Positions 1-64,000 of a stretch of DNA of 64,000 nucleotides are shown piece by piece (the stretch's first letter is position 1; every line of letters begins with the position of its first letter). Under the pieces are notes generated by a model. That model was not told the DNA's origin and did no database searches. It saw only the letters and a list, made by a program, of their open reading frames with translations. Location: the NCBI GenBank assembly GCA_028687995.1, contig JAQTZA010000004.1, forward strand, positions 62,001 to 126,000, written 5' to 3'. This stretch comes from Bacteroidales bacterium (lineage in GTDB: Bacteria; Bacteroidota; Bacteroidia; Bacteroidales; UBA7332). The translations under genes were made by a program, and so were the position numbers.

Positions 1-737
1 TCAACAGCCACTTTCGCTCTTTCTCCTGGGATACGTGCAATGCGTTTAATGGTAATCAATCCGTCGTTGATTTCAGGCACTTCGAGTTCGAACAATCGTT
101 CCAAGAAAAGTGGTGAAATACGAGAAAGGATAATTTTCGGATTGTTGTTTTTGTTTTCTACACGTTCTACAACGGCACGTACGTTCTCTCCTTTGCGGTA
201 GAAATCAGATGGAATTTGTTCAGTTTTTGGTAAAAGAAGTTCGTTGCCCTCGTCATCGAGAATCAACATCTCTTTTTTCCACGTTTGATAAACATCTCCG
301 CTGATGATTTGTCCTATTTTCTCTTTATACGTATTGAACAACGCATCTTTTTGAAGCTCCATAATTTTTGAAGCCAACGTTTGACGAAGATTCAAAATGG
401 CACGACGTCCGAAATCTTGGAAAAATACTTCATCAGCAACCTCTTCACCTATTTCGTAATCGGTATCAATTTTCTTTGCTTCGGTTAGAGAAATTTGCAA
501 ATTGGGGTTTTCCATATCTTCGTCGGCAACCACATCGCGGTTTCTCCAGATTTCAAAGTCACCTTTGTCGGGATTGATGATAATGTTGTAGTTCTCATCT
601 GTTCCAAACATTTTTGCAATCACATTGCGAAAAGACTCTTCCAAAACACTGATCATCGTTGTTCTGTCAATGTTTTTCAGTTCTTTAAACTCAGCGAAAG
701 TATCAACCATGCTGATTACTTCTTCCTTCTTGGCCAT
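1..737 (-). CDS. nusA: Transcription termination/antitermination factor NusA (N-terminal 245 residues; cut by window edge)
   Basis: NusA binds RNA polymerase and modulates pausing, termination and antitermination in the cytoplasm. The reverse strand reads from an ATG at 737 with a conserved NusA start (MAKKEEVISMVDTFAEFKEL), through the N-terminal polymerase-binding domain (about residues 1-130) into the S1 domain (about 135-200). It is still open at base 1, so the KH domains lie outside the window. The start codon lies one base after the rimP stop codon, so the two are co-transcribed and probably translationally coupled. The rimP-nusA order is the usual one, with infB normally next. Identification is from recognised family sequence; the part outside the window cannot be judged. 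Confidence 0.95.
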   Translation of the reverse strand, partial: MAKKEEVISMVDTFAEFKELKNIDRTTMISVLEESFRNVIAKMFGTDENYNIIINPDKGDFEIWRNRDVVADEDMENPNLQISLTEAKKIDTDYEIGEEVADEVFFQDFGRRAILNLRQTLASKIMELQKDALFNTYKEKIGQIISGDVYQTWKKEMLILDDEGNELLLPKTEQIPSDFYRKGENVRAVVERVENKNNNPKIILSRISPLFLERLFELEVPEINDGLITIKRIARIPGERAKVAV

Positions 738-738
738 T

Positions 739-1206
739 TTACTTGAATCTGATTAAATATTTACAATTTTTTATTTCTTCATACGTAAAGGTCTGATCTA
801 TTTCGACCTCTTTTTTGCGCTTTTCGCCCTCTACTTTTAGTTTAGTAGGGATACCAACGGTAAACGATTGTTCATCGGCTTTACGAAGAATACCAATAAT
901 CTTTTTACCGTTTTTGGTGAGCACTTCCACCTCGTTATCTATGTTTTTTTGATACTGACGCAATACTTTGAAAGGCGATGTAACTCCGGCAGATCCCACT
1001 TCGAGCTCGTAATCCTCAATCTCTCTATCTATTTGAGATTCAATATACTTACTCAACACAATGCACTCTTCGATATCAACACCCTCTTCATTGTCGATTT
1101 CCACCACAATGACATTGCCAGGTCGTACCATTACATCTACCAAAAAACTTTCTGATTCAGAGAGTCCTTTTTCAACAATTTCTACGACAACGTTTTTACT
1201 AATCAT
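739..1206 (-). CDS. rimP: Ribosome maturation factor RimP
   Basis: RimP helps assemble the 30S ribosomal subunit. The 155-residue product has the family length and its two-domain pattern: an N-terminal alpha/beta domain containing the acidic stretch VEIDNEEGVDIEECI (about residues 35-50) and the conserved LEVGSAGVTSPF segment (about 68-79), then an SH3-like C-terminal domain. The ATG at 1206 follows an A-rich leader, and nusA begins one base after its stop. The Bacteroidota-type promoter at 1278-1309 and the leader hairpin at 1236-1258 lie directly upstream, so this is the first gene of the operon. The neighbourhood and conserved motif make the call secure. Confidence 0.93.
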   Translation of the reverse strand: MISKNVVVEIVEKGLSESESFLVDVMVRPGNVIVVEIDNEEGVDIEECIVLSKYIESQIDREIEDYELEVGSAGVTSPFKVLRQYQKNIDNEVEVLTKNGKKIIGILRKADEQSFTVGIPTKLKVEGEKRKKEVEIDQTFTYEEIKNCKYLIRFK

Positions 1207-1235
1207 TTCTTCTCCATTGAGGTTTAAGAATGAAA

Positions 1236-1258
1236 GAAGGGGGCTACCAGCCCCCTTC
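1236..1258 (-). promoter_or_regulatory. Attenuator-like hairpin in the rimP-nusA leader
   Basis: A perfect 10-bp stem (GAAGGGGGCT paired with AGCCCCCTTC) with a 3-base loop lies between the promoter and the rimP start. In the direction of transcription it is followed by a T-rich run (TTTCATTCTT), as in a leaky intrinsic terminator. It begins only about 13 bases after the predicted transcription start. An attenuator or mRNA 5'-end stabiliser is inferred. Confidence 0.55.
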
Positions 1259-1277
1259 CCATCCTTTAATTCGGTGG

Positions 1278-1309
1278 CAAAGATACGAATAATTCGTTTA
1301 TTACCAAAA
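1278..1309 (-). promoter_or_regulatory. Promoter of rimP-nusA (Bacteroidota -33/-7 type)
   Basis: On the minus strand TATCTTTG at 1285-1278 matches the -7 consensus TAnnTTTG. TTTTG at 1309-1305 matches the -33 box, with 19 bases between them. It precedes the rimP leader. Confidence 0.75.
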
Positions 1310-1423
1310 GATTCTGTAAAATTTTCAGGTTAACTAACTTATTAGGGACAACAAATATCTTCTTTAAATTTATCCGAATTTTATCATTCTTCGAATTTTA
1401 AGAGAATTCTTTGTCTAATATAT

Positions 1424-2236
1424 CTATTTTAATAGACTTCTTTTATTCACTTTTTCAAGAACAGAGATTTGATTGATTGCAATTTGATTTAACTTAATTA
1501 ACCTATCACTTTGCGAAAGACCTTCATGGATAAATATCGCATTGATGTTCTCCATATTCGACAAACAAATCAGCTCATTAATTGAAGCATAATCACGTAT
1601 ATTTCCTTGTAGATGGGCATTTTCATCTCTCCATTCCTTTGCTGTTTTGCCAAATAAAGCCATATTTAAAACATCTGCTTCATTGGCATACAAAATGGAT
1701 GTTTGAATGGGTGTTAATTTATCTGGTATTAAGTTTCTTTTTATAGCATCTGTGTGAATTCGGTAGTTGATCTTGGCAAGCTCACGTTTTGCAGACCAAC
1801 CGATAAGCTTTTGCTCATCTTCTTTTAGTCGTTGAAATTCTTCAATTAAATATATTTTAAATAATACACTTATGGCTGAGCCAAATTCAAAAGCTATATC
1901 TTTGTGAGCATAGGTTCCACCATACTTACCTTTTCTCACCATTAGACCAATAGCTGAGGTTTTTTCAACCCATTCCGAAGCACTTAACACAAAACTTGGC
2001 AATCCTGCTTGCGTTTTAAAGTGGTCAAATTCGACCACTTTAAAATTCGGGTTATGAACAATCTCCCATGTCCCGAGAAATTCAAGAGTATATCTATTTC
2101 GCAACCAATTCTTTATAATATCGGCTGCGCGACTCTCGCTTTCTTTTGCATTAGCCATATCTGTGAGAGAGATGTAATCTTGTTCATTAAATCTTACAAC
2201 AGATATATCTGCATTTTGTACTGTTATTTTCGACAT
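1424..2236 (-). CDS. KilA-N domain protein, stand-alone accessory gene
   Basis: The 270-residue protein has a KilA-N-type DNA-binding domain over about residues 1-140. It begins with a short strand, then YISLTDMANAKE, a helix with IIKNWLRNR, a variable loop, and the GKYGGTYAHKDIAFEFG segment typical of the family. A helical region with FQRLKEDEQK follows, and the last 100 residues are not recognised. KilA-N proteins are common in phages and large DNA viruses and also occur as single genes in Bacteroidota chromosomes; their role there is unknown, with DNA binding expected. It sits alone between the rimP operon and nadE, is AT-rich, and has its own -7 box at 2284-2291, all consistent with an acquired gene. 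No phage genes flank it. Confidence 0.8.
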   Translation of the reverse strand: MSKITVQNADISVVRFNEQDYISLTDMANAKESESRAADIIKNWLRNRYTLEFLGTWEIVHNPNFKVVEFDHFKTQAGLPSFVLSASEWVEKTSAIGLMVRKGKYGGTYAHKDIAFEFGSAISVLFKIYLIEEFQRLKEDEQKLIGWSAKRELAKINYRIHTDAIKRNLIPDKLTPIQTSILYANEADVLNMALFGKTAKEWRDENAHLQGNIRDYASINELICLSNMENINAIFIHEGLSQSDRLIKLNQIAINQISVLEKVNKRSLLK

Positions 2237-2283
2237 GTTTTATTTTAAATGCTAAAGGTGAGACCATATTGATTTATTTTACA

Positions 2284-2291
2284 CAAAAGTA
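2284..2291 (-). promoter_or_regulatory. -7 box upstream of the KilA-N gene
   Basis: TACTTTTG on the minus strand fits TAnnTTTG and lies about 48 bases before the ATG. No clear -33 box is visible at the usual spacing. Confidence 0.5.
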
Positions 2292-2452
2292 ATAAAATTC
2301 AATAAAATACTATCTCATAATCAGATCATCAGCACTATTCTATTCGAAAAATCCTTCTTTATCGAAAAAAGGTCTCGAACTTCAACCATCAATCCCGCAC
2401 TAGCTATAAATTTGAGAAAATTCAACTAAAGTAGTTGTAATACAAATCAATA

Positions 2453-2483
2453 TTGATATAAATTTATTAAATCGCTATCTTTG
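2453..2483 (+). promoter_or_regulatory. Promoter of nadE
   Basis: TTG at 2453-2455 and TATCTTTG at 2476-2483 are separated by 20 bases, the -33/-7 layout of Bacteroidota. The -7 box overlaps an in-frame TTG at 2481, which argues that translation starts at the ATG at 2508 and not at that TTG. Confidence 0.75.
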
Positions 2484-2507
2484 CCCTTTATCATAATTTC
2501 TCACATT

Positions 2508-4442
2508 ATGAAACACGGATTTATTAAAGTGGCAGCCGCGATACCTGCGGTAAAAGTAGCTGATTGTAGTTTTAATCGGGAAGCAATCGACCGATTGCTT
2601 AAACGTGCTTACGACGACCAGGTAGAGATCATCTGTTTTCCAGAACTAAGCCTGACCGCCTATACCTGTGGCGATCTGTTTCACCAACAACTGCTGGTGG
2701 AAGAAGCTGAAGCTGCATTGGATCGACTGCTGACCGATAATCTTTTGATGGAAACGATTGGAATCGTCGGAATGCCTGTTCGACTCAACAATCAGCTTTT
2801 CAACGCTGCGGTCGCCTTTCAATACGGACGAGTGTTGGGTGTTGTGCCAAAGACTTTTCTCCCCAACTATAATGAATTCTACGAAAAGCGGTGGTTCTCT
2901 TCGGCGCTCGACACCGATGCAACAGAAATCAAACTCTGTGGAAAAATCGTTCCATTTGGCACAAATATTCTGTTTAAATTCAACGAAACAACTTTCGCCA
3001 TCGAGCTTTGCGAAGATTTGTGGGTAACCTCACCACCGAGTTCGAGACACTCCATTGCCGGAGCGCAGATCGTATTCAACCTCTCGGCAAGCGACGAGAA
3101 TATCGGCAAACACGACTACCTGAAATCGCTGATTAAACAACAATCGGCTCGCTGCATTGGCGGATATGTCTATGCTTCAAGCGGATTTGGTGAATCGACC
3201 ACCGATCTGGTTTTTGCCGGAAATGCGCTCATTGCCGAAAACGGTTCATTTCTTGCCACCTCGGAGCGTTTCTCTTTTGAAGAACAGCTGATTATTAGCG
3301 AAATCGACATTGAACGACTCGCTTCCGACCGAAGGAAAAACAGCGCTTTCATGTTGGGTAATTATCCTTTATCGAAAAGCGAAAAATACCACACCATCCA
3401 TTGCGATGCGCATCATCCTTTCGAATTCTCCCTCACTCGTGATGTTACGCCATTCCCTTTTATTCCATCTGGAATAGAGCTTCACGAACGCTGCGGAGAG
3501 ATTTTCAACATTCAGGTGAGCGGACTGGCCACAAGAATAACACACACACAATCGAAGAAAGTAATTATTGGAATTTCCGGTGGATTGGATTCTACATTGG
3601 CACTGTTGGTTTGCGTCAAAACATTCGACAAACTTGGCATTCCCCGAGAAAATATTTTGGGAATCACCATGCCCGGATTTGGCACAACCGGTCGAACCTA
3701 CCGCAATGCTCTGACGATGATTCATTCGCTCGGCGTAACACTGAAAGAGGTGGACATCAAACCGGCATGCGAACAGCATTTCAAAGACATCAATCACTCA
3801 GCCGACATTCACGATGTGACGTACGAAAATACGCAAGCGCGGGAACGCACTCAGATATTGATGAACATTGCCAATCAGCAAAACGGAATGGTGTTGGGCA
3901 CTGGCGATTTATCGGAATTAGCACTCGGTTGGGCGACCTACAACGGCGACCACATGTCGATGTATGGCGTGAATGCCGGTGTACCAAAAACATTGGTTCG
4001 CTATCTGGTGAAATACGTTGCCGACTCGCACATCGACGAAGCGGCGAAAGAGACATTGCTCGATGTGTTGGCTACTCCTGTCAGTCCGGAGCTTTTGCCG
4101 ATGGACGAAAAAGGCGAAATAGCTCAAAAGACCGAAGATGTGGTCGGACCGTATGAACTGCACGATTTCTTTCTCTACTACACCGTTCGTTTTGGATTTC
4201 GCCCTACCAAAATTTACTTTTTGGCACAACATGCCTTTAAAGGTAAATACGATAACAAAACTTTGCTAAACTGGTTGAAAACATTCTTCCGCCGTTTCTT
4301 CTCGCAACAATTCAAACGATCCTGCTTGCCCGATGGACCAAAAGTGGGTTCGATCAATCTCTCTCCCAGAGGCGATTGGCGCATGCCAAGCGATGCTACT
4401 TCGCGGATGTGGTTGGACGAGATTGAGGGGTTGAAAGAGTAA
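2508..4442 (+). CDS. nadE: Glutamine-dependent NAD(+) synthase
   Basis: This enzyme converts deamido-NAD to NAD using glutamine-derived ammonia and ATP, the last step of NAD synthesis. The 644-residue product has two fused domains. The N-terminal nitrilase-like glutaminase carries the Glu-Lys-Cys triad (E46 in FPELSLTAY, K115 in VPKTFLPNY, C168 in ELCEDLW). The C-terminal ATP pyrophosphatase domain has the SGGLDST loop at 357-363. The start at 2508 (MKHGFIKVAAAIP) was chosen because it matches family starts and because a longer frame from a TTG at 2481 overlaps the promoter. The length is normal for the two-domain type. The gene is monocistronic here; the next gene begins 121 bases downstream and is unrelated. 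Confidence 0.96.
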   Translation: MKHGFIKVAAAIPAVKVADCSFNREAIDRLLKRAYDDQVEIICFPELSLTAYTCGDLFHQQLLVEEAEAALDRLLTDNLLMETIGIVGMPVRLNNQLFNAAVAFQYGRVLGVVPKTFLPNYNEFYEKRWFSSALDTDATEIKLCGKIVPFGTNILFKFNETTFAIELCEDLWVTSPPSSRHSIAGAQIVFNLSASDENIGKHDYLKSLIKQQSARCIGGYVYASSGFGESTTDLVFAGNALIAENGSFLATSERFSFEEQLIISEIDIERLASDRRKNSAFMLGNYPLSKSEKYHTIHCDAHHPFEFSLTRDVTPFPFIPSGIELHERCGEIFNIQVSGLATRITHTQSKKVIIGISGGLDSTLALLVCVKTFDKLGIPRENILGITMPGFGTTGRTYRNALTMIHSLGVTLKEVDIKPACEQHFKDINHSADIHDVTYENTQARERTQILMNIANQQNGMVLGTGDLSELALGWATYNGDHMSMYGVNAGVPKTLVRYLVKYVADSHIDEAAKETLLDVLATPVSPELLPMDEKGEIAQKTEDVVGPYELHDFFLYYTVRFGFRPTKIYFLAQHAFKGKYDNKTLLNWLKTFFRRFFSQQFKRSCLPDGPKVGSINLSPRGDWRMPSDATSRMWLDEIEGLKE

Positions 4443-4563
4443 ATAATTGAGTTTCTCTTAGGGAGATGTTATATGCCATTTAAAAAAAAGAAAACAAGCG
4501 CTAACCGACAAAAAATGGATACTCAAATATGTAGACACTACCATATAAAAACAATGATTTCAC

Positions 4564-6462
4564 ATGATACCAAAACATATAAAAAGACAAGCCTTTGACA
4601 AAGTTTTGAGTTTACCGTTTTTAGGTAACTATAATCAGAATGACGGAATTGTAAGTTTTCTCGGAAAAATATGGGATTTACGTTCAATGCCCTCTGAAGA
4701 TTCTAGATATAAAGATGCAGAAGGTGATGCATATCAACATTTAGTGAATAATGATGACTGGACAATTGTAGATACTTTTCTTAATAGGTTTAGATTAATT
4801 GATGGTGAAGAAAAGTTCTTTATTACATTTGTTGAATTAGTTGTATCACCTGAAGTTCGTTTAAACAAGGATGACATAGAATTATATGTTGTTAGTTTAA
4901 ATAGTATATTATCGCAAGCAACTCTTAAACTAGTTGTTACTGATTATTTTGAAAATCTTCCTATATACAAAATTAAGGAAGGGTTAGACGCAATAAGCTT
5001 ACCTGCAAACATAATTGCAAATTCAATTCCATTTTATACGGTAAACTATAAAGGAGAAAGAAAATATCCTTGTTTTCAATTGTCTTTCAGAGATTGGGAT
5101 GATTATGGGACTAAAAGTAAATTTTTTCTCAGTTACGGTGTAAGTGAAAATAACTTCGAATATATAGGTGATTTAAAAATAATTAAAAAGAACGAGAGTG
5201 AAACAGTTAAAGTGTTACCAACAAATTTTGATGTATTATCAAAGGAATTTTGTTCTTTAGGTCAAAGTAACGGTTATTACAATAAAATAAAATCATTATT
5301 TGGGAATAAATATCAAAGTATTTTACTTGCATTGAGAGATTCAGCCTTATTCCCAAAGATTGCTGAAGAATTTGAAAATGATGGAAGATTTATAAACTCA
5401 TTAATTCGATTAAATACAGCAGAAAAAACCTTCCGTACAGTAAGATTTGAGTTAGCTGGAATAAATTTCAACGAAAGGTTTAGGTTCAATTATAATATAA
5501 ATCTACCTTATGCCTCTAATAATATAAACCTAAGTTTTCATTTTGAAGAAAATCTCAATTGGAATACAAACAGAGTATATGCATTAATTGGGAAAAACGG
5601 CTCTGGGAAAACAACTTTTCTAAGTGCTTTAGCAAATGAACTTTCTCTACCCGAATCAAAAAATATCAGTCCGCACAAACCTTTGTTTGCAAAGATATTT
5701 ACAATCTCATATAGTTTTTTTGACCATTTTAGAGTCCCTGAGCCTAATCTTGCCTATAACTATTCTTATTGTGGTTTAAAAAAAAGCGATGGAATTTGGC
5801 TTACTGAAATTGAACTAAAACAGCGTTTTTTTGAATCAGTTGACATTATAAAAAAGAGAGAACTTAACCGTGATTGGTATAAAACTTTAAAATCATTTCT
5901 AACCGAAGATTTATTGGGAATCGTTTTTAACGATGATCAAGAATTTGATGCTAATAAATTCACTGATTTTTATAAACAATTGAGTTCAGGACAGAACATT
6001 TTATTATTTGTTCTGACTGAGGTTATTGCGCAAATTAGATTTAATTCATTAATTCTTTTTGATGAACCAGAAACACATTTACACCCAAATGCTATAAGCC
6101 AATTAATGAATACAATTTTTAAACTGACTGAAAAGTTTGAATCATTTTGTATTATTGGTACTCATTCACCATTAGTTGTTCAAGAAATTCCGTCTCGGAA
6201 TGTAATTATTATTGAAAGAACTGAAAACACAGCGCAAGTTCGACACCTTGAACAAGAATCATTTGGCGAAAATTTAACTGTTATCACAGAAGAAGTTTTT
6301 GGACGAAGAGATATAAATAAATACCATTCTACATTATTAAAAAATATGATTTTAAATGGTAAATCGTATGACGATATTATTTCTCATATTGAAACAGATG
6401 AAGTGCCAATTAGTTTAAATCTAAGGTTATTCATAAAAGCCTTAATTCAACAAAAGCAATGA
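4564..6462 (+). CDS. AAA/ABC-type ATPase of a Septu-like defence pair (PtuA-like)
   Basis: The 632-residue protein has an ABC-class ATPase core: Walker A GKNGSGKT at 343-350, a signature-like LSSGQN at 473-478, Walker B ILFDEPETHLHP with D500/E501, and a switch histidine in GTHSP (H534). This is the single-chain SMC/RecF-like architecture of PtuA and OLD-family ATPases, without a TOPRIM domain. The first 300 residues are unusual: a stretch around 70-130 (FLNRFRLIDGEEKF, then FVELVVSPEVR) resembles the AbiJ N-terminal domains found in abortive-infection proteins. That likeness is from memory and is unverified. The stop overlaps the start of the HNH gene by four bases (ATGA), so the two are translationally coupled. 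The region is clearly more AT-rich than nadE or the ligase gene on either side, suggesting transfer. No recognisable promoter precedes it. Confidence 0.8.
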   Translation: MIPKHIKRQAFDKVLSLPFLGNYNQNDGIVSFLGKIWDLRSMPSEDSRYKDAEGDAYQHLVNNDDWTIVDTFLNRFRLIDGEEKFFITFVELVVSPEVRLNKDDIELYVVSLNSILSQATLKLVVTDYFENLPIYKIKEGLDAISLPANIIANSIPFYTVNYKGERKYPCFQLSFRDWDDYGTKSKFFLSYGVSENNFEYIGDLKIIKKNESETVKVLPTNFDVLSKEFCSLGQSNGYYNKIKSLFGNKYQSILLALRDSALFPKIAEEFENDGRFINSLIRLNTAEKTFRTVRFELAGINFNERFRFNYNINLPYASNNINLSFHFEENLNWNTNRVYALIGKNGSGKTTFLSALANELSLPESKNISPHKPLFAKIFTISYSFFDHFRVPEPNLAYNYSYCGLKKSDGIWLTEIELKQRFFESVDIIKKRELNRDWYKTLKSFLTEDLLGIVFNDDQEFDANKFTDFYKQLSSGQNILLFVLTEVIAQIRFNSLILFDEPETHLHPNAISQLMNTIFKLTEKFESFCIIGTHSPLVVQEIPSRNVIIIERTENTAQVRHLEQESFGENLTVITEEVFGRRDINKYHSTLLKNMILNGKSYDDIISHIETDEVPISLNLRLFIKALIQQKQ

Positions 6463-7319
6463 AAAACCTCATAGTATATCCACATAATTCTTTAGATGTC
6501 CACTTAGCTGCAGTTGGAAGGAAAAAGACAAGTGATTCGAAAAGAAAATTAATTTCAATAGAAAATAATGTTCGAACAGATTATTCAGAATATGATTTAC
6601 ACTTTTACGATAACAAGTTGGAATACTTACAAAAAAAACCTTTTTATCAGATATTTAAATCTGACTTACAAAGTCTTTATGACTACCAAAACAAAACAAT
6701 AACAGAAGTAAAAGGTCATATAGAAAAGTTGCAAGTAAGGACGATTCGAAATACATGTCAAAACTGTACAATAAATAGTGCGAACACTTTAGATCATATT
6801 CTACCTCAAGGTGATTTCCCTGAGTATATTGTAAATCCTAAAAATTTATTTCCTTGTTGTTCTCAATGCAATTCATACAAAAATAAATATTTAGAAGCCA
6901 ATGGCGTTAAGCTATTTTTGAACTTATATTTAGACAATCTCCCTGAAGAACAATATCTTTTCGTACATTTTGACTTTGATGAGAATGATGAAATTGACTT
7001 CAACTATAGACTAGAGAATTATTATGGAATTGATGATAAAATATTTGCATTAATCGAGAGTCATTATGAGAAACTTCATTTATTGGAGAGAATGAGACTT
7101 AGAGCGAATGAAGTTTACAGCGAAATCGAAAATTCAATCTTAAGTGGTCTAAATAAGCTATCATTGGAAATGATTTTTGAAGAAATTAAAGAGAATATAT
7201 CCAACGACCAAAAAGCATATGGATTTAATCATTGGAAATGTGTGTTGAAACTTGCATTGATTAACGATATGAAATACAGTGAATATATCGAAGAGAAAAA
7301 AGAAAGAACGAGGGCATAG
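6459..7319 (+). CDS. HNH endonuclease partner (PtuB-like)
   Basis: The 286-residue protein carries a zinc-finger HNH nuclease module at about 100-145: C100-x2-C103, D112-H113, N129, then C134-x2-C137 and N138. This pattern (LDHILP, NPKNLFPCC, CNSYKNKYL) is the nuclease motif seen in PtuB of Septu systems and in related HNH effectors. The gene overlaps the ATPase by four bases and has no other partner. In known Septu systems the ATPase scaffold and HNH nuclease form one anti-phage complex; the role here is inferred by analogy. The C-terminal 130 residues are helical and charged, with no family recognised. The stop is followed directly by the long inverted repeat at 7320-7470. Confidence 0.82.
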   Translation: MKNLIVYPHNSLDVHLAAVGRKKTSDSKRKLISIENNVRTDYSEYDLHFYDNKLEYLQKKPFYQIFKSDLQSLYDYQNKTITEVKGHIEKLQVRTIRNTCQNCTINSANTLDHILPQGDFPEYIVNPKNLFPCCSQCNSYKNKYLEANGVKLFLNLYLDNLPEEQYLFVHFDFDENDEIDFNYRLENYYGIDDKIFALIESHYEKLHLLERMRLRANEVYSEIENSILSGLNKLSLEMIFEEIKENISNDQKAYGFNHWKCVLKLALINDMKYSEYIEEKKERTRA

Positions 7320-7470
7320 CACACGCCTATTGTCATTGGCTGGCTGACGTGCATTTAGCCTGTTTTACTCCCGCATTCACCTTGTCGCAGTGCGACAGTG
7401 AATGCTCCCGCAAACCAACGGTCACGACCAACGGGAGTAAACCGTCAATGCCTATAGCCTCGGTCGTTAA
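7320..7470. repeat. Large imperfect inverted-repeat structure directly after the PtuB-like gene
   Basis: About 150 GC-rich bases in an AT-rich island fold as nested arms. TTTACTCCCG (7364-7373) pairs with CGGGAGTAAA (7432-7441). GCATTCAC (7373-7380) pairs with GTGAATGC (7398-7405), and TGTCGC (7383-7388) with GCGACA (7392-7397). At the outer ends GCCTATTGTCATTG matches the reverse complement of the far end at 11 of 14 positions. Placement immediately behind a stop codon recalls integron attC sites, but no canonical core site was found. A structured RNA, a strong terminator or a mobile-element relic are alternatives. Confidence 0.6.
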
Positions 7471-7490
7471 TTCTTCTTTTATCTCAAAGC

Positions 7491-7524
7491 ATTGAGTAAT
7501 TTTACTCAGTATATTGAGTAATTT
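7491..7524. promoter_or_regulatory. Operator-like repeat upstream of the acyl-CoA ligase gene
   Basis: ATTGAGTAATTT occurs twice in direct orientation, at 7491-7502 and 7513-7524, exactly 22 bases apart (two helical turns). The first copy also forms a dyad with TTACTCA at 7502-7508. It lies about 80-110 bases before the ligase start. Binding of a regulator is inferred. Confidence 0.4.
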
Positions 7525-7602
7525 GTAAAATCGAATCTAATTATCTTATTTGTAGAGCAATACATTCCGACAAAAACATTGAACCTAATTATCCATTACA
7601 CT

Positions 7603-9252
7603 ATGGTCAACAAATTTCTGAAACAGACAACGTTCACTTCGCAAGAAGATTTTGTAAAAAATTTCAAAGTAAATATTCCTGAAAATTTCAATTTCGGATA
7701 CGATATAGTCGATGAATGGGCAAAAACAGAACCCCACCGCAAAGCACTCTGCTGGACGAACGATCACGAGCATCGTGATTTCACATTTGCCGACATCAAA
7801 GAAAAAAGCGATCAAACGGCAGCCTACTTTCAATCTTTAGGCATTGAAAAAGGCGATATGGTGATGCTGATTTTGAAGCGACGGTTCGAATTTTGGTTTT
7901 CGATCATTGCTCTCCATAAAATTGGTGCCGTTTGCATTCCGGCCACACACCTATTGACAGAAAAAGATATTGTTTACAGAAACAATGCCGCCGACATCAA
8001 AATGATCGTGACCGTGGGGGATGACGAAGTGATTCAGCACATCAACAACTCGGTAGCCGATTCACCTACGTTGAAACAAATTGTCTCCATCGGGCCCAAA
8101 ATTCCTGAAGGATGGGGCGATTTTCATAAAGGAATTAATGAAGCTAAACCGTTTGTTCGTCCCGATTATGAGATTTCGAACGACGATATATCTTTGCTCT
8201 ATTTCACCTCGGGCACTACCGGAAATCCGAAAATGGTCGTTCACGACTTCACCTATCCATTGGCACACATTATTACCGCATCCTATTGGCACAATGTAGG
8301 CAAAGAGAGTTTGCATCTAACCCTTGCCGACACCGGTTGGGGGAAAGCCGTTTGGGGAAAGCTCTACGGACAATGGATTGCCGGATGCAATGTATTTGTA
8401 GATGATTTTGAGAAATTTAATCCGGTGGAAGTGTTACACAAAATCGAGAAATATCAAATCACTTCGTTTTGTGCGCCACCGACCGTTTTTCGGTTTATGA
8501 TTCGGGAAGATTTAACGAGATTCAAACTCTCTTCTCTCCAATATTGCACCATAGCCGGCGAAGCGCTGAATCCCAAAGTGTATGAAGAATTCCTGAAAAT
8601 CACTGGAATAAAATTGATGGAAGGTTTTGGGCAAACTGAAACGACATTGCTTATCGGCACCTATCCGTGGGTGATTCCAAAACCCGGTTCCATGGGAATT
8701 GCGAATCCACAATACGACATTGATCTCATTTTGTCGGATGGAAGTAAAGCGAAAGCCGGCGAAGAGGGACAAATTGTGATCCGATTATCAGACAAAAAAA
8801 CGCTTGGATTATTCAAAGAGTATTATCGTGACGAAGAACGCACACAAGAAGCGATTCACGACGGATTATACTACACTGGAGATGTGGCCACTCGCGACGA
8901 AGATGGCTATTTTTGGTTCATTGGCAGAGCTGACGATTTAATCAAAAGTTCGGGATACAGAATTGGGCCATTCGAAGTGGAAAGTGCATTGATGACACAT
9001 CCTGCTGTTGTGGAGTGTGCTGTGACTGGTGTGCCCGATGAAGTGCGCGGACAAGCGGTGAAAGCAACCATCGTTTTAGCAAAAGAGTACAAAGAAAAAG
9101 CCGATCACCACTTAGAACGCGAACTTCAGGATCACGTGAAACACGTAACGGCGCCTTACAAATATCCACGTATTATTGAGTTTGTGGAGGCATTACCCAA
9201 AACCATTAGCGGAAAAATTAGACGGGTGGAAATTCGTGAAAACCATAAATAA
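7603..9252 (+). CDS. AMP-forming acyl-CoA synthetase (short/medium-chain acyl-CoA ligase type)
   Basis: The enzyme activates a carboxylic acid with ATP to an acyl-AMP and then forms the CoA thioester. The 549-residue product carries the ANL superfamily motifs: the phosphate-binding loop YFTSGTTGNPK from residue 200, the GFGQTET motif, YYTGD and the hinge motif GRADDLIKSSGYRIGPFEVE, and the C-terminal adenylation lysine K538 in KTISGKIRR. The overall pattern resembles medium-chain (ACSM-type, butyryl-CoA) ligases more than acetyl-CoA synthetase; the exact substrate is not readable from sequence. The ATG at 7603 (MVNKFLKQTTF) is preferred over an upstream TTG at 7579. A dehydrogenase gene follows 12 bases downstream in the same direction, so they probably share a transcript. 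Confidence 0.9.
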   Translation: MVNKFLKQTTFTSQEDFVKNFKVNIPENFNFGYDIVDEWAKTEPHRKALCWTNDHEHRDFTFADIKEKSDQTAAYFQSLGIEKGDMVMLILKRRFEFWFSIIALHKIGAVCIPATHLLTEKDIVYRNNAADIKMIVTVGDDEVIQHINNSVADSPTLKQIVSIGPKIPEGWGDFHKGINEAKPFVRPDYEISNDDISLLYFTSGTTGNPKMVVHDFTYPLAHIITASYWHNVGKESLHLTLADTGWGKAVWGKLYGQWIAGCNVFVDDFEKFNPVEVLHKIEKYQITSFCAPPTVFRFMIREDLTRFKLSSLQYCTIAGEALNPKVYEEFLKITGIKLMEGFGQTETTLLIGTYPWVIPKPGSMGIANPQYDIDLILSDGSKAKAGEEGQIVIRLSDKKTLGLFKEYYRDEERTQEAIHDGLYYTGDVATRDEDGYFWFIGRADDLIKSSGYRIGPFEVESALMTHPAVVECAVTGVPDEVRGQAVKATIVLAKEYKEKADHHLERELQDHVKHVTAPYKYPRIIEFVEALPKTISGKIRRVEIRENHK

Positions 9253-9264
9253 AAATTCGAAGTT

Positions 9265-10200
9265 ATGAATATCGTATTTCTAGACACAAAAACAGTGGGC
9301 GAAACCGATTTGAGTATTCTTGAATCGAAAGGCAACTTGATCAAATATATACAAACCGAACCGCATCAAATCGTTGAGAGATGTGTCGATGCAGAGGTTG
9401 TTATTATCAATAAGGTGAATCTGTTTCGTGCTGAAATCGAGCAATTACCAAAGTTGAAGTTAATCTGCATCGCCGCCACTGGGATGAACAATGTAGATTT
9501 GGCTTTTGCTGCCGAAAAAGGCATCGCAGTGAAAAATGTAGCGAACTATTCGACAAACAGCGTAGCAGAAACAACCTTCTCGTTGGCTCTTGGATTAATA
9601 CACCACACACATTATTATGACACCTATGTGAAAAGTGGTGACTATTCGAACAGTGACCTGTTTACACATCACGGTCGTCCGTTTTTTGAACTGAATGAGA
9701 AAAATTGGGGAATCATCGGTCTCGGAAATATTGGCAAAAAAGTAGCGCACATTGCTGAAGCTTTTGGCGCACAAGTAAGCTACTATTCCACTTCTGGAAA
9801 GAATTTAGCGTCAGAGTTTCAACACAAATCGTTGGATAAATTGCTCGCAGAGAGCGATGTGATTTCCATTCACGCTCCGCTCAATGCACAAACTGCCAAC
9901 CTATTGAAATACAGTGAACTTAGTGAAATGAAGCCTACCGCTCTTCTGATTAATGTAGGGAGAGGAGGCATTGTCGATGAAGCCGATTTGGCTCGAATAT
10001 TGAGAGAAGACAGGATTGCAGGAACTGGCTTCGATGTATTTGCTGATGAGCCAATGAAGCTTGACAATCCACTTTTGGCACAAGATATTGCGCATAAACT
10101 TTTACTTGCTCCGCACATTGCATGGGCTTCGATGGAATCACGTCGCACTTTGATTGAGAAAATTGCGCAAAATATACAACAATTTGTGGATGAAAAATAA
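9265..10200 (+). CDS. D-isomer-specific 2-hydroxyacid dehydrogenase (glycerate dehydrogenase/hydroxypyruvate reductase-like)
   Basis: An NAD(P)-dependent oxidoreductase of 311 residues. It has the Rossmann nucleotide-binding loop GLGNIGKKVAHIAEAFG in the middle and the full catalytic set: R233 (INVGRGGIVDE), E262 (DVFADEP) and H284 (LAPHIAW). Length and motifs fit the glycerate dehydrogenase branch of the family. The substrate cannot be fixed; hydroxypyruvate/glycerate is most likely and other 2-oxoacids are possible. It follows the acyl-CoA ligase by 12 bases, and the next gene overlaps its end by 11 bases, so the three likely form one operon. Confidence 0.92.
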   Translation: MNIVFLDTKTVGETDLSILESKGNLIKYIQTEPHQIVERCVDAEVVIINKVNLFRAEIEQLPKLKLICIAATGMNNVDLAFAAEKGIAVKNVANYSTNSVAETTFSLALGLIHHTHYYDTYVKSGDYSNSDLFTHHGRPFFELNEKNWGIIGLGNIGKKVAHIAEAFGAQVSYYSTSGKNLASEFQHKSLDKLLAESDVISIHAPLNAQTANLLKYSELSEMKPTALLINVGRGGIVDEADLARILREDRIAGTGFDVFADEPMKLDNPLLAQDIAHKLLLAPHIAWASMESRRTLIEKIAQNIQQFVDEK

Positions 10201-10612
10201 TACGGTAGAAATTCAACGTAACAGAATTATCTATCTGCTTTGGGTAATTTTGGCAATTATCAGTGGATTGCTATCCCGCAAGTTTGAACTCTACCTACCG
10301 GATTTCGTGAACACTTTTCTTGGCGATGCCATTTGGGCGATGATGATCTATTTCGGATTCGCCTTTATTTTGAATACCCGAAAAAGCACGTTTATCGCAA
10401 CTATCTCCCTAATTTTCTGTTATTTAATTGAGATTAGCCAACTTTATCAGGCAAATTGGATAAACGTGATTCGACACACCTCGTTAGGTGGATTAGTTCT
10501 TGGATTTGGGTTTCTTTGGAGCGATATTTTAGCTTATTCAATGGGTATTACATTGGCGTATGGTCTTGAAGTTTTCTATTTTCAGCTCATTAAGAAGTTG
10601 CTCATTAAATAG
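10190..10612 (+). CDS. DUF2809 family membrane protein
   Basis: A 140-residue integral membrane protein with about four hydrophobic helices. It contains segments typical of DUF2809 proteins: a GLLSR motif in the first helix, then GDAIWAMMIYFGF, then IEISQLYQANW and the HTSLGG/LG turn. These proteins are small, of unknown function and distantly like VanZ in layout. The ATG at 10190 lies inside the last codons of the preceding dehydrogenase gene, so translation is probably coupled. A longer frame from 10154 would extend the overlap without adding conserved sequence. Confidence 0.8.
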   Translation: MKNNTVEIQRNRIIYLLWVILAIISGLLSRKFELYLPDFVNTFLGDAIWAMMIYFGFAFILNTRKSTFIATISLIFCYLIEISQLYQANWINVIRHTSLGGLVLGFGFLWSDILAYSMGITLAYGLEVFYFQLIKKLLIK

Positions 10613-10626
10613 AATCGTTATTTTTG
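10598..10626 (+). promoter_or_regulatory. Promoter of the phosphatase/PgpH genes
   Basis: TTG at 10598-10600 and TATTTTTG at 10619-10626 with 18 bases between fit the -33/-7 pattern. It overlaps the end of the DUF2809 gene and lies 28 bases before the phosphatase ATG. Confidence 0.6.
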
Positions 10627-10654
10627 TGCAATCAACCATTCAAATTTCGACGAA

Positions 10655-11158
10655 ATGAACTCAGATAAACAATCTACAATTAAACCGACTCGCATTCTTT
10701 TTGTCTGTCTTGGTAATATTTGCCGCTCGCCTGCAGCTGATGGAATCATGCACCACAAGGTCTTCGAAATTGGGTTGAAAGATGTTATCTCGATTGATTC
10801 TGCGGGGACTTATGGTGGTCATTCTGGCGAATTACCAGATGCTCGAATGAGACAACACGCTCTGAAACGAGGATATAATCTGACTCATCATTCGAGGAAA
10901 GTAACCAGTTCCGATTTCGATCGATTCGACATCATTGTTGCTATGGATGATTATAATTTTCAGGATTTATTTCGCCTAGCACCTAGTGTTGACGCCGAGA
11001 AAAAGATTTTTAGAATGACCGACTTCTTGACCAAAATTAGCGCCGATCATGTGCCCGATCCATATTATGATGGAGCATCTGGGTTTGAGCGTGTACTTGA
11101 TATTTTAGAAGACGCTTGCGAAGGATTGTTACAATCTATCAAACAAAGGAAATTATGA
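10655..11158 (+). CDS. Low-molecular-weight protein tyrosine phosphatase
   Basis: A cytosolic 167-residue phosphatase of the LMW-PTP (arsenate-reductase-like fold) family. The CX5R active-site loop is CLGNICRS, with C18 as the nucleophile and R24 binding phosphate. The general acid is D135 in the VPDPYYDG motif. About 11 extra residues precede the usual start. In this phylum such enzymes are usually single genes of unknown target. Its stop overlaps the ATG of the PgpH-like gene (ATGA), so both are translated from one mRNA. Confidence 0.93.
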   Translation: MNSDKQSTIKPTRILFVCLGNICRSPAADGIMHHKVFEIGLKDVISIDSAGTYGGHSGELPDARMRQHALKRGYNLTHHSRKVTSSDFDRFDIIVAMDDYNFQDLFRLAPSVDAEKKIFRMTDFLTKISADHVPDPYYDGASGFERVLDILEDACEGLLQSIKQRKL

Positions 11159-13254
11159 ATATAAAAGAGACTAAGATCATCGAAAAAAAGAATCGTCGAC
11201 AAGTACGACTCATTACCATTCGATTGTTGATGTTTATGGCTACAGTTGCCATCATTACCTACTTTTCGCCAAGAGAAGGAAAATTTCGATATAATTTTCA
11301 GGAAAGCAAACCCTGGAAATACGGTCTATTAACGGCTGAATTTACCTTTCCAATTTATAAAACAGAAACTGCCTTAAAGAGCGAACAAGACAGCATTTTG
11401 AAATCATTCTCACCCTATTTTTCTCTGAATAAGAGTGTGATTAGCACTCAAATCAACAAAATAAGTAGCGACTTCGATGCTGCCAATTCGCTTCGCAAAG
11501 TGAGTCCACCCTACCTAAAGTATATTCAATCTCGTTTTGCTCAAATCTATTCTGCAGGTGTGATATCAGCTTCCAAAATGGAGGAACTGAGGCAAAACAA
11601 GCAAACTAAAATCAATATAATAGAAGGAAATGTAAGCAAAGAACGTGAAGTTTCGGAGTTATACACTGTCAAAAGTGCTTACGAGTACATTGTTAATTCG
11701 ATACCCAATTCACTGAATAGAAGCACGCTACTATCGTGCGATATCAATATTTACATTTTAGAAAATCTACAATACGACGAAATAACTTCCGAAAGAGTAA
11801 GAAAAGAGTTATTAAGCCAGATTTCACCAACAGCAGGTGTGGTACAAATGGGAGAACGTATTGTCGATCGCGGTGAAATTATCACGAGCAATACCTACAA
11901 TATCCTTCGTTCTTTGAGTATAGAAAGCGAACAACGCTCAGGAACGGTGAAACAACAAGGATGGACTATTTTAGGAGATGTCATTCTTTTCTCCAGCCTT
12001 TTCACCTTTTTGTTTTTATTCCTTTACATGTTTCGTTACAACACGTTCGAAAAACTCAAACTACTATTCTTCATATTGATGATTATTACTGGTTTTGCAG
12101 TAATTACAGCACTGAATGCTCAATACAAGTTTTTTAATATTTACATTATTCCCTTTGCGATTGTTCCGATTATCATTCGCACATTTTTTGATTCCAGAAC
12201 TGCGCTATTTACAAACATCATCACCGTAATGGTTTGCGCGTTTATGGCTCCATTTCCATTTGAATTTATGCTGTTACAATTGACAGTTGGTATGACTGCC
12301 ATTTACAGTCTGAAGGATTTAACGCAGCGATCGCAATTGATGCAAACAGCTATTTTTGCAGTTTTCACCTACACCATGATTTATCTTGGCTATGCGCTGA
12401 TTCAAGAGGGAGACTTTACCAAAATAAATTGGCACATGTTCATTTACTTTTTGGCGAATGGTATTCTAATTTTGTTCTCGTATCTGTTGATTTATATGTT
12501 CGAGAAACTGTTTGGATTTGTATCACACGTTACATTGGTGGAGCTTTCAAACATCAATTCTCCATTTCTACGCAAATTCTCAGAAGAGTGCCCCGGTACC
12601 TTTCACCATTCGTTGCAAGTGTCGAATTTAGCATCTGAAGCCTCAATGAAAATTGGTGCAAACACGCAGTTGATTCGTACTGCTGCACTTTATCACGACA
12701 TCGGAAAGATGGAGAATCCTGCTTTCTTTACAGAAAATCAAAAAGGTACTAACCCACACGAAAAATTGGAAATTGAGCAGAGTGCAAAACTGATTATCGA
12801 TCACGTAGAGGCAGGTGCTCGATTAGCACGCAAAATCGGATTGCCTCAACAAATTATCGACTTTATCTATACTCATCAAGGTACTGGGAAAACCAGATTT
12901 TTCTACAACTCGTATAAAAACAAATACCCTGAACGAGAAATTGATGAGAAAGCATTCATGTATCCTGGTCCAAATCCATTCACAAAGGAGACAGCAATCA
13001 TGATGATGGCTGATTCTGTGGAAGCAGCTTCCCGCAGTTTGACAGAATACACAGAGGAGAGCATCACCAACCTAGTAGAACGCATTATCAACGGACAAAT
13101 TCAGGAAGGAATGCTCAACAATGCACCCATCACCTTGCTAGATATTGAGACGATAAAGAAACTTTTCATCGAAAAACTGAAAACATTTTATCACACTCGG
13201 GTGAGTTATCCAGAGCTAAATAATCCAAAAAAAGAAGAGCCATTACAAAACTAA
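11155..13254 (+). CDS. PgpH-type HD-domain membrane phosphodiesterase (probable c-di-AMP hydrolase)
   Basis: The 699-residue product has the 7TMR-HD layout. There is a transmembrane helix at about 20-40, then an extracytoplasmic domain of about 230 residues (7TMR-HDED), then a block of seven hydrophobic helices (about 275-465), and finally a cytoplasmic HD domain. Metal-binding residues are visible: H in TFHHSLQVSNLA, H514-D515 in LYHDIGKM, and H in DHVEAGARLA and YTHQG. In characterised homologues this family degrades cyclic di-AMP; that activity is inferred here. The ATG at 11155 overlaps the phosphatase stop and was preferred to an in-frame upstream codon at 11116. The LolD-like ATPase starts 3 bases after its stop. 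Confidence 0.9.
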   Translation: MNIKETKIIEKKNRRQVRLITIRLLMFMATVAIITYFSPREGKFRYNFQESKPWKYGLLTAEFTFPIYKTETALKSEQDSILKSFSPYFSLNKSVISTQINKISSDFDAANSLRKVSPPYLKYIQSRFAQIYSAGVISASKMEELRQNKQTKINIIEGNVSKEREVSELYTVKSAYEYIVNSIPNSLNRSTLLSCDINIYILENLQYDEITSERVRKELLSQISPTAGVVQMGERIVDRGEIITSNTYNILRSLSIESEQRSGTVKQQGWTILGDVILFSSLFTFLFLFLYMFRYNTFEKLKLLFFILMIITGFAVITALNAQYKFFNIYIIPFAIVPIIIRTFFDSRTALFTNIITVMVCAFMAPFPFEFMLLQLTVGMTAIYSLKDLTQRSQLMQTAIFAVFTYTMIYLGYALIQEGDFTKINWHMFIYFLANGILILFSYLLIYMFEKLFGFVSHVTLVELSNINSPFLRKFSEECPGTFHHSLQVSNLASEASMKIGANTQLIRTAALYHDIGKMENPAFFTENQKGTNPHEKLEIEQSAKLIIDHVEAGARLARKIGLPQQIIDFIYTHQGTGKTRFFYNSYKNKYPEREIDEKAFMYPGPNPFTKETAIMMMADSVEAASRSLTEYTEESITNLVERIINGQIQEGMLNNAPITLLDIETIKKLFIEKLKTFYHTRVSYPELNNPKKEEPLQN

Positions 13255-13257
13255 TAG

Positions 13258-13911
13258 ATGATACGCATTCAAAATATAAAGAAGAGTTTCGGAAGTCTCG
13301 ATGTACTCAAAGGGATTGATTTAGAAATCAATAAAGCAGAAGTAGTGGCAATTGTGGGTCCGAGTGGAGCTGGCAAAACAACCCTGCTGCAAATCATCGG
13401 AACACTCGATAAAGCCGATTCAGGGTCAATTTTAATCAACGACGTAGAGGTCTCTCGGCTTAAAGAAAAGGAGCTTTCTGCCTTTCGCAATCAGCACATT
13501 GGCTTTGTGTTTCAGTTTCATCAACTGTTGCCCGAATTCACAGCCATCGAAAATGTGATGATTCCCGCATTAATTGCCAAAACTAAAAGTAGCGTCGCAG
13601 AAAAACGAGCCAAAGAGATTCTAGACTTACTCAATCTAACTGAGCGATTCCATCACAAGCCAGCAGAGTTATCGGGTGGAGAAAAACAGCGCGTTGCAGT
13701 AGCTCGAGCATTGATGAATCAACCTGCAGTAATATTAGCAGACGAACCTTCTGGAAGCCTCGATACACAGCACAAAGAGGAGTTGCACAATCTGTTTTTC
13801 GAACTTCGGGAAAAGCTTCAACAGACTTTCATTATTGTCACTCACGATCGTGATTTAGCCAAAGCAACAGACCGAATTATTTCGATGAAAGACGGTGTGA
13901 TAGAAATTTAA
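13258..13911 (+). CDS. lolD: ABC transporter ATPase, LolD/MacB type
   Basis: A 217-residue ATP-binding subunit with Walker [10 protein letters not shown] (34-42), a Q-loop in [18 protein letters not shown], signature LSGGEKQR (about 138-145), Walker [13 protein letters not shown] and switch histidine in VTHDRDLA. The Q-loop region and short length match LolD, which powers lipoprotein release from the inner membrane. No permease gene is adjacent, so LolD is the best but not proven assignment; FtsE and MacB-like ATPases are close relatives. It lies 3 bases after the PgpH gene, probably the last gene of that operon. Its 3' end overlaps the convergent VanZ-like gene by 35 bases. Confidence 0.85.
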
Positions 13912-14278
13912 AACTGTAGTATGCAATAAATACACCAATCACATCTGCCGAAAAATCAGATACATCACCGGAGCGACCTTCTATCCATAAATACTGAATT
14001 ACCTCGATCGACAGTCCGAATAGAATGGGTATAATTACGGCCCACATCCATTTCAATCTGAGTTGATTTAGTTTCTCCATTTTCATTAATTGAAAAAGAG
14101 TAGCCTTGGTCAACAAGAAAAAGATACCTCCATGCACAACCAAATCGAATCGAAAGGAAAAAAGAAAAGAGAAATCGAATGAACTCGGATAAGGTTGTTT
14201 CGTCAGGCACAAATAGGAAATCAACAGATAAACCGAGAGCGCCGAGAAATGGTAATATTTTAATTTCGAAAAATTCAT
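13877..14278 (-). CDS. VanZ-like small membrane protein
   Basis: A 133-residue protein with four predicted membrane helices and the VanZ-family pattern: a His in [12 protein letters not shown], a GLSIEVIQ helix, and [20 protein letters not shown] near the C-terminus, where the Asp residues are the conserved polar positions. VanZ relatives are linked to teicoplanin resistance in enterococci, but most family members have no known role. It is transcribed against the LolD gene and their 3' ends overlap by 35 bases. Confidence 0.8.
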
Positions 14279-14317
14279 ATTCTAAAAAGTTTTATTTTAT
14301 ATTTTAAAAAGTTTTTA

Positions 14318-14325
14318 TACATTTG
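14318..14325 (+). promoter_or_regulatory. -7 box of the helix-hairpin-helix gene
   Basis: TACATTTG fits TAnnTTTG, 31 bases before the ATG. It lies in the divergent gap to the VanZ-like gene. Only T-rich sequence is seen at the -33 position. Confidence 0.5.
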
Positions 14326-14356
14326 CTTTCACAACCTTCAAAAAGGCAATCAAAGC

Positions 14357-15277
14357 ATGTGGAAAGAGTACTTCAGTCATACCAAGGGTGAGCGTCAAGC
14401 AGCTATTGTTTTGTTTATTCTAATAATACTTGCCTCCTCAGCCTTAATTTATCTTTCTAATAACGAACCAATTGTTATTGATAAGAAAGCATTAGATCAA
14501 TTTCAAAAAGAGGTAAAAGAGTTTGAATCTTCTCAAAAAAAAATATCCAAGAACCACTCAATTTTCACAAAATATCCCAAATACCAACCCATTGTCACTT
14601 CACTTTTTCCTTTCGACCCAAATAAAGCAGACTCTATCACATTTCTTCGTCTAGGGCTAAAACCTTTTATGGCAAAAGCCATTCTGAACTACCGAAAGAA
14701 AGGTGGCAGATACCGCAAACCCTCTGATTTTTCGAAAGTGCCATACATTAATAAAAACCTCCTGAACAGTCTTTTACCTTATATTCGCATCGATGAATCT
14801 TTATTTGCCAAGCGTGATACATTTCCTCAAAAAAATATCCCTTATCAGAAACAAGAGAAATATGCCGAGGGCATTATCTTAGATTTAGCAACAGCAGATA
14901 CTACTGAACTTAAAAAAATACCCGGAATTGCTTCTGGCACAGCTTTGTCGATTATCAATTACCGCACTCGCTTGGGCGGATATTATTCAGTAGAGCAGTT
15001 GCGCGAATTGAAAACCATCAATGAAGAACAATTTCAGAAAATCAGCAAATTTCTTCAAATTAAAACGCTCACTTTTTCACGCATTTCAGTCAATAAAAGT
15101 GGATTAGATCGACTACGATCTCATCCTTATCTCAACTTCTATCAAGCTAAAGCTATTGTTGAACTTCGTAAGAAAAAAGGTGCAATCAGCAACATGGAAG
15201 AACTTTTACTTTTTGAAGAATTCACCGAAAAAGATTTTGCTCGCTTGAAATATTATCTCGATTTCACTTCAAAATAA
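14357..15277 (+). CDS. Helix-hairpin-helix (ComEA-like) domain protein, membrane anchored
   Basis: The 306-residue protein has one N-terminal transmembrane helix (about 16-35) followed by three helix-hairpin-helix units. The units read FDPNKADSITFLRLGL...AKAILNYRKKGG, LDLATADTTELKKIPGI...ALSIINYRTRLGG, and a degenerate third near the C-terminus ending AKAIVELRKKKG. ComEA-like HhH proteins bind double-stranded DNA non-specifically. In Bacteroidota such multi-HhH membrane proteins are common, with no proven role in uptake. The 3' end overlaps the convergent argB by 14 bases. Confidence 0.85.
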   Translation: MWKEYFSHTKGERQAAIVLFILIILASSALIYLSNNEPIVIDKKALDQFQKEVKEFESSQKKISKNHSIFTKYPKYQPIVTSLFPFDPNKADSITFLRLGLKPFMAKAILNYRKKGGRYRKPSDFSKVPYINKNLLNSLLPYIRIDESLFAKRDTFPQKNIPYQKQEKYAEGIILDLATADTTELKKIPGIASGTALSIINYRTRLGGYYSVEQLRELKTINEEQFQKISKFLQIKTLTFSRISVNKSGLDRLRSHPYLNFYQAKAIVELRKKKGAISNMEELLLFEEFTEKDFARLKYYLDFTSK

Positions 15278-16037
15278 CACGCGTTCCACCCGATTTTCCA
15301 ATCTCGGAAGCTTGCGTGATTATTACCTCTTTCACACCTGCGTTCAATGCATCAAACGCATTTTCAAGTTTTGGAATCATTCCACCTTGAATCACTCCTT
15401 GAGCCACATAATCGGCGAAAATCTCGGGAGTAATCTCTGCAATAACGCTATTCTCATCGTTTTCGTCTCTCAAAACTCCTTTTTTCTCGAAACAATAGAC
15501 CAACGAAACATCAAAATGTGGGGCAAGAGCTTTTGCTGTCTCACCAGCTATTGTGTCGGCATTGGTATTGAGCATATTGCCTTTTTTGTCGTGTGTGAGT
15601 GGTGCCAAAACAGGAACAACACCCTTTTCTATTAAATCAGAAATAATGCCCGCATCGACTGACTTCACATCACCCACAAAACCGTAATCAACCTCCTTCA
15701 CTGGGCGAATTTCAGATTGTATTAAATTCAAATCTGCTCCAGTTAAACCTAACGCATTTATATCCAACGCTTGAAGTTTTGCGACAATTGTTTTATTCAC
15801 CAATCCGGCATAAACCATCGTCACCACTTTGAGCGTTTCAGCATCGGTGATACGACGACCATTCACCATCTGGCTTTCAATACCCAATTGAGCCGCAATT
15901 TTAGTTGCCGATCGACCACCACCGTGTACCAATAATTTTCGTCCTTCAATTTTCGAAAAATCGATTAGCAATGCTTTCAAAGAATCCTCTTCTTCCACAA
16001 TCTTTCCACCAACCTTTATTATCGTAAGCTTATTCAT
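15264..16037 (-). CDS. argB: Acetylglutamate kinase family, arginine biosynthesis
   Basis: The enzyme phosphorylates N-acylated glutamate in the arginine pathway. The 257-residue product shows the amino-acid kinase fold: IIKVGGKIVE at the N-terminus, LLVHGGGRSAT for substrate binding, NADTIAGETAKALA for the nucleotide site and GGMIPKLENAFDALNAG near the C-terminus. In Bacteroides the pathway is known to use N-succinyl rather than N-acetyl intermediates, and whether this is so here cannot be read from sequence. The ATG at 16037 (MNKLTIIKVGGKIVE) is chosen; a longer frame to 16130 contains the -7 box and lacks conserved residues. It is convergent with the HhH gene, and no other arg gene is adjacent. 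Confidence 0.92.
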   Translation of the reverse strand: MNKLTIIKVGGKIVEEEDSLKALLIDFSKIEGRKLLVHGGGRSATKIAAQLGIESQMVNGRRITDAETLKVVTMVYAGLVNKTIVAKLQALDINALGLTGADLNLIQSEIRPVKEVDYGFVGDVKSVDAGIISDLIEKGVVPVLAPLTHDKKGNMLNTNADTIAGETAKALAPHFDVSLVYCFEKKGVLRDENDENSVIAEITPEIFADYVAQGVIQGGMIPKLENAFDALNAGVKEVIITQASEIGKSGGTRVILK

Positions 16038-16071
16038 AATCTTCGCCCTATATTCCTCATTTTTCTGTTTG

Positions 16072-16079
16072 CAAAGATA
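16072..16079 (-). promoter_or_regulatory. -7 box of argB
   Basis: TATCTTTG on the minus strand, 35 bases before the argB ATG, matches TAnnTTTG. It also lies within the rejected 5' extension of argB. Confidence 0.6.
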
Positions 16080-16299
16080 ATATATTTTCAGCATTGAGCT
16101 TTGGATTCTAAATTTGTTGCTACATTTCATGACGGTAAAATCTTATCTTTTAGTCAACAAAGTATCATTTCATCTGTTATTACAATCTGCAACCGACATT
16201 TTGAGCTGATTCGATTGTTTGTGATGTCAAGTTGTAACACAATGTGTTATATGAAAGCAATTCATCTTTCGGTTTTAAATAACTAAATCCGAAAATTTG

Positions 16300-16307
16300 T
16301 ACATTTG
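16300..16307 (+). promoter_or_regulatory. -7 box of the M13 peptidase gene
   Basis: TACATTTG, 34 bases before the ATG, fits TAnnTTTG. No convincing -33 box is seen. The rest of 16131-16299 shows nothing recognisable. Confidence 0.5.
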
Positions 16308-16340
16308 CGGTTTCGCTAAAATTTTAAACATAAGAGAAGT

Positions 16341-18380
16341 ATGAAAAAAATCAGTTATTTTATTTTAATCTGTGGAGGAATTATGTTGTCGTCCTGTGGA
16401 AATATGAAGAAAGCTCCCGAGCAGGTAGCTTACGACTTGGCTAACCTTGATACAACAATGGCTCCTGGAGTCGATTTCTATCAATACGCCTGTGGCGGTT
16501 GGATGAAAAATCATCCAATGAAAGCCGAATACTCGCGTTTTGGAACATTTGACAAATTGGGTGAAGACAATCGTGATCAGTTACGATCATTAGTTGAAGA
16601 ATTAAGCTCCAAATCCAATGCTGATAGAACGGTCGCTCAAAAAATTGGATCGATGTACAATCTTGGAATGGACAGCGTTGCGCTCAACAAAGAAGCCGCA
16701 ACTCCAATCGTAGCCGATTTAGCAAAAGTAAATGCCATTAAAGATAAAAATGAGCTTCCTGCCTATTTGGCTGAAGCCATTAAGTCCGGTGTAGGTGGTC
16801 CTTTCAATTTCTACATCTATGCCGACGACATGAACAGCTCGATGAACATTGCGCACATTGCACAAGGTGGTTTGTCGTTGCCCGATCGCGAATATTATGT
16901 AGCCAACGATGCGAATAGTCAGAAAATTCGCAAACAGTTCGTTGAATTCATGACCAAAATGTTTGACTTGGTGGACAAAAACACCACCATCAATCAGCAA
17001 AAAGCGGCAACGGTTTTGAAAATCGAAACCCAATTAGCTAAAGCTCACTTCACAAAAGAGGCTTTGCGTGATCCGATGAAAAACTACCACATGATTGCGG
17101 TTTCAGAATTGCAAAAAGATGCTCCCGATTTTGCGTGGACTTCTTTTTTCAACGCAGTAGGACTGAAAGATCTGAAAAAATTAAATGTTGCACAAATTGA
17201 ACCAATCACCGAAGTAAGCACTGTTTTAAGAAACTACTCATTAGACGAGATCAAAACTTACCTTTCGTGGCAAGTTTTAAACAGCTCGGCATCGTACTTA
17301 AGCGATGATTTCGAAGCTGCTAATTTTGAGTTTTATGACAAAACGCTTTCTGGAAAACAAGAAAACAAGCCTCGTTGGAAACGTGTACTTGGCACTACCG
17401 ATGGTGTTTTGGGAGAAGCGATCGGACAAATGTATGTTGAGAAATACTTCTCGGCTGGTGCAAAAGCTCGTATGCTAAAATTGGTTGATAACTTGAAAAC
17501 GGCACTCAGTCAACGCATTCAGGGATTGGAGTGGATGAGTCCAGAAACCAAAACAAAAGCGTTAGAGAAACTGACCACTTTCCGTGTGAAAATTGGGTAT
17601 CCAGATAAATGGAGAGATTACACAAAGCTTGATATCACTAGCAAAGAGTCGTATTGGGCAAATGTAAAAAAAGCCAATCAGTTTGAGTTTGATTATATGC
17701 TCGGTAAAGCCAACAAACCAGTGGATAAAGACGAATGGTTGATGACTCCACAAACGGTGAATGCATATTACAATCCGGCAACAAACGAAATATGCTTCCC
17801 TGCGGCAATTCTACAACCTCCATTCTTCAATTTAGGAGCTGACGATGCTGTCAATTATGGAGCAATCGGTGTGGTAATCGGACACGAAATGACTCACGGA
17901 TTCGACGATCAAGGCAGTCAGTACGACAAAGATGGTAACTTGAAAAACTGGTGGTCAAAAACCGATTTGGAGAAATTCAATGCTCGCACCAAAAGTCTTG
18001 CCACGCAATACAGCAAAATCATTGTATTGGATTCACTACATGCAAATGGTGAGTTTACTTTGGGAGAAAATATTGCCGACCAAGGTGGATTGCAAGTCTC
18101 ATTCTTAGCATTCCAAAACACACTGCGTGAGTCTTCAGATCACGATAAAATAGATGGGCTAACTCCTGAGCAACGTTTCTTCCTATCCTACTCAAATGTG
18201 TGGGCAGGTAATATCCGCAACGAAGAGATCATCCGTCGCACACAAACCGACCCTCACTCATTGGGTAAATGGCGTGTGAATGGTGCATTGCCAAATGTCG
18301 AAGCTTGGTATAAAGCCTTCAACATCAAACCAGGTGATCCAATGTACATTGCTCCTGAAAAAAGAGCTATTGTTTGGTAA
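16341..18380 (+). CDS. M13-family metallopeptidase (neprilysin/PepO-like) lipoprotein
   Basis: A 679-residue zinc endopeptidase. The lipoprotein signal ends in LSSC (C19), so it is anchored on the periplasmic or outer-membrane side. The zinc site is H515-E516-x2-H519 in VIGHEMTHGFDDQG, with E576 in GENIADQGG as the third ligand. The conserved NAYYNPATNEICFPAAILQPP stretch precedes it. The length is right for M13 (about 650-750), and the conserved C-terminal tryptophan is present (the protein ends IVW). It most likely degrades peptides outside the cytoplasm. The gene is monocistronic with its own -7 box and a strong terminator at 18404-18434. Confidence 0.93.
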   Translation: MKKISYFILICGGIMLSSCGNMKKAPEQVAYDLANLDTTMAPGVDFYQYACGGWMKNHPMKAEYSRFGTFDKLGEDNRDQLRSLVEELSSKSNADRTVAQKIGSMYNLGMDSVALNKEAATPIVADLAKVNAIKDKNELPAYLAEAIKSGVGGPFNFYIYADDMNSSMNIAHIAQGGLSLPDREYYVANDANSQKIRKQFVEFMTKMFDLVDKNTTINQQKAATVLKIETQLAKAHFTKEALRDPMKNYHMIAVSELQKDAPDFAWTSFFNAVGLKDLKKLNVAQIEPITEVSTVLRNYSLDEIKTYLSWQVLNSSASYLSDDFEAANFEFYDKTLSGKQENKPRWKRVLGTTDGVLGEAIGQMYVEKYFSAGAKARMLKLVDNLKTALSQRIQGLEWMSPETKTKALEKLTTFRVKIGYPDKWRDYTKLDITSKESYWANVKKANQFEFDYMLGKANKPVDKDEWLMTPQTVNAYYNPATNEICFPAAILQPPFFNLGADDAVNYGAIGVVIGHEMTHGFDDQGSQYDKDGNLKNWWSKTDLEKFNARTKSLATQYSKIIVLDSLHANGEFTLGENIADQGGLQVSFLAFQNTLRESSDHDKIDGLTPEQRFFLSYSNVWAGNIRNEEIIRRTQTDPHSLGKWRVNGALPNVEAWYKAFNIKPGDPMYIAPEKRAIVW

Positions 18381-18403
18381 TAAGCATATATCATAAATAA
18401 TTT

Positions 18404-18434
18404 AAGGCTGAATCTCTGCATGGGATTCAGCCTT
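18404..18434 (+). terminator. Intrinsic terminator after the M13 peptidase
   Basis: AAGGCTGAATC and GATTCAGCCTT form a perfect 11-bp stem with a 9-base loop, followed by a T-rich stretch. Confidence 0.8.
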
Positions 18435-18485
18435 ATTTGTTTTATAATAATTCGCAACAATTGCATGAAATTGGATTTGAATTCA

Positions 18486-18493
18486 TATATTTG
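18486..18493 (+). promoter_or_regulatory. -7 box of the endonuclease I gene
   Basis: TATATTTG matches TAnnTTTG. It implies a long, very AT-rich leader of about 140 bases before the ATG at 18643, in which I see no further structure. Confidence 0.4.
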
Positions 18494-18642
18494 CATCGCT
18501 TTAAAATATTCAATTTAAGCAGAATATTTATTACAATATACTATATATCAATATATTAATTATAGTTCAACATAATATTAGTTCTATACAAAGTCACATA
18601 AATAACACATTATTTTAAATTATTATTATAATATTAACTATT

Positions 18643-20688
18643 ATGAGAAGATTATCCACTCTTTTGCTCTTACTGATTCTATTTTCAATCACCATTTTTG
18701 CACAAATTCCATCAGGTTATTACACTTCAGCTATTGGCAAGAAACAAGCAGAGCTAAAAACGGCGTTGCACCTCATTATCAAAACAGCAAATGTACCAAG
18801 TTATGGAAGTGGAGCGGGCAGTACGTGGGCAGCTTTCGCCAAAATGGACATTCGACCTGAGGATGGTACAGTTTGGGACATGTACAGCAACAATCACGTT
18901 GCATTCAACGGAGTTTCTGCAGCAAGTGGAATGAATATTGAACACTCGTTTGCCAAAAGTTGGTGGGGCGATGGACGTCAAGCGGCGCAGGACGTACAGC
19001 ACTTATGCCCCTCAAACAGCTCTGCCAATTCGTCGAAGGGAAGCTGGCCGATGGCTGTTGTAGATGTAAGCACATCGTTTACCAACGGTTGCATTAAAGT
19101 AGGAAAATCGAGCAGTAAACCCGGCATGACCATCGATGCATGGGAGCCTGCCGACGAGTACAAAGGCGATTTTGCCCGTATGTATATGTATATGGTGACG
19201 GCTTACGAAGATTATGCGACCCTCTGGACAGGTAACTCAGTAAATCAGCTCGACAACAACACCTATCCTGTTTTCGAACAATGGACAGTAGATATGTTGC
19301 TGAAATGGAACCAACAAGACCCAGTGAGTCAGAAAGAGATTACCCGCACCAACGAAGCTTACAAAATTCAAGGAAATCGCAATCCGTTTATCGACTATCC
19401 GATGTTAGCAGAATACATTTGGGGCAAGTTAATGACCGTACCATTTACACCTGATGGAAACGTTGCTTTTCCTTATCTAAGCACACCTTCTAACGGTGCG
19501 ATTGTCGATTTTGGGAAAGTTCCATATATGCAAAATACAAACTCAACTATTGCCATTAAAGCTCAAAATCTAACAGGTGATTTAACTCTCGCAATCAGCG
19601 GAACGGATGCAGCAAATTTTACCACCAACACCACTATCTCCAAATCGGATGCAGAAGCAGGTTATAATTTGAGCGTTTTATATTCGGCACAATCCATCGG
19701 AGCACAAACAGCACAACTCTCAATTTCAGGTGGTGGAATCACACCTATTACGGTCAATTTGAAAGCAGCTGCTTCCGATGAATTTTTAGCACTACCAGCG
19801 ACTAACGTTGCGAAATACGGATTCGATGCTAACTGGACGCTTTCGGCAAATGCAACTGGCTATTCGTTGAATGTTTACTCTCTGAAAATGACTGGAAACA
19901 CTCAAGCAAAAATACTCCTAGAAGAAGACTTTCTGAGTGGGTTGCCCACAGGTTGGACGAGCGAAGGATATACCGACAATGCAACATCTAGCAACATGCG
20001 ATTGGCATCAGGTAGCAACCCTGGCAAATTAAATACTCCAGCATTAGACCTAAGCACATCAGGAACAACATTGACTGTGAGAGCAAGACAATACAATAGC
20101 GATGCTGGTGCACAACTAACCGCAACCCTCGATAATCAACCGCTAACAGTTTGGACAACAAGCACAACGAATCAAGATTTTGTGGTAAATGTACCTGTAG
20201 CCACCAATACCTCTAAGATATCTCTTTCTGCAGCAACTTCCATTCGAGTATATGTAGATTACGTGAAGGTGCAAACACAAGGAAGTGTAGCCGAGCCAAT
20301 TTCTGTAGTTGGATACCCAATGGCAGTCGGCAATGTGTTATCATATTCAGTTTCAGGATTGGAGCCAGATTCGACCTATTATTACACCATTACTCCCGAA
20401 GGAAACGGTAAATCTGTATCGAATGCAATCAGTGTGAAAACAGGACTCAATTCAGGAATAATACCGATAAAAACGGCGACTCTTTTCGTTAATATCATTT
20501 CAGGCAACGTAACGATTCAGAATCTACAACCGAGTTCCATTATCAATCTATACGATGTGATGGGAAAACGATTAACGACATCAAAAACTGACGCACAAGA
20601 ATCTAATCTTCGTCTTTCAGAAAAAGGAATCTATTTTGTGCAAATATTGCAAAACAATAAATCTCAAACCATTAAGGTGCGATATTAA
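18643..20688 (+). CDS. Secreted endonuclease I family protein with T9SS sorting domain
   Basis: The 681-residue protein begins with a signal peptide (cut after about residue 20, near FAQ). It then has an endonuclease I (beta-beta-alpha metal) domain over about 25-260, with the core MNIEHSFAKSWWG and DVQHLCPSNSSANSSKGSWP, where the His and Asn residues match family catalytic positions. Middle modules (about 285-375 and 380-600) are beta-rich, Ig-like or carbohydrate-binding-like. The last 75 residues form a T9SS type A C-terminal domain (LYDVMGKRL...GIYFVQILQNNK). It should be exported through the outer membrane and degrade extracellular DNA or RNA, possibly for phosphate or nucleotide scavenging (inference). 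A bidirectional terminator follows. Confidence 0.9.
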   Translation: MRRLSTLLLLLILFSITIFAQIPSGYYTSAIGKKQAELKTALHLIIKTANVPSYGSGAGSTWAAFAKMDIRPEDGTVWDMYSNNHVAFNGVSAASGMNIEHSFAKSWWGDGRQAAQDVQHLCPSNSSANSSKGSWPMAVVDVSTSFTNGCIKVGKSSSKPGMTIDAWEPADEYKGDFARMYMYMVTAYEDYATLWTGNSVNQLDNNTYPVFEQWTVDMLLKWNQQDPVSQKEITRTNEAYKIQGNRNPFIDYPMLAEYIWGKLMTVPFTPDGNVAFPYLSTPSNGAIVDFGKVPYMQNTNSTIAIKAQNLTGDLTLAISGTDAANFTTNTTISKSDAEAGYNLSVLYSAQSIGAQTAQLSISGGGITPITVNLKAAASDEFLALPATNVAKYGFDANWTLSANATGYSLNVYSLKMTGNTQAKILLEEDFLSGLPTGWTSEGYTDNATSSNMRLASGSNPGKLNTPALDLSTSGTTLTVRARQYNSDAGAQLTATLDNQPLTVWTTSTTNQDFVVNVPVATNTSKISLSAATSIRVYVDYVKVQTQGSVAEPISVVGYPMAVGNVLSYSVSGLEPDSTYYYTITPEGNGKSVSNAISVKTGLNSGIIPIKTATLFVNIISGNVTIQNLQPSSIINLYDVMGKRLTTSKTDAQESNLRLSEKGIYFVQILQNNKSQTIKVRY

Positions 20689-20702
20689 GATTTCTCCAAA
20701 GC

Positions 20703-20742
20703 AAAAAATCCTCATTGTCTATTACGATAATGAGGATTTTTT
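20703..20742. terminator. Bidirectional terminator between convergent endonuclease and kinase genes
   Basis: AAAAAATCCTCATT (20703-20716) pairs with AATGAGGATTTTTT (20729-20742). A and T runs flank both sides, so it can act on both strands. Confidence 0.85.
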
Positions 20743-20763
20743 TGTGTGATTCTTTAAATACAA

Positions 20764-21918
20764 TTATCTCAACGGAATGTAGACAGTAAATGTAGTGCCT
20801 TTGTCGATTTCAGATTCAAACTCCACTTCGCCCTGCAAATATCGCTCTGTCAATAATTTTATGGAGTAAGTACCAATACCCCTATCATTTCCTTTGGTGG
20901 AGAAAGAACGTTGAAAGATTTGAGCTTTCACTTCATTCGACATTACCGACACATTGCGAATAGAAAATATCGCATAATCTTTATTATTGACAACTTTCAG
21001 CGTTACATCTTGATCTTCAAACGACGCCTCAAGCGCATTCTTAAGCATATTAATAATCACGCGTTTAAGAATAGTTGTATCTGTATTGAAAATGACATCC
21101 ACAGAATCTTTGTCGATAATCATTCTTTTTCCTTCAGAAAAACCGCTTACTGAAAGATATGAAATGGCTTGCTCAATAACCATCTTAGATGAAATTGGTG
21201 AAAGTGTCACTTTCAAATCACCCGATTCTGCAGAGAGCAATGTTCTTTGTGATAGTATTTCTTCGAGCAATTCATTACTGAGCTTACCCATAATATCAAT
21301 GTAATCTTCAATATCACTCTTCTCTACCTTCGACTCCTTTTGCTTGGTTGATTTAATTACATCAGCAAAGCCTTTCAATGAACCTGCGATATTGAGTATA
21401 TCGTGAAAAAATATTCGTTCCAAAACTTGACGTCGTTTTGCGTCACTAATATCTTCTAACGCAACAATGGTATAAATCTTCTTACGATAAATAAATGGTG
21501 TAGCGGTCACTTTTAAATCGAGTTGTTCTATATTGTCATCAATATTAGTCGTAATGCGACACTCTTTCTCTACCCTTTTCTGTTCAGTTTGAGATTCAAG
21601 AATTGCATTTACAGCACCACAGTATCTGCATTTTTCAGAAGTACCGCAACCACCATCATTTAATTTAGAATTTACGCAACCTAAAGCCTCCCCTGGACGT
21701 AATCCCAACACGTCATCTTTATCAAGTATGTTGAGAAATCCAATCAGTGATTCATTGCCAAATACTATCTGTCGGTGTTCATTGAGAATAGCCGCAATCT
21801 CAGGGAGCGCATTCATCATACCTGTTAAATACTCATTATTAGCAATATCCTGGTAATCAGTAAATACGACCTCCTTTAAATCTCTTTTAGCAGGCGCAAA
21901 AAATGTTTTATCTTTCAT
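20764..21918 (-). CDS. Orphan sensor histidine kinase with a four-cysteine PAS-like region
   Basis: The 384-residue protein has no transmembrane helix, so it is cytoplasmic. Residues about 30-165 form a PAS-like sensor (PEIAAILNEHRQIVFGN...) interrupted by C81-x9-C91-x5-C97-x2-C100. A dimerisation helix follows with the likely phospho-acceptor H172 in FFHDILNIAG, then a HATPase_c domain with N-box MLKNALEASFED and G-box NDRGIGTYSIKLL. The cysteine set could hold a metal or Fe-S cluster or act as a redox switch; that is inference. The ATG at 21918 is preferred to the GTG one codon upstream. No response regulator lies next to it, so its partner is unknown. Confidence 0.85.
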   Translation of the reverse strand: MKDKTFFAPAKRDLKEVVFTDYQDIANNEYLTGMMNALPEIAAILNEHRQIVFGNESLIGFLNILDKDDVLGLRPGEALGCVNSKLNDGGCGTSEKCRYCGAVNAILESQTEQKRVEKECRITTNIDDNIEQLDLKVTATPFIYRKKIYTIVALEDISDAKRRQVLERIFFHDILNIAGSLKGFADVIKSTKQKESKVEKSDIEDYIDIMGKLSNELLEEILSQRTLLSAESGDLKVTLSPISSKMVIEQAISYLSVSGFSEGKRMIIDKDSVDVIFNTDTTILKRVIINMLKNALEASFEDQDVTLKVVNNKDYAIFSIRNVSVMSNEVKAQIFQRSFSTKGNDRGIGTYSIKLLTERYLQGEVEFESEIDKGTTFTVYIPLR

Positions 21919-21939
21919 CACAATATCCTCTTATTTTTA

Positions 21940-21947
21940 CAAAAATA
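21940..21947 (-). promoter_or_regulatory. -7 box of the histidine kinase gene
   Basis: TATTTTTG on the minus strand fits TAnnTTTG, 22 bases before the ATG. Confidence 0.45.
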
Positions 21948-22040
21948 TAATAATTATCAGATTAATAACCATTTTTCTAAATAAATAGAAGAAGTTTGAT
22001 CAGAAATATGAGTCATCCTCTATCATTTATTGAATTTTCG

Positions 22041-22048
22041 TACATTTG
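22041..22048 (+). promoter_or_regulatory. -7 box of the chagasin-like gene
   Basis: TACATTTG, 19 bases before the chosen ATG. It overlaps an in-frame TTG at 22046, which excludes that codon as the start. Confidence 0.5.
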
Positions 22049-22066
22049 CAGTATAAATACTACTCA

Positions 22067-22444
22067 ATGAAGTTCACATATTCGATTATTCTGTACTTAT
22101 TCGTTCTAACAGCTTGTCAGACCACATCTAAATCAGAGAAAAAAAATCAAACGAACATCATCTCCCTTATTCATCAAAAATTTACTGTAGAACTAGAATC
22201 GAATCCATCAACAGGTTACCAATGGAAGTGGATCAACGAAACGACTGGCTCTAAAGTGGAGAAAATTGGAGAAGAGTTTATTTCATTGCCTCAAAAAGGC
22301 AAAGTCGGTGTCGGTGGAACAACAAAACTCACCTTCAAAGGCTTACGAAAAGGGTTCGATACATTGAAATTTGTTTATGTAAGACCTTGGGAAAAAGGAG
22401 CGCAACCTGCTAAAACTGCCACTTTTACCATTGAAATAAGATAA
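22067..22444 (+). CDS. Chagasin-family (I42) cysteine-protease inhibitor lipoprotein
   Basis: A 125-residue lipoprotein: signal peptide with lipobox LTAC (C17), a short charged linker, then an I42 inhibitor fold. The three inhibitory loops are visible: NPSTGYQW (family NPTTGY), GVGGTTKLTF (family GxGG) and RPWEKG (family RPW). Chagasin-type proteins block papain-like cysteine proteases. As a surface or periplasmic lipoprotein it may guard the cell against host, self or competitor proteases. The CPBP protease gene starts 36 bases later in the same direction, so they may be co-transcribed, although CPBP enzymes are metalloproteases and not expected targets. Confidence 0.88.
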   Translation: MKFTYSIILYLFVLTACQTTSKSEKKNQTNIISLIHQKFTVELESNPSTGYQWKWINETTGSKVEKIGEEFISLPQKGKVGVGGTTKLTFKGLRKGFDTLKFVYVRPWEKGAQPAKTATFTIEIR

Positions 22445-22479
22445 TGCAACAAATCCAAATCATCTTAAATAATTGACAC

Positions 22480-23400
22480 ATGGAATTCCCAACACGCATT
22501 GAAGAAAATCCTAAAATGGCATTGCTGATTCTGCCCGTACTTGTGATATTTGGAATGGGTATTTCTGCAATCATTTTTGCTTTAATTGCTAATTTAATAC
22601 CATCTTTTAAAGAGATATTATACAACGCCGCACCTCAAACAGCAGATTACATGCGCGCCATGATCTTTGTCAATTTTCCAATAACATTTTTACTACCTGC
22701 GCTTTATATCTCTTGGAGATATCATCCGGACCGCCCCGCCAGATTCACGAAAATCAACAAAGCAATACCACTTAAATTTGTTTTCATTGCCATTCTTGCC
22801 TTTTTAGTTAGCCAACCTGGGTTAAATCTGATTGGAGATTGGAATAAAGGTATAAACCTTCCCGATTCGCTAAACAGACTAATGCAATGGATTACTCAAA
22901 AAGAAGCCGAAGCTGAAGCGATGAGCAAAATGATGATTGAGACACATTCGACAGGAATCATGTTGCTCAATGTATTAGTGATTGCCATTTTGCCTGGATT
23001 TTGCGAAGAGGTTTTATTTCGCGGAGTTGTACAACCTATTTTTGCCGATTGGCTGAAAAGTAAACACGCTGCAGTCTGGGTTACCGCTTTCGTGTTCAGC
23101 TTTATTCATTTCCAGTTTTTAGGCTTTGTACCAAGATTGTTATTAGGGGCAATGCTTGGCTATTTGGTCATGTATAGTGGTTCGTTGTGGACTTCCATTT
23201 TGGCTCACTCGCTCAATAACGCGTTTATCGTCGTACTTTCCTATTTACAATTCAATAAAATATCATGCCTTGATATTGATTCATTAGGTTACCATAATAC
23301 GATTTGGCTTGGTACGCTTAGCATAGCTATTACGCTCTACTTCTTTTCGCTAGCCGCTCATTACAAAATAGAGAAAATAGAGATAGAAACTGAAGAATAA
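22480..23400 (+). CDS. CPBP (CAAX-like) intramembrane metalloprotease
   Basis: The 306-residue polytopic membrane protein has the Abi/CPBP motifs: E176-E177-x3-R181 in FCEEVLFRG, H210 in FSFIHFQFLGF, and a final AHSLNNAF helix. These residues form the metal-dependent active site of the Rce1-like family. There are about eight hydrophobic helices. Bacterial members often act in membrane-protein or peptide processing or self-immunity, but the substrate here is unknown. It follows the I42 inhibitor gene and ends at a bidirectional terminator shared with the aldolase gene. Confidence 0.88.
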   Translation: MEFPTRIEENPKMALLILPVLVIFGMGISAIIFALIANLIPSFKEILYNAAPQTADYMRAMIFVNFPITFLLPALYISWRYHPDRPARFTKINKAIPLKFVFIAILAFLVSQPGLNLIGDWNKGINLPDSLNRLMQWITQKEAEAEAMSKMMIETHSTGIMLLNVLVIAILPGFCEEVLFRGVVQPIFADWLKSKHAAVWVTAFVFSFIHFQFLGFVPRLLLGAMLGYLVMYSGSLWTSILAHSLNNAFIVVLSYLQFNKISCLDIDSLGYHNTIWLGTLSIAITLYFFSLAAHYKIEKIEIETEE

Positions 23401-23419
23401 CGGAACACTCTTCACTAAA

Positions 23420-23452
23420 AAAGCCGCTTCGGAAAATCTCCAAAGCGGCTTT
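23420..23452. terminator. Bidirectional terminator between CPBP and aldolase genes
   Basis: AAAGCCGCTT (23420-23429) pairs with AAGCGGCTTT (23443-23452), with a run of A residues before the first arm that acts as the T run on the minus strand. Confidence 0.75.
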
Positions 23453-23474
23453 ACTATAAATGCTAATCTTCTTA

Positions 23475-24554
23475 TTATAAGCTGTTGATAGCGTTCAAAT
23501 CTTCGAAAGCTACTTGCAAACGAGCGATTAAAGACTCTTCACCTTTGCGCAACCATACGCGTGGATCGTAGTATTTTTTGTTTGGTTTCTCTTCGCCTTC
23601 TGGGTTTCCGATTTGGCCTTGTAGGTAACCTCTGTTTTTAGCTTCGAATGCACGAATACCATCCCAATATGCCCATTGAGTATCGGTATCGATGTTCATT
23701 TTCACAACACCGTAGCTGATCGCTTCGCGAATCTCTTCGTGAGTAGAACCAGATCCACCGTGGAATACGAAACTTACTGGATGAGCTTCTGAAAGTCCGT
23801 CTTTAGCGATGATGAAATCTTGTGAATTTTTCAAGATTTTCGGAGTCAATTTCACGTTACCTGGTTTGTAAACACCGTGTACGTTACCGAAAGAGGCAGC
23901 GATGGTGAAGTTTGGAGAAATTTTGCTCAAAGCAGAGTAAACTTTGTACACATCCTCTGGCTGAGTGTAAAGTAATGCATTGTCAACATCACTGTTATCA
24001 ACACCATCTTCCTCACCACCAGTGATACCCAATTCCATTTCGAGAATCATACCCATTTTGCTCATACGAGTCAAGTATTTTTCGCAGATTTCGATATTTT
24101 CGTTCAATGGCTCTTCTGAAAGATCCAACATGTGTGAGCTAAACAATGGTTTGCCAGTTTCAGCGAAGTTTTTCTCACTTGCATCGAGCAGTCCGTCGAT
24201 CCAAGGAAGCAATTTTTTCGCAGCGTGATCTGTGTGAAGCACTACACGTACACCATACGCTTCTGCCAATGTGTGAATGTGTTTCGCACCAGCGATTGCT
24301 CCTAAAATAGCAGCTTCTTGTCCGTCGAGTTTCAATCCTTTACCAGCATTGAAAGCAGCACCACCGTTAGAAAATTGAATCATAACTGGAGCATTTGCTA
24401 CTTTAGCAGCTTCCATTACTGCATTCACAGTAGATGAACCAACCACGTTTACAGCAGGAATTGCGAAACCATTTTCTTTCGCTACCTTAAAGATGAATTG
24501 TAAGTCTTCGCCAGTTACAACGCCCGGTTTAACTACATCAGAAATTTTACCCAT
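23475..24554 (-). CDS. fbaA: Class II fructose-bisphosphate aldolase
   Basis: The enzyme cleaves fructose 1,6-bisphosphate to dihydroxyacetone phosphate and glyceraldehyde 3-phosphate in glycolysis. The 359-residue length and sequence fit the class IIA type: IPAVNVVGSSTVNAVMEAA at the N-terminus, catalytic D109 and zinc ligand H110 in LHTDHAAKK, EMELGITGGEEDGVDN in the middle, VHGVYKPGNVKL, FVFHGGSGST and MNIDTDTQW. All key positions are present. The gene stands alone with a good promoter upstream and a terminator downstream. The call is secure. Confidence 0.97.
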   Translation of the reverse strand: MGKISDVVKPGVVTGEDLQFIFKVAKENGFAIPAVNVVGSSTVNAVMEAAKVANAPVMIQFSNGGAAFNAGKGLKLDGQEAAILGAIAGAKHIHTLAEAYGVRVVLHTDHAAKKLLPWIDGLLDASEKNFAETGKPLFSSHMLDLSEEPLNENIEICEKYLTRMSKMGMILEMELGITGGEEDGVDNSDVDNALLYTQPEDVYKVYSALSKISPNFTIAASFGNVHGVYKPGNVKLTPKILKNSQDFIIAKDGLSEAHPVSFVFHGGSGSTHEEIREAISYGVVKMNIDTDTQWAYWDGIRAFEAKNRGYLQGQIGNPEGEEKPNKKYYDPRVWLRKGEESLIARLQVAFEDLNAINSL

Positions 24555-24652
24555 AATCTTATCTTTTTAAATTAGTGTTTGTGGTTTAATTAGCTTTCAT
24601 TCCCGATTTGTGAATCACGAATAATTCGCTTTTATTGTTCAAAATTTCGCCA

Positions 24653-24684
24653 CAAAAGTACCAATTTTTTCGCTAATCACAAAA
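24653..24684 (-). promoter_or_regulatory. Promoter of the aldolase gene
   Basis: TACTTTTG (24660-24653) and TTTTG (24684-24680) are 19 bases apart on the minus strand, a full -7/-33 pair. The leader is about 90 bases. Confidence 0.7.
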
Positions 24685-24744
24685 CAACACTCCTTATTTT
24701 ATTCTATTCAGAATTAGTATAATGAAGCTCGAAAAGAGATTCGA

Positions 24745-27642
24745 TTACTTAAAATCAATCATAAATTCGGTGAGACTTTTTTCGGAAGGGATATTCAGCT
24801 TTTTGCGAATACGATAACGCCCCGCCTCTACTCCTTTGATAGAGATATTCATCAAATTGGCAATATCTTTTGTGGCCAAGTTGAGTCGTAGATAGGCACA
24901 AAACCGCAAATCGTTTGACGTAAGGTCTGGGTAATTTGATCGCAAATGACGAAAGAAGTTTTCGTGAATCCGGTCGAAATTTGTTTGAAAAATTGCCCAG
25001 TCATCATCAGAAGATACATTCTCGTCGATGATACGTGTCACTTTGTCGAAATATTTTTTGGGATATTGCGTGCCTAAAAGCTCTTTTTGACGCACCAATT
25101 CTTCGCGAATCTGCACCAAAATATCGTTTTTCTTGATAATAGACATGGTCGAACTCGCCAACTCTTTACTTTTCAAGGTCAGTTCCGATTCGAGTTTCTC
25201 ATTTTCAAGATGAATAATCTGACTCTCACTTTGCTCCAATTCTTTGCGATGCTTCTCCAGTTGCTCCAGTTGAAATTTCTCTTTTTTCTTGTGAAACTGC
25301 CTTCGGATATAGATGCCGATATAAGCAATTATAGCAAGAATAAGCAAGAAATAGAAAAGAAAAGCAATATTAGTGAGATAGAATGGTGGGCGAATCTCAA
25401 ACGTATAGTTGATTTCACCTAATAATTCACCAGTAGAAGTAGTTGCTCTCACATAGAGTTTATACACACCATGCGGCAATTGCACATATTCTCGTGCATT
25501 TTCGGGTTTGGGGTCTGACCAACGTTTATCGAACCCATCGAGATTAAAACTAAAATAGACGCTATTCAAATCGGAATATTTGGGATAGGAAACCACAAAA
25601 TTCAGATGATTGAAATTGTTCGACATTCGCTCCTCATTACTATTCAGACTTAGAAAACGATGCGCATCTTCCTCTTGATTCGAGGCTTTTACGTACTTCC
25701 ATTCGAGACGATTTGCCTGTGTTTTTCTGGCAGCAGCAGCGAAATGGTTATAAAGGGCAAAACTGTTGTCGAGACAAATAATCGAGTGATTGGGCGAAAG
25801 CGCAACGATATTTTGATATCCGTCCACACTTTCGTTGGGGAACGAAGCATACTGTATCACATCTCGTATGGTCGATTTTTCTTCAGTAACCTCTACCAAC
25901 GCTGCACTTTGATTTTGGATAAACCAATAGAGATTGTTGACAAATGGCGTTACACGATAAGCGGTCGAAAATTTCCTCAACGAATGATTGAGCGCCACAA
26001 ATGGTAAAATTAATTTACGAATATCATCAAAAAGATAGAATCCATTGCCCGACGTGAAAACCACCCGATTCTCAATTTTAAAAACATTGACCGTCGAGCT
26101 ACTTTTTCCGTCTAACGAATCATAGACCTTCATCTCCTTTATCCGCTTCAAATCGGGAGTCAACTGCAATCGGTACAACCCTTTGTGAAGGTGCGATGCC
26201 CAAATCACGCCTTGATAATCGATTTCGAGATAGCGAATCGGATTGATAAAGTTTTCGATGGTATGACTGAATTTCCATCTGCCTGCATCGTCTTTCAGAT
26301 AGACACAAAGATTGGTATATGTGCCCTGAACAAGCACTTCTTGTCCGTTGATAATGCCTTTTTTAATGCAAAATCCACCTTTCACAGGCGATATTTTTTC
26401 GACTTTTTGTTTGGCATCGATGCAATAAGTTTGTTCGTTGTTGCCACAGAATAGTTGTCCGTCGTACTTTGCAAGATCCCACACCTGTCCCTTGATTTGT
26501 GGCACCAAAGCTATTTCAATGGAGCTGCGAGACGACGAGCGAAATGCCATTTGCGCAACATAGAGCCCTTGATTGGTGCCGATATAGGTGTCTTTGCCTT
26601 GCGTTAACACCGAATAGATGGAGCCGATAGAAGGCGAAAAAGAGGAGACATAGCGAAGTTGCGAATTGGTTTGCAGCAGTGAAATGCCTTTATCGAGTGC
26701 TAGCCACACGTTGTTGTTGCGGTCGCAAAAGATACCCAATACGGTGTTGTTTTGAAGAAAGTTGGAGGTGTTGAGCTGCCACAACAATTCACCTCGTTTG
26801 TTCACAGCAAATACACCATTCAGAATGGTGCCAAACACAAAAATAGAATCTTTTGTCACTACAGCACGGTTGGCATTCGCCTTTGCCAGCAAGTCGTTGA
26901 CTGGCGACTCGAAGCGGGTCGTTTTCCCACCTTCGTACAGAAACAGCCCATTATTGGTAGTCACCAAAAGCATCCTTTTATTATCAAACGGCAACGTAGC
27001 AATCACCTGACCGATGGATTCTTTCGGATTCGACAATGACGAAAATGTTTGCGTCTTCGTATTAAATTGAGAGAATCCAAGCTGATCGACGTGGGTATAG
27101 ATAGCATTATTGCATTTGTTGAAAAGCAGAAAAGTGAGCGAAAAGCGTTTTCCTGTCACTCCCTTTTGATTATAAGCGAAGAGAGAGGTGAATGATTGAA
27201 AATAGACGGTTCCGTTTTGCTCGATGATGCTCCAAACCTCATCGTTCATCATTTTATATCCCTTCAATCGAGCCAAGAGCGAGGTGTAGTGCAGCTCACC
27301 GTTGGAGGCAATCTCGAAATAGCCAAACTCTTCGAACGAACCGATGTAAATGCGGTCGTCGCTACTGATGTAGATGGAGCGCACAATGCGGTTGCCGGGA
27401 ATGCGAAACAGCTCCCACTTGTTGCCATCGAATCGCAACATCCCCATGTTATTCCCAAAATAGACTAACCCATGCGAATCTTGTGCCACAGACCAGTTTT
27501 GATTGGCTGCTGCAAAATCTTTCTTCGTGAAATTAGTAACAATGGGTGTGAATTCAAGTGCAAACGTTTGCAACACAAAACCAAGAAAGATGCCAACGAA
27601 AAGTAGCACCTTTTGTGTTTTTCTATATGGACTAAATAACAT
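24745..27642 (-). CDS. Propeller/Y_Y_Y-domain LuxR-type transcriptional regulator
   Basis: The 965-residue protein has an N-terminal membrane helix or signal, then about 680 residues of beta-propeller sensor (repeats such as NNVWLALDKGISLL and GVIWASHLHKGLYRL). A Y_Y_Y domain follows (FSFNLDGFDKRWSDP...LPHGVYKLYVRAT), then one transmembrane helix (about 755-775), a coiled coil (about 780-840) and a C-terminal LuxR-type HTH (LNLATKDIANLMNISIKGVEAGR). Unlike hybrid two-component systems there is no kinase or receiver, so signal would pass straight from the periplasmic propeller to the DNA-binding domain. The ATG at 27642 is chosen because the -7 box lies at 27667-27674. It may control a glycan locus, for example the one at 30873-43011, but two unrelated genes lie between. 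Confidence 0.85.
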   Translation of the reverse strand: MLFSPYRKTQKVLLFVGIFLGFVLQTFALEFTPIVTNFTKKDFAAANQNWSVAQDSHGLVYFGNNMGMLRFDGNKWELFRIPGNRIVRSIYISSDDRIYIGSFEEFGYFEIASNGELHYTSLLARLKGYKMMNDEVWSIIEQNGTVYFQSFTSLFAYNQKGVTGKRFSLTFLLFNKCNNAIYTHVDQLGFSQFNTKTQTFSSLSNPKESIGQVIATLPFDNKRMLLVTTNNGLFLYEGGKTTRFESPVNDLLAKANANRAVVTKDSIFVFGTILNGVFAVNKRGELLWQLNTSNFLQNNTVLGIFCDRNNNVWLALDKGISLLQTNSQLRYVSSFSPSIGSIYSVLTQGKDTYIGTNQGLYVAQMAFRSSSRSSIEIALVPQIKGQVWDLAKYDGQLFCGNNEQTYCIDAKQKVEKISPVKGGFCIKKGIINGQEVLVQGTYTNLCVYLKDDAGRWKFSHTIENFINPIRYLEIDYQGVIWASHLHKGLYRLQLTPDLKRIKEMKVYDSLDGKSSSTVNVFKIENRVVFTSGNGFYLFDDIRKLILPFVALNHSLRKFSTAYRVTPFVNNLYWFIQNQSAALVEVTEEKSTIRDVIQYASFPNESVDGYQNIVALSPNHSIICLDNSFALYNHFAAAARKTQANRLEWKYVKASNQEEDAHRFLSLNSNEERMSNNFNHLNFVVSYPKYSDLNSVYFSFNLDGFDKRWSDPKPENAREYVQLPHGVYKLYVRATTSTGELLGEINYTFEIRPPFYLTNIAFLFYFLLILAIIAYIGIYIRRQFHKKKEKFQLEQLEKHRKELEQSESQIIHLENEKLESELTLKSKELASSTMSIIKKNDILVQIREELVRQKELLGTQYPKKYFDKVTRIIDENVSSDDDWAIFQTNFDRIHENFFRHLRSNYPDLTSNDLRFCAYLRLNLATKDIANLMNISIKGVEAGRYRIRKKLNIPSEKSLTEFMIDFK

Positions 27643-27666
27643 ACTTTCTGCAGATTGTTTCAAACA

Positions 27667-27674
27667 CAAATGTA
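27667..27674 (-). promoter_or_regulatory. -7 box of the propeller-LuxR gene
   Basis: TACATTTG on the minus strand, 25 bases before the ATG at 27642. It overlaps a longer in-frame extension, which argues against the earlier start. Confidence 0.5.
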
Positions 27675-27707
27675 AACAAAAAAATGCTACTTTGTTATTG
27701 CTTCATT

Positions 27708-27737
27708 TTTGATTCTAAATAGGAATAATTACCTTTG
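27708..27737 (+). promoter_or_regulatory. Plus-strand promoter in the divergent gap, with a long leader
   Basis: TTTG at 27708-27711 and TACCTTTG at 27730-27737 with 18 bases between fit the -33/-7 pattern. The next gene starts at 27991, implying a 245-base leader. I see no gene or clear structure in 27738-27990. Confidence 0.5.
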
Positions 27738-27990
27738 TAGCTCTTAGTATAAATCCGAACTGAGAAGAAACTAATTTCACAGCAATGAAGTCACTGTAAA
27801 AAGGCCGATTAGTTAGCATTCGAAGGCAAAGGCCTACATTTATTGAGCAATATGAGCATTTAGCTCCGCAGACTTTCAATTGTAATGCGAAAAATAATAT
27901 ATTTGTTCTCGAATTACAGTTCCTAATAGTATTAAAATAGACGAACGAAAGATAAGCCTAAACAAGGGAAAATTTTAAAATAGAATATTT

Positions 27991-29535
27991 ATGAACAAAT
28001 TATTGAACTTGATTTTAATACAAATTTTAATTTTCACACTTCCGAGCCTTGCTCAAAATCCAACAGACTCACTAATTCGATTCTCGGATTTGAAATATCA
28101 TTCTGATTTCGAGAAAGAAGCCTTATCCAATTTTGTGAGTCACGGTAAAGATACGTTCAATCTGTTTCTTGCCATTGATGAAAAAATGACGGCAGAAGAG
28201 GCACAACAGGATAAAACAACCTTTTCCTCCATTTTTGATGAATTAAACCGTAAGAAAATAGAATCTAGGAGCATTAACAAAAAAATAAAGCTCTCATATT
28301 CGGATGTACATAGCCGTTTTCTGCAAAAGTATAACGAGAACGAATATTTCCCTGTCATGTTTCAGTCTGGCACATATAATTGTGTCTCTGCATCGATGTT
28401 GTATGCAATGGTATTCGACAGATTAAAGATTCCTTATAAAGTAATGGCTTCATCCAATCATGTTTACCTCATTGGAAATCCAGGGTCAAATTCTATTGTA
28501 ATAGAAACTACCAATCCAAGTTTTGAAAAAGCTATATTTAATGGCGATTTTCAGCAGCAATATGTCAATTATTTGCGCTCCTCTAAAATGATAAGCGAAC
28601 TTGAATACAAAAACAAATCTGTAGAGGAAATATTTGAAGAAAAATTCAACGAAGTAAAGTCTGCTGAATTTCACAACCTCCCTGGATTTCAGTATTATAA
28701 TAAAGCATTAACAAAATACCAAAAAAATGAAATTGAATCTGCCTTTATTCTTTGCCAGAAAGCATATTTTTTCTATCCAGATAATCAAGTAAAGATTTTA
28801 CTGCATACTACATTGCTCTATTACATTGATAAATGTAATTTTGATAAAGTTACAGATATTGATTTAGTAGCACTTGTTTCAAAATTTGAGGATGCCGATT
28901 TAAACGCGACCACTGCAATATTCAATAATATTATCAATCATCATCTTCAATATACTAACAAAGAGAATTTTTGTGATTCACTGTATCAGAGATTAATTTC
29001 ACGCTTAACGAACAAAAAGACAATTGATGAGATTAGTTTTTCGTATAACATGCAAATGAGCTATCGTTACCAAAACACAGATAAGGTTGAGAAATATGTG
29101 GCAAATGCATTGAGTATAAAAGGCAATCATCAGGATGCAAATCTGATAATGAAGAGTTTTCTGCAAAGGAAGTTGTATAGTATCACAAATTCAAATGCGC
29201 GAATAGATACCATCAACCAGCTTCAAAAAAAGTATAACTATGATATGATAAACCCCATATTGTCAGACAATAAATTAATCGCATATTTACTAATAGCCAG
29301 TGAATCTATTAATAGTAAGAAGATTGCAAAAGGTGAAAAATATTTATTGGATTTTGAGAAAAATTGCTCACTTCCTCTTAAAAATCAAATGCTAACCAAT
29401 TTAATTGAAGACACTTATCATTCAGTGGCCATTTACTATTATTATAAAGGAAATAAAGTGAATGCAAAAAACTTTGTAAGTAGAGGCCTTAAGTATGTGC
29501 CAGAAAGCAAATTACTACAATCTGTCTTAAAGTGA
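27991..29535 (+). CDS. Secreted transglutaminase-like (Cys-His-Glu) protein with a helical repeat C-terminus
   Basis: A 514-residue exported protein; the signal peptide ends near SLAQ (about residue 22). Residues about 110-180 look like a transglutaminase/SirB1-type cysteine-protease fold: C131 in SGTYNCVSASMLYAM, H157 in ASSNHVYLIG and E172 in IVIETTNPS, with spacings of 26 and 15 as in that superfamily. The remaining 300 residues are helical and TPR-like (pairs such as YNKALTKYQKNEIESAFILC). I do not recognise a named family. A periplasmic protein-processing or scaffold role is possible. It stands alone after a long leader, and downstream lies a cluster of DNA hairpins. Confidence 0.6.
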   Translation: MNKLLNLILIQILIFTLPSLAQNPTDSLIRFSDLKYHSDFEKEALSNFVSHGKDTFNLFLAIDEKMTAEEAQQDKTTFSSIFDELNRKKIESRSINKKIKLSYSDVHSRFLQKYNENEYFPVMFQSGTYNCVSASMLYAMVFDRLKIPYKVMASSNHVYLIGNPGSNSIVIETTNPSFEKAIFNGDFQQQYVNYLRSSKMISELEYKNKSVEEIFEEKFNEVKSAEFHNLPGFQYYNKALTKYQKNEIESAFILCQKAYFFYPDNQVKILLHTTLLYYIDKCNFDKVTDIDLVALVSKFEDADLNATTAIFNNIINHHLQYTNKENFCDSLYQRLISRLTNKKTIDEISFSYNMQMSYRYQNTDKVEKYVANALSIKGNHQDANLIMKSFLQRKLYSITNSNARIDTINQLQKKYNYDMINPILSDNKLIAYLLIASESINSKKIAKGEKYLLDFEKNCSLPLKNQMLTNLIEDTYHSVAIYYYYKGNKVNAKNFVSRGLKYVPESKLLQSVLK

Positions 29536-29670
29536 TGATAAACCCCTACTATCGTCTTTCTGTGAACTGCGCCATTGCAAATAATAGGATATAGTCTGCC
29601 TTTATGAGCAGAAAATTGATAAATGATTGATTAGATTCCCCTAGTTGGGCGTAGCGTGCAAAAAAACTGT

Positions 29671-29770
29671 AGCACGGTCGTTGAGCGAAGGCTCTGCCTT
29701 CGTTCGTGCTAAAAGCAAAGCTCCAGCTTTGCAAACATGCCTGCGACAGATAAAGAAAGGCAGAGCCTTT
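29671..29770. repeat. Tandem cluster of three perfect hairpins (REP-like)
   Basis: Three palindromic units follow one another. The first has AGCACG (29671-29676)/CGTGCT (29705-29710) enclosing CGAAGGC (29686-29692)/GCCTTCG (29696-29702). The second is GCAAAGCT (29715-29722)/AGCTTTGC (29725-29732). The third is AAAGGC (29756-29761)/GCCTTT (29765-29770). The arrangement resembles repetitive extragenic palindromes. Confidence 0.65.
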
Positions 29771-29891
29771 AAAAAACACGACGTAGGCAGAGCCATACGC
29801 CGAACGAACTGGCTTGGCAGAGACTACGGTGAACGAGAGGATATTTGTAGAATTTGCTACCTCACTCCCTTACTGACGAGGTTCTGTTAAC

Positions 29892-29924
29892 TGCGCACAA
29901 GTTTAACAAACTGAAACTTGCGCA
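29892..29924. repeat. Bulged hairpin upstream of the MORN/TonB gene
   Basis: TGCGCA-CA-AGTTT (29892-29904) pairs with AAACTTGCGCA (29914-29924), with a 2-base bulge and a 9-base loop. It may be a terminator-like or leader structure 53 bases before the gene. Confidence 0.45.
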
Positions 29925-29977
29925 AAAAACAATCACCATCATTTGACAAAAAGTAACACATAACACCCAAATCAATA

Positions 29978-30745
29978 ATGAAATTCATGAAACTAAAATC
30001 AATCTTTTCAGCAATAATTTTACTTCTTTTCGTCAATATATATGGACAAGAAAAAATGTATTTTGATTTAGAGGGAAAAGAAGTAAAAGACGTCAACTTA
30101 GCTGTTCAATATACAATTACAGAGAAAAGTGCAGTTGGCAATGATTCGTTATTTAAAAAATCCAATTACTTTATATCAGGTCAAAAGAAATCGGAATACT
30201 CCGTATTAGAGGAATACAAACAGGGAAGATTTATAAAGAAAAAGATTGTTGGTGAAAAATGGGAATGGTTCGAAAACGGAAATATACATTTAAAAGCCTT
30301 CTATAATGACAATCAATTAAATGGTGAATTTTGTACATATTGGCCCAATGGAACGCAAAGGAGGAAAGATACTTTCGATAATGGAAAACTAATCGAAGGC
30401 AACTGCTACGATTCAATTGGCCAAAAGATCAAAAAATATTTCCCATACGAAACTGCCCCAGAATTCGCGGGTGGAGTAAATAAACTTTTTGAATTTCTTG
30501 CGAAAGAACAAAAATATCCAACCATCGCTATGGAAAACAATATACAAGGCAAAGTAGTAACCCAGTTTTACATTGACGAGAATGGAAAGATTACAGATTT
30601 GGAAATTATAAGAAATGCTAATTATTATCTCGATGTCGAGGCGTTACGAGTGATTAATGCTATGCCTGTTTGGACTCCAGGAACACTCGAAGGAAAAAAT
30701 GTTAAAGTTAAAATCACTCTCCCTATATATTTTAGAATTCAATAA
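29978..30745 (+). CDS. Exported protein with MORN-like repeats and a TonB C-terminal domain
   Basis: The 255-residue product starts with a hydrophobic signal or anchor helix (about 5-24, ending IYGQ). The middle (about 85-150) has MORN-variant repeats (EWFENGNIHLKAFYNDNQLNG, then WPNGTQRRKDTFDNGKLIEG). The last 90 residues are a TonB_C domain: FAGGVNKLFEFLAKEQKYP, then IQGKVVTQFYIDENGKI and LDVEALRVINAMPVWTPG. Bacteroidota have many such TonB-C proteins that are probably not the main energy transducer, and no ExbBD genes are nearby. It stands alone and ends at a strong bidirectional terminator. Confidence 0.85.
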   Translation: MKFMKLKSIFSAIILLLFVNIYGQEKMYFDLEGKEVKDVNLAVQYTITEKSAVGNDSLFKKSNYFISGQKKSEYSVLEEYKQGRFIKKKIVGEKWEWFENGNIHLKAFYNDNQLNGEFCTYWPNGTQRRKDTFDNGKLIEGNCYDSIGQKIKKYFPYETAPEFAGGVNKLFEFLAKEQKYPTIAMENNIQGKVVTQFYIDENGKITDLEIIRNANYYLDVEALRVINAMPVWTPGTLEGKNVKVKITLPIYFRIQ

Positions 30746-30802
30746 CGCTCATTTTGATAAAGCTGCATATTCATAGTATTCGTCGGAAGATGATACAAAC
30801 GC

Positions 30803-30836
30803 AAAGAGAGGAATAGCCGAAACTATTCCTCTCTTT
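30803..30836. terminator. Bidirectional terminator, also the end of the polysaccharide locus
   Basis: AAAGAGAGGAATAG (30803-30816) pairs perfectly with CTATTCCTCTCTTT (30823-30836) around a 6-base loop. It serves the convergent TonB-domain gene and the minus-strand polysaccharide operon. Confidence 0.85.
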
Positions 30837-30872
30837 CTATAGATTGTCTATTCTGAAGAATAGAGGCAACGA

Positions 30873-32804
30873 TTATTTCACGGCAATTTTAGCGTTACCG
30901 CGAGATGTATTTACGATATAGATGCCCGATCTAAGATTAACTCTGGCACTATTCTCAAAATTATTTTGTTGAGCAACCATTTTACCAGCTATGTCAAAAA
31001 TACGCATCTCGCCACTGTAATTCAACATACGGAGTTCTCCGTTTGCATAGTAAGCTTTGATGGTTTTATCAACATAAGTCGGATTGATTCCATTCGTTTT
31101 ATCAAAGATAAACTTAAACGCATCGAGGTACATGGTATGCTCTACATTGTCCGTTGCATTTTGAGAAAAGAAGAGACCTTTGATCATACCTTGTGAAGTA
31201 AAGGCAGCATTCGTTGCCCAGAAATCAGCCAAAGGAATTTTCACTTCTGTCCAAGTGTTGGCTGGAACATCCGCTGACAGGTAGTTACCCATGTCGAGTT
31301 TGCCCGTTGCATTTGGATTTCCGCTATGTGCTTCAAAATTCAATTTTGGCATCACCGCTTTGGTCAACGTTACAGGTGAATTCACCCAAAATGAGAAATG
31401 AGTCATTTTAGTTACATCAAACGATGCCCAACCCACTGCTGCTACCATTGCCATCCAATCGCCAGCAGGAACAGATTTCCATTGCAATTTCAATGCATTT
31501 TCGCCCTCTTTTACTGGAGAAGCTACAACAGGAAATTTATCGCCATTGGCCATGTTTGGGCCTTCCCAATTTTCTGTCACCACGGTACTTGGTGCAGTTT
31601 GATTGATCCAGCTTTGATCGTGGAAACGACCATTGGCACTGTGATCGAACAACACTTGATCGGGAGGAGTAGTATCTCTTACAAACGTAAAGTCGTCCAT
31701 AAAGAGGGTGTGCTCTACGTTATCGACCAATTTCTGAGCAAAGAAAATTCCTTTGATCACATCTTTTGCTTTGAAAGCAGTATCGGCAGCCCAAATATCT
31801 TTCAACGGAACAGTTACTTCGGTCCAGGTATTGGCGGCAATATCTGATTTTAAGTAAGCTCCCATCGACACTTTTCCGGTTTTGTTGGGAGCACCGCTAA
31901 AGGCTTCGAAATAAAAATCTGGCAATGCATTTTTGGTAATGGCAACCGGTGAATTTACCCAGAATTTAAGGTCTGTCATCGGCATTAAATCAAACGGCTT
32001 CCATCCAACGGAAGCAACTAAAGCCATCCAATCGCCGGTATCAACCGATTTCCATTGCAATTTGAGTGCATTGGCACCGGATTTTACAGGAGAAGTAACG
32101 CAAGGCATTTTGTCTCCGTTCGGTATGTTCGGACCTTCCCAATTTTCAGTTACCACGGTACTTGGTGCTGTTTGATTCACCCAACTTTGATCGTGAAAAC
32201 GATTGTTTGCACTGTTGTCGAACAAAGTCAACATAGTTGGAATAGGAGGATTGATGGTTGGGTCAAAAATAACCTTGATATCATCCACATAAGTAACGGC
32301 GGTAGGATCTACCGGCTCGTAGTAATCGGGGAACATACCGAAAACGGTGATGTTTTTGATTCCATTGGCATACAAATCAAACACCATGGTTTCCCATTCG
32401 TTTGTTTTGGTAGCCGGAGTCACCGGATTCATCTCCATAGTAACAGCGCCCTCGCATTTGATTCTCAATTGAGAAGTGGCATTGGTACGCAAGTACTTCA
32501 CTTCGATGCGGTGATAACCCGTTGGAACTGCATTTTTGAGGATTGCCCAAAAACCAGCCCAGCTTTTATTATCAGGACTCGCATCGTATCTGGTCCATCG
32601 CCACACTTTATTGCTGGTATTGATACCGGCTTTTACCGGGTTATCGACTACCGCAATATCCATGTGTGCAGGAGGATTTACATGCACTTCAGTAGTAAAA
32701 CTGACAGAATCTGCTTCAAAGTCATCCAACATAATGTTGTCTAACGCATACGTGCTAACACTCATCGCAAGCGCCATCACAAAAGTAAAAATTAGCCTTT
32801 TCAT
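30873..32804 (-). CDS. Secreted protein with duplicated carbohydrate-binding-like modules and T9SS domain
   Basis: The 643-residue protein has a signal peptide (about 1-20) and an N-terminal beta-sandwich module of about 170 residues. Two near-identical modules of about 190 residues follow (about 190-385 and 385-575), each starting LFD(N/H)SAN(N/G)RFHDQSW and containing WEGPN, LKLQWKSV and WVNSPV. The C-terminal 70 residues form a T9SS type A sorting domain (RIFDIAGKMVAQQNN...SGIYIVNTSRG). The modules resemble galactose-binding or CBM11-like folds; ligand binding is inferred. The duplication is also clear at DNA level. It is the last gene of the polysaccharide operon, so it is probably a surface glycan-binding protein for the same substrate. 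Confidence 0.75.
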   Translation of the reverse strand: MKRLIFTFVMALAMSVSTYALDNIMLDDFEADSVSFTTEVHVNPPAHMDIAVVDNPVKAGINTSNKVWRWTRYDASPDNKSWAGFWAILKNAVPTGYHRIEVKYLRTNATSQLRIKCEGAVTMEMNPVTPATKTNEWETMVFDLYANGIKNITVFGMFPDYYEPVDPTAVTYVDDIKVIFDPTINPPIPTMLTLFDNSANNRFHDQSWVNQTAPSTVVTENWEGPNIPNGDKMPCVTSPVKSGANALKLQWKSVDTGDWMALVASVGWKPFDLMPMTDLKFWVNSPVAITKNALPDFYFEAFSGAPNKTGKVSMGAYLKSDIAANTWTEVTVPLKDIWAADTAFKAKDVIKGIFFAQKLVDNVEHTLFMDDFTFVRDTTPPDQVLFDHSANGRFHDQSWINQTAPSTVVTENWEGPNMANGDKFPVVASPVKEGENALKLQWKSVPAGDWMAMVAAVGWASFDVTKMTHFSFWVNSPVTLTKAVMPKLNFEAHSGNPNATGKLDMGNYLSADVPANTWTEVKIPLADFWATNAAFTSQGMIKGLFFSQNATDNVEHTMYLDAFKFIFDKTNGINPTYVDKTIKAYYANGELRMLNYSGEMRIFDIAGKMVAQQNNFENSARVNLRSGIYIVNTSRGNAKIAVK

Positions 32805-32838
32805 TTTTCTTAAATTTAATTGTTTGTATTAGGGTTAA

Positions 32839-34455
32839 TTATCTCAATCTAACTACCAAATGCGACTCCTTGCCGTCAGGGGCATACATCGTAATAGTAT
32901 ATTGTTTGCCATTCTGGATTTTCGCGTCGTAAAAGGACCACACATGTTCTCCCGCTTGGCTATTTATTGTCTCTTCGAAAACCACCGTTTTTGCGCTATT
33001 GGTAATAGTAAATCGGGTATTTCCACCCGTGTTAAGAAAATAATCTAACTCATACGATCCCCGATCGGGATGGCGCATCATGTCGTATTCGTTTGTTTTG
33101 GTATTGGTGACCGCGAGCGGAAATCCTTGTGCAAAATTGGGTGAAGCCTTTACGCCTGCCAATTGTAATCCTTGTTTGACGTGCTCGTTTTTCATTAATA
33201 GATTCCAAATCAATCCCGAACGATAATTCTCTATCATCACCACAATCGGCCCTTGATCGATTGCCAACTGTTTTTTCTCCGAAGTAGCTGTGCTCGGACA
33301 ATAGGCATCAGCAAAGCCATACGAGCCTTGTGCCAACGAATTGGAAGCCAACTGAAGCAACACCTGTGTGCTGTAGAACGGCGTGTAAGGATACGATCCC
33401 AAAGCAGCAGTTGGAGCAATCACTCCGTCGTCGTTGAGAGGAGAACGAGCTTTGTAGTCCCACGGCGATTTCGCACCGTAGCAAGCGGTTAACCCCCAGT
33501 TTTTCTCGTCGTATAGATAAGATTTTGGTGCATCTTCTAAGCAATAATGGCGATTGATCATCGCGTGGGATACGTTTTGCTGCCAATAACTAGCATACTG
33601 ATCTTCTATTTTGCGGGAATCCAATCCCAGAAAAGAGTAGTGTGCAAAAAACATCGGACCGCCTTTCTCTTCTCCAAAAGGCAATTTATAACCATAATAA
33701 GAGCGATTGGCGTGAAATATTGAACCGTTGTTTTGCCATCCATTTTGATAAGTGGCTTGAGAAATAGCGTGTGGGGTAGGAGCACCCAATGCCAAAATAT
33801 AAGCAATCCAACATTCGTTCCATCCGCTTACACCGAGTTCCAAAATATTGGTTTGTGAGCGCCAAAGCCAATGCAATTGATCATCTAATCCGGCATAAAA
33901 CTTCCAGTCCATTGTGTTCCAAAACGAAGCTACCGAATCACGAATTTCAGTTTCAATGGGTGTGTTTGCGGTGTAATATTCCGACGCAGTCAATAATCCG
34001 GCTGCTAAGAATGCGCTTTCCACCAAGTCGCCGGTCTTCACCTGATCGCCGAATGGATGTGCGGTGCCATCGGGATTGTACCAATGCGACCACATCCCTT
34101 TGAACCGTTCTGCTTTTCCCAGAAAGTGCAGCATCATCAGCGTTCGGTCGGCTGCTTGTGCTTTTGTAATCCATCCACGCTCAGCTCCCACAATGATCGA
34201 CATGATTCCAAATCCACTTCCTCCAATCGTCACCACATCACCTCGGTCATTTCCCTCCAAAGCCATGCCAGTAGAGGCACTCGCTCCGTCGTAGAAATAG
34301 TCGAAGTTTTTGTGTTGCCAAGTCTCTAATACCGGGCGCACATTTGCCGGTGAATAGGTTTCATCGTTCTTTATCACAACTATCGTTGGCTCTGGATCAT
34401 TTTTGCAGCCGACCAATAGAAGGATGAAGAGTGATAAAACTAGTTTGGTTCTCAT
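32839..34455 (-). CDS. GH144-like glucanase lipoprotein (annotated family: putative glucoamylase)
   Basis: The 538-residue lipoprotein (lipobox LVGC, C17) has an (alpha/alpha)6-type catalytic domain with family signatures: DVVTIGGSGFGIMSIIVGAERG, WSHWYNPDGTAHPFGDQ, GDLVESAFLAAGLLTASEYY, a GWNECWIAYILALGAPTPH segment and APTAALGSYPYTP. These match the glucoamylase-like Pfam family that contains GH144 endo- and exo-beta-1,2-glucanases. A beta-rich tail of about 90 residues follows. It is more divergent than the paralogue at 39197-40768, so the two may split endo and exo roles (inference). The gap of 184 bases to susD contains an inverted repeat. Confidence 0.8.
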   Translation of the reverse strand: MRTKLVLSLFILLLVGCKNDPEPTIVVIKNDETYSPANVRPVLETWQHKNFDYFYDGASASTGMALEGNDRGDVVTIGGSGFGIMSIIVGAERGWITKAQAADRTLMMLHFLGKAERFKGMWSHWYNPDGTAHPFGDQVKTGDLVESAFLAAGLLTASEYYTANTPIETEIRDSVASFWNTMDWKFYAGLDDQLHWLWRSQTNILELGVSGWNECWIAYILALGAPTPHAISQATYQNGWQNNGSIFHANRSYYGYKLPFGEEKGGPMFFAHYSFLGLDSRKIEDQYASYWQQNVSHAMINRHYCLEDAPKSYLYDEKNWGLTACYGAKSPWDYKARSPLNDDGVIAPTAALGSYPYTPFYSTQVLLQLASNSLAQGSYGFADAYCPSTATSEKKQLAIDQGPIVVMIENYRSGLIWNLLMKNEHVKQGLQLAGVKASPNFAQGFPLAVTNTKTNEYDMMRHPDRGSYELDYFLNTGGNTRFTITNSAKTVVFEETINSQAGEHVWSFYDAKIQNGKQYTITMYAPDGKESHLVVRLR

Positions 34456-34488
34456 GTGAATTATTTATTATGCGATAATTTGAATTCA

Positions 34489-34608
34489 TTTGCCCCTAAA
34501 TCCCCTGAAGGGGACTTTTACAGAAGCAATGTTTAAATTGTTAGTTCATTGATCAATAATGATTAACTGTCGAATCTCAAAGTCCACTTTAGGGGATTTA
34601 GGGGCAAA
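34489..34608. repeat. Intergenic element with 30-bp terminal inverted repeats
   Basis: The arms 34489-34518 and 34579-34608 are inverted copies matching at 28 of 30 positions (right arm begins AAAGTCCACTTTAGGGGATT). They enclose 60 AT-rich bases inside the polysaccharide operon, between susD and the lipoprotein gene. The right arm resembles the one at 61837-61870. A non-coding miniature element or processing site is likely. Confidence 0.75.
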
Positions 34609-34639
34609 AACGACAATTAGGTCAATTCAAAATAAAAAA

Positions 34640-36121
34640 TCAATACCCGGGATTTTGTGTAATCACACCATCCGATTTTGTGATTTCGATCAATGGGATC
34701 GGAAATAGCTCGTGTTTGCCAATCACGAAATTGGCGCCAATAGCAGCTTTCGCTTCTCCCCAACGGACCAAATCATAGAATCGCTCCCACTCCATCGCCA
34801 ATTCGATGCGGCGTTCCTGATGTATTTTCGCTCTGAGTTCGGCAATATCGGTCGTGGTAATTTTAGGCAAAACAGAACTATTGTTTCCTCTGGCTCTGGC
34901 TCGCACCATTTCTAATTTATCCAACGCCTCGGTGGTATTTCCTAATTCACAAGCAGCTTCGGCATGCATCAACACGACATCTGCATAGCGTATCAGTCGG
35001 ATATTCAACCATCCGGCATGTCCATTGACAGGTCTTCCAAAAACTCCTCGTTCAGAGGCCGCAGTGTAGGCTTTTTTATTAAAATACTGATATCCACCCG
35101 CATCAGCCTTGATTTTTTTGCCGTCTAAAACATCTCCGCTTGCGATTATAGAAGCCGCTTTTCGTGGATCACCGGCTTCATAAGCATCCATCAGCACTTG
35201 ACTTGGTGCATTGAAACCCCAACCCAAATCGGGAATTCCTCGAACGCCTTGTATTTCGCCAAACTGACTGCCCAAGTAGATTTTATCATCTGGTTTTTCT
35301 TCGCAATAGACTTCGAAAACCGACTCATCGCCATACTCTTTGGCTTCGGAGAATATTTGATCGTAGGGCGTGGTCAATCCATTATCGCCGGATGAAATAA
35401 TAGCGGAGGTCATATTCATCGCTAATGCCCATTTTTTTTGATATAGATATACTTTTGCCAATACAGCCCGTGCCGCATTTTGTGTTGCTCTGCCCGAATT
35501 GCCACTCGCTAATAATGCGCGGCGACTTGGTAAGTAGGGAATTGACCAACTTAAATCACGTTCGAGATTTTTCCACATCTCCTCGCGAGTAGAACGTGCT
35601 GGGGTTTTATCCGTTTGTCCGAGCACTTTGTCCACAAATGGAACACCACCAAAAGCTTGCGTCAAACGGAAATACATGACCGAGCGCAAAAAAATTGCTT
35701 CGGCAAGGTATTCGTTTTTGTTCGGCACAGTATCGCTGAGCGAAGTAGCCAACGCAATGGCTTCGTTTGCCAAAAAAATACTGCTGTAACAGACACTATA
35801 GTAATCTCCAATCTGATTATTACTTGCGGTATAACTCAATGGTTTGAACTGCACCACTTGCTGACCATCGCTTGGTGAACTTCCCTTTTCCACGTCAGGT
35901 GTGGTGTAGTTTTGCATACCAAATCCGGCAAAGGAGAATGTATAACTACGGAGCGTTTCGTAAGTTTGAGCCAACTTTGCTTCCACCAGAATATTGATAT
36001 TCAGTGTGCTATCGTTGTAATTTCCATGATGCCAACGGCCTTTGGGAAAGCGGTCGAGAAAACTATCAGAACAGGCCGAGGCAACTATGACTAGGGCTAA
36101 ATATAGAAGTATCTTTTTCAT
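34640..36121 (-). CDS. SusD/RagB-family outer-membrane glycan-binding lipoprotein
   Basis: The 493-residue lipoprotein (lipobox ASAC, C17) has the SusD pattern: SDSFLDRFPKGRW after the Cys, an N-terminal helical TPR-like region with NEAIALATSLSD and EAIFLRSVMYFRLTQAFGGVPFVD, then RATQNAARAVLAKVYLYQKKWALA. Near the C-terminus it has MHAEAACELGNT and IHQERRIELAMEWERFYDLVRWGEA. SusD proteins cap the TonB-dependent SusC channel and hand over oligosaccharides. The gene lies 11 bases after susC on the same transcript. Family assignment is secure; the ligand is inferred from the neighbouring enzymes. Confidence 0.95.
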   Translation of the reverse strand: MKKILLYLALVIVASACSDSFLDRFPKGRWHHGNYNDSTLNINILVEAKLAQTYETLRSYTFSFAGFGMQNYTTPDVEKGSSPSDGQQVVQFKPLSYTASNNQIGDYYSVCYSSIFLANEAIALATSLSDTVPNKNEYLAEAIFLRSVMYFRLTQAFGGVPFVDKVLGQTDKTPARSTREEMWKNLERDLSWSIPYLPSRRALLASGNSGRATQNAARAVLAKVYLYQKKWALAMNMTSAIISSGDNGLTTPYDQIFSEAKEYGDESVFEVYCEEKPDDKIYLGSQFGEIQGVRGIPDLGWGFNAPSQVLMDAYEAGDPRKAASIIASGDVLDGKKIKADAGGYQYFNKKAYTAASERGVFGRPVNGHAGWLNIRLIRYADVVLMHAEAACELGNTTEALDKLEMVRARARGNNSSVLPKITTTDIAELRAKIHQERRIELAMEWERFYDLVRWGEAKAAIGANFVIGKHELFPIPLIEITKSDGVITQNPGY

Positions 36122-36132
36122 GACTTTCAGTA

Positions 36133-39100
36133 TTAAAAATTAAGGGATAAACCGCCAGTATAAAGGGTTGGAAGAGGATAAGTATCGCCATTATCGACTC
36201 CACCATTGAGAATTCCACCACCGATTTCAGGTGTGTAACCACTGTTGTTTTTGAAAGTGATAGGATTTTGCGCATTCACGAAGAAGCGTAATTTATTGCA
36301 TCCCAACAATTTCAAGACAGATCGTGGAACGGTGTAGCCCAGTTGAAGCGCTCGGATTCGGAAATAAGCGCCACTTTCGAGTTGATTGGTCGATGGTTCG
36401 AAGTTATTTCCTCTGGAATTATCTAGAATTGGTTCGAAATTGGAAGTACCTTCTCCGTGCCAACGATTGAGCGAAGTCTGATAAAAATTGTACTGCGAAA
36501 TGGTTGGCAATTTCTTTTTATTCACAATTTGATTGCCATACACTCCGTTGAAATCAACGCTGAAATCAAACTTTTTGTAGCCCACATTCAAGGTCAATCC
36601 ATAAGTAAAAGTTGGAATAATGCTTCCGATAAACGTGCGGTCCTTCTCGCTAATCTTACCATCGCCATTCATATCTTTGTAGCGAATGTCTCCCGGTTTC
36701 GATGTCCAAGAAGCAGGGAGATAGGCATCGATTTCGGCTTGATTCTGAAAAACACCATCTTGGGTATAACCATACAAAGCACCTACCGGATGACCCACCG
36801 AGGTAACGTGGTATGTGTCAGAAACAATGTCTGAATTATCATTGCCCAAAGACAATACTTTGTTATTAAGTGTTGCCCCGTTTGTACTTATTCCATAATT
36901 GAAATCGCCCGATTTGTCTCTCCATGATAGAATATATTCGAATCCGCTGTTGCGAATAGAACCTGCATTCGTAATCGCATAACCCGCTCCTACAGAAACC
37001 GGAGGTGCTACATACGCCAACAAATCGCTGGTCGTTTTGGTAAAATAGCCCATCTCTACAGACAATTTACTGTTAAACAGTTGTGCCTCAACGCCAGCAT
37101 CCAAACCCGTAACCACCTCCCAATGGATATTCTTGTCCACCAAGTTGCTGACGGTAGGGATATAATAGGTTTTACCATTCACTACCACTTGTTGTCCTTT
37201 TGGATTAATCGTCGGGAACCAGAGGTAATTGCCAATTTTATCGTTTCCGAGTTTTCCCCACGAGGCTTTTACTTTTAAGAAATTGACTTTATCCTTTATA
37301 TCTTCCATAAAATTCTCCTCACTCATCACCCAACCCAAGCCGAGAGATGGGAAATATCCCCAACGTTTGTTAGGAGAGAATTTGGAAGATCCATCCGCAC
37401 GAAAAGTGGCGGACACAATGTATTTATTGGCATACGAATAGTTGACTCGCGTGAGGTATGAGATAAATGATTCTGCATCGTACCAATCTCCGTTGGTTTT
37501 GGTTTTTTCAGAACCCATACTCAGCAACCAAAAATCTTTTGGCACATTCCACATCGTCGGATCAACCAATGAATCGGCCTCTGCGCTAAATCCTTTGCTT
37601 TCTTGTACCTGTGCGGTGTAACCTGCCATCACACCAATGCGGTGCAGATTGACGGATTTGTTATAATTCACAATAAAATCGGCTTGGTACTTGGTATATT
37701 CAGCGGTGTTCCGGCTAAAAAGAGTCTTCTCATTTTTATGCGAAGAGATCGATGTAGAGTTATTGACATTGAACCCCGGAGTATAATTACTTCCTGTATT
37801 GATTCCTATATCTCCATATCCTGTGGCTCGAAAGGTGAAATCTTTCCAGAACGCGATTTCGGCATACACATTTCCTACCGTTCTATAGCCGTAGCTTTCG
37901 CTGTTTTCTTTGTTGATTTCCATAACAGCCACCGGATTCGGAACGTCTTTCTGAATGCTCGGTGATGGCGTGTACTTAGAACCAATATTGAGTTTATCAA
38001 AATCTTCCGTGGGCGCATAAGGTGTGTATGTTGGCAAAGCTTGCGCCGCATTTTGAATATTGGCCGTTGCCGGATCTACATTCCAGCGGTTGAAGGTCGC
38101 ATTTCCTCCCATTTTAAAAGATTTATTGACGATATAATCACCTGCCCAACGACCACTGAACCGTTGATAGGTATTATAATTTACAATTCCATCTTGTTTG
38201 AAATAACCTAACGATAACACACTGCTCGATTTGTCAGTAGCTTGAGAAACTGTCACCCCGTGATTGGTAATCACCGCTGGACGAAAGATTTGTGTTTGCC
38301 AGTTTGTTCCTCCACCTAATAGGTCGGGCACCCACTCTGTCGCTGAAGGATTCATATTTTTGAGTTGCTCGTTGTATAGTGCTGTGAAATCGGATGCATT
38401 GGTTAATTGCAAACGATCGCGGTCGTGAAGAATCTGTACTCCAGCGTAGCCATCGTAGCTGATGGTAAGTTTCCCTTTTTCAGCTCTTTTGGTCGTGATA
38501 ATAATGACTCCATTGGCTCCTTGTACCCCAAAGATGGCCAACGAAGAGGGATCTTTCAGTACCTCAATCGAAGTAATGTCGTTCGGATTGACAAAATCCA
38601 CATTATCCACAAACATACCATCCACTACAAACAATGGGTTGGTATTGGCATTGACAGTTGATACACCTCGAAGACGAATCGTCGGACTGCCACCCGCTGC
38701 GCCGCTGTTGGTAATGACCAAACCGGCTACTTTTCCTTGTAGAGATTTCATCGGATTACTTTCGGGTGAAGATTTCAGGTCTTCGCCACGAATGGAAATA
38801 ATCGAACCGGTTAAATCTCGTTTTTTGGAAGTTCCGTATCCAACTACCACCACTTCATCGAGTCCGATATTATTGGCACCCATCATCACATCGATCTTTC
38901 CTCCGTTTTTCACATCTACGGTAAGAGGATCCATCCCGATGTAGGTAAATTGAAGTTTTGCATTTTTCGGAACATTATTCAGCGTATATTCTCCATCCAA
39001 ATTAGTGATTGTTCCTTGCGTCGTTCCCTGCAAAACGACATTCACACCGATCAAGGTCTCTTTGGTGGTTTTGTCTTTTACTGTTCCGGTTACGGTCACC

Positions 39101-39171
39101 GTTTGTTGGGCATAAAGCGGTGAAAGTGCTATAAGCAGCATCAAGATCACCGTTCCAATTACTTTTTTCAT
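36133..39171 (-). CDS. SusC/RagA-family TonB-linked outer-membrane receptor
   Basis: The 1012-residue protein has a signal peptide (about 1-21) and a carboxypeptidase-regulatory-like domain (about 25-100, VTGTVKDKTTKETLIGVNV). The TonB-box region DEVVVVGYGT is at 105-114, followed by the plug (SIISIRGEDLKSSPESNPM, VRG-type VSTVNANTNPLFVVDGM) and a 22-strand barrel ending at an aromatic Phe (GGLSLNF). It imports oligosaccharides across the outer membrane, powered by TonB. It is the third gene of the operon, 25 bases after the second enzyme gene, and pairs with the SusD gene 11 bases further on. No STN domain is present, so it is not a classical sigma-regulating transducer. Confidence 0.95.
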   Translation of the reverse strand: MKKVIGTVILMLLIALSPLYAQQTVTVTGTVKDKTTKETLIGVNVVLQGTTQGTITNLDGEYTLNNVPKNAKLQFTYIGMDPLTVDVKNGGKIDVMMGANNIGLDEVVVVGYGTSKKRDLTGSIISIRGEDLKSSPESNPMKSLQGKVAGLVITNSGAAGGSPTIRLRGVSTVNANTNPLFVVDGMFVDNVDFVNPNDITSIEVLKDPSSLAIFGVQGANGVIIITTKRAEKGKLTISYDGYAGVQILHDRDRLQLTNASDFTALYNEQLKNMNPSATEWVPDLLGGGTNWQTQIFRPAVITNHGVTVSQATDKSSSVLSLGYFKQDGIVNYNTYQRFSGRWAGDYIVNKSFKMGGNATFNRWNVDPATANIQNAAQALPTYTPYAPTEDFDKLNIGSKYTPSPSIQKDVPNPVAVMEINKENSESYGYRTVGNVYAEIAFWKDFTFRATGYGDIGINTGSNYTPGFNVNNSTSISSHKNEKTLFSRNTAEYTKYQADFIVNYNKSVNLHRIGVMAGYTAQVQESKGFSAEADSLVDPTMWNVPKDFWLLSMGSEKTKTNGDWYDAESFISYLTRVNYSYANKYIVSATFRADGSSKFSPNKRWGYFPSLGLGWVMSEENFMEDIKDKVNFLKVKASWGKLGNDKIGNYLWFPTINPKGQQVVVNGKTYYIPTVSNLVDKNIHWEVVTGLDAGVEAQLFNSKLSVEMGYFTKTTSDLLAYVAPPVSVGAGYAITNAGSIRNSGFEYILSWRDKSGDFNYGISTNGATLNNKVLSLGNDNSDIVSDTYHVTSVGHPVGALYGYTQDGVFQNQAEIDAYLPASWTSKPGDIRYKDMNGDGKISEKDRTFIGSIIPTFTYGLTLNVGYKKFDFSVDFNGVYGNQIVNKKKLPTISQYNFYQTSLNRWHGEGTSNFEPILDNSRGNNFEPSTNQLESGAYFRIRALQLGYTVPRSVLKLLGCNKLRFFVNAQNPITFKNNSGYTPEIGGGILNGGVDNGDTYPLPTLYTGGLSLNF

Positions 39172-39196
39172 ACTGTTTGGTATTAGATAATGTGTT

Positions 39197-40768
39197 TCAT
39201 TTATAATAAAATCCGAGGGCGGTCAACCCTTTTTGTATCTCTTCATTTTGTGCGAATAGTTTCCAAATCAATCCACTTTGGTAGTTTTCAATCATCACCG
39301 CAATGGGTCCTTGATCGATGGCTAGATAAGAGTGCACAACCTGTTGTCCGTCAACTAAACTCGGATTGTAGGCATCATAAAATCCATATTTCCCAAAAGT
39401 TGTATTTCCCAAATCGTAATAGAGATGTCGAATCACTTCCATCGAATATTCCGGAGTGTAGGGAATGGACGAAATGGCCGCAGTGGGCGATATGGTTCCG
39501 TTTTCGTCATCTGTTCCAGGATGGTGCGACGTATAGCCGTTCATTGGATCGTCTGATGAGGTAAATCCCCACAAATCAGCTCCTAATCCAGTGTGTTTTT
39601 TCGGATTGTCGATGGCATACGCTCGATGAATCAACACGTGCGCTCTGTTTCGCTCCCAATAATCAGCATAACGGTCATTCAGTCCTTTTGGATTGAGTCC
39701 CAAAAACGAATAGTGGGTGAAAAACAGTGGACCGCCATATTCCATTCCGAGCGAAAGCTGGATGCCGTAGTAACTCTTTCCGTTCTTAAAATAGGTTGAA
39801 TTGGGATAGCAAGCGTGATACACTTCCGGTCGGATGGCATAAGTGGGCGACGATGCCGCCAAAACGTATGTAATCAGCGTTTCATCGAATCCTTTGATGC
39901 GGTGTTTCATGCGCCAGCCCCAGTTTTTAGACCAATGCCAATAGAGCGAATCAGAACCATTTGTGTACCAATTCCACTCCACTCCCCGCCAAAGTTGGTT
40001 GATGCGTTTGGATAAGTTTTGCTCGGCTTCGTTGCCATTGATGAAGTACTGACGGGCTGTGAGCAGACCTTCCATCATAAATGCAGTTTCTACGAGGTCG
40101 CCGCCATCGTCGTATTTGCTGAAGCTGAACGGTTTACCCGTATTGCCATTGTACCAATGCGCCCAAGCCCCGTGGAATCGTTCGGCATGTTCCAAAAAAG
40201 TGACAATCTGGTTGATTTTCCCGTACGACTTTTCGCGGGAGAAGTAATTTCTTTCTGCGCCTGCCACCAATGCCATAATACCGAAGCCTGTTCCCCCGAC
40301 AGTGACGATATCACCGTTCGGATTGTTGCTCCGCTCGCGTGCCATTCCGCAATCGGAATGTGCAAAGTCGAAGAAATAGCGAGTGGTATAGCGCTGTACC
40401 ATATCGAGCAATTCGGCATCGGTACGGTTTTTTAGCGTTGTTTTTACTTCGAATTTCGAAGCATTTTTGTTCATCACCGATAATCCTTTTGGTACAATCC
40501 GATAGGTTATTGGTTGATTTTCAACTGTCGATTTTACGAAATCGAGGAAATAGGTGGCTTGCGTTTCTCCCTTTTGGGTAAATGTTTTCCCGTTGTCGGT
40601 CGAAGCAAATATTTCGTAGGTGAATCCGTGCGCATTCTCGAAGTTGAGCTCCACGTGCGCCGGATATCCTTGTGCCGAAATCTCTTGCGGTACAACATAT
40701 TTTCCCTGAGCAAACATTTGAATGTTTACCAGCACAATGAAAAATAATATGTTGGCGATTTTGCTCAT
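39197..40768 (-). CDS. GH144-like glucanase (probable beta-1,2-glucan hydrolase)
   Basis: The 523-residue exported enzyme (signal peptide about 1-20) has a short fibronectin-like N-terminal domain (about 25-105). The catalytic domain carries FFDFAHSDCGMARERSNN, DIVTVGGTGFGIMALVAGAER, FHGAWAHWYNGNTGKPF, DDGGDLVETAFMMEGLL, KGFDETLITYVLAASSPTYAI and ISPTAAISSIPYTPEYSM. This is close to the family of characterised GH144 beta-1,2-glucanases as I recall their sequences. No lipobox is seen, so it is probably periplasmic and would cut imported chains. It lies 2 bases after the GH3 gene, which argues for translational coupling. Confidence 0.85.
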   Translation of the reverse strand: MSKIANILFFIVLVNIQMFAQGKYVVPQEISAQGYPAHVELNFENAHGFTYEIFASTDNGKTFTQKGETQATYFLDFVKSTVENQPITYRIVPKGLSVMNKNASKFEVKTTLKNRTDAELLDMVQRYTTRYFFDFAHSDCGMARERSNNPNGDIVTVGGTGFGIMALVAGAERNYFSREKSYGKINQIVTFLEHAERFHGAWAHWYNGNTGKPFSFSKYDDGGDLVETAFMMEGLLTARQYFINGNEAEQNLSKRINQLWRGVEWNWYTNGSDSLYWHWSKNWGWRMKHRIKGFDETLITYVLAASSPTYAIRPEVYHACYPNSTYFKNGKSYYGIQLSLGMEYGGPLFFTHYSFLGLNPKGLNDRYADYWERNRAHVLIHRAYAIDNPKKHTGLGADLWGFTSSDDPMNGYTSHHPGTDDENGTISPTAAISSIPYTPEYSMEVIRHLYYDLGNTTFGKYGFYDAYNPSLVDGQQVVHSYLAIDQGPIAVMIENYQSGLIWKLFAQNEEIQKGLTALGFYYK

Positions 40769-40770
40769 AG

Positions 40771-43011
40771 TTATTTTGCTAAAGTAAAGTTAGTCTCTTT
40801 CACGTCTCTCGAATTGCCACCAATGAAGAGTTTGAAATCTCCCGATTCGGTACCATACGTCATATCCAATCGATAAAAAGCTAACATATCGGGTGTGATT
40901 TTGAAACTTATTTTCTTCGATTCTCCTGCTTTGAGTGCAATTTTTTGAAATCCTTTCAACTCCTTCACCGGACGGGTAACACTGCCAATCAAGTCGCGAA
41001 TGTATAGTTGAACAACCTCTTCTCCTTCGACTTTTCCGGTATTCGAAACGGTAATGGTCGCTTCAATGGCTCCGTCGTTTGTCAGATTATTATTCGATAA
41101 TGTAATGTCAGAATAGCTGAAGGTGGTATAACTCAATCCAAATCCAAAAGGATACAAAGGATCGTTGGTGCAATCGATGTATTTCGATTTATACTTATCA
41201 TTTGGCAAATAGATGGGTCTGCCAGTGTTTTTTGCATAATAGTAGAGTGGTACTTGTCCGACATTTTGGGGGAATGTCATCGGCAGTTTACCCGACGGAT
41301 TGTATTCTCCAAAAAGCACATCCGTGATGGCTTTACCGCCTTTTGTGCCTGAATACCAGGTTTCCAGAATGGCATCAGCTAGTTTAGACTCTTTTGAAAG
41401 ATCCAGTGGACGACCATTCATCAATACAACAACGATGGGCTTGTTTAGTGCGGTCAACCGTTCGATTAATTCTGATTGCACTCCCGGAATCTTGATACTT
41501 GTTCGGCTGGATGCCTCTCCGCTCCAATCACAATCTTCGCCAACGACCATTACAATTTTATCTGCTCCTTTGGCTATTTCAATTGCAGCCTCAAATTCGC
41601 TGCGGTCGTTTCCCATTTTCTTGCAACCCAAGGAGTAGAGCGTGTTCTCAGCGCCGTTGTAAGCTTTGATTTCGTCCAAAATCGATTTCATAAAATCCCA
41701 ATTGCCTGCTGCTTTCCATGAACCCAACAAGTCGCGGGTAGAAGTGGCCAATTCACCAATGACGGCTATTTTTTCGCCTTTATGAAGAGGTAACGTGTTG
41801 TTTGCGTTTTTCAACAACACCATCGAACTGCGTGCCACTTTGTAAGCTGCCTCTAAATGTTCGGGGGCATAGATTAATTTCTTTTCACGCTCAGTATTGC
41901 AATATTTATAAGGGTCGTCGAATAATCCCAATTGAAATTTCACCCGTAGAATGCGACGAACGGCATCATTCACCATTTTGATGGTGGCTTGTCCGGTCTC
42001 CACCTGATTTTTGAGGTATTTGGCAAAAGCTTCTCCTTGCATATCCATGTCGATACTGGCTTTCACCGAAAGCAATCCGGCCGCAGCATCGTCTTTTGCC
42101 ACTCCATGATTCACCAATTCGGTCACGGAAGTATAATCAGTTACTATAAATCCTTTGAAGCCGAGTTCTTTGCGCAATATGTCTTTCATCAACCATTTGT
42201 TGGCTGTTGCGGGTACACCGTTCAGCTCGTTAAAGGACGACATCACCGTCACTGCACCGGCTTTCACTGCCGCTTTGTAAGGCAATAGATAGACATCACG
42301 GAAAGTCCGTTCCGACATATCCACCGTGTTGTAATCACGTCCGGCTTGTGGTGCACCATAAGCTGCAAAATGTTTCACACACGCGGCAATGGTCAGTGGA
42401 TCGGCTAGGTTGTTATTTTTCCCCTGAAAGCCACGCACGCGGGCTTCCGCAATTCTGGAACCGAGATAAGGATCTTCACCAGCACCTTCCGAAACACGTC
42501 CCCAACGAGGCTCTACACTAATGTCGCACATCGGCGCAAATGTCCAGTTGATGCCCGACGCAGCTGCTTCAATAGCAGAGACACGCGCTGAACGTTCGAT
42601 TTTCTCCAAATCCCACGATGCAGCTTCTCCCAACGAAATTGGGAAAATGGTTTTATGTCCGTGTATTACATCGTAACCAAAGAGCAATGGAATTCCTAGT
42701 CTGGACTCTTTCACCGCCACCTCTTGCAATTTGCGTGTGTAAGCAACCGTATGGGCATTGAAGATGTTTCCACAACGACCGCTTTTGATGTCAGCCAGAT
42801 AACCTTTATTGATACTTGGTCCGGTCACATCCCAATCGCTGGTCAGTAGATTCATTTGACCAATCTTTTCGTCGAGTGTCATCAGTTTCAATACCGAATC
42901 AACCCGTTGGTCGAGCGTATTTGTTTTGGGCAGGCTCTTTGCCTCGATTGCCATAACAATATAGCAAGCAAAAAGAATGAATACGGAGAGTCTTATCATT
43001 TGTGTTTTCAT
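40771..43011 (-). CDS. GH3 beta-glucosidase, first gene of the polysaccharide operon
   Basis: The 746-residue protein has a signal peptide (about 1-25) and a complete three-domain GH3 structure. The N-terminal barrel has GYDVIHGHKTIFPISLG, KHFAAYGAPQAGRDY and the nucleophile D292 in GFIVTDYTS. The alpha/beta sandwich has VGEDCDWSGEASSR, and a fibronectin III-like C-terminal domain contains YPFGFGLSYTTFSY. It releases glucose from the non-reducing end of beta-gluco-oligosaccharides in the periplasm. Next to GH144-like enzymes the likely substrates are sophoro-oligosaccharides (inference). The ATG at 43011 is preferred to a TTG two codons upstream. Confidence 0.93.
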   Translation of the reverse strand: MKTQMIRLSVFILFACYIVMAIEAKSLPKTNTLDQRVDSVLKLMTLDEKIGQMNLLTSDWDVTGPSINKGYLADIKSGRCGNIFNAHTVAYTRKLQEVAVKESRLGIPLLFGYDVIHGHKTIFPISLGEAASWDLEKIERSARVSAIEAAASGINWTFAPMCDISVEPRWGRVSEGAGEDPYLGSRIAEARVRGFQGKNNNLADPLTIAACVKHFAAYGAPQAGRDYNTVDMSERTFRDVYLLPYKAAVKAGAVTVMSSFNELNGVPATANKWLMKDILRKELGFKGFIVTDYTSVTELVNHGVAKDDAAAGLLSVKASIDMDMQGEAFAKYLKNQVETGQATIKMVNDAVRRILRVKFQLGLFDDPYKYCNTEREKKLIYAPEHLEAAYKVARSSMVLLKNANNTLPLHKGEKIAVIGELATSTRDLLGSWKAAGNWDFMKSILDEIKAYNGAENTLYSLGCKKMGNDRSEFEAAIEIAKGADKIVMVVGEDCDWSGEASSRTSIKIPGVQSELIERLTALNKPIVVVLMNGRPLDLSKESKLADAILETWYSGTKGGKAITDVLFGEYNPSGKLPMTFPQNVGQVPLYYYAKNTGRPIYLPNDKYKSKYIDCTNDPLYPFGFGLSYTTFSYSDITLSNNNLTNDGAIEATITVSNTGKVEGEEVVQLYIRDLIGSVTRPVKELKGFQKIALKAGESKKISFKITPDMLAFYRLDMTYGTESGDFKLFIGGNSRDVKETNFTLAK

Positions 43012-43030
43012 GGTCAAGTATAATCAATAA

Positions 43031-43065
43031 TCCCATCGTAGTTTGAAAATCAAATTGCGATGGGA
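43031..43065 (-). promoter_or_regulatory. Hairpin at the 5' end of the polysaccharide operon mRNA
   Basis: TCCCATCG (43031-43038) and CGATGGGA (43058-43065) form an 8-bp stem directly abutting the -7 box, so it covers the predicted transcription start. An inner TTTG/CAAA pairing extends it. It could be an operator dyad or an RNA 5'-end stabiliser. Confidence 0.5.
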
Positions 43066-43073
43066 CAAAATTA
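43066..43073 (-). promoter_or_regulatory. -7 box of the polysaccharide operon
   Basis: TAATTTTG on the minus strand fits TAnnTTTG, 55 bases before the GH3 ATG. No -33 box is visible, which suits an activator-dependent promoter. I see nothing else in 43074-43416. Confidence 0.5.
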
Positions 43074-43416
43074 TATGCAAAGTCAAGAGATTGAACTTTT
43101 TTATCCCCCACAACACTACTACTGTGAAAAATAACTAAAATGGGATACCCTATTTCACTACCACACAATACTTTTACTTAAGTTAATATAAAATATAAAT
43201 ATTTGTTTTTCAAATAGTTATAACTAAATATAATTCAACCTACTTTTTATATAAAGTCTGAATTAGCAGATCAGAAAGTATGTCACTGCAACATAAAATA
43301 CATGAATGCAGATGTAGAATATAGAGAAATTGACACTATCCTGAATAAGATTTTGCAATTATATTTTTGATTTTCAACCTAAAGTATAACGTCGTGCGTT
43401 TGATTCAGAAACAAAA

Positions 43417-43452
43417 AACCGATTACTTGTCATCCTTGACAAATAATCGGTT
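43417..43452 (-). terminator. Minus-strand terminator of the putative small gene
   Basis: AACCGATTACTTGTC (43417-43431) pairs with GACAAATAATCGGTT (43438-43452), with one mismatched pair. On the minus strand the stem is followed by TTTT; no T run follows on the plus strand, so it is directional. Confidence 0.75.
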
Positions 43453-43472
43453 CTTACAATATAAAGAAATTT

Positions 43473-43631
43473 TTATTGTTGAACTGAAGCAGGAGCGGTT
43501 TTTTGAGATGCATGTCCTTTTAAACAAGCCTTCATTTTATCAGCTAATTCTTTACCAAATGCATCATCAAATTTCTTTGACTTTGAAACATACAAATGTT
43601 TAATCAGTTTGATTTTTTGGAAAGAGAACAT
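43473..43631 (-). CDS. Putative 52-residue protein of unknown function
   Basis: A minus-strand frame runs from an ATG at 43631 to a TAA at 43473. The peptide is basic in its N-terminal half (MFSFQKIKLIKHLYVSKSKK), then has an amphipathic stretch (FDDAFGKELADKMKACLKG) and a polar tail ending SVQQ. I do not recognise a family. Support for a gene comes from its placement: the glnA transcript terminates just upstream (43666-43700) and a directional intrinsic terminator lies 21 bases after its stop. The promoter is unclear; a TAAATTG six bases before the ATG would give an almost leaderless mRNA. It could instead be the 3' part of a small RNA. Confidence 0.4.
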   Translation of the reverse strand: MFSFQKIKLIKHLYVSKSKKFDDAFGKELADKMKACLKGHASQKTAPASVQQ

Positions 43632-43665
43632 TCAGTCAATTTAGTTGTGCAAAAAGCCCTAATGC

Positions 43666-43700
43666 AAAAAGCCTCCATTCCAAACGGAACAGAGGCTCTT
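43666..43700 (-). terminator. Terminator of the glutamine synthetase gene
   Basis: AAAAAGCCTCCATTCC (43666-43681) pairs imperfectly with GGAACAGAGGCTCTT (43686-43700) around a 4-base loop. On the minus strand it ends in TTTTT, 19 bases after the glnA stop. Confidence 0.75.
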
Positions 43701-43718
43701 CGTATCGTTGATTCAGAA

Positions 43719-44738
43719 TTAGAATTGTCCTGAAGCTTTAGTTGATTTCACGATAACCGAACCAATTTGGTAAGGACAACCGTTTGATGCTGGACGACGA
43801 TCTTCGAGACGACCTTTCCAACCATCTTCTACTGTTCCAACAGGGATACGGATAGAAGCACCACGGTCAGATACACCCCAAGAGAAATCGTGGATAGAGG
43901 CAGTTTCGTGTTTACCAGTCAAACGTTGGTCGTTGTATGCTCCATATACAGCCATGTGCTCAGGAACGTGTTTACCGAACTCAGCGCAGATTGCATCGAA
44001 TACAGCTTTGTCACCGCAAGTTCTCATTTTACCGTTAGAGAAGTTAGCGTGCATACCCGAACCATTCCAGTCTGTTGCGCCTAGTGGTTTTGGATGCCAT
44101 TCTACATATACACCGTATTTTTCGCAAGTTCTTTCCAAGAAATAACGAGAAACCCAGATTTCGTCACCAGCTAATTTAGCGCCTTTAGAGAAAATTTGGT
44201 ATTCCCACTGTCCTGTAGCTACTTCACCGTTGATACCTTCGATGTTCAAGCCAGCCTCCAAACAGATGTCGAAATGCTCTTCTACGATTTCGCGACCGTA
44301 AGCATTACGAGCACCTACTGAGCAGTAGTATGGGCCTTGTGGGCGATCTGGGAAACCACCTTTAGGGAAACCTAATGGCATTTTAGTTTCAAGATCATAC
44401 AAGAAATATTCTTGTTCGTAACCAAACCAGAAATCATTATCCTCATCTTGGATAGTTGCACGGTGATTCGTAACGTGAGCTGTTCCGTCTGCGTTAAGAA
44501 CTTCAGTCATTACGATGTAAGCATCTTTGCGATCAGGATCTGGGCAAATAAAAACAGGTTTCAACAACAAGTCAGATGAACCACCTTGTGCTTGATTCGT
44601 TGAAGATCCGTCGAATGACCACATTGGACAATCTTCCAATTTACCACTAAAATTTTCTTTAATGCGAGTTTTGCCTCTCAATACTTGAGTAGGCTCGCTT
44701 CCATCTAACCAGATGTACTCCAATTTTGATTTGCTCAT
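43719..44738 (-). CDS. glnA: Glutamine synthetase, GSII (eukaryotic-like) type
   Basis: The enzyme makes glutamine from glutamate, ammonia and ATP. At 339 residues it is far shorter than GSI (about 470) and GSIII (about 700) and has GSII signatures: YIWLDGSEPTQVLRGKTR at the N-terminus, MWSFDGSSTNQAQGGSSD, EDNDFWFGYEQEYFL, GPYYCSVGARNAYGR, AGLNIEGINGEVATGQWEYQ, and WNGSGMHANFSNGKMR. The catalytic Glu and Arg motifs (SIRIPVGT, EDRRPASN) are intact. The adenylylation site of GSI is absent, so control differs from enterobacteria. It provides glutamine for the GltBD enzyme encoded at 57276-63301, though not in the same operon. Confidence 0.94.
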   Translation of the reverse strand: MSKSKLEYIWLDGSEPTQVLRGKTRIKENFSGKLEDCPMWSFDGSSTNQAQGGSSDLLLKPVFICPDPDRKDAYIVMTEVLNADGTAHVTNHRATIQDEDNDFWFGYEQEYFLYDLETKMPLGFPKGGFPDRPQGPYYCSVGARNAYGREIVEEHFDICLEAGLNIEGINGEVATGQWEYQIFSKGAKLAGDEIWVSRYFLERTCEKYGVYVEWHPKPLGATDWNGSGMHANFSNGKMRTCGDKAVFDAICAEFGKHVPEHMAVYGAYNDQRLTGKHETASIHDFSWGVSDRGASIRIPVGTVEDGWKGRLEDRRPASNGCPYQIGSVIVKSTKASGQF

Positions 44739-44969
44739 GATAATTTTGCTTTATAGAATTAATATATGTCTTTGTTAAAAACAGGATAAAATGATTTTGA
44801 GTGCAAATAAACTAAATAAAAAGCAATTTGTCAACTAAATAGGATAAAAAAATATCGAAAATGTACTTTTTTATTCGAATTTAACCATTTTGATGAGTTT
44901 TTGATAATTTTAATTATCAGGAAGGAAAGGTCTAAAGTTTGATTTTTCAGTCCAGCAATAGCAATGCAA

Positions 44970-45083
44970 TTATGCTATTTCGAGAATCATCGCTGAAGCA
45001 CCCTTCCCATTTGCGATAGATTTTCCATTCTCACCTAGCTGCCCAAATTCAATTCCTGTTCCAAGTAAATGTGTTCTCGCCAC
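44970..45083 (-). pseudogene. Possible C-terminal gene remnant next to the restriction operon
   Basis: A minus-strand frame of 37 codons ends at a TAA at 44970-44972 and reads plausible protein (RTHLLGTGIEFGQLGENGKS, then a Gly/Ala-rich end). It has no good start and is closed upstream by stop codons just before the hsdM promoter. It could be the tail of a gene cut by arrival of the restriction operon. I do not recognise the family, and chance is not excluded. The rest of 44739-45125 shows nothing clear. Confidence 0.25.
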
Positions 45084-45125
45084 AAGGCTTGATTTATATT
45101 ATTATAGACAATTGCACGTTTTCAC

Positions 45126-45155
45126 TTGGCGTTTTAAACGGAATGTGTAAATTTG
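45126..45155 (+). promoter_or_regulatory. Promoter of the hsdM-hsdS genes
   Basis: TTG at 45126-45128 and TAAATTTG at 45148-45155 are 19 bases apart, matching -33/-7. The hsdM ATG is 34 bases downstream. Confidence 0.7.
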
Positions 45156-45189
45156 AGGAACATAATTAAGACAAAGAATATTTTATACT

Positions 45190-47253
45190 ATGCCTCTAAA
45201 CATTCTCCAATACGAGTCCGACATTTGGTCGTCTGCCGATTCTTTACGCTCCGCAGGTCTGAAACAGAGCGATTTTCCAAAATATATGATGCCATTTTTT
45301 GCCTTGCGTATGGTCGAAAGCCGTTTGATCAGGGAGCATAAACGACTGTCCGACGAGTTTGGTAAATCGGAAAACAACACCGATGATTATATCGAATACT
45401 TCAAAACAGCGGGTCTTGGCTACAACGAATATGTGATTCGACAAAACAAGAAGTTGAGTGATATTTGCGCCAACGATAAAACATTCGAATCTGACTTTAA
45501 AGAATATCTCGGAGCTTTCGACACCGAAACCCGCCATTTATTAGGGGTAGACAAGGGTAACGACGAGGAAAAATACCTCGATATTTCGGGTGTATGTGGC
45601 ATTCTAAGAGCTAAGAAAATTCTGTTTTCTATTGTACAAGGATGGAGTAAAATTGATTTAGAGCCATTCGATAACTCCGAAATTACAACCCTCGAAGAAC
45701 ATATCAAACGCAAATGGGCCGATATTTCGGCTGAAACAGCAGGGGAACAATATACACCCGATGATATTATTGGGCTGATTTCAGATATAGTAGCTTCCAA
45801 AATTCAGGATAACGAAGAATTTCTTACCCTTTATGATCCTACTTCGGGCGGTGGAAACTTACTTTTTGGCATTGAAGACAAGCTCAACACCAAAACCCGC
45901 AGACCGATTAAAACGCACGGCATGGACTGGAATTCGTCACTCTATGCACTGGCTAAAATCGAAAGTCGTTTCCGAATCGACTCTCAGATTGAATATGGGA
46001 ATACACTTACCGATACAAAATTTATTGATAAAACATTTGATGTAATTGTTGCCAATCCTCCTTATGGTGTGGATTGGAAAGATTACCGAAAAGCCATTGA
46101 AACCGACAAAACGGGTCGTTTCGTGGCCCTGCCTTCCATTTCAGACGGACAATTATTATTCGATCAACACATTGTGTATCATTTAGATAACGATGGGATT
46201 GCCGTGGTAGTAAACAACGGTTCTTCGCTCTTTAGCGGCGATGCCGGTAGTGGCGAAAGCACCATTCGGAAGTACTTTTTTGATAAAGACTGGGTGGAAG
46301 CCATTATACAAATGCCTACCGATGAGTTTTTCAATACTGGCATATACACCTATTTGTGGGTTTTCAACAAAAACAAACCCACTGAACGAAAAGACAAAAT
46401 CATACTGATTGACGGTAGTAGTAAATATGTACATTTGAAGAAAAGCAAGGGTAAGAAACGCCGTGAAATGAGTGAGGACAACCGAGCCGAGATTATCGAA
46501 GCGTTGGTTGATTTTGAAGACAACGATTTTGCGCGGGTGTTCGACAAATGGCATTTCTATTTCAACAAGCAATCCATACTGTTGACCAACGTGGATAGTG
46601 AAGGTAAATTTATTGAAGAAAAAATCAAACTAAAACCCACCCGAATCACTCAAACAGGCGAAGATGGAATTTTTGAGCTATCTACTTTTGAGTTAAGCAG
46701 CAGTAGTGAAGGCTTCACTTCAAGTGAAACCCTCACTTTGACCGAATACTACGAAGCCACCATAGCACCCGCTATCAATGCATTCGATTACAAAGAAAAT
46801 CATTTAGTGATTGAAGCAAATGGCAAATATTATTTTTTCAACAAAGACGAGGAAACCATAGTACAGACGGGGCATGCCCCGTCTCAAAATGATGCCACAG
46901 GCAAACGCCTCGGATGTGGAAAAATACAAATTAAATCGACCTTCAAAAAAGCCACCAAAACCGCCGATGCCAAATACAGCATTACGGTAGAGCTTGTTCA
47001 AGACACACAAAAAGATTACGAAATTATCGCTTATTCGCCCAACGAGGAAGAAAACAGAGCCAACATTGCCGCTTTTATGACAAAGTATGTAACTCGTCCG
47101 TTTGAATATCTTGACAACACAGTGGGTGTAGAAATCAACTTCAACAAGGTCTTCTACCAACCAGAAAAGCTGGAGAAGATTGAAGATATTCTTTCTGATT
47201 TGAAACAACTTGAACACGATTTATCAACCCTCGAAAGCGCTCTTTCCTTATGA
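45190..47253 (+). CDS. hsdM: Type I restriction-modification system N6-adenine methyltransferase subunit
   Basis: HsdM methylates adenine in the target site using S-adenosylmethionine and forms the M2S core of the enzyme. The 687-residue product has a helical N-terminal region (about 1-170) and then TPDDIIGLISDIVA. The SAM-binding motif I DPTSGGGNLL starts at D216, and the catalytic motif IV NPPY is at 289-292. The C-terminal third is unusual: an in-frame 33-bp palindromic element encodes SEGFTSSETLT at 506-516, and a second 20-bp palindrome at 46865-46884 encodes part of TGHAPSQN. Both lie in a poorly conserved linker region after the methylase core. The stop overlaps the hsdS start (ATGA). 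Confidence 0.93.
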   Translation: MPLNILQYESDIWSSADSLRSAGLKQSDFPKYMMPFFALRMVESRLIREHKRLSDEFGKSENNTDDYIEYFKTAGLGYNEYVIRQNKKLSDICANDKTFESDFKEYLGAFDTETRHLLGVDKGNDEEKYLDISGVCGILRAKKILFSIVQGWSKIDLEPFDNSEITTLEEHIKRKWADISAETAGEQYTPDDIIGLISDIVASKIQDNEEFLTLYDPTSGGGNLLFGIEDKLNTKTRRPIKTHGMDWNSSLYALAKIESRFRIDSQIEYGNTLTDTKFIDKTFDVIVANPPYGVDWKDYRKAIETDKTGRFVALPSISDGQLLFDQHIVYHLDNDGIAVVVNNGSSLFSGDAGSGESTIRKYFFDKDWVEAIIQMPTDEFFNTGIYTYLWVFNKNKPTERKDKIILIDGSSKYVHLKKSKGKKRREMSEDNRAEIIEALVDFEDNDFARVFDKWHFYFNKQSILLTNVDSEGKFIEEKIKLKPTRITQTGEDGIFELSTFELSSSSEGFTSSETLTLTEYYEATIAPAINAFDYKENHLVIEANGKYYFFNKDEETIVQTGHAPSQNDATGKRLGCGKIQIKSTFKKATKTADAKYSITVELVQDTQKDYEIIAYSPNEEENRANIAAFMTKYVTRPFEYLDNTVGVEINFNKVFYQPEKLEKIEDILSDLKQLEHDLSTLESALSL
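46705..46737. repeat. In-frame 33-bp palindromic element, copy 1 (inside hsdM)
   Basis: AGTGAAGGCTTCACT, a 3-base loop, then AGTGAAACCCTCACT: two 15-base arms that are inverted copies at 13 of 15 positions. It starts exactly on a codon boundary (codon 506) and adds 11 codons without a stop. A near-identical copy sits in hsdS. Confidence 0.85.
46865..46884. repeat. Perfect 20-bp palindrome inside hsdM
   Basis: AGACGGGGCATGCCCCGTCT is its own reverse complement and is far more GC-rich than its surroundings. It is read through in frame. It looks like a REP-type palindrome inserted in a coding region. Confidence 0.8.
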
Positions 47254-48599
47254 AGCAATACGACAAATACAAACCTTCGGGGATAGAGTGGTTGGGAGAA
47301 ATTCCAGAGCATTGGGAAGTATTGAGGGTGAAAGATTTATTTCTACAAATTAATGATAGCAGTGCCGACTTGAAGGAAGACACATACGTTCCATTGGAAA
47401 ATATTGAATCTTTTACTGGTCGATTGATTAAAAGAGTTTCAAACGAAAATGGAGAAGATACCACTTTGTTTAAGACTGGCGATATCTTACTTAATAAATT
47501 AAGACCATATTTAGCGAAAGTACTACTTGCTGTATTTGATGGAGGTGTTAGTGGTGAAGTTATAGTTTACAGGACACTCAATAAGAACAAAAATAGAATT
47601 AATAGCAAATATTATTTTTATAGATTTTTATCTCAGGGATTTATTTCAAAAATAAACTCTATTACAGATGGCGTTAAGATGCCTAGATCAAATCCTAATA
47701 AAATTTTTGCACTCAACATTCAAAGCCCATTATTCAAAGAACAAACCGCAATTGCCAACTACCTTGACACCAAAACTACTGCCATTGACCGTAAAATAGA
47801 ACTTCTTACAGCCAAAGCCGATAAGTACAAAGCCTTGCGCCGTAGCTTGATAAACGAAACGGTATGCCGTGGTATCCCTTCCAGTGAGGGCTTCACTCAA
47901 AGTGAAACCCTCACTAAGATGAAAGACAGTGGCATTGAGTGGATTGGAATGATGCCTGAGCATTGGGAGGTGAAAAGATTGAAATTACTTGGAAATATTG
48001 AAACAAGTTCTGTGGACAAAAAAATAATCGAAGAGGAAGCTATTGTAAAACTCGTAAACTATACAGATGTTTATGGGAATAACACAAAAGAGATATGGAA
48101 CAGTGATGATTATATGATTGTCAGCGCAAATAATAAGCAAATTAAATCTAAGAGATTAAGGCAAGGAAATGCTTTATTTACTCCAAGCTCGGAAACTATT
48201 GCAGACATTGGTGTTTCCGCTGTTATTATGGAAGATCTAGTGAATACATTGTATAGCTACCATATTCTCAGATTTGTTTTTAAGAGAAATATTGATTTGT
48301 TGTTTAAAAAATATCTATTAAATAATGACATCGTTCAGTATTATTTTAGCAAATCTGCCACTGGGACAACTAGGAAAATACTAGGACTTAATACATTTTG
48401 GAATTTGCCTATAATCTTGCCACCTCTTAATGAGCAAATTTTAATTGGAAAATACCTAAATGAAAAAACCATACTAATTGACAGTATATTAGTAAATATT
48501 AGTACGCAAATCAGCAAGCTTACTCAACTCCGGAAAACATTGATCAATGATGTGGTAACGGGGAAGATAAAAGTAACAGAAGATTCTCTGCAAATATAA
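47250..48599 (+). CDS. hsdS: Type I restriction-modification specificity subunit
   Basis: HsdS recognises the bipartite DNA target and holds HsdM and HsdR. The 449-residue product shows the expected twofold layout. Each half starts with a conserved block (YKPSGIEWLGEIPEHWEVLR near residue 5; KDSGIEWIGMMPEHWEVKR near 226), then a target-recognition domain, then a helical spacer (FKEQTAIANYLDTKTTAIDRK; LNEQILIGKYLNEKTILID). The in-frame palindromic element encodes SEGFTQSETLT at 212-222, exactly in the linker between the first spacer helix and the second half, replacing the usual short variable linker. The start overlaps the hsdM stop by four bases. Confidence 0.93.
   Translation: MKQYDKYKPSGIEWLGEIPEHWEVLRVKDLFLQINDSSADLKEDTYVPLENIESFTGRLIKRVSNENGEDTTLFKTGDILLNKLRPYLAKVLLAVFDGGVSGEVIVYRTLNKNKNRINSKYYFYRFLSQGFISKINSITDGVKMPRSNPNKIFALNIQSPLFKEQTAIANYLDTKTTAIDRKIELLTAKADKYKALRRSLINETVCRGIPSSEGFTQSETLTKMKDSGIEWIGMMPEHWEVKRLKLLGNIETSSVDKKIIEEEAIVKLVNYTDVYGNNTKEIWNSDDYMIVSANNKQIKSKRLRQGNALFTPSSETIADIGVSAVIMEDLVNTLYSYHILRFVFKRNIDLLFKKYLLNNDIVQYYFSKSATGTTRKILGLNTFWNLPIILPPLNEQILIGKYLNEKTILIDSILVNISTQISKLTQLRKTLINDVVTGKIKVTEDSLQI
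47883..47915. repeat. In-frame 33-bp palindromic element, copy 2 (inside hsdS)
   Basis: AGTGAGGGCTTCACT, CAA, then AGTGAAACCCTCACT; the arms match at 14 of 15 positions. It begins at codon 212 of hsdS, again exactly in frame, and differs from the hsdM copy at only a few bases, one in the arm and the rest in the loop. Confidence 0.85.
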
Positions 48600-48605
48600 A
48601 ACACC

Positions 48606-48637
48606 ATACTTGCAGAAAACACATTAACTGCAAGTAT
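48606..48637. promoter_or_regulatory. Operator-like dyad upstream of fic
   Basis: ATACTTGCAG (48606-48615) and CTGCAAGTAT (48628-48637) are perfect inverted copies 12 bases apart. A third half-site TTTGCAG (48649-48655) overlaps the -7 box. The dyad covers the -33 region, so binding would repress or control fic. Confidence 0.6.
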
Positions 48638-48644
48638 AAATTAT

Positions 48645-48652
48645 TATATTTG
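48645..48652 (+). promoter_or_regulatory. -7 box of fic
   Basis: TATATTTG fits TAnnTTTG, 24 bases before the fic ATG. It gives fic (and hsdR) a separate start within the restriction operon. Confidence 0.55.
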
Positions 48653-48676
48653 CAGTTCAGTAAATAAAAAGGCAAT

Positions 48677-49807
48677 ATGAACATTGGTAGCTTTACATCT
48701 GGAAAACACATTCAACGGATTCAGTACAAGAGTTTTGAACCCAATATTATCGATATACCATGGCAGATAGATCATCCAGAATTGTCGTATTTATTAAGTC
48801 AGGCCGATCGCAAATTGGGTGAGTTGAATGCCTTCTCACAATTAATACCCGATGTGGATTTTTTTATAAAAATGCACGTATTGAAAGAAGGTACTACGAG
48901 TAGCAAAATTGAAGGTACGCAAACGAACATTGACGATGCTGTTCGCAAGGAAGAGTATATACAGCCCGAAAAGCACGATGACTGGCAGGAAGTGCAAAAC
49001 TACGTGCAGGCAATGAACGAAGCCATGCAGAAACTTCCTGAACTGCCTATAAGTAACAGATTATTGAAACAAACACATAAGACTTTGTTGCAGGGTGTAA
49101 GAGGGACTCACAAACTCCCTGGCGAGTTTCGTAACAGTCAAAACTGGATTGGAGGCAGTAGCATTGCCGATGCCACGTTCATTCCTCCCCACCAAGATAG
49201 CGTTTTGGATTTAATGTCCGATTTAGAGCATTTTCTTAACAATATCAACGAGCCTGTACCCCATTTAATAAAAATCGGAATAGCTCATTATCAATTCGAA
49301 ACCATACACCCATTTCTCGATGGAAATGGACGTATTGGTCGCTTGCTTATTACATTGTATTTGGTAAGTAACGGGCTATTGAACAAACCAACATTGTATC
49401 TGTCAGACTTTTTTGAACGTAACAAACCACTTTATTACGACAATCTTACAAGAGTTCGTACACACAACGATTTAACCCAATGGCTCAAATTTTTTCTGGA
49501 AGGTATTCGTAGTACTTCCGAAAGTTCTATTCAAACCTTTAAAGACATTATTGCTTTGAGAAGTAGTTTGGAAAACAAAATTATTTCATTGGGTAAAAAA
49601 CAGGCTCTGGCAAAATCCTTCTTGCAATTTCTCTATGGCGAACCGATTTCAACAGCGAATTTGGTAGCTACAGCTTTAAACATCAATAATGCAACAGCTG
49701 TCAGATTAATCGATGACTTTGTTCGATTAGGTATTTTGATAGAAGTAACAGGTTTTAAACGAAACCGCATTTTCGCCTTTGATGATTATATTAAACTATT
49801 TAGATAA
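48677..49807 (+). CDS. Fic-family AMP-transferase (class II, self-inhibited) in the restriction operon
   Basis: The 376-residue protein has the Fic active-site motif HPFLDGNGRIGR (H211-R222). Fic enzymes usually transfer AMP to hydroxyl side chains of target proteins. An N-terminal inhibitory helix motif S-x3-E-G is visible (S75 to E79-G80 in TSSKIEGTQ), as in class II Fic proteins, so it is probably kept inactive until triggered. The C-terminal 60 residues form a winged helix (ISTANLVATALNINNATAVRLIDD), suggesting DNA binding. It lies between hsdS and hsdR, 77 bases after hsdS and 12 bases before hsdR, with its own promoter and a dyad. Autoregulation through the winged helix is inferred. The AMPylation target is unknown. 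Confidence 0.9.
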   Translation: MNIGSFTSGKHIQRIQYKSFEPNIIDIPWQIDHPELSYLLSQADRKLGELNAFSQLIPDVDFFIKMHVLKEGTTSSKIEGTQTNIDDAVRKEEYIQPEKHDDWQEVQNYVQAMNEAMQKLPELPISNRLLKQTHKTLLQGVRGTHKLPGEFRNSQNWIGGSSIADATFIPPHQDSVLDLMSDLEHFLNNINEPVPHLIKIGIAHYQFETIHPFLDGNGRIGRLLITLYLVSNGLLNKPTLYLSDFFERNKPLYYDNLTRVRTHNDLTQWLKFFLEGIRSTSESSIQTFKDIIALRSSLENKIISLGKKQALAKSFLQFLYGEPISTANLVATALNINNATAVRLIDDFVRLGILIEVTGFKRNRIFAFDDYIKLFR

Positions 49808-49819
49808 ACTACATCCCTC

Positions 49820-52800
49820 ATGCACGAACTCGATTTACAAGGTGGCTACCTGCTTAATTTTCTTTGCTCTGCCGAGGGTTTGGGCTACAAGGAAGTAACA
49901 GCCAATACCGTTTCTGAGGATTATGTGATTGAAGAAGACTTGAAAGCGTTTCTATCCGAAACTTCGTTCAATCAGGCAAATTACCGAAAATTACTTCGTA
50001 AGTACGGCAATGATGAAAAAGAATTGTTTGCGGAGTTGATTCAATTTCTTTTGGATCGCATAAAGTCGAGTGCCAACATGGCTTTATTCATTAATAACAA
50101 TAAGAATTTCACCTTTCAGGGACTTACATTCACGCTTTATGCTCCAAGTGGCTCAGAGCTGCAAGGTGATAAAGATTTCAAAGAGAACATTTTCAGCGTA
50201 GTGCAAGAATTGCCTTATAAATATAAACACGACGGGAAAATACTATTTTCATTTCGTCCCGATTTGACTTTCTTTCTGAATGGGTTTTATTTGGGTTATT
50301 CTGAATTGAAGAGCAATTGGAACAATCAGGATGCCCGCAAAAGCGGACGTTCAAAAGTAACCAACGATTACCGATGTGCGGTGGAAGCTTATCTAAGAAT
50401 TGCCAATGGCAATGATGTTTCGCAAACCATACGCCGTAGCTTTCTCCGTATTTTCGATAAAGCCATACACATTACTACCACCGATATTCAAGATACGTAT
50501 GTATTAAGAAATACTGCTCCTTTATTCGACGAAATCAAAGCTGCTGTTACCACCAACTTTGATTTTGAACAATACCAACGGGCTATTCTTAAAGTATTCA
50601 AAGCTTATCCCCTCCGAAACCCACAAGCTTCGCAAACCGATCTATTTGAAGAAGTTTTCAGGGCACTATATTCTAAACGGATGATTGAAAAGGAAATACT
50701 TTATTACAATTTCCTTGAACGTGAATTGGTGGTTACTGGCAAAGGAAAGAAAGAGTATAAACACAACGATGGGCGTTTGATTTCACCCCGTCCAAAACAA
50801 AAGTTTGGAGCAGATAAAATAGTGGATAAAATAGCTGAATTTATTGAGCACGAAAAAGAACCCGATTACTTTATCAAAAAACTGGAAGCTGAGCTTCGTG
50901 CGAAAGGTGCAAGCGAATCTAAGATTCAGGAGTTGGTAGGTAAACGTCTTAAATATCAGAATAATAAGAATGTGTATTCGTTGTTATTGCAATACGCAGC
51001 GGGCTTTGGCAAAAGTAATATCATTGGCTGGACAGCTCTCCAGTTGAAAGATATGCACGACGAGCACGGCAAGTTTATCTACGATAAAATATTGATTGTA
51101 GTGGATAGGTTGCAACTCCGTGACCAGTTAGATACGATGCTGCATAATATGAACATTCAGAAAGGAATGTTTATTGAAGCACATGATAAAACTAGCTTTA
51201 AAAAAGCGTTGAGCAGTTCAGAGCGTATTGTAGTGGTCAATATTCAAAAATTCTCTGCTGTTACCAGCAAAGACAACGCCACAACCAATCAGTTTATGGA
51301 TGAAGCAGCTATTGCAAAATTGGCTTCACTGAGGGTTTGTTTCATTATTGATGAAGTTCATAGAAGTAATTCAGGCGACCAGCATGAAGATATGGTTTCG
51401 CTGTTTGACGAGCTGCAAAGCACATTCGACAACAGCGATCAATACAAAACGACCCGTAAGAAAAAAAATCTAATAATCGGTTTCACAGCTACGCCGAGCG
51501 ACCATACTCTGGCACGTTTTGGGGAATACAATAAATATGCAGAAGGCGAAAAACTCTGGGTGCCATTTGATAGTTACACCATGCGAGAAGCTATTAAAGA
51601 TGAATATATTTTCAACCCTTTAAATGGAGTAGTTCCTGTTTCTGCTAAAATGTTTTTTCAACTCCCTGAAAATAGATTAGCCGGTTTCGAAGGTGACACC
51701 GGCTACAGTGGAAAAAATCTGACAGAGGAAGAACTCGATACACAATATCAAATCCGCAAAGAAAAAATTTATTCAGACCCCAACAGAATTGATGCCATTG
51801 CTCATTTCGTAGTAGATAGACTGCTTTCAGCAGTTTATCACAACATACGTGGTACTGCTAAAGCGATGCTTGCCGTTTCGTCAATTTCCAATGCTATACT
51901 TTACAAAAAGAAAATCACCAAATATTACCCAGAAGCTGTTGCAGGCCAAAAGAAATACGAACGTTTTAGTGAAGCACCTATATATATCGTTTATTCAGAG
52001 CGTCAGGGCGTTGAAACTCCCAACGGATTGAATGGAGGTATCAACGAAAAACAAGTACTGCAAAACTTCAAATTGGCTAAAAACGGGTTAATCATTGTAG
52101 TTGATAAGCTACAAACTGGATTTGATGAACCCAAATTGCATACTTTGTTTTTGGACAAGGAAATAAGGGGTATCAATGCTATTCAGACTATTTCACGTGT
52201 AAATCGTATCACAAAGGATAAGAACGATTGTAAGATTGTTGATTTTTCGCACCTCAATGTAAACGTACAGAATATAAAACAAGCATTTGAGCATTTCTCC
52301 AATGTAGTAGTTTCTGACTTTGCACCATTAGAAGACGAGAAAACTTTGCTGGAATTATATAAACAGCTAAATAAGAACGATTTATTTAAAGCTCAATTCA
52401 AATTATTCAAGCAATACAGCACTGGATATACTGCCAAAAGCAAGATGATAGAAATTGAATCTGCTTTTCGGGAGTATATCAAGACTAATTTTGAAAAAGC
52501 ACAGGAATTAAAAACCAGCGTGAATAGCTATTTCAGAATTCTGAATCTCATTGAGTTTGTAATTGAATTAGATAAAAAACTATCCGAAGAATTATTTACT
52601 GAGTTTTGGCATAAATTCAGTATAATTTATCGTCAGGCAACTAAAACAACAGGTCCAGATATTGATGATGTTGAAATTTATTTCGACAACAAAATCGGAA
52701 TTACAGCACCAATTGAAGAAGAACCCAAAGGGAAACCCAAAGGCGGTTCAGGTGAACCACCTACTGGCCCGGGTTCAAAATACAATATCCTGAAAGAAAT

Positions 52801-53173
52801 AGAAAAACGGAACAAACTCGAAGAAAAGATCAAAGAACAAATCGAAGCCTTTGAAAAACTGATAGATGATTTCTTTGAATTTATTCAGAACGACATTAAC
52901 GGTAAACGACTAATTGCCAAAATCAAAAATGCAGGAAATGCATTTACTTATACCGAAAAACTTAATGATTTTAGCAAGCTGTACACCCAATATACAATCA
53001 AAAACCGTAGTAAGCTGAATACCTTCTTCCTACATGAAACTAAAGGCAATATCTCGCAGTTGTTTGATGATTTTGAAAGAAGTATAAAACGCTACAATAT
53101 GCTTTATACTGAAAATGGAATAGGAGTTATTACTATTGCTGCTGAGCAAGAAGGAATGAACAAAACCAAATGA
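49820..53173 (+). CDS. hsdR: Type I restriction-modification endonuclease/translocase subunit
   Basis: HsdR translocates DNA with ATP and cuts unmodified DNA away from the recognition site. The 1117-residue protein has the N-terminal PD-(D/E)xK nuclease (D148 in RPDLTFF; E162-L-K164 in YSELKS). The SF2 helicase core follows: Walker A-like GFGKS at 395-399, DEVH at 511-514, GFTATPSD and the C-terminal motor (ISRVNRITKDK). The C-terminal assembly region contains a Gly/Pro-rich linker (KGKPKGGSGEPPTGPGS) and a coiled coil. The length is normal. The ATG at 49820 starts 12 bases after the fic stop, so hsdR is probably co-transcribed with fic. All key residues are intact, so the system looks functional. 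Confidence 0.94.
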   Translation: MHELDLQGGYLLNFLCSAEGLGYKEVTANTVSEDYVIEEDLKAFLSETSFNQANYRKLLRKYGNDEKELFAELIQFLLDRIKSSANMALFINNNKNFTFQGLTFTLYAPSGSELQGDKDFKENIFSVVQELPYKYKHDGKILFSFRPDLTFFLNGFYLGYSELKSNWNNQDARKSGRSKVTNDYRCAVEAYLRIANGNDVSQTIRRSFLRIFDKAIHITTTDIQDTYVLRNTAPLFDEIKAAVTTNFDFEQYQRAILKVFKAYPLRNPQASQTDLFEEVFRALYSKRMIEKEILYYNFLERELVVTGKGKKEYKHNDGRLISPRPKQKFGADKIVDKIAEFIEHEKEPDYFIKKLEAELRAKGASESKIQELVGKRLKYQNNKNVYSLLLQYAAGFGKSNIIGWTALQLKDMHDEHGKFIYDKILIVVDRLQLRDQLDTMLHNMNIQKGMFIEAHDKTSFKKALSSSERIVVVNIQKFSAVTSKDNATTNQFMDEAAIAKLASLRVCFIIDEVHRSNSGDQHEDMVSLFDELQSTFDNSDQYKTTRKKKNLIIGFTATPSDHTLARFGEYNKYAEGEKLWVPFDSYTMREAIKDEYIFNPLNGVVPVSAKMFFQLPENRLAGFEGDTGYSGKNLTEEELDTQYQIRKEKIYSDPNRIDAIAHFVVDRLLSAVYHNIRGTAKAMLAVSSISNAILYKKKITKYYPEAVAGQKKYERFSEAPIYIVYSERQGVETPNGLNGGINEKQVLQNFKLAKNGLIIVVDKLQTGFDEPKLHTLFLDKEIRGINAIQTISRVNRITKDKNDCKIVDFSHLNVNVQNIKQAFEHFSNVVVSDFAPLEDEKTLLELYKQLNKNDLFKAQFKLFKQYSTGYTAKSKMIEIESAFREYIKTNFEKAQELKTSVNSYFRILNLIEFVIELDKKLSEELFTEFWHKFSIIYRQATKTTGPDIDDVEIYFDNKIGITAPIEEEPKGKPKGGSGEPPTGPGSKYNILKEIEKRNKLEEKIKEQIEAFEKLIDDFFEFIQNDINGKRLIAKIKNAGNAFTYTEKLNDFSKLYTQYTIKNRSKLNTFFLHETKGNISQLFDDFERSIKRYNMLYTENGIGVITIAAEQEGMNKTK

Positions 53174-53357
53174 AAATAATCTTGGGTTGAGTTTATTTAT
53201 TTTTATTTGGTGGTAATATCAACAAACACAAACTGCTGTCAGCTACTCCACACGCTGTCAGAATTCGCCAAGATTATATCCCGAAGGGATGAACAATATT
53301 GTAGCGATGCGGTTTTAACTCATTGCAAAAAAATTACCATTATAAAAAACAAAATGA

Positions 53358-53867
53358 ATGAAAGCAAAATGGATCTTTATGACAGTAGGATTATTAGTGT
53401 CGTCGCTAAGTTTTTCACAAACAGAGAAAGGGCGTTTCACGCTCACGGGAGGCAGCACGCTGCAAATGTCGAGTATCACAGCCGAAAGTAAGGACAATAG
53501 CGTTAGCAGTTTTCAGTTGAAGAGTGGCATTGGCTATTTTGTCGCTAACGATGTTAGTTTAGGCATGTATGGGTCGTATATCTCTCAATCGACCTATTCA
53601 GAGTGGTATTTGATTCCGGCAGTCGGTCTGTATTATCCGTTGAAGGATAATTTTAAACCTTTTGCGCAGGTGGGTTTGGGGTATTCTAATATAAGCTTAA
53701 ATTCTGAAACGATTGGAGGTTACTCATTCGTCTGTGCAGGTGGGGTAGCCTATTTTCTGAACAAGAATGTCTCTATAGATTTTGGAGTTCAATACCAGAG
53801 AAGCCAGTATGACAGTTCAAAATTGAGCACGGTGGGTGGCATCATTGGATTTAGCATCTATTTGTAA
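53358..53867 (+). CDS. Small outer-membrane beta-barrel protein
   Basis: The 169-residue protein has a signal peptide (about 1-20, ending SLSFSQ) followed by alternating aromatic/hydrophobic strands typical of an eight-stranded OmpA/OmpX-like barrel (GYFVANDVSLGMYGSYIS, FKPFAQVGLGYSNISL, AYFLNKNVSIDFGVQYQ). It ends in a hydrophobic strand (GFSIYL). No peptidoglycan-binding domain is present. Function is unknown; such proteins usually stabilise or decorate the outer membrane. The ATG at 53358 is chosen over a frameshifted ATG 4 bases upstream. The 184 bases between hsdR and this gene show nothing recognisable. Confidence 0.8.
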   Translation: MKAKWIFMTVGLLVSSLSFSQTEKGRFTLTGGSTLQMSSITAESKDNSVSSFQLKSGIGYFVANDVSLGMYGSYISQSTYSEWYLIPAVGLYYPLKDNFKPFAQVGLGYSNISLNSETIGGYSFVCAGGVAYFLNKNVSIDFGVQYQRSQYDSSKLSTVGGIIGFSIYL

Positions 53868-53902
53868 ACAAACGAATCATTGGCAAGAAAACCGAAATCA
53901 TT

Positions 53903-54193
53903 ATGACGATACGATTTGAACACGAAGACAACGGTAACGAAGGCCGTTTTGTATTGTACGAAGCAGAGCAAGCGGCAGGTGAGATTACCTACCAGTGGGC
54001 GCAGGAGCCCCGCCGCATGGTGATAGACCACACGGGAGTAGATGCTGCCTTTGGTGGCAAGGGGTACGGCAAGCTGCTGGTGCAAAAGGCGATAGCGTTT
54101 GCGCGCGCAGAGCAGGTGTTGATTCAACCCCTCTGTTCGTTTGTGGTGGCGGCTTTCGATCGCGATGACAGCCTGAGCGACCTGCGTTATTAA
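53903..54193 (+). CDS. GNAT-like small N-acetyltransferase (YidJ/GCN5-related)
   Basis: A 96-residue protein of the short GCN5-related family: GRFVLYEAEQAAGEITYQW at the start, an acetyl-CoA-binding loop GKGYGKLLVQKAIAFAR at about 53-69 and a late LCSFVVAAF strand with a conserved Cys. Members of this short family are widespread and mostly uncharacterised; an acetyltransferase role is inferred from the fold. It follows the barrel gene by 35 bases in the same direction. The GC content is higher than the neighbours, which may point to a different history. Confidence 0.75.
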   Translation: MTIRFEHEDNGNEGRFVLYEAEQAAGEITYQWAQEPRRMVIDHTGVDAAFGGKGYGKLLVQKAIAFARAEQVLIQPLCSFVVAAFDRDDSLSDLRY

Positions 54194-54415
54194 AACAGAT
54201 TATTGAGAAACATGGTCGGTGGTAATGGCAACACATTTCCGATTTGTGAATATGCTGCAACTGCTGTCGGGTCTTTTGCCATAATGATAATTTTAACTGC
54301 TAATGGAACATTCCGCGAAGTGGAAGAGTCATAAGATTTCGCAGAAAGCAGATAATAATTCCTTTAATTCACTTCATTCCTTTCATTACTTTAATCATCG
54401 CGCTCTTCGCGAACC

Positions 54416-54437
54416 CTTTGCGTTCTCTGCGGTTTAA
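54416..54437. repeat. Single arm of the AACCGCAAAG repeat family
   Basis: CTTTGCGTTCTCTGCGGTTTAA closely matches the right arm of the element at 55489-55639, on the same strand. A related CGCGCTCTTCGCG lies just before it. Confidence 0.6.
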
Positions 54438-54575
54438 GCTTGTGGTATTCTTTAAATCAAAACATTAATAGCCATAATTGCTTATATTTATGAACAAAAT
54501 AGATAAAAATGCTATCAGATTGTAATTTTTACCATTTTAGATGTAATAAAATTTTCTGATTTGTGGCAAAATGAC

Positions 54576-54583
54576 TAATTTTG
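54576..54583 (+). promoter_or_regulatory. -7 box of dapF
   Basis: TAATTTTG fits TAnnTTTG, 34 bases before the dapF ATG. Confidence 0.5.
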
Positions 54584-54617
54584 CACAGATTTTCGCACAC
54601 ATACAAAGTTTTAGAGC

Positions 54618-55448
54618 ATGAGATTCTTAAAAATGCACGGCGCGGGCAACGATTACGTATATATCAATGGATTTGAGGTGAATATTTCGGATCCAAGTGA
54701 GCTCGCTATTCGGGTAAGTGATCGCCATTTTGGGATTGGTTCAGATGGATTAGTGATTATTAGACCGTCAGAAACCTGTGATTTCCGCATGAGCATGTAC
54801 AATGCCGATGGTTCGGAGGCTGAGATGTGTGGAAATGCATCACGCTGTGTGGGTAAATATGTTTTTGATAACGGCATGACCGACAAAACCGAATTAACAC
54901 TTGAGACCAAAGCAGGTATTAAGCAACTCAATCTCGATGTTGTTGATGGACAAGTAGCAACAGTGTGTGTTGATATGGAGGAACCAATTTTGACGCCTTC
55001 ATTGATTCCAGTAAAAGCAGATGGCGAAACCGCCATTCGAATTCCGATAGAAATAGCAGGAAATACCTATCACGCCACGTGTGTGTCGATGGGAAATCCC
55101 CACGCCATCATTTTTGTGGATGATGTAGATCTATTTGATGTACACGGTGTTGGTCATCAGATTGAAGTACATCCCCTATTTCCTAAAAAGACAAACGTGG
55201 AGTTCGTGCAAATTGTCTCACCGACAGTATTAAAGATGAGAGTGTGGGAACGAGGATCAGGCGAAACTTTAGCTTGCGGAACGGGTGCTTGCGCTACGTT
55301 AGTTGCATCTGTACTTAATGGATTATCATCTCGCAAAGCAACGATTAAACTTCGTGGTGGCGATTTGAAGATAGAGTGGCGAGAAAGCAACAATCGCATC
55401 TACATGACCGGTGGCGCTACGAAAGTGTTTGAAGGAGAACTTTTTTAA
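54618..55448 (+). CDS. dapF: Diaminopimelate epimerase
   Basis: The enzyme converts LL- to meso-diaminopimelate for lysine and peptidoglycan. The 276-residue product carries both catalytic cysteines: C71 in MCGNASRC and C220 in LACGTGACAT. The N-terminal KMHGAGNDYVYI and the central VSMGNPHAIIFVDD and EVHPLFPKKTNVEFVQ motifs are also present. The length is normal. The next gene in the same direction, 270 bases away past an inverted-repeat element, is dapL, which makes its substrate, so they are functionally linked even if separately transcribed. Confidence 0.96.
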   Translation: MRFLKMHGAGNDYVYINGFEVNISDPSELAIRVSDRHFGIGSDGLVIIRPSETCDFRMSMYNADGSEAEMCGNASRCVGKYVFDNGMTDKTELTLETKAGIKQLNLDVVDGQVATVCVDMEEPILTPSLIPVKADGETAIRIPIEIAGNTYHATCVSMGNPHAIIFVDDVDLFDVHGVGHQIEVHPLFPKKTNVEFVQIVSPTVLKMRVWERGSGETLACGTGACATLVASVLNGLSSRKATIKLRGGDLKIEWRESNNRIYMTGGATKVFEGELF

Positions 55449-55488
55449 ACATTTACTATTTTTATATTTACTATTGGCTATGCGAATA

Positions 55489-55639
55489 TTTAACCGCAAA
55501 GAACGCAAAGATTACGCTAAGGAAACCATTCAAATCCTATGCGCTCTGTGGAAAAAATAAAAAGTTGAATACGAAAACCAATTAGAAGCACAAACACTTT
55601 GCGCCCTTTGCGAAAAACTTTGCGCTCTTTGCGGTTAAA
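55489..55639. repeat. 151-bp intergenic element with 22-bp inverted ends
   Basis: The left arm 55489-55510 (TTTAACCGCAAAGAACGCAA...) and the right arm 55618-55639 are inverted copies at 21 of 22 positions. The inside is AT-rich and non-coding. It lies between dapF and dapL. A related single arm is at 54416-54437. It resembles a miniature inverted-repeat element. Confidence 0.75.
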
Positions 55640-55718
55640 GAAAAAATAAAAATAACAGGTAATATAACTTCGGAGCGAAGCAATCACTTCCTTTACTCCG
55701 TTTAACTTCATAGAAAGA

Positions 55719-56951
55719 ATGGCATTAGTCAACGAAAATTTTTTAAAACTACCCGGAAATTATCTCTTTTCGGACATTGCAAAAAAAGTAAACGCATTTA
55801 AAGTTATTCATCCCGAAGCCAAACTCATCAGATTGGGCATAGGAGACGTCACCAGACCACTTGCTCCAGCCGTCACACAGGCATTGCATGCAGCGGTGGA
55901 AGAGATGGGCAACGAAGAGACTTTTCGTGGATATGGGCCAGAACAAGGGTATCGTTTTCTGATTGATGCAATCATCAAGAACGACTACGAACCACTGGGC
56001 GTGAAACTCGATCCAGACGAAGTGTTTGTGAGCGATGGAGCAAAAAGTGATACTGGTAATATTGGTGATATTCTACGTCGTGACAACCGTGTAGCAGTAA
56101 CCGATCCCGTATATCCAGTCTATGTGGATACAAACGTGATGGGTGGTCGTGCCGGAGAGTTGGGCGAAGATGGATGTTGGAACAACATTGTTTACATTCC
56201 GTGTAACGCAGAAAACAACTTCATTCCGCAATTGCCCGAAAAGCGCGTGGATATGATCTATCTCTGCTATCCTAACAATCCGACGGGAACTGTTTTGACC
56301 AAAAAAGAGCTCAAAAAATGGGTGGATTACGCCCTAGAAAACGAGGTATTGATTCTCTTCGATGCAGCTTACGAAGCATTTATACAAGAAGATGATGTGC
56401 CACATAGCATTTACGAAATAAAAGGCGCCAAGCAATGCGCCATTGAGTTCCGTAGTTTCTCTAAAACGGCTGGATTCACAGGACTTCGTTGCGGATTCAC
56501 AGTTGTGCCTAAAGAGCTGATTGGTAGAACAGCCGATGGTCAAAAGGTGGCCATAAACCCCATTTGGAATCGTCGTCAAACCACCAAGTTTAATGGGACG
56601 GCTTATATTATTCAAAAAGCGGCAGAAGCAATTTATTCACCACAAGGAAAAATACAAGTACGAGAAACTATTAACTTCTACATGGAGAATGCCAAAATCA
56701 TTCGCGAAGGATTAGCTGAAACTGGCTTGCAACTCTTTGGTGGCGTAAATGCTCCTTACGTGTGGTTAAAAACGCCAAACGATATCTCTTCATGGAAATT
56801 CTTTGATCGACTGCTCTATGAATGTCACGTGGTAGGAACACCGGGTGTAGGATTTGGGCCAAGTGGCGAGGGCTATTTCAGACTGACTGCTTTTGGTAAT
56901 CGTATGAACACACAAGAGGCTGTTGAAAGAATAAAAAATTGGAAAATTTAA
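55719..56951 (+). CDS. dapL: LL-diaminopimelate aminotransferase
   Basis: A PLP-dependent enzyme that makes LL-diaminopimelate directly from tetrahydrodipicolinate, bypassing the acylated dap pathway. The 410-residue protein has family motifs: LFSDIAKKV at the start, [39 protein letters not shown] and the PLP lysine K249 in [15 protein letters not shown]. DapL is found mainly in plants, chlamydiae and some anaerobes including Bacteroidota. Its position beside dapF supports the assignment. Confidence 0.95.
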
Positions 56952-57275
56952 GCCTAGCAAGCTTTCAAATTAAAACAAAATGATTACATTTGTGGTTAAT
57001 TGCTAATATTTTGATATATTATTATTCAATTTTAAAAGCATTTGACAAAAAAATCATTAAAATTAAATCATTACGTAAGATTGAAACTACGTAAGACAAA
57101 CAACTTTAATTATAATTTGTAAATAAACCGGAAGCCAATTAAGCCTCTAAATAAGAGCTTTATTCAATATCAATGAACATATTAAAATAGTCATCTTCGC
57201 TCACCAAAGCCTGGATGACTTCCTTTGTAAAGTTTCAAAAGATAAAGAATGTGGTGGATTAATCAAATAAATAAA
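56952..57275. other. 324-base AT-rich gap before gltB with a direct repeat
   Basis: TACGTAAGA occurs at 57072-57080 and 57088-57096, 16 bases apart in direct orientation, each containing the palindrome TACGTA. No clear TAnnTTTG box or gene is seen. It probably contains the gltB promoter. Confidence 0.35.
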
Positions 57276-60200
57276 ATGGTAGAACAAGGATTGTACAGCC
57301 CCGATTTTGAACACGACGCGTGTGGCGTTGGATTGTTAGTAGACATCCAAGGAGCCAAATCTCACGACATTGTAGAGAAAGGGTTGAAAGTGCTTGAGCA
57401 CATGGTGCACCGTGGCGCAGAGAATGCAGACCACAAAACCGGTGACGGTGCGGGAATTATGGTTCAGATTCCGCACGAGTTTATATTGCTGCAAGGTATT
57501 CCTGTCCCTGAGAAGGGTAAGTACGGTGCCGGACTCGTTTTCCTTCCGAAGGCAAAAGAGGAGCAAGAGTGGTGCTTGAGTATGATAAAGGAGACGATTG
57601 AGAAAGAGTCTTTGAAACTGATTGCTGTGCGCGATGTACCAGTAGATAGTAGCCAATTGGGCGAAACAGCAGCTTCGAACGAACCCGACATCAAACAAAT
57701 TTTTGTAAGCGGTGATTTTTCACAAGAAACGTTGGAAATAAAACTATACGTTTGCCGTAAAAAGATAGAAAAGGCAGTTCTCAATTCGAAACTGACTGTA
57801 AAACGTAGTTGTTATGTGGTGAGTTTATCTACTCGCACCATTATATACAAAGGGATGTTATCCTCTTTGCAATTACGCTATTATTATCCAGACCTCACCA
57901 GTCCGTATTTCACGACGGGTATGGCTTTGGTACACTCGCGTTTCTCTACGAATACATTCCCTACTTGGGATTTGGCTCAACCTTTCCGTTTGTTAGGACA
58001 CAACGGCGAAATCAATACCATTCGTGGTAATCGTTCGTGGATGGAGGCTCGTCAAGGATTGCTCGATCCTAAAAACTTAGGATGCAAAATGGACGACATC
58101 ACACCGTTAATCCAACCAGCGATGAGCGATAGTGCTTCGTTGGATAATGCATTGGAATTTTTCGTCATGGCAGGAATGAGTTTACCTCACGCTTTGTCGA
58201 TGATGGTGCCTGAAAGTTGGAACGATAAAAATCCAATTTCAAACGAATTGAAAGCATTCTACGAGTTCCACTCTATCTTTATGGAGCCTTGGGACGGCCC
58301 AGCAACGCTGTTGTTTTCTGACGGACGTTATGCAGGTGGTATGCTCGATCGGAATGGTCTGCGCCCAGCTCGTTACTTGATTACCAAAAACGACATGATG
58401 GTGGTTGCATCAGAAACTGGTGTGTTGGCTTTCGATGCTGCAGAAATTAAAGAAAAGGGTCGCTTAAGCCCTGGTAAAATGTTGATGATCGACACCGAAG
58501 AGGGCAAAGTTTATCACGATACTGAATTGAAAGAGCTGTTGGCGTCGGCACATCCATACACCGACTGGTTGGCTAAAAACCGCATTACTCTTGACGAAAT
58601 TCAATCGGGTCGTAGCGTAAAACATACCGTTGAAAATTACAACGCCTTATTAAAGGCATTTTCGTATTCTTACGAAGACATTAACTCAATAATACTCCCA
58701 ATGGGTCGCGATGGTGGAGAACCAACCGCATCAATGGGTAATGATACTCCTTTGGCAGTAATTTCGGACAAACCTCAATCGTTGTTCCGCTATTTCCGTC
58801 AACAATTTGCACAGGTAACCAATCCGCCGATTGACCCAATTCGTGAAGAGTTGGTCATGTCGCACACTACTTACATTGGTTCAATCGCCGAAAATCTATT
58901 GGAGCCTTCTCTCAATTTGTGTAAAATGGTGAAATTAAACAGCGCCATTTTGACCAATACGCAATTTGATATTCTGACAAATCTTCGATACAAAGGATTC
59001 AAAAATGCTACGTTGCCAATTCTTTTCAAAGCCAGTGAAGGCGCAAAAGGATTGGAAGCAGCGATGGATGCGTTGTTGGTAAAAGCGGAAGAGGCTGCCG
59101 ATCAAGACATTAACTACATCGTATTGAGCGACCGTGGTGTGAATGCTGAAATGGCTCCTATCCCATCGCTTTTAGCGGTAGCAGCAGTGCACAATCACTT
59201 AATCAACAAACACAAACGCATGCAGGTGGCTCTTATTCTGGAGTCGGCTGAGCCTCGCGAAATTATGGACTTTGCATTGCTCTTCGGGTACGGATTGAGT
59301 GCCGTAAATCCATATCTATCGTTTGCAGTATTGGACGATTTAGTGAAACGGAAAGAGATTCAACTCGATTACCATACGGCTGAGAAAAAATACATCAAAG
59401 CCATCGACAAAGGCTTATTGAAAGTGCTCTCTAAAATGGGTATTTCTACTTTGTTGAGCTACAAAGGGGCTCGCATCTTCGAAGCCATCGGATTATCTAC
59501 CAAATTGATCGACAAATATTTTGATGGAACGGTATCCAAAATCGAAGGCATTGACCTCGAAGATATTGCTCGCGAAACGGTTGATTTGCACAATCAAGCT
59601 TTCCATTGGCTGGTAGAAGCACCAAAAGTAGAAAACATGGGTAACTATGCTTTCCGCATGGATGGTGAAAAACATGCTTGGAATCCTGAATCCATATCGA
59701 CTTTGCAAATTGCTACTCGCTTGGGAAGCTACAAGAAATTCAAAGATTATGTGAAAGTAGTAGATGAGAAGCCAGAGCAAATCTTTTTGCGTGACTTTAT
59801 GGGTTACAAACGTAATCCGATAGATATCTCTTTAGTAGAACCAGCTTCAGCCATCACCAAACGATTTGTAACGGGTGCTATGTCATTCGGTTCTATCAGT
59901 AAAGAGGCACACGAAGCGATGGCAATTGCTATGAATATTTTGGGTGGAAAAAGTAACACCGGAGAAGGTGGTGAAGATCCAGAACGTTTCAAAAGAGAGG
60001 CTGACGGCACATCCAAAAGAAGTGCAATCAAACAAGTTGCTTCGGGTCGTTTTGGTGTAACTACCGAATACCTCGTGAATGCGGATGAAATCCAGATTAA
60101 AGTAGCGCAAGGAGCAAAACCAGGTGAAGGTGGTCAACTACCGGGATTGAAGGTGGATAAAGTGATTGCCAAAACGCGTCACTCTACACCAGGCATCTCA

Positions 60201-61772
60201 TTGATTTCGCCTCCTCCACACCACGACATCTACTCAATCGAAGATTTAGCTCAGCTGATTTTCGACTTGAAGAATGTGAATCCTAATGCTGTGATCAGTG
60301 TGAAACTGGTTTCAGAGAGTGGTGTAGGTACCATTGCAGCCGGTGTAGCGAAAGCAAAAGCCGACTCAATCACCATCAGTGGTTGCGAAGGTGGAACTGG
60401 TGCTAGTCCTGCGAGTTCCATCAAACATGCTGGTTTGCCGTTCGAATTAGGTTTAGCAGAAACACAACAAACGTTGGTAATGAACAACCTTCGTGGACAA
60501 GTGAAATTGCAAACGGATGGTCAAATGAAAACAGGTCGCGACATCGTTCTTGCAGCGCTCTTAGGTGCTGAAGAATATGCATTTGCTACCAGTGCACTCA
60601 TCGTGTTGGGTTGTGTGATGATGCGTAAATGTCACTTGAATACTTGCCCAGTGGGCGTGGCTACTCAAGACGAACAATTGCGTAAACGTTTCGTTGGGAA
60701 ATACGAATACCTAGTGAATTTCTTCACCTTTATGGCAGAAAACGTTCGTGAACATTTGGCGGAATTGGGTTATACCAAAATGGATGACATCATCGGTCGT
60801 TCCGATTTGATAGAATTTATTCCTTCGGATAAAAACGAGAAAGTGAAAAAGATTGACTTGTCAAGATTGCTCTACACTCCTGCCGAAGCTAAAGAAAATG
60901 CTTTGCGCAAAGTGAAAGATCAAAACCACGAAATCTTCGATATTCTCGATCGTGAAATGATTAAACAAGCACATTACGCCATCAATTCAGCACAAGCAGT
61001 TCAACTCGACTTTCCGATTGTGAATGTCGATCGTTCGGTAGGTGCTATGCTTTCGGGGGAAGTGGCAAAACTATATGGCAATACTGGACTTCCAGAAGAT
61101 ACCATCCGTTGCAACTTCAAAGGATCAGCTGGTCAAAGTTTCGGAGCATTCTTGGCTAAAGGAATCAGCTTCCGTCTCGAAGGTGATGTGAACGACTATT
61201 TAGGAAAAGGCCTTTCGGGAGGTAAAATTTCAGTGATTCCTCCTGTGGGTAGTACATTCGTGCCAGAAGATAACATCATTGCGGGTAACACCATGTTATA
61301 TGGAGCTACTTCGGGTGAAATCTACATCAATGGTCGTGTAGGTGAACGTTTCTGTGTGCGAAACAGTGGCGCTCTGGCTGTGGTAGAAGGCACTGGAGAT
61401 CATTGCTGTGAATACATGACTGGTGGTCGCACCGTTGTTCTTGGATCTGTAGGACGCAACTTTGCTGCTGGTATGAGTGGTGGTGTAGCCTATGTTTGGG
61501 ACGAAAAGGGAGATTTCGACTTCTTCTGCAACATGGAAATGGTGGAACTAACACTCATCGAAGATAAGTATGACGAACGTGAATTAAAAGGTTTTATTTC
61601 GAAACATTTTGAGCACACTCAAAGTCCGCTTGCCAAACGCATGTTAGAAAACTGGGGCGACTATGTCGATCAATTCATTAAAATTACACCGATCGAATAT
61701 AAGAAGGTGTTGCACGATGAAAAGGCGGAAGCGCTTAAGAAAAAAATCGAAGAAGTAGAGAGAGATTATTAA
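57276..61772 (+). CDS. gltB: Glutamate synthase large subunit
   Basis: GltB transfers the glutamine amide to 2-oxoglutarate to give two glutamates. The 1498-residue product has the class II glutaminase domain with C16 as nucleophile after a 15-residue propeptide (EHDACGVG), the central domain, and the FMN domain (SFGSISKEAHEAMAIAMN, GEGGEDPERF). It also has the 3Fe-4S cysteines C1113-x5-C1119-x4-C1124 (KCHLNTCPVGVA) and the C-terminal beta-helix domain. The ATG at 57276 (MVEQGLYSPDFEHDACG) fits propeptide lengths; an ATG at 57249 in the same frame is the alternative. gltD follows after 107 bases that contain an inverted repeat. Confidence 0.95.
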   Translation: MVEQGLYSPDFEHDACGVGLLVDIQGAKSHDIVEKGLKVLEHMVHRGAENADHKTGDGAGIMVQIPHEFILLQGIPVPEKGKYGAGLVFLPKAKEEQEWCLSMIKETIEKESLKLIAVRDVPVDSSQLGETAASNEPDIKQIFVSGDFSQETLEIKLYVCRKKIEKAVLNSKLTVKRSCYVVSLSTRTIIYKGMLSSLQLRYYYPDLTSPYFTTGMALVHSRFSTNTFPTWDLAQPFRLLGHNGEINTIRGNRSWMEARQGLLDPKNLGCKMDDITPLIQPAMSDSASLDNALEFFVMAGMSLPHALSMMVPESWNDKNPISNELKAFYEFHSIFMEPWDGPATLLFSDGRYAGGMLDRNGLRPARYLITKNDMMVVASETGVLAFDAAEIKEKGRLSPGKMLMIDTEEGKVYHDTELKELLASAHPYTDWLAKNRITLDEIQSGRSVKHTVENYNALLKAFSYSYEDINSIILPMGRDGGEPTASMGNDTPLAVISDKPQSLFRYFRQQFAQVTNPPIDPIREELVMSHTTYIGSIAENLLEPSLNLCKMVKLNSAILTNTQFDILTNLRYKGFKNATLPILFKASEGAKGLEAAMDALLVKAEEAADQDINYIVLSDRGVNAEMAPIPSLLAVAAVHNHLINKHKRMQVALILESAEPREIMDFALLFGYGLSAVNPYLSFAVLDDLVKRKEIQLDYHTAEKKYIKAIDKGLLKVLSKMGISTLLSYKGARIFEAIGLSTKLIDKYFDGTVSKIEGIDLEDIARETVDLHNQAFHWLVEAPKVENMGNYAFRMDGEKHAWNPESISTLQIATRLGSYKKFKDYVKVVDEKPEQIFLRDFMGYKRNPIDISLVEPASAITKRFVTGAMSFGSISKEAHEAMAIAMNILGGKSNTGEGGEDPERFKREADGTSKRSAIKQVASGRFGVTTEYLVNADEIQIKVAQGAKPGEGGQLPGLKVDKVIAKTRHSTPGISLISPPPHHDIYSIEDLAQLIFDLKNVNPNAVISVKLVSESGVGTIAAGVAKAKADSITISGCEGGTGASPASSIKHAGLPFELGLAETQQTLVMNNLRGQVKLQTDGQMKTGRDIVLAALLGAEEYAFATSALIVLGCVMMRKCHLNTCPVGVATQDEQLRKRFVGKYEYLVNFFTFMAENVREHLAELGYTKMDDIIGRSDLIEFIPSDKNEKVKKIDLSRLLYTPAEAKENALRKVKDQNHEIFDILDREMIKQAHYAINSAQAVQLDFPIVNVDRSVGAMLSGEVAKLYGNTGLPEDTIRCNFKGSAGQSFGAFLAKGISFRLEGDVNDYLGKGLSGGKISVIPPVGSTFVPEDNIIAGNTMLYGATSGEIYINGRVGERFCVRNSGALAVVEGTGDHCCEYMTGGRTVVLGSVGRNFAAGMSGGVAYVWDEKGDFDFFCNMEMVELTLIEDKYDERELKGFISKHFEHTQSPLAKRMLENWGDYVDQFIKITPIEYKKVLHDEKAEALKKKIEEVERDY

Positions 61773-61870
61773 GCCCTTAACCCCTAAGGGGAAATGGAGA
61801 AGAAAAATAGTATAAACTGATTAATAATGCCAACCGAAAGTCTCCCCTTTGGGGAGATTTAGAGGGGCTA
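61771..61870. repeat. Intergenic inverted repeat between gltB and gltD
   Basis: A left arm with CCCCTAAGGGG (61781-61791) and a right arm 61837-61870 (AAAGTCTCCCCTTTGGGGAG...) enclose AT-rich sequence. The right arm resembles that of the element at 34579-34608 (shared AAAGTC, GGGGA, GATTTAG and GGGGC blocks), so both belong to one family. Confidence 0.6.
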
Positions 61871-61879
61871 AAAATTATT

Positions 61880-63301
61880 ATGGGAAATCCAAAAGCATTT
61901 ATATCAATACTTCGCAACGAGGCCGGCTATCGTCCTGTGAGCGAAAGAATCGGTGATTACAGCGAGGTAGAGCAAACGCTCAATCCCGAAGACCGCAAAT
62001 TGCAGGCTTCTCGCTGTATGGACTGTGGTATTCCGTTTTGCCATTGGGCTTGTCCTACGGCAAACCGTCAACCAGAGTGGCAAGATTTGGCATACAGAGG
62101 AAAATGGAAAGAGGCTTACGAATCGTTGGAATCTACAGACGACTTTCCTGAATTTACAGGTCGCGTGTGTCCTGCACCTTGCGAAAAGGCGTGCGTGCTG
62201 AAACTTACAAACGATAGTCCTGTGACCATTCGTGAAAACGAATGTTCGATTGCAGAACGTGCCTTTGCAGAAGGCTTTGTGGTGCCTCGCATCCCAAAGT
62301 ACCGATCTGGGAAGAAAGTGGCTGTGATTGGTTCAGGTCCTGCCGGTATGGCAGCTGCCAATCAGTTGAATCGTAAAGGTCACGAAGTAACTCTTTTTGA
62401 GAAAAATGAAACCATTGGCGGATTGCTTCGCTTCGGTATTCCAGATTTCAAACTCAATAAAAAGGTAATTGATCGTCGTCTCGAGATCATGGAAACAGAA
62501 GGCGTTCAGTTCAAAACGGGTGTGCATGTTGGCAAAGATATTTCTGGCAAAGAAATTATGAATCAATACGATGCTGTTTGTTTGGCAATAGGTGCTGAAC
62601 AACCACGCGATTTACCCATTCCGGGACGTGATTTGAAAGGGGTGTATTTTGCATTGGAATTTCTTTCTCAACAAAACCGGGTGATTGCTGGTCAAACTTT
62701 TGATGCCGATACTCGTATCGACGCCAAAGGGAAGCATGTATTGGTGATTGGTGGTGGTGATACCGGTTCCGACTGCGTTGGAACGTCTGTTCGTCACGGT
62801 GCAGCAAGTATTACTCAAATTGAGATTATGCCTATGCCTCCTGCACATCACAACCCAGCTACTCCATGGCCAGCTTATCCAATGGTATTGAAAACATCTT
62901 CATCTCACGAAGAGGGTTGTACCCGTCGTTGGAGCTTAGAGACAAAACAGTTCATCGGTAAAGATGGTGTTTTGACCGAAGTAGAACTCGAAGAGGTGAA
63001 ATGGGAAAAGGATGCTGAAGGACGCATGCAATTGGTTCGCACCGGTAAGAAAGAGATGATGAAAGTGGATCTTGTATTCTTGGCGATGGGTTTTGTACAC
63101 CCAGTTCAAGAGGGATTGCTTGCTGAGTTAGGTGTTGCAGCTGATGCACGTAAGAACGTACAAATCAATGGTCGTTACCAAACATCTATTGATAAGGTAT
63201 TTGCTGCCGGTGATGCTCATTTGGGCGCCAGTTTGGTGGTTCGCGCTATCAACTCAGGTCGCAAAGCGGCTGAAGGCATCGATAAATTCTTGAAAAAATA
63301 G
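61880..63301 (+). CDS. gltD: Glutamate synthase small subunit
   Basis: GltD takes electrons from NAD(P)H and passes them through FAD and Fe-S clusters to GltB. The 473-residue protein has the N-terminal cysteine-rich cluster domain (CMDCGIPFCHWACP; CPAPCEKACVL), the FAD-binding loop VAVIGSGPAGMAAANQLN (about 150-167), a second nucleotide site VLVIGGGDTGSDCVGTSVR (about 290-308) and a C-terminal FAD motif VFAAGDAHLGASLVV. The length is normal. It is followed by an intrinsic terminator at 63324-63359 and so closes the gltBD operon. Confidence 0.96.
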   Translation: MGNPKAFISILRNEAGYRPVSERIGDYSEVEQTLNPEDRKLQASRCMDCGIPFCHWACPTANRQPEWQDLAYRGKWKEAYESLESTDDFPEFTGRVCPAPCEKACVLKLTNDSPVTIRENECSIAERAFAEGFVVPRIPKYRSGKKVAVIGSGPAGMAAANQLNRKGHEVTLFEKNETIGGLLRFGIPDFKLNKKVIDRRLEIMETEGVQFKTGVHVGKDISGKEIMNQYDAVCLAIGAEQPRDLPIPGRDLKGVYFALEFLSQQNRVIAGQTFDADTRIDAKGKHVLVIGGGDTGSDCVGTSVRHGAASITQIEIMPMPPAHHNPATPWPAYPMVLKTSSSHEEGCTRRWSLETKQFIGKDGVLTEVELEEVKWEKDAEGRMQLVRTGKKEMMKVDLVFLAMGFVHPVQEGLLAELGVAADARKNVQINGRYQTSIDKVFAAGDAHLGASLVVRAINSGRKAAEGIDKFLKK

Positions 63302-63323
63302 TATTTCAAAATACTGGTTTAAC

Positions 63324-63359
63324 AGCTGCTGCGAGATGATACTTGTAGCAGCTTTTTTT
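63324..63359 (+). terminator. Terminator of gltBD
   Basis: AGCTGCT (63324-63330) pairs with AGCAGCT (63347-63353), followed by a run of seven T. Confidence 0.75.
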
Positions 63360-63413
63360 GTTCCCAAGGGACGAGCGGTTTTCCAATCGCTTGAAAATTG
63401 AATCCAATCACTC

Positions 63414-63433
63414 AAGCGACAAGGATGTCGCTT
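63414..63433. repeat. Short perfect hairpin between gltD and the PurF-like gene
   Basis: AAGCGACA and TGTCGCTT flank AGGA. A looser partner (GAGCGGT/AATCGCTT) lies just before, suggesting a REP-like unit. Nothing else is seen in 63360-63537. Confidence 0.5.
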
Positions 63434-63537
63434 CTCCTTAGATACACGATTTATGAAACTTTTTATACTAAAATATAAAATTTCTTTTTTTTGAAAGAGG
63501 CGTAAAATTTCAAGACATATTAATGGCAGTTTATGTG

Positions 63538-63545
63538 TATTTTTG
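63538..63545 (+). promoter_or_regulatory. -7 box of the PurF-like gene
   Basis: TATTTTTG fits TAnnTTTG, 75 bases before the ATG at 63621. Confidence 0.4.
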
Positions 63546-63620
63546 TACCGCAATAGGGTATTTGTTAGAAAATAACCCAGATTCAACTCTTTATATAACC
63601 CAACAATAGAAATCTGAAAG

Positions 63621-64000
63621 ATGTCGGATAGCATCAAGCACGAATGCGGTATAGCGATGATTCGCCTTTTGAAACCGCTGGAGTATTATCAGGAAAAGTA
63701 CGGAACTAACTCTTATGGGCTAAACAAGCTTTACCTGCTGATGGAAAAACAGCACAACCGAGGGCAAGAAGGTGCCGGAGTAGCTTGTGTAAAACTTGAC
63801 GCAAAACCTGGTGATGAGTATATTTTCAGAGAGCGATCGACCGGCTCGAACGCCATTCACCGCACGTTTGAGAGCATTCATGCTCATATAAACGACGTAA
63901 ACAATCCAAACAACAACTCATTTAAAGGAGAACTCTACATGGGTCACCTCCGATACAGTACCACCGGTCGATCTGGTATCTCCTACGTTCACCCTTTCCT
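63621..64000 (+). CDS. Amidophosphoribosyltransferase-like (PurF family) protein, N-terminal 126 residues
   Basis: The frame runs off the window end. It has the start of a class II glutamine amidotransferase domain: after a short propeptide (MSDSIKHE) comes C9 in HECGIA, then KLYLLMEKQHNRGQEGAGVA and GHLRYSTTGRSG, which match PurF. Insertions between these blocks are larger than in the standard enzyme, as in the long PurF-like proteins of Bacteroidota. PurF makes phosphoribosylamine from PRPP and glutamine in purine synthesis; the phosphoribosyltransferase half is outside the window, so a different amidotransferase is not fully excluded. Confidence 0.8.
   Translation, partial: MSDSIKHECGIAMIRLLKPLEYYQEKYGTNSYGLNKLYLLMEKQHNRGQEGAGVACVKLDAKPGDEYIFRERSTGSNAIHRTFESIHAHINDVNNPNNNSFKGELYMGHLRYSTTGRSGISYVHPF

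Follow-up and report, generated by a model that had tools for sequence, protein, structure and literature searches.

A REP-like palindrome within the reading frames of hsdM and hsdS of a Bacteroidales genome, probably tied to a RAYT/TnpA_REP family of Bacteroidota

The Bacteroidales DNA analyzed here, a stretch of 64,000 nucleotides referred to as a whole as the window, harbors a type I restriction-modification operon in which hsdM, hsdS, and hsdR occur together (in the order hsdM-hsdS-fic-hsdR) and in which a 33-bp palindrome is found within the coding sequences of both hsdM and hsdS. The features concerned are as follows.

45190 to 47253, + strand: hsdM, type I DNA methyltransferase (N6_Mtase, HsdM_N; PADLOC MTase_I)
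46705 to 46737, + strand: 33-bp palindrome in frame in hsdM, residues 506-516 (SEGFTSSETLT), two mispairs
46865 to 46884, + strand: perfect 20-bp palindrome AGACGGGGCATGCCCCGTCT inside hsdM, unlike the 33-bp unit in sequence, single copy in its own genome
47250 to 48599, + strand: hsdS, type I specificity subunit
47883 to 47915, + strand: 33-bp palindrome in frame in hsdS, residues 212-222 (SEGFTQSETLT), one mispair
48677 to 49807, + strand: Fic-family gene (SoFic), separating hsdS from hsdR in the operon
49820 to 53173, + strand: hsdR, type I restriction subunit

An earlier note on this DNA had described the two copies as nearly identical, as starting on codon boundaries, and as encoding SEGFT(S/Q)SETLT, with the hsdS copy forming the linker between the two halves of the protein. 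Coordinates, frame, and peptide were confirmed, the copies being 91% identical, and the hsdS copy indeed constitutes the linker between the two halves, with the central conserved helix on one side and the second target-recognition domain on the other. The unit is an inverted repeat with 15-bp arms and a 3-nt loop, its mispairs being C9.A25 in the hsdS copy and A6.C28 together with C9.A25 in the hsdM copy, while folding as single-stranded DNA yielded -12.1 kcal/mol (z -6.0) for the former and -7.3 kcal/mol for the latter. The number of copies expected in the window following dinucleotide shuffling is 0, and a search of the 3.56-Mb genome returned no copy beyond the hsdM and hsdS pair.

The palindromes are retained in a second species, represented by the metagenome-assembled genome (MAG) INTA.CYC.039 (L105), whose orthologous hsdM and hsdS carry both of them at the same places. 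The hsdM orthologues share 87% amino acid and 79.6% nucleotide identity (dN/dS of 0.05), and the hsdS products differ in their target-recognition domains on both sides of a central, element-bearing region which is 87% identical. Transfer of the operon between species may be inferred, as the genes flanking the operon differ between the window and L105. Comparison with genes devoid of the element, which the earlier note had proposed, showed that element-free orthologues exist, the sequence of the element being missing from hsdM relatives of about 52-64% identity. Relative to such genes, the net gain in length is 9 amino acids in hsdS and, in hsdM, 4 amino acids in the window and 1 in L105, which implies that native codons were replaced or lost and does not fit a clean insertion of the full 33-bp unit. 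The description of the element as "inserted" is, therefore, apt insofar as a peptide was added in frame, but not in the sense of a simple insertion. The closest hsdM relative (L255, 95% identity over residues 1-482) is uninformative as to the presence of the hsdM copy because its contig ends approximately 70 nt short of the element. As regards other palindromes within hsdM, AGACGGGGCATGCCCCGTCT has no counterpart at the matching site of the L105 orthologue and occurs once in viral contigs (L253), while a hairpin candidate at 46894-46919 was dropped because similar native sequence occupies that place in the L105 orthologue.

Inside the element, the window and L105 show low synonymous divergence in both genes. 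In hsdM, two changes were counted over 7.7 sites, the gene as a whole averaging 0.68 (values as low were found in 26 of 674 test windows), and in hsdS, none over 7.3 sites (1 of 66 as low); with seven to eight sites per element, each comparison gives a nominal binomial value of about 0.02. Such values are only a hint of constraint at the DNA level, yet they would fit a reading in which the element owes its retention to a role of its DNA or RNA hairpin in the operon, whether in translation control, as a TnpA_REP site, or as a recombination joint for the swapping of hsdS target-recognition domains, the last of which would also suit the exchange of these domains on either side of the conserved center. 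We regard this reading as unlikely. Synonymous sites are very few, and the same picture would result had the element been inserted at a later date or been converted by copies elsewhere; furthermore, the center of HsdS is conserved in any case, and the stem is decaying, as judged by A6.C28 in the hsdM copy of the window and by the broken G7 pair in the hsdS copy of L105.

To establish whether the unit is found elsewhere, as the earlier note had suggested be done for this and related genomes, a 22-base pattern was applied to approximately 85,000 species genomes, in which at least 117 stretches matched. Among the 80 matches listed, all but one were labelled Bacteroidota or Chlorobiota, comprising both MAGs and isolates. 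Copies per genome ranged from 1 to 32 by this pattern, figures which represent lower bounds because the search pattern is narrow, and a reversed-pattern control returned 0 in all. The palindrome is patchy rather than general in its distribution, since an even draw of 394 other Bacteroidota genomes from across the phylum contained no match to the pattern. The unit is also present in viral contigs, and a blastn search of plasmids and phages with it returned nothing useful. In many copies T/A is added at the ends, such that the family consensus, at about 35 bp, is slightly longer than the 33-bp unit. Among 88 distinct copies, positions 6 and 28, a pair left free by the search pattern, covary (G-C in 66 and T-A, A-T, and C-G in 7 each), being paired in 87 of 88; this says nothing about other positions, most of which were fixed by the pattern. 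Pair 9/25 is usually C.A, equivalent to T.G on the opposite strand. The palindrome is thus a dispersed element which, as had been claimed, enters coding genes and adds peptide, in other genes and in other frames, and neither is the peptide fixed in all hsdM and hsdS orthologues nor is the unit confined to this locus.

Among such coding copies, those at L039:7410-7440 and L109:2616-2646 occupy in-frame positions in the genes for a DNA topoisomerase III (topB) and a CusB-type protein, respectively. The topB copy precedes the C-terminal Cys motif and is read in a frame other than that of hsdM and hsdS, and the CusB-type copy is situated between the efflux-adaptor and HMA domains.

A further HsdS linker bearing the palindrome was encountered in a congener (G396), in which AGTGAGGGCTTCACTCCAAGTGAAGCCCTCACT, the same palindrome in another frame, encodes VRASLQVKPSL and represents the single match to the pattern in that genome. 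This hsdS is a different one, sharing 31% amino acid identity with that of the window. The linkers of element-free HsdS proteins nearly all comprise 9-10 residues (one comprises 16), and those of all three element-bearing proteins, from two unrelated HsdS lineages, comprise 18. This favors the possibility that the peptide lengthens the HsdS linker, shifts the spacing of the target half-sites, and was selected as a change of specificity. Additional residues toward the middle of HsdS are also a feature of EcoR124-type repeat-length variation. The EcoR124-type repeat sits within the helical spacer, whereas the loop described here follows the helix, and no variation in repeat number was seen. The structure model of the HsdS of the window, in which the long spacer helix ends at residue 207 and residues 215-220 have a pLDDT below 50, places the element beyond that helix in a loop of low confidence. 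For HsdM, the model is poor overall, with a mean pLDDT of 57, and can be given little weight. Moreover, the palindrome has also entered hsdM, topB, and the CusB-type linker, where target spacing is irrelevant. Selection for altered specificity is accordingly considered very unlikely, and the proposal that the element tunes the HsdS target finds no support in its modelled position, in the equal linker length of the three element-bearing proteins, or in the different frame used in the congener. As that HsdS carries the palindrome in another frame, the identity of the peptide seems not to matter, and the encoded peptide is most likely without specific function.

The palindrome is physically associated with genes of the RAYT/TnpA_REP type. 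At seven loci (L044, L052, L084, L089, L094, L099, and L103), a RAYT/TnpA_REP-like gene contains it in frame as SEGFTxSETL/ALT (SEPLT in one), and at most of these, further palindromes, intact or degraded and sometimes of the AGTCAGGG type, are located close to the gene. An HUH motif is present in all seven and a YIHxNP motif in all except the truncated L044. RAYT genes of this kind were found at 10 of the 80 palindrome loci, with a palindrome copy within 60 bp in nine, and in the congener, a RAYT gene with an in-frame palindrome and palindromes on both sides lies directly upstream of hsdS. In a sample of 23 RAYT genes, gathered by protein similarity alone and without regard to palindromes, 19 harbor a strong in-frame palindrome, each time in the loop that follows the HUH motif and precedes the next helix, a position between the HUH and Y motifs; two of the 19 are neighbors with identical palindromes. 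Palindrome sequence differs widely between the sampled genes, but of 18 RAYT palindromes with an odd loop, 16 are in the phase found in hsdM and hsdS, a score reached in 0.1% of codon shuffles. These proteins, which possess the motifs MPNHFHLM and YIHxNP, are placed only weakly with TnpA_REP by family models: a RAYT profile matched Escherichia coli TnpA_REP 4ER8 at an E value of 0.008, NCBIfam REP_Tyr_transpos (NF047646) scored 45-49 bits where its cutoff is 80, and two of the proteins returned no Pfam match. The 64-kb window itself revealed no RAYT of this family, and two 195-aa Y1_Tnp proteins encoded at one locus of the same genome are only distantly related to it (23-31% identity over longer stretches).

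The association with RAYT genes bears on the likeness to Rickettsia palindromic elements (RPE) drawn by the earlier note, which holds as a functional analogy, in that a short palindrome encodes an in-frame peptide in unrelated genes. The likeness is one of behavior, and the relationship points instead to RAYT/TnpA_REP and REP-like palindromes. Given the RAYT genes linked to the palindrome and the mostly intergenic location of its copies, a Rickettsia-type element without a dedicated transposase is an extremely improbable explanation. RPE-4 and RPE-6 have already been treated as REP-type repeats by Di Nocera et al. (2013; PMC3733652).

A canonical REP is an imperfect palindrome of 20-40 bp with a small loop which flanks its cognate RAYT gene, and the unit (33-35 bp) agrees with this description. 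It departs from it at the foot of the stem, where, in place of GT[AG]G, AGTGA is found in 85 of the 88 distinct copies (GTGA being fixed by the pattern), and, as counted with the narrow pattern, in copy number, which often exceeds 100 per genome in canonical REPs. Feet in the RAYT genes sampled without the pattern are ACTCA, ACCGA, ATTCA, and AGTCA. The closest described counterpart is subclass 2.4 of the TnpA_REP/REPtrons, in which REPs flank the tnpA_REP gene and lie inside it, frame intact, between the HUH and Y motifs (Quentin et al., 2018; PMC6006769); the palindromes described here likewise flank and lie inside RAYT genes, Bacteroidetes are a main host, and the NHFH motif fits. Unlike those of subclass 2.4, however, they begin with AGTGA, AGTCA, ACCGA, or ACTCA, none is the canonical long or double-foot REP with GT[AG]G, and the Y motif (YIHQNP or YIHNNP) fits subclass 2.6 of that scheme as much as 2.4. 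Intragenic REPs which lie in frame in protein genes and are tolerated in linkers have been reported, including in replication and repair genes, by Di Nocera et al. (2013; PMC3733652), and the present palindrome appears to behave similarly, although the ends given there are GTAG or CGTC; the main text of that paper makes no mention of hsd, restriction, or topoisomerase.

It is, on these grounds, considered very probable that the 33-bp unit is a REP-like palindrome tied to a Bacteroidota RAYT/TnpA_REP family, spread by RAYTs and tolerated in loops. E. coli TnpA_REP processes single-stranded REPs, and cognate pairs co-evolve (PMC8266576). RAYT-mediated cutting and joining of single-stranded, hairpin-bearing copies would have delivered a copy to hsdM and another to the hsdS linker, both presumably in an ancestor of the operon of the window. 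With the reading frame kept and the sites lying in loops, the subunits would have remained functional and the copies would have been retained, a later transfer of the operon between species then leaving this genome with two copies and no detected RAYT of the family. Against an origin through RAYTs stand the lack of a GT[AG]G foot, the weak model matches, the loss of native codons at insertion, and the absence from the window of a RAYT of this family. A more far-reaching version, to which we assign very little probability, holds that the palindrome in hsdM and hsdS is kept at the DNA level as a RAYT processing site and that cutting at the hsdS joint promotes target-recognition-domain exchange; if true, RAYTs and type I systems would be functional partners.

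REPs within genes, including REPs that lie in frame in tnpA_REP genes themselves, have been described before (PMC3733652, PMC6006769). Searches of open-access papers, which miss most subscription journals, returned no report of this palindrome family lacking the GT[AG]G foot or of its recurrence in HsdS linkers, and these two aspects are new as far as such papers show. A link is thereby drawn between REP-like palindromes that lack the usual GT[AG]G foot and their likely transposases in Bacteroidota, and two unrelated HsdS lineages are seen to have acquired the palindrome in the same linker, though in different frames. The RAYT genes, whose palindromes vary in sequence but share one loop and mostly one frame, render TnpA_REP/REP co-evolution and REP movement testable. 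For annotation, SEGFTxSETLT-like peptides in Bacteroidota proteins are to be read as palindrome-derived loops and not as domains.

Several further observations were made at palindrome-bearing loci. A phage-like contig with the 33-bp unit (L034) carries another palindrome, AGAGACGCGAACATCGCGTCTCTAC, with close variants, in four copies:

4881-4905, 5398-5422, 8807-8831, and 8835-8859 of L034: AGAGACGCGAACATCGCGTCTCTAC-type palindromes

In the congener, the RAYT gene and hsdS are clustered with NsnA/B/C-like genes and a partial HsdR-like open reading frame (L222, contig C161), an arrangement which looks like a defence island. The RAYT frame runs stop-free into a PIF1-like helicase at L103:4249-7398 (- strand, 1050 aa) and at L089:715-2130 (+ strand, ending at the end of the locus), which suggests a RAYT-helicase fusion in these two Flavobacteriaceae MAGs. 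In Marinilabilia salmonicolor (L044:1765-3465), the RAYT gene adjoins a cas1 gene, with a copy of the palindrome between them.
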